From Asticcacaulis sp. (GTDB taxonomy: Bacteria; Pseudomonadota; Alphaproteobacteria; Caulobacterales; Caulobacteraceae), in assembly GCF_020217185.1 (NCBI RefSeq), contig NZ_JAIWNX010000222.1, positions 1-10,000 of the forward strand: 10,000 nt of DNA, read 5' to 3'. A program made the translations under genes and the position numbers. The notes beneath the pieces are model-generated. The model made no database searches. It had not been told where the DNA came from and was given only the letters and a program-made list of their open reading frames with translations. Positions 1-10,000 of the stretch are shown one piece after another; the stretch's first letter is position 1; every line of letters starts with the position of its first letter.

Positions 1-1
1 G

Positions 2-460
2 ACGCCGATCCGTTTGAACAGACCCGATACGCTGGCCCCGCCGGTTGAGGACAGCCTTCCGCTTGTGGCGACGCCGACGGACCTGCCCGAAGTGACAGGC
101 CCCATACCGGTTATCACCGGTCAGCCTGGCCCGGTGGCTGACCCCGGGCCGGTCCATGCGGTTGGTCCGACCTACGTCAAGGCGGTGTGGTCGCGCTTCC
201 CCGACTCAGCGGTCCTGATGGAATATTACCCCGCCCGCGCTATGGACGCCGAGGTTGAAGGGGCGGCAACGCTGGCCTGTACGGTGCGTGACACCAAGGG
301 TCGCGTGAAGTGCGAGGTGCTGTCGGAAGACCCCCGAGGCTATGGCTTTGGTGATGCCGCGGTGCGCGCGGTGGAGGCCAAGGGCCGCGCCGACACATCG
401 AACGGTGCGGTCGAGGTCGGAGCGACCATGCGCGTCAAGATGGGCTTTGCCCTCCAGTAG
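2..460 (+). CDS. TonB C-terminal-domain protein (energy transducer TonB-like), 5' end missing
   Basis: The reading frame is open from the first bases of the window, with no ribosome binding site before the only early start-like codon (TTG at 14), so the true start lies upstream. The visible part opens with a proline-rich stretch (residues ~5-50), as in the periplasmic linker of TonB proteins. It ends with a TonB-C-like domain: a Y-x-P-x-x-A-x-D-A segment, then G-x-A-T-x-A-C, G-R-V-K-C and a S-E-D-P-x-G-Y-G-F-G-D-A-A block. Two cysteines about a dozen residues apart are shared with the gene at 1402-1956, so the two are paralogues. By family, such proteins transmit proton-motive-force energy to outer-membrane receptors, but many short ones have no known partner and no ExbB/ExbD is seen here. 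The membrane anchor would be in the missing N-terminus. A terminator follows 25 bp after the stop. Confidence 0.75.
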   Translation, partial: TPIRLNRPDTLAPPVEDSLPLVATPTDLPEVTGPIPVITGQPGPVADPGPVHAVGPTYVKAVWSRFPDSAVLMEYYPARAMDAEVEGAATLACTVRDTKGRVKCEVLSEDPRGYGFGDAAVRAVEAKGRADTSNGAVEVGATMRVKMGFALQ

Positions 461-485
461 GCGCACTGCCTCCCGATTGTGATAG

Positions 486-512
486 GGCCTCCGGACATCC
501 GGAGGCCTTTTT
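486..512 (+). terminator. Intrinsic terminator after the TonB-like gene
   Basis: A perfect 9-bp GC-rich stem (GGCCTCCGG at 486-494, CCGGAGGCC at 499-507) with a 4-nt ACAT loop is followed at once by five T residues (508-512). It lies 25 bp beyond the stop of the upstream gene and 90 bp before the M48 protease start, so it should separate the two transcription units. Confidence 0.92.
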
Positions 513-602
513 ACGTCCGGCTTATAGCCAAGGGCGCAGCCTTTATTGACCGAGCGCCGCGCAGACGCCATTATGTTTCAGGAAAAATCCGAGGGAGTCC
601 CC

Positions 603-1379
603 ATGCCTGCGCGCCTGAAAACCATTGTGAGCCCCAAAACCCTGACGATCGCGGCCCTGATTGCGGCCGCGGGGGCTCTGGTGGCCTGCGAAACCAACGA
701 CACCCTCGGCCGCAGTCAGTTCCTTCTGGTTGACAATGCCGATCTGGAGCCGTCGGCCCTGCAAGGGTGGCAGGAACTGATGCGGACCTCGAAAGTCTCG
801 ACCGACGCCGCGTTGAACCGCCGGGTCAAGACCGTCGGTGCCAAGATCGTCGCGGCTGCCGGCTATAATCCCAATCAGTGGGAATATGTGCTGTTTCAGG
901 ATGATCAGCCCAACGCCTTCGTCATTCCGGGCAACAAGGTCGGCGTGAATACCGGCCTGTTCAAGGTGGTGAAGAATGATGACCAGTTGGCGGCGGTTCT
1001 GGGCCACGAAACGGCGCACGTCCTGGGCAAGCACGCGGCTGAGCGCTATTCGCAGCAGGTCGGCACGCAGATCGCGCTTCAGACGGCCGCCGGGGCCACG
1101 TCGGGCCGCACCCAGCAGGTGATTGCCAATTACGGAGGCATGGGCGCGCAACTGGGGCTGCTGCTGCCCTATTCGCGCAAGCATGAACTGGAGGCTGACC
1201 GGATCGGCGTCGATATCATGGTCAAGGCGGGGTATAAGGCCTCGGAGTCCATCGCCCTCTGGCGCAATATGCAGGCCCTGAATCAGGGTAAGCCGCCGGA
1301 ATTCCTTTCGACCCACCCGTCAGACAATACGCGCATCGCGCAATTGGAAAGCTATATCCAGTCAAAGGGCTATAAATAG
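603..1379 (+). CDS. M48-family zinc metalloprotease, lipoprotein
   Basis: A 258-residue protein, predicted to be a periplasmic, lipid-anchored metallopeptidase of the M48 family (LoiP/YcaL-like), a group linked to outer-membrane protein quality control. Residues 1-28 form a signal peptide ending in a lipobox (L-V-A-C), with Cys29 as the lipidation site. The zinc site is H-E-T-A-H at 135-139, and the third ligand is in H-E-L-E-A-D (Glu195 of E-x-x-x-D, 195-199). A S-T-H-P-S-D segment near the C-terminus is also typical of the family. I chose ATG 603 because GAGGGAG (591-597) sits just upstream and the signal peptide starts there; an in-frame upstream start at 546 would add 19 residues that do not fit. 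The TonB-like gene follows after 22 bp, probably in the same transcript. The exact substrate cannot be told from sequence. Confidence 0.9.
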   Translation: MPARLKTIVSPKTLTIAALIAAAGALVACETNDTLGRSQFLLVDNADLEPSALQGWQELMRTSKVSTDAALNRRVKTVGAKIVAAAGYNPNQWEYVLFQDDQPNAFVIPGNKVGVNTGLFKVVKNDDQLAAVLGHETAHVLGKHAAERYSQQVGTQIALQTAAGATSGRTQQVIANYGGMGAQLGLLLPYSRKHELEADRIGVDIMVKAGYKASESIALWRNMQALNQGKPPEFLSTHPSDNTRIAQLESYIQSKGYK

Positions 1380-1401
1380 CACTATATAAGGGGGCGGGGC
1401 T

Positions 1402-1956
1402 ATGATCGTTGAGGACGAGCGGGAGGCGGCTGCGCGCCGCCTGAAAAGACTCGTGGTGTGGCTTATCGTGGCCTTGCTGCTGTTTGTGGGGGCCGGCTTG
1501 CTGGCAGAGCACACTAAGCCACTTCCCACTCTGTCCCAAGTCTCAGACAGTATTGAGGCCTTCCTTTCGGAGGAGGTCACGCGCCAGACGCGCCACGAAC
1601 CCCGTCCTTATGATGTTCCCGCCGTAGAGGCATCGCCACCCGTTCCCGTAGACATTGACTCGAACACGATTAACGCAAGGTGGGACCTCGGCGATGATGT
1701 GGACCTCGCCGATTACATGCCCGATAAGGCCATAGATGCCAATGCAAAGGGTGAAAGCACGGTTGCGTGCCGCTGGGATGCTGGCGGGCGCGTGACAGGG
1801 TGTACGATCATCTCTGAGAGCCCGCAGGGATTTGGCTTTGGACAAGCAACGCTGCGTCTGATGCGTGACCACGGGCGGGTTGCCGCACGAAATCCGGATG
1901 AGACCTTTACGGCCGGCGAGGGATTGAAGATCCGCTTTCGCTGGGTGGTGGACTGA
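1402..1956 (+). CDS. TonB C-terminal-domain protein with N-terminal membrane anchor
   Basis: A 184-residue protein with an acidic/basic cytoplasmic start (residues 1-16), one transmembrane helix (~17-36, rich in V, L and A), a linker and a TonB-C-like domain (~100-184). The domain repeats the pattern of the gene at 2-460: Y-M-P-x-K-A-I-D-A, G-x-S-T-V-A-C, G-R-V-T-G-C and S-E-S-P-Q-G-F-G-F-G. The two cysteines are conserved and could form a disulfide in the periplasm. AAGGGGG (1388-1394) lies 7 nt before the ATG and supports the start. The protein is shorter than classical TonB and lacks a long Pro-Glu/Pro-Lys spacer, so it may not reach an outer-membrane receptor in the usual way. Its spacing suggests co-transcription with the M48 protease. 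Its role as a true energy transducer is an inference from the domain. Confidence 0.8.
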   Translation: MIVEDEREAAARRLKRLVVWLIVALLLFVGAGLLAEHTKPLPTLSQVSDSIEAFLSEEVTRQTRHEPRPYDVPAVEASPPVPVDIDSNTINARWDLGDDVDLADYMPDKAIDANAKGESTVACRWDAGGRVTGCTIISESPQGFGFGQATLRLMRDHGRVAARNPDETFTAGEGLKIRFRWVVD

Positions 1957-2010
1957 ATGTTACGGAGCCGCTTTTTCACCGCTTATTGCGTCGGCGGGTG
2001 AAATTACCCC

Positions 2011-2039
2011 TTGATCGGCGGGCCGTCGCGGTTTAGAGG
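2011..2039 (+). promoter_or_regulatory. Possible housekeeping promoter for tRNA-His
   Basis: TTGATC at 2011-2016 resembles a -35 box, and TAGAGG at 2034-2039 (within GTTTAGAGG) could be a weak -10 with a 17-bp spacer. Transcription would start near 2046, just before the CACGATGGT repeat that pairs with the tRNA trailer. The match is modest. The upstream stretch 1957-2010 shows no other clear signal. Confidence 0.3.
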
Positions 2040-2048
2040 ATCGGCCCT

Positions 2049-2140
2049 CACGATGGTCTGCCGTCTTAGCTCACTTGGTAGAGCGCCAGATTGTGGCTCT
2101 GGAGGTAGCTGGTTCGAAACCAGCAGACGGTACCATCGTG
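2049..2140 (+). repeat. Inverted repeat flanking tRNA-His (leader/trailer extension of the acceptor stem)
   Basis: CACGATGGT (2049-2057) is the exact reverse complement of ACCATCGTG (2132-2140). The two arms lie directly outside the tRNA acceptor stem, with a two-base bulge (CT, 2058-2059) on the 5' side. In the precursor RNA they would stack on the 7-bp acceptor stem and pair the discriminator A and the CCA end with the 5' leader. The rest of the spacer to the next gene (2141-2258) holds nothing I can identify. Confidence 0.6.
2060..2135 (+). tRNA. tRNA-His (anticodon GTG), alphaproteobacterial type without G-1
   Basis: A complete 76-nt cloverleaf. The acceptor stem is 2060-2066 with 2125-2131, and the D stem is GCTC/GAGC (2069-2072, 2081-2084). 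The anticodon stem CCAGA/TCTGG (2086-2090, 2098-2102) encloses loop TTGTGGC with anticodon GTG at 2093-2095. The variable loop is 5 nt, and the T stem GCTGG/CCAGC encloses TTCGAAA. The CCA end is encoded (2133-2135). The first acceptor pair is G1-U72, the discriminator is A73, and the base at -1 is T. Most bacterial tRNA-His genes carry an extra G-1 opposite C73. Loss of G-1 with A73 and U72 is the published state in Caulobacter crescentus and related alphaproteobacteria, read by a divergent HisRS. This supports the taxonomic placement. Confidence 0.97.
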
Positions 2141-2271
2141 ATAAAAGCTCCCCCGACAAGTCCATGGCATAGCCAAACCAGTCGTCCACGGACGGATTGA
2201 CGCAAGGGTCGCGTGCGCTCTGGTCCTGCGGGCAAATCCGGTTATAAGGCAAGCCTGAAAAGGATATGCCT

Positions 2272-3354
2272 ATGTCTTCGTCTTTCAGCCTTATCGTTAT
2301 CGGTGGCGGCATTACCGGCCTCAGCCTTGCCCTGCGCGCGCTGGATTACGGTCTGGCGGTGACCCTTATTGCCAGGGACGCGGTCGAAGACACCACCTCG
2401 GCCCTGTCGGCGGGCATGATTGCCCCGGCGATGGAGGCCCTGACTGAAGCGCAGCCAGAGTTGTCCTATGCCCGCTACGTCGCTGCGCAAAAGCATTGGC
2501 CCGTCTTCGCCGCCGATCTGGGTTTGTCTGAAATCCTTGAAATGGCGCAGCCTGCTGTTTGGGTATGGTCAGGTGAGGCGGGGCCGTCGCCTGACGACAT
2601 GATGGCGCGCTTTACGGCGTTGGGGGCCAAGGGGCAGGTGATGGCCGAAGAGGACCTCGCCAAACTGGGGTTCCATGCGCCTTTGCACGGCATCGAGATT
2701 GTCGGTGAATGGCTGATGGCGGCTGCGCCGGTGCTGGCCTTTATGAAAACACAGTTCGAGGCGCGCGGCGGGCGCTGGGTCGAGGGCGAGGTCACGCAGG
2801 TGGCCGCCCACAGCGTCGAGCTATCCGACGGATCGGTGCATCAGGCCGGGCATGTGGCCGTCTGCGCTGGCTATGGGGCGGCATCCTTTGTGGACTCTGT
2901 GCCGTCATTGAAGGCCCTGACGCCTATCAAGGGCCATCTGCTCGATCGCGACGGGCGCAGCGACCCCGCTCTGGCCGGGCGGATGGTGCGCTCGCCCTGG
3001 GGCTACTGGGTGTTTCTCGACGGCCTGACCAAGTTTGGCGCCACCATGCAGGCCGGTAAGGCCGATGAGGGTGTGGAGCCGGGGGTCATCGACTCGCTGA
3101 AAGATAAGGCGGGTAAGTTCACGCCGTCGTCCGTTGCGCCGCTTCAGGACGTCACGCCGCGCGTTGGCGTGCGGGCGGCGACACCCGATCACTGGCCACT
3201 GATCGGCCGCGACGTCAGCGGCGTCTATGTGGCCGCCGGAATGCGGCGCAATGGCTGGATATATGGTCCCTATGCCGCCACCGTGTTAACGGCCCTGATG
3301 ACGGGGCAGGAACCGCCGGCAGGGGCGGAGGCCTACGCCCCACAGCGGTTTTGA
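2272..3354 (+). CDS. FAD-dependent amine/amino-acid oxidoreductase (glycine oxidase ThiO-like, DAO family)
   Basis: A 360-residue flavoprotein of the D-amino-acid-oxidase superfamily. The N-terminus is a Rossmann dinucleotide-binding motif (V-I-G-G-G-I-T-G, residues 9-16), followed by a helix and an acidic end of strand 2. S-A-L-S-A-G-M-I-A-P (~43-52) matches the second FAD contact of ThiO/DadA enzymes. The C-terminal part has V-G-V-R-A-A-T-P-D-x-W-P-L-I-G (Arg301) and G-M-R-R-N-G-W (Arg325/Arg326), where this family places carboxylate-binding and FAD-contacting residues. By family it would oxidise glycine or another small amino acid to an imine with H2O2. ThiO feeds thiazole synthesis, but no other thi gene is in view, so the substrate stays open. 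AAAAGGA (2258-2264) is only 1 nt from ATG 2266 but 7 nt from ATG 2272, hence the start chosen. No signal peptide is seen; it is probably cytoplasmic. Confidence 0.82.
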   Translation: MSSSFSLIVIGGGITGLSLALRALDYGLAVTLIARDAVEDTTSALSAGMIAPAMEALTEAQPELSYARYVAAQKHWPVFAADLGLSEILEMAQPAVWVWSGEAGPSPDDMMARFTALGAKGQVMAEEDLAKLGFHAPLHGIEIVGEWLMAAAPVLAFMKTQFEARGGRWVEGEVTQVAAHSVELSDGSVHQAGHVAVCAGYGAASFVDSVPSLKALTPIKGHLLDRDGRSDPALAGRMVRSPWGYWVFLDGLTKFGATMQAGKADEGVEPGVIDSLKDKAGKFTPSSVAPLQDVTPRVGVRAATPDHWPLIGRDVSGVYVAAGMRRNGWIYGPYAATVLTALMTGQEPPAGAEAYAPQRF

Positions 3355-3364
3355 TTCACGCCTC

Positions 3365-3406
3365 GTTAACCTCTATCGGGCAAAATTTGCCCATTCTTTG
3401 GTTAAC
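3365..3406. promoter_or_regulatory. Nested palindromes in the 63-bp spacer before the transglycosylase gene
   Basis: GTTAAC occurs at 3365-3370 and 3401-3406, and exactly midway between them lies the near-perfect palindrome GGGCAAAATTTGCCC (3378-3392). The arms share one centre (about 3385), with 7-bp and 8-bp spacers that are not themselves complementary. The symmetric arrangement 12 bp before an ATG without Shine-Dalgarno sequence suggests an operator or promoter-proximal binding site. TTAAC-type words are also half-sites for the Caulobacter regulator CtrA, but the full TTAA-N7-TTAA spacing is not present. The central hairpin lacks a good T tract, so a terminator for the upstream gene is less likely. 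Confidence 0.4.
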
Positions 3407-3417
3407 GCGCGCCTTTC

Positions 3418-4278
3418 ATGTCCGGCCCTTCGTCTCCCGTACCCGACTCTTCCGGCCTGTCGCCGCGAAAGCAGAGTGTGGTCTCCGCTATCACGCGGGC
3501 GGCCCAGCGGACGGGTGTCGATTTCAGCTATCTGCTGAAAACCGCTCAGCGCGAAAGCTCCTTAAACCCCAATGCCAAGGCCCCGACCTCATCGGCGGCA
3601 GGTCTGTTTCAATTTATCGAACAGACCTGGCTGGCAACCGTCAAAAAGCACGGTGGCAAGCACGGCTATGGCGGCTATGCCGACGCCATCCGTCAGGGGG
3701 GCAACGGGCAATACTATGTGGCCGATTCGCAAGCGCGTCAGCAGGTGCTGGGCCTGCGCTACAATCAGGACGCAGCGGCGGCCATGGCGGCGGAGATGAC
3801 GGCGGGCAATGCCGCCTATCTGAAAGGCCGCACGGGCCGCAACCCCACGGCGGGCGAGCTTTATGCGGCGCATTTTCTGGGGCCGGCGGGTGCGGCCAAT
3901 CTGATTGAAGCGGTGGAGCGGCGGCCGGGTGCTGCGGCGGCCAGTCTGTTTCCGGCGGCGGCCAATGCCAATCGTTCGATCTTCTACCGCAATGGCGCGC
4001 CGGTCAGCGCCGCCCAGTTGATGGCCAATCTCAATTCCAAGGCGGGTGGGGCCGTGCAGATGAACCTGCCCGATGTGCCCGACAGCGACACGCCGATGGA
4101 AGCCAATGGCAATGGTTACTTGCTGGCGCGTCTGCAACGCGTGCAGTCGGACGCTCAGTTGCTCAATATCGCCTTTGGCAACGGCACCGGGGATCAGAGC
4201 CTGTTGTTCGCCACGCAACTTTTGTCGGCCTTCGGTCCGGAAAAGGACAAGAGCGAAGAGGGCGGCGGCTTCGTCTAA
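3418..4278 (+). CDS. Lytic transglycosylase (SLT domain) without visible signal peptide
   Basis: A 286-residue protein with an SLT-type lytic transglycosylase domain at ~20-165. The catalytic glutamate is Glu46 in Q-R-E-S-S-L-N-P, followed by the conserved A-G-L-F-Q-F (61-66) and, further on, Y-A-A-H-F-L-G-P-A-G-A. Such enzymes cleave the MurNAc-GlcNAc bond of peptidoglycan with 1,6-anhydro product formation. The ~120-residue C-terminal part is low-complexity at first and then helical (L-L-A-R-L-Q-R-V-Q-S), and I do not recognise it. There is no hydrophobic N-terminal signal: the protein begins S/P-rich and polar. An in-frame stop at 3403 rules out an upstream start, and no Shine-Dalgarno sequence precedes ATG 3418, so translation may be leaderless. 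Export could be through a flagellar or other dedicated machine; that is inference. The stop codon overlaps that of the convergent kinase-like gene. Confidence 0.85.
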   Translation: MSGPSSPVPDSSGLSPRKQSVVSAITRAAQRTGVDFSYLLKTAQRESSLNPNAKAPTSSAAGLFQFIEQTWLATVKKHGGKHGYGGYADAIRQGGNGQYYVADSQARQQVLGLRYNQDAAAAMAAEMTAGNAAYLKGRTGRNPTAGELYAAHFLGPAGAANLIEAVERRPGAAAASLFPAAANANRSIFYRNGAPVSAAQLMANLNSKAGGAVQMNLPDVPDSDTPMEANGNGYLLARLQRVQSDAQLLNIAFGNGTGDQSLLFATQLLSAFGPEKDKSEEGGGFV

Positions 4279-6059
4279 CCCACCGTCAAAGCGCGACGGA
4301 GGGCGTCTTCCGATTGCGGCATAAGCAGCGGGCGCACGCCCATTTCACTCAGCGGTTCCGCCTGCTGACCATCAGGCAACAGCGCCAGTATGGTCAGAGC
4401 TTCGCGCGCCTGTGTCGCCCTGAGACGTTCCAGCCATTCGGCCACCTTCTGGCGGTTGGCCGCATTGTCCAGATCCTCGAAGGCACCCGTGGCGATCAGC
4501 ACGGCGTCGATATCCCCCTTGGCGGCCAGAGACACGGCGCGCGGCCGCGTGGTGGCCGTCAGGCAGCGATGCCCCAGTCCTTCCAGCGTGTCGCGCAGTT
4601 CTACCGAACGCAGAGAGTCGTTGGATACCAGCATGACCTTAAGGCCGCTTACGGACTCCTGTGCAGGCGCTTCCGGCTTGGCCACCGGACGGGGGGCGAT
4701 GGCATCCGGGTCGTAGGGCAGGTCCAGCCAGAATTTGGAGCCTACATCCGGTGTGCTCTGGGCTCCGATCTCGCCATGCATCAGTTCGGCCAGACGACGC
4801 GACAGGTTGAGCCCCAGTCCCGCACCGGAATAGCCGGCTGAGGTACGTGCAATGCGCTCATGCGGCAGGAAGGCGCGGTGTAGTTCCTCCGGTTCCAGCC
4901 CCGGCCCGGAGTCCATGACCTTGAGCCGTAAAACGCCTTCGTCAGGCGGCAAAAGTCTGACCTCAACCTTGCCCTTGGGCGTGTACTGGATGGCATTGGC
5001 CAGCAGGTGGGACAGGATCTGTTCCACGCGCGAAGCGTCCCCAATCGCGGCTCCTGTTTCGGGCAGGGGGGGCAGGCTCAGGGTCAGATCCAGGCCCTTG
5101 GCAGTGGCCATGTCCTGAAAGCCGCTGGTGACGTCACGCATCAGACTTTCGATATCCAGCGGGCGCAGGTCGAGCACCATCTGACCGGAGCGTGCCTCAC
5201 CTTCGTCGAGCGTGGTGGTGATCAGCCCCAGCAAATGGTCGATTTCGCTGCGCGCACTTTCGACATAGTGGCGCGGAGCCGGGGCACGGCTGAGGTGCGA
5301 GAGGCCCTGATCCAGTGTCTGTTCCACGCTGCGCAGGCCGGTGGCGATTTCACGTGACAGGGTTTGCATCAGGGCCATCTGATCGCGGGTCAGGTTATCG
5401 CGGGCGGTAAGGGCGGCTTCGCGCTCCTGAAGCGTACGCACCTGCGCAAAGGCGAGTTGATAATGTTCCCGAAGATGACGATTCATAATCAGGCCCAGAG
5501 CCAGCGCCATGGCCAGCCCGCCGGTAACGAGGTTTGTCCATGTGCCGTCAGGTTGGGTGAGGTTAAGCGCCAGTATAGGTCCGGCCATGGCCAGCGGGGC
5601 CAGGGTCAGCAAAAACAGCAGGACCGGTGCGCTGAAAAAGATAATCCCGACGGCCGCGCCGGCGCAGATGGTGGCAAAGACCTGCGCCGCCGGACCGCCG
5701 CCTACGCTACTCAGGGACGCCACCAGCAGGCTCAGGGCCCATAGAGCGCCACACAACCATTGCCGCCGCAGCCTGACGTCCAGACTGCGGCGTGTCGGGA
5801 CGGCGTCGGTTTTCAAAGAGGGCTTAAGGAAGAAGAAGGCCGTCCAGATGCAGACGAACAAGACCATGTTCAGCGCGATTTGCAGCGGCGACATGAAGTA
5901 GCTGGCACCCCAGATATAGACCGGCAGGCCGATGGCAAAAAAGCCAAGCGCATAGGGCAGCAGGCGCACCTGCGCCTTCAGACCGTAATCAAGCGCGATC
6001 TGTTCTTGCGTGGGCACGACCTCGGCGTCGGCAGTTAAGGGGGGCGTGGACTCTGACAT
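4275..6059 (-). CDS. Membrane hybrid histidine-kinase-like protein lacking phosphoacceptor residues (pseudo-kinase)
   Basis: A 594-residue inner-membrane protein. Six transmembrane helices (about 33-50, 59-78, 101-117, 125-143, 145-165, 176-193) form the sensor part, followed by a charged coiled coil (~200-230). A DHp-like region (231-285) reads L-S-R-E-I-A-T-G-L where kinases have S-H-E-I-R-T-P-L, so the phosphoacceptor His is Arg236. The HATPase domain looks intact: N box with Asn355, D-S-G-P-G at 383-387, G-A-G-L-G-L at 412-417. The C-terminal domain (~472-594) has the receiver fold pattern, but the acidic pair is S-N (479-480), the phosphoacceptor Asp is Ala523 and the conserved Lys is Met580. 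It likely binds ATP but cannot phosphorylate itself in the usual way. The start at 6059 drops an upstream extension that only mirrors the divergent gene; GGGGA lies unusually close to it. The function is unknown, and DivL is a conceptual parallel. Confidence 0.85.
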   Translation of the reverse strand: MSESTPPLTADAEVVPTQEQIALDYGLKAQVRLLPYALGFFAIGLPVYIWGASYFMSPLQIALNMVLFVCIWTAFFFLKPSLKTDAVPTRRSLDVRLRRQWLCGALWALSLLVASLSSVGGGPAAQVFATICAGAAVGIIFFSAPVLLFLLTLAPLAMAGPILALNLTQPDGTWTNLVTGGLAMALALGLIMNRHLREHYQLAFAQVRTLQEREAALTARDNLTRDQMALMQTLSREIATGLRSVEQTLDQGLSHLSRAPAPRHYVESARSEIDHLLGLITTTLDEGEARSGQMVLDLRPLDIESLMRDVTSGFQDMATAKGLDLTLSLPPLPETGAAIGDASRVEQILSHLLANAIQYTPKGKVEVRLLPPDEGVLRLKVMDSGPGLEPEELHRAFLPHERIARTSAGYSGAGLGLNLSRRLAELMHGEIGAQSTPDVGSKFWLDLPYDPDAIAPRPVAKPEAPAQESVSGLKVMLVSNDSLRSVELRDTLEGLGHRCLTATTRPRAVSLAAKGDIDAVLIATGAFEDLDNAANRQKVAEWLERLRATQAREALTILALLPDGQQAEPLSEMGVRPLLMPQSEDALRRALTVG

Positions 6060-6190
6060 GTCCCCATAATGGCGCAAACAGATTGCGGTCCCGTTACCAG
6101 AGCCGGAAAAATTAACTTTTGACCGGAGATCAGGCCTCAACGTAGGCTTTGGTAAGGATTCGTTAAGAGGCGGGGCGGACAATCCAGGAA

Positions 6191-6216
6191 CGTACCGTCT
6201 CGACTCGTCCGGTACG
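6191..6216. promoter_or_regulatory. Dyad with internal GANTC site upstream of the DUF2336 gene
   Basis: CGTACCG (6191-6197) and CGGTACG (6210-6216) form a perfect 7-bp inverted repeat around a 12-nt centre that holds GACTC (6202-6206), a GANTC site of the kind methylated by CcrM in Caulobacterales. It sits 21 bp before the DUF2336 start, inside the 178-bp divergent spacer (6060-6237) that must carry both promoters. A second GANTC is at 6157-6161 and a third just inside the kinase-like gene (6049-6053). A possible -35 (TTGACC, 6119-6124) has no convincing -10 partner, so I do not call a promoter. Confidence 0.35.
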
Positions 6217-6237
6217 AGATGATCAGGACCTCCTCCC

Positions 6238-7389
6238 ATGACCGCTTCGCGTAGCCTGCTTTCCGAAACGGACGTCGCCCGTCTGGTCAGAAGTGACAAT
6301 GCCGATGATCGCGCTGTCGCCACCCATAAGGTGTGCCGCCTGATGGAACGCAGCGAACTGAGCGAAGTCGAGCGCGCCGCCGCGCAAGAAATCATCCGTC
6401 TGCTGGCTGATGACGCAGCCGAACTGGTGCGCAAGTCGCTGGCGGTCACCTTGCGCACCTCCAGCCTGCTGCCGCACGATGTCGCCTTGCGCCTGTCGCG
6501 CGACGTGCAGGCGGTCGCCGTGCCGGTGCTGAGCTATTCGCCGGTGTTTACCGACGAAGATCTGGCCGACATCATCCGCTCCGGCGGGCCTGTGCGTCAG
6601 ATGGCCGTGGCACGCCGCGAAACCCTGTCGGAAACCGTGACAACGGCCCTGGCCGAACACGGCGTCGAAGAGGCGGTCGTGATTGCCTGCGCCAATAATC
6701 AGGCCGTGTTCAGCAGCGCCGGCATGGATGCGGTGCTGGAACGCTTTGGCGAGTCCGAAATTGTACAGAACACGTTGATCAATCGTCAGCACCTGCCGGT
6801 CTCGGTGACCGAAAAGCTGATCCATATGGTCAGCCAGTCGCTGAAAGAACAACTGGTGTCACGTCACGCCATCCAGCCGGAAACGGCGGTGCAGATCACC
6901 GAGGCGACGCAGGAGCGCGCCACGCTGGACGTCGCCGATCAGACAGGGGCCAGCCGTGATCCGGCGGCTCTGGCGCGCCACCTTGTCATCGCCGGACGCA
7001 TGACGCCGTCCCTGATGCTGCGGGCGCTGGCCCGCGGGCATATGGCCTTCTTTGAACACGCTCTGGCGGAATTATCGGGCGTACCGCACGATCGCTGCTG
7101 GCTCATGGTGCATGATGCCGGGGCTTTGGGGCTGCGCGCCATCTATGACCGGGCGGGCCTGCCGGCGCGCATGTTCCAGACCTTCCGCATTGCGGTTGAC
7201 ACCTATCATTCGCTGGCCAGCGAAAATGCCGATCCTGACGTGCTGCGCTTTCAGGCGCGCATGATCGAACGCTTTTTGACTCAGGTGCCGTTCGCCCCAC
7301 GCGAGGACCTGATCTACCTCTATGAGCGTCTGGACCGCGATGCGCGTGGTCGCCGCCGGGGTGGCAAATCAACCCTTCAGGCGGCCTGA
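6238..7389 (+). CDS. DUF2336 domain protein, helical-repeat type
   Basis: A 383-residue, entirely soluble, alpha-helical protein matching the DUF2336 family of alphaproteobacteria, whose biochemical role is not established. Leu/Ala/Val-rich helices recur about every 35-40 residues in a HEAT-like way: after each helix pair come turns such as L-S-x-x-V, G-M-x-x-V and L-P-x-x-V before the next helix (~60-230). The second half (~240-360) is also helical and contains a L-A-R-G-H-M-A-F-F-E-H-A-L-A segment. There is no signal peptide, membrane helix or catalytic motif, so a cytoplasmic scaffold or protein-interaction role is the best inference. AGGA at 6225-6228 is 9 nt before ATG 6238. The gene is divergent from the pseudo-kinase gene, which hints at shared control or a shared pathway. 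The tail is basic (R-G-R-R-R-G-G-K). Confidence 0.85.
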   Translation: MTASRSLLSETDVARLVRSDNADDRAVATHKVCRLMERSELSEVERAAAQEIIRLLADDAAELVRKSLAVTLRTSSLLPHDVALRLSRDVQAVAVPVLSYSPVFTDEDLADIIRSGGPVRQMAVARRETLSETVTTALAEHGVEEAVVIACANNQAVFSSAGMDAVLERFGESEIVQNTLINRQHLPVSVTEKLIHMVSQSLKEQLVSRHAIQPETAVQITEATQERATLDVADQTGASRDPAALARHLVIAGRMTPSLMLRALARGHMAFFEHALAELSGVPHDRCWLMVHDAGALGLRAIYDRAGLPARMFQTFRIAVDTYHSLASENADPDVLRFQARMIERFLTQVPFAPREDLIYLYERLDRDARGRRRGGKSTLQAA

Positions 7390-7419
7390 GGAACGCCAAA
7401 AGAAAAAGCCCGGTCGCGA

Positions 7420-7464
7420 GCGATATGTCGAAAAGTGTGAGCGGTTTTTCGGCAAAAATATCGC
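7420..7464 (+). other. Two-part hairpin downstream of the DUF2336 gene
   Basis: GCGATAT (7420-7426) pairs with ATATCGC (7458-7464). Inside it, GTCGAAAA (7427-7434) pairs with TTTTCGGC (7446-7453) using one G-U pair, leaving an A-rich bulge on the 3' side and an 11-nt loop. No T tract follows, so alone it is not a classical terminator. It may protect the 3' end of the message. Confidence 0.4.
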
Positions 7465-7478
7465 GACAAAACAAAAAT

Positions 7479-7521
7479 TTAGAGCGGGATGACGCTTCGA
7501 TTTGAAATCATCTCGCTCTAA
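7479..7521 (-). terminator. Intrinsic terminator of the mla-like operon / dispersed-type palindrome
   Basis: A 14-bp stem with one G-U pair (7479-7492 with 7508-7521, outer sequence TTAGAGCG / CGCTCTAA) closes a 15-nt loop. Read on the minus strand it comes shortly after the lipoprotein stop and is followed by a T-rich run (AATTTTTGTTTT, complement of 7467-7478), as expected for an intrinsic terminator. The GAGCGGGATGA...TCATCTCGCTC form also resembles short intergenic palindromes scattered in alphaproteobacterial genomes; that likeness is from memory. Confidence 0.75.
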
Positions 7522-7537
7522 TGAACGGGCTTTTCTG

Positions 7538-8242
7538 TTACTGGGTCGGCGCTGTTGCCGGTGGCGGAGGCGTCGTGGCCTCTTTGGCTTTGGCCTCGCT
7601 GACCGCCGTTTCCGTGAAAGCAATCACCTCCACCGTCACGCGCGAGGCGGCGCTCTCAAACCCTTCGATCATCGGCCCCAGACTGCCCTTGCGCACAGCG
7701 ATCTCTGAGGAGATGAACTTCTCTGCCATCACCTGGCGGTCTTTTAACCGTACCAGACGCGCATCCAATGCCACGATAACCGTTGGCCGGCGCTTGGCAT
7801 AGGCCGCCTCAAAGCGACGTACATTGATGTCGAGCCGGTATTCGCCAGACACACGGCCCTGATCACCAAGGCGAACCTCAGGGCTGGCCTGCCGCGCAAA
7901 GCCTTCGGACATCAGGTCACGGAACTGCCCCTGCGCCGTGCTGGCCCAGCGGCCGCCGGAGACGTAGGACACCTCATTGCCTTCGGTCGTCACGATGCGG
8001 TCCCCCGCGGCGGCGCGCGGAAAGCCGTCGAAATTGACGAAGACATCGACCGGCTTGGTATCGGGCGAAGCGGGCGGGGCCTTGACCTCGCCTTTTTCCA
8101 GCAGGGCCGGGTTGAAACGGATGCTGTAGAGCTGCACCGGCTTCACTTCGGGCAGCAGGGTAATGCAGCCGCTGAGGCCGGTGGCCAGACCGGCGGTCAG
8201 CAGACCGAGGCTCAAAGAGCGACGTGTGGCGCGCGTCATCAT
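7538..8242 (-). CDS. ABC-type transport auxiliary lipoprotein (PqiC-like), Mla-type system
   Basis: A 234-residue lipoprotein. The signal peptide has a basic start (T-R-A-T-R-R), a hydrophobic core and lipobox L-S-G-C, giving Cys26 as the lipidated residue. The mature part begins I-T-L-L-P-E-x-K-P-V-Q-L-Y-S-I, a pattern of the auxiliary lipoproteins that accompany MCE transporters. It has the G-R-W and Y-R-L-D-I-N-V-R-R-F-E segments seen in that family. The C-terminus ends in a Pro/Thr/Ala-rich tail. It would sit in the outer membrane and receive or deliver phospholipids opposite the MlaD ring. Its ATG overlaps the mlaD stop (TAATG, 8240-8244), pointing to translational coupling, with AAAGG about 10 nt upstream inside mlaD. 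A second ATG follows at once, so the start could be one codon later. No MlaC-type carrier is seen, and this protein may take its place. Confidence 0.85.
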   Translation of the reverse strand: MMTRATRRSLSLGLLTAGLATGLSGCITLLPEVKPVQLYSIRFNPALLEKGEVKAPPASPDTKPVDVFVNFDGFPRAAAGDRIVTTEGNEVSYVSGGRWASTAQGQFRDLMSEGFARQASPEVRLGDQGRVSGEYRLDINVRRFEAAYAKRRPTVIVALDARLVRLKDRQVMAEKFISSEIAVRKGSLGPMIEGFESAASRVTVEVIAFTETAVSEAKAKEATTPPPPATAPTQ

Positions 8243-9204
8243 TACGGATTGACCTTTCTCTCTTTGGCCTTGGGCTTGCCGATCAGGCCCTGCGGGCTGG
8301 CGCGGACCTCTTCAACGAGGTCTTCGACGGAGCGGGTGGCCTGATTGAGGTTACGCAGGCTGTCCGACAGGGCGGGCAGGGTGGTCTCGGACACTTCGTT
8401 GATCGGCCCCTGTGCCGCCTTCGACAGGTTGGCGACTTCGGTGGCGGCATCGGCCAGCTTGGCCGCCGCGTCGTCGATGCGGTTCATGGTCTGCGGCACG
8501 CGATCCTTGACCAGCACATCGGCCGAATTGGCCAGTTTGGACAGGTTTTCAGCGGCGATGCCGGCCTGCACAATGGCCTCATGCGCGTCATCCAGCAGTT
8601 GCTTACGCTGTTTGAGGTCTTCGGTGACTTCCCCAATATCACTGGTGATGTCTTCGATATTTTTCATCGTCTTGGCAAAGGCGTTGAGGTTATCATCTGA
8701 CATCAGGCGATTGATACGGTTGAGCGACTCATAGGCGCTTTCGATCACGCCGCCTGACCCGGCCAGCAGCTTGTCCAGACGGCTTTCGGTGGCGCGAATA
8801 ACCGGGTTGCGGGCGCCGATACCGGGCTCACGCTTGAGCAGTGCCGCTTCCTTGGAGCCCGGAGAAATCTGGATGTAGTTGAGGCCGGTGACGCCCAGCG
8901 GCTCCAGCACGGCGGTGGAATCGACGCGCACGGGCGTGGAGGAATCGACGCGTACAGTGGCAATGACCTGAGCCGTATTGGCCTTGCCCAGCCGTAGCTC
9001 CTTGACCTCACCGACCTTGATGCCGTTGAAATGCACTTCGCCGCCCTCGGTCAGGCCGTTGACCGAAGAGTTGAACACGACGTCGTATTCCGAGTAGGTT
9101 TCGTTGAAACTGCCCTGAATCAGCCAGAAGGCAAAGACAAAGGCAGCCGCGGTGAGCACCAGGGTGATCAGTCCGACAACCGCGTAATGGGCCTGTCTTT
9201 CCAT
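8242..9204 (-). CDS. mlaD: MlaD-like MCE-domain protein of a phospholipid ABC transporter
   Basis: A 320-residue protein with one N-terminal transmembrane helix (~8-30) and a single MCE domain (~40-117) carrying the signature V-N-G-L-x-E-G-G-x-V-x-F-N-G-I-K-V-G-E-V, then G-V-T-G-L-N-Y-I-Q-I-S-P-G. In MlaD proteins this domain forms a hexameric ring that passes lipids between the inner-membrane permease and the periplasm. After it comes a ~170-residue helical, coiled-coil-prone region (repeated N-x-x-K, D-D-A-A-A-K-L-A-D-A-A and L-S-x-L patterns) that makes it much longer than the E. coli protein. That is usual for alphaproteobacterial members and could span part of the periplasm. A strong Shine-Dalgarno sequence (GAGGAGAG) precedes ATG 9204. 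It lies 71 bp after mlaF and overlaps the next gene by one base, so all three are probably one operon. Confidence 0.92.
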   Translation of the reverse strand: MERQAHYAVVGLITLVLTAAAFVFAFWLIQGSFNETYSEYDVVFNSSVNGLTEGGEVHFNGIKVGEVKELRLGKANTAQVIATVRVDSSTPVRVDSTAVLEPLGVTGLNYIQISPGSKEAALLKREPGIGARNPVIRATESRLDKLLAGSGGVIESAYESLNRINRLMSDDNLNAFAKTMKNIEDITSDIGEVTEDLKQRKQLLDDAHEAIVQAGIAAENLSKLANSADVLVKDRVPQTMNRIDDAAAKLADAATEVANLSKAAQGPINEVSETTLPALSDSLRNLNQATRSVEDLVEEVRASPQGLIGKPKAKERKVNP

Positions 9205-9275
9205 TTACTCTCCTCTCGTCACGGCGCGTTTGCCGCTCAGGGTCGTCGTGTAGGCGTGGACATCAACTCGGCAGG

Positions 9276-10000
9276 TCATGAGGCGTCTCCCGTCCCCCGG
9301 CTTTGCGAAGACCGGCCACGCGGGCCGTTGAAATACTCATGAATCCACGGGTGGTCCGATTGTTCCAGCACTTTCGGCGGGGCCTGTGCTACCACGCGCT
9401 TGTCGGCCAGCACCGCCACTTCATCGCAGATGGCGTACAGGCTGTCGAGATCGTGGGTGATCATGAAGACGGTCAGGTTCAGACTGTCCGACAGTTCGCG
9501 GATCAGCGCGTCGAACGCCGCCGCCCCGATGGGGTCGAGGCCAGCGGTCGGCTCATCGAGGAACAGAAGCTCCGGATCGAGCACCAGTGCACGCGCCAGT
9601 GCCGTGCGCTTGATCATGCCCCCCGACAGTTCCGAGGGCCGCTTGTCAGCGGCATCGAGCGGCAAGCCCGCCAGAGCCATCTTCATCAAGCCGATCTCGC
9701 GCATCTGTGCGGGTTTCAGCTTCGCGTATTCGGTCAGGGGCACGCAGACATTTTCGATGACGCTGAGCGCTGAAAACAGCGCCCCGCTCTGGAACAACAC
9801 GCCAAAGCGCGACTGCATCAGGCGCAACTGTTTCTCGTTAAGCCGGGTAATGTCCTTGCCGAACAGATGGATCGCGCCCTTGGACGGCTTTTGCAGCCCA
9901 AGGATCGAGTTGAGCAGCACCGTCTTACCGGTGCCGGAGCCGCCAACCACACCCATGACCTTGCCCCGTTCGACCGTCAGGTCGAGGTTGTCGTGCACGA
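9276..10000 (-). CDS. mlaF: MlaF-like ABC transporter ATP-binding protein, 5' end missing
   Basis: The last 240-odd codons of an ABC ATPase that runs off the window end; the first codon available as a start (GTG at 9998) falls inside the first beta strands, so the real start is beyond 10000. Counted from there, Walker A is G-G-S-G-T-G-K-T (19-26), the Q-loop Gln is 70, the signature is L-S-G-G-M (124-128), Walker B is L-L-F-L-D-E-P (144-150), then the D-loop A-G-L-D-P and an H-loop I-T-H-D. The L-S-G-G-M form with following basic residues and the V-V-G-G-S-G-T-G-K-T start are typical of MlaF. It would hydrolyse ATP on the cytoplasmic side of the permease MlaE, expected upstream. MlaD follows downstream. 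The C-terminal ~25 residues, after an H-E-Y-F-N-G-P-R-G-R motif, are polar. Confidence 0.92.
   Translation of the reverse strand, partial: VHDNLDLTVERGKVMGVVGGSGTGKTVLLNSILGLQKPSKGAIHLFGKDITRLNEKQLRLMQSRFGVLFQSGALFSALSVIENVCVPLTEYAKLKPAQMREIGLMKMALAGLPLDAADKRPSELSGGMIKRTALARALVLDPELLFLDEPTAGLDPIGAAAFDALIRELSDSLNLTVFMITHDLDSLYAICDEVAVLADKRVVAQAPPKVLEQSDHPWIHEYFNGPRGRSSQSRGTGDAS

Follow-up and report, generated by a model that had tools for sequence, protein, structure and literature searches.

Recurrent loss of the phosphoacceptor histidine in a membrane hybrid kinase of Caulobacteraceae that retains its ATP-binding motifs

The window analyzed here, a stretch of 10,000 nucleotides from Asticcacaulis sp., carries a gene for a hybrid histidine kinase-like protein in which both phosphorelay sites are lost, and next to it a divergent DUF2336 gene. 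The features of the locus are:

4275..6059, minus strand: gene for a pseudo-hybrid histidine kinase, 594 codons and a stop, with orthologs in 173 Caulobacteraceae genomes
5460..5960, minus strand: membrane part of six helices, about residues 34-200 (AlphaFold2 model)
5352..5354, minus strand: Arg236 at the phosphoacceptor His position (HMMER alignments and alignment to a His-bearing ortholog)
5349..5351, minus strand: Glu237 (H+1), kept in 47/47 His-less orthologs (residue role as given in PMC3510030)
5340..5342, minus strand: Thr240 (H+4), the phosphatase-type Thr/Asn position (residue role as given in PMC3510030)
4710..5042, minus strand: HATPase_c (CA) domain, its N, G1 and G2 motifs intact (Pfam PF02518, E 1.2e-23)
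4278..4649, minus strand: pseudo-receiver domain with S479-N480, A523 and M580 at the active-site positions (alignment, model, Ka/Ks 0.110 for the pooled His-less pairs)
6060..6237, no strand: divergent intergenic region of 178 bp between the pseudo-kinase and DUF2336 genes (from the coordinates)
6238..7389, plus strand: DUF2336 gene, the divergent neighbor (Pfam PF10098, E 1.3e-74)

The frame at 4275-6059 is intact on the minus strand, and the residue numbers of an earlier note on this DNA proved right: R236 is encoded at 5354-5352, N355 at 4997-4995, D383-G387 at 4913-4899, G412-L417 at 4826-4809, S479-N480 at 4625-4620, A523 at 4493-4491 and M580 at 4322-4320. The AlphaFold2 model (mean pLDDT 79.5) has the six membrane helices that the note had claimed, a DHp domain (173-256/263-291), a CA fold and a receiver-like fold, the last with strands and helices alternating over residues 475-593 at moderate fold confidence (pLDDT blocks of 60-79). 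In Pfam, the protein matches HATPase_c (PF02518) above the cut-off, and HisKA (PF00512), Response_reg and PAS find no match at E up to 1; HisKA is among the precomputed domains of most Caulobacter orthologs among the matches listed. Positions 5900-6400 contain no match to a sigma-70-type promoter.

The DHp segment LSREIATGL aligns with the SHE box of GacS (7z8n), ShkA (6qrj), 7p8e and RetS (6dk8) in four HMMER alignments, and columns 236, 355, 383, 412, 479, 480, 523 and 580 all match in the alignment to a His-bearing ortholog. Both kinds of alignment bear out the register in which Arg236 stands in place of the phosphoacceptor His, and the second confirms that the receiver has lost its key residues, with Ser479-Asn480 for the acidic pair, Ala523 for Asp and Met580 for Lys. 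The protein thus has the HATPase_c motifs of an active HisKA hybrid kinase and neither its acceptor His nor its receiver residues; the C-terminal domain is a pseudo-receiver, having the receiver fold (at the moderate confidence given above) without the residues for phosphorylation. The Gly at H+5, which the note had counted as a further mark of loss, is no such mark, since it is found in 169 of 173 ortholog rows, His-bearing ones included.

A first search of 61 genomes gave a match in every one, with E < 1e-80 confined to Asticcacaulis and certain other genera in its family, and the best match in 24 genomes from other families of the order had an E value of 9.5e-35; we read the matches in these other families as probable paralogs. 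When a His-bearing ortholog was used to query 390 genomes of the family, 213 matched at E up to 1e-55, and of these matches 173, one per Caulobacteraceae genome, were taken as orthologs. The other 40 had best E values of about 1e-55 to 1e-70, a level taken for paralogs, and those in G413 (1.7e-70), G259 and G383 (both about 1e-64) could be divergent orthologs. One ortholog (genome G401) has an internal TAG. We also sampled three protein groups, listing 120 proteins each of 480 of the Asticcacaulis type, 4366 of the Caulobacter type and 2322 of the Phenylobacterium clade. The Asticcacaulis-type rows used number 119 (the window’s own protein, P0002, and P0121 are out and P0001 is in), one of them without a residue at the acceptor column. 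A single-sequence scan of genome contigs returned generic kinases besides the query’s own contig and was left out of the counts.

Among the 173 orthologs, the acceptor column holds His in 126, Asp in 24, Arg in 19 and Gln in 4, and Tyr in none. The 47 His-less orthologs fall in five genus-level groups: Asticcacaulis (24/25), Phenylobacterium (17/56), g31 (3/5), g30 (2/2) and g32 (1/2). All 70 Caulobacter orthologs have His. Among the matches listed, 118 proteins of the Asticcacaulis type have a residue at this column, which is Arg in 107, Asp in 5, His in 3 and Val, Ser and Gly in one each, the Phenylobacterium-clade proteins have Asp in 119 and Asn in 1, and the Caulobacter-type proteins have His in 120/120. 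With 24 of 25 Asticcacaulis genomes lacking the His, a strain-specific mutation is ruled out. As for whether the substitution is conserved, which the note had proposed checking across Caulobacterales, Arg is held in most Asticcacaulis-type proteins, other His-less orthologs have Asp or Gln, and His remains the majority state. All His-less codons are one base away from a His codon, bar one CGG Arg. One His-bearing Asticcacaulis-type protein (P0016) is 68% identical to the window protein, so the column may have reverted to His there. Of the HisKA domains sampled in the literature, about 0.9% (722/76,471) are reported to lack the His (PMC12632262), with which the share of 47/173 contrasts roughly at best, because the 173 rows are relatives and the family was picked for its loss.

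The state of this column changed repeatedly. Two trees, one of the 173 rows and one of a chosen 60 under a mixture model, each require at least eight changes between His and non-His; the His column and the receiver were left out of both. In AU tests, whose groups were defined after the first tree was known, a single His-less clade of the 60 rows is rejected (p-AU 3e-67), which rules out one ancestral loss, and so is a single clade of the His-less rows outside Asticcacaulis (p-AU 4e-10). Holding the Asticcacaulis His-less rows together without G004 is not rejected (p-AU 0.40), and the Asticcacaulis losses may be one event. Change counts alone cannot separate loss from gain; we infer loss because His is the general state of kinases, and the ancestral form was probably LSHEIRNGL with an intact receiver. 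The acceptor His and the receiver Asp are both present in 118 rows and both absent in 44; His is lost alone in 3 rows, and the receiver Asp alone is missing from 7 rows that have His, or from 8 if G292, truncated by a contig end inside the receiver, is counted. The association between the two losses is not significant in an independent-pairs test. Part of Phenylobacterium has deletions of receiver loops, and the receiver Asp count of 40/120 in the Phenylobacterium-clade alignment shifts with where the gaps are placed, so we draw nothing from it.

Might these proteins still phosphorylate themselves? The earlier note had named another His at the acceptor position as a finding that would speak against its reading, and the best DHp columns are His in just 22 of the 47 His-less orthologs, which rules out a different DHp His as the acceptor. 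The one well-kept His outside the DHp, H497 (46/47 His-less rows), lies in the pseudo-receiver and is invariant in a 46-row alignment that includes His-types; since they share it, its presence does not go with the loss in particular. An active kinase using Asp, Arg or some other non-standard phosphoacceptor would fit the intact ATP site and the Asp of 119/120 Phenylobacterium-clade proteins among the matches listed, and it is nevertheless highly improbable, with Arg and Gln forms occurring in the same family and no DHp column carrying His in more than 22 of the 47 His-less rows.

The ATP-binding residues (N, D-G-G and G-G-G), reported earlier for the window protein and intact there, are kept in 173/173 orthologs, the 47 His-less ones included, and in 120/120 Phenylobacterium-clade proteins among the matches listed. 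With G292 excluded, all seven motif columns are invariant in the His-less rows, against 28 of 43 for all columns invariant in the His rows, a modest contrast (random draw, p 0.037). This strictness could mean that, within a heterodimer, the CA domain still passes phosphate to the His of another kinase, the protein’s own acceptor alone having been lost. Such a trans-kinase is improbable, since its DHp with its own Glu at H+1 should relax and is instead the most constrained domain (Ka/Ks 0.066), and the search of 61 genomes showed no close His-bearing paralog, the best non-ortholog match having an E value of 3.4e-37.

Selection on the gene was estimated from 26 pairs (16 His-less, 10 His) hand-picked for closeness, with cells of pS >= 0.6 left out of the pools. 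Pooled Ka/Ks for the His-less pairs is 0.066 in the DHp, 0.124 in the CA domain, 0.110 in the receiver and 0.171 in the membrane part, and for the His-types 0.015, 0.085, 0.103 and 0.122, respectively. The DHp is therefore about 4x relaxed in His-less proteins while still their most constrained domain, and the pseudo-receiver is constrained about as much as an active receiver. These low pooled values in every domain rule out a pseudogene. A slower decay of a dispensable pathway, with the active sites going first, would account for the rise of DHp Ka/Ks from 0.015 to 0.066 and for the higher values of single pairs, above all the highest, Phenylobacterium G322/G367 (DHp 0.155, CA 0.366, receiver 0.246, membrane part 0.466). 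The absence or non-recognition of the gene in much of the family (213/390 genomes match, 173 with orthologs), the Phenylobacterium receiver-loop deletions and the G401 TAG also agree with it. We consider relaxed constraint a poor candidate overall, given pooled Ka/Ks of 0.07-0.17 in all domains, a substitute residue that is itself conserved and ATP motifs kept without exception. The protein thus combines a histidine kinase fold, a lost acceptor and an intact gene under purifying selection, and the earlier judgment that the gene is not decayed stands. Because the ATP residues and the substitute are held, Glu at H+1 and the H+4 residue are kept and pooled Ka/Ks is low, it is, as read from sequence, a selected pseudo-histidine kinase and not a product of decay. 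The DivL-type allosteric role that the note had attached to this reading is in our view its main rival and not the best account.

What has been preserved around the former His bears on function. Glu at H+1 is found in 172/173 orthologs, the exception being Asp in a His row, and, among the matches listed, in 115/115 His-less Asticcacaulis-type and 119/120 Phenylobacterium-clade proteins. The H+4 residue is Thr or Asn, as in HisKA-type phosphatases, in the window protein (T240) and in 38 of the 47 His-less orthologs, the rest having Ser (3), Gly (2), Ala (2), His (1) or Asp (1). Among the matches listed, it is Thr in 104, Ser in 10 and Ala in 1 of 115 His-less Asticcacaulis-type proteins, and neither Thr nor Asn in 12 of 120 Phenylobacterium-clade proteins (Asp 6, His 2, Gly 2, Ser 2); H+3 varies among at least eight residue types in the 118 Asticcacaulis-type proteins listed. 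For the helix that docks response regulators, we took the residues to be those assigned in the general histidine kinase literature. The Phenylobacterium Asp proteins (n=16) match the consensus of the His-types with an identity of 0.98 in the H-box and 0.81 in the docking helix, close to the 0.99 and 0.86 of His-types (n=124) against their own consensus. The Asticcacaulis Arg rows (n=19) are rewired, with 0.67 and 0.26, and so is the His-bearing Asticcacaulis G004, with 0.44 and 0.19; the partner of the Asticcacaulis proteins may therefore differ.

The reading we favor, tentatively and at a little under an even chance, is a kinase-dead, nucleotide-binding protein that engages a response regulator, either dephosphorylating it or sensing it. 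The ancestor would have been an ordinary Caulobacteraceae membrane hybrid histidine kinase whose phosphotransfer became dispensable, so that its His was replaced in Asticcacaulis, a Phenylobacterium clade and several smaller groups, mostly with erosion of the receiver site. The ATP pocket and the helix around the former His were kept, as was the regulator-docking helix outside Asticcacaulis. A signal would be received by the six-helix membrane part, and binding of ATP or ADP by the CA domain would set the conformation of the DHp, which would engage a phosphorylated regulator and most likely remove its phosphate by way of the H+4 Thr/Asn. Alternatively, the DHp may sense the phosphorylated regulator as DivL senses DivK~P. 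The sequence states, their recurrence, the selection on the gene, its predicted fold and its conserved surroundings are what the data show; the binding of nucleotide, the docking of a regulator, its dephosphorylation or sensing and any tie to DUF2336 are proposals built on them. By analogy with HisKA kinases, in which Thr or Asn at H+4 is described as needed for phosphatase activity and the His as helpful and not essential (PMC3510030; PMC12632262), phosphatase action is the likeliest form of this engagement. The same sources also report that PleC loses phosphatase activity along with its His, that Glu at H+1 is tied to kinase and not phosphatase activity in CrdS (both PMC3510030), and that HisKA and HisKA_3 frequencies argue against phosphatase action as a general pseudo-kinase function (PMC12632262). 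In our proteins, the kinase-linked Glu is better conserved than H+4, which speaks against a phosphatase. Since H+4 is not Thr or Asn in 9/47 orthologs and 12/120 listed Phenylobacterium-clade proteins, phosphatase action cannot hold for all; acting on a phosphorylated regulator would fit most lineages and not those with Gly, Ala, His or Asp at H+4.

A purely allosteric partner, one that dimerizes with or docks on another kinase as in DivL-CckA or ChrS-HrrS and leaves the regulator’s phosphate untouched, is a less probable account, though a serious one. It would leave unexplained the Thr or Ser at H+4 in 114/115 of the listed Asticcacaulis-type proteins without His, next to an H+3 that varies freely, as well as the near-unchanged docking helix of Phenylobacterium, and the window encodes no partner kinase gene beside the pseudo-kinase. 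DivL itself, the pseudo-histidine kinase on which most work has been done, has Tyr in nearly all homologs and Ala in Magnetospirillum, contains PAS domains and binds ATP weakly, and in Caulobacter it is described as having neither kinase nor phosphatase activity and as sensing DivK~P (PMC4211667). The window family differs from DivL (PDB 4q20) in its Arg, Asp or Gln, which arose repeatedly, in its six N-terminal membrane helices and terminal pseudo-receiver, and in its invariant ATP motifs. The same genome also encodes a separate DivL-like protein (L292, an 863-aa frame with SYELRTPL), probably DivL itself by its motif; with Arg in place of Tyr and no PAS domain, the window protein is not a DivL ortholog. 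L292 came from an H-box survey of this genome by regular expression, covering 30 of 44 HATPase matches, several of which gave no H-box. Because DivL is inactive and L292 nevertheless keeps Glu and Thr at H+1 and H+4, we commit ourselves to regulator engagement and treat phosphatase action as a sub-case.

Among known systems, ShkA (6qrj) is the top Foldseek match and GacS (7z8n) the top phmmer match; both have a kinase core followed by a receiver, and their matched boxes retain the His that the window protein lacks. RetS, a modulator of another kinase, is matched in its HK-like core (6dk8, E 6.8e-19), also with the His kept in the matched box. ShkA is reported to carry a regulatory pseudo-receiver (PMC12632262). 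HmrA, which has HAMP and periplasmic domains unlike the window protein, requires both His and Asp, since neither the H286A nor the D578A variant complements (PMC11481889). The same source reports a C. crescentus hybrid kinase without the conserved His, CCNA_03265 / CC_3162, which differs in retaining the receiver Asp; the substitute His it names, H151, would put the DHp near residue 150 and not 236.

The divergent DUF2336 gene adjoins the pseudo-kinase in 62/62 loci read with flanks, and an SLT gene lies on the opposite flank in 48/62, some flanks being short. DUF2336 is more widespread than the kinase, with matches in 357/390 genomes at E 1e-30, and by our own reading of the match list 172 genomes have it together with the kinase, all of the 173 except G318. 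This conserved pairing is at most suggestive of a functional link. The DUF2336 model is all-helical and gave no fold match at E 0.001 or better, weak armadillo-type matches aside. In the literature we searched, which leaves out most subscription journals, neither the term “DUF2336” nor a paper on the pseudo-kinase family was found.

Pseudo-kinases of the histidine kinase fold are already known; what is new is their recurrent origin in one orthologous gene with a strict ATP site. We entertain, as a possible if doubtful extension, that the selected function was nucleotide-gated DHp switching rather than phosphotransfer already in the His-bearing ancestor, which would make the acceptor site a dispensable extra and the Caulobacter kinase form a bifunctional protein that acts chiefly through something other than kinase activity. 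With His, Arg, Asp and Gln forms of one gene, with one conserved neighbor, side by side in related and partly culturable bacteria, the family offers an experiment set up by nature: it can show what purpose the remainder of a sensor kinase serves after phosphotransfer has been lost, and whether ATP binding by itself plays a part in signaling. It also counsels caution, as automatic “histidine kinase” annotations may cover proteins without the defining reaction.

In C. crescentus, CC_2324, which we take to be a hybrid kinase, is more likely than CC_2874 to be the ortholog, though not proven to be. The map positions of ftsZ and rpoD, whose CC numbers we assume and which come from two mutually discordant Caulobacter genomes, do not support CC_2874. 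The latter is a MrrA kinase (PMC5964349); the name “CC2324” does not occur in the searched literature, most subscription journals being outside its scope. We prefer CC_2324 because CC_2323, listed at 377 aa (PMC1182365), equals in length the DUF2336 neighbor in L244, also 377 aa.

One neighbour of the pseudo-kinase gene is a divergently transcribed gene for a DUF2336 protein, which adjoins it in all 62 orthologue loci read with flanks. On the other side lies a convergent transglycosylase gene, whose stop end overlaps that of the pseudo-kinase gene by four bases in window coordinates, and a same-side SLT gene is found in 48 of the 62 loci, some of which have short flanks. The window is laid out as follows:

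14-460, first small TonB_C-like protein, below the Pfam cut-off
546-1379, M48 peptidase, between the two TonB_C-like protein genes
1402-1956, second small TonB_C-like protein
3418-4278, + strand, SLT transglycosylase, convergent with the pseudo-kinase gene
4275-6059, - strand, pseudo-kinase
6238-7389, DUF2336 protein, divergent from the pseudo-kinase gene
7538-9998, - strand, genes for an ABC ATPase, an MlaD protein and an auxiliary lipoprotein, together an Mla-like transport cluster

In Caulobacter, such an Mla-like cluster is likewise found next to the kinase gene, at four loci (L172, L173, L244 and L255). The DUF2336 protein has an all-helical fold in its predicted model, and a PDB fold search with this model returned no clear relative.

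Among the matches listed, 14 of the 16 genomes in the genus-level group g24 have neither a kinase match (E 1e-55) nor a DUF2336 match (E 1e-30), and the remaining two have both. This pattern hints at joint loss of the pair. Also among the matches listed in the family-genome search, one listed orthologue (G401:C7:35414-37111) has a TAG inside the match and the longer match in G022 contains a TAA; the G022 match in the first, 61-genome search has no internal stop.

H497 of the window's protein, a pseudo-receiver residue, is the best-kept His of the family, being present in 46 of the 47 His-less rows and invariant in a 46-row alignment that includes His-types. Some Asticcacaulis-type proteins (P0016, P0041, P0042 and L012/L189 of genome G004) combine the acceptor His with a dead receiver. 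P0016 lies near the clade with Arg at the acceptor column, so its lineage may have returned to His. The source genome itself encodes two different predicted pseudo-histidine kinases, because a Tyr-type DivL-like kinase with the motif SYELRTPL (L292, contig C274) is present in addition to the window's pseudo-kinase.
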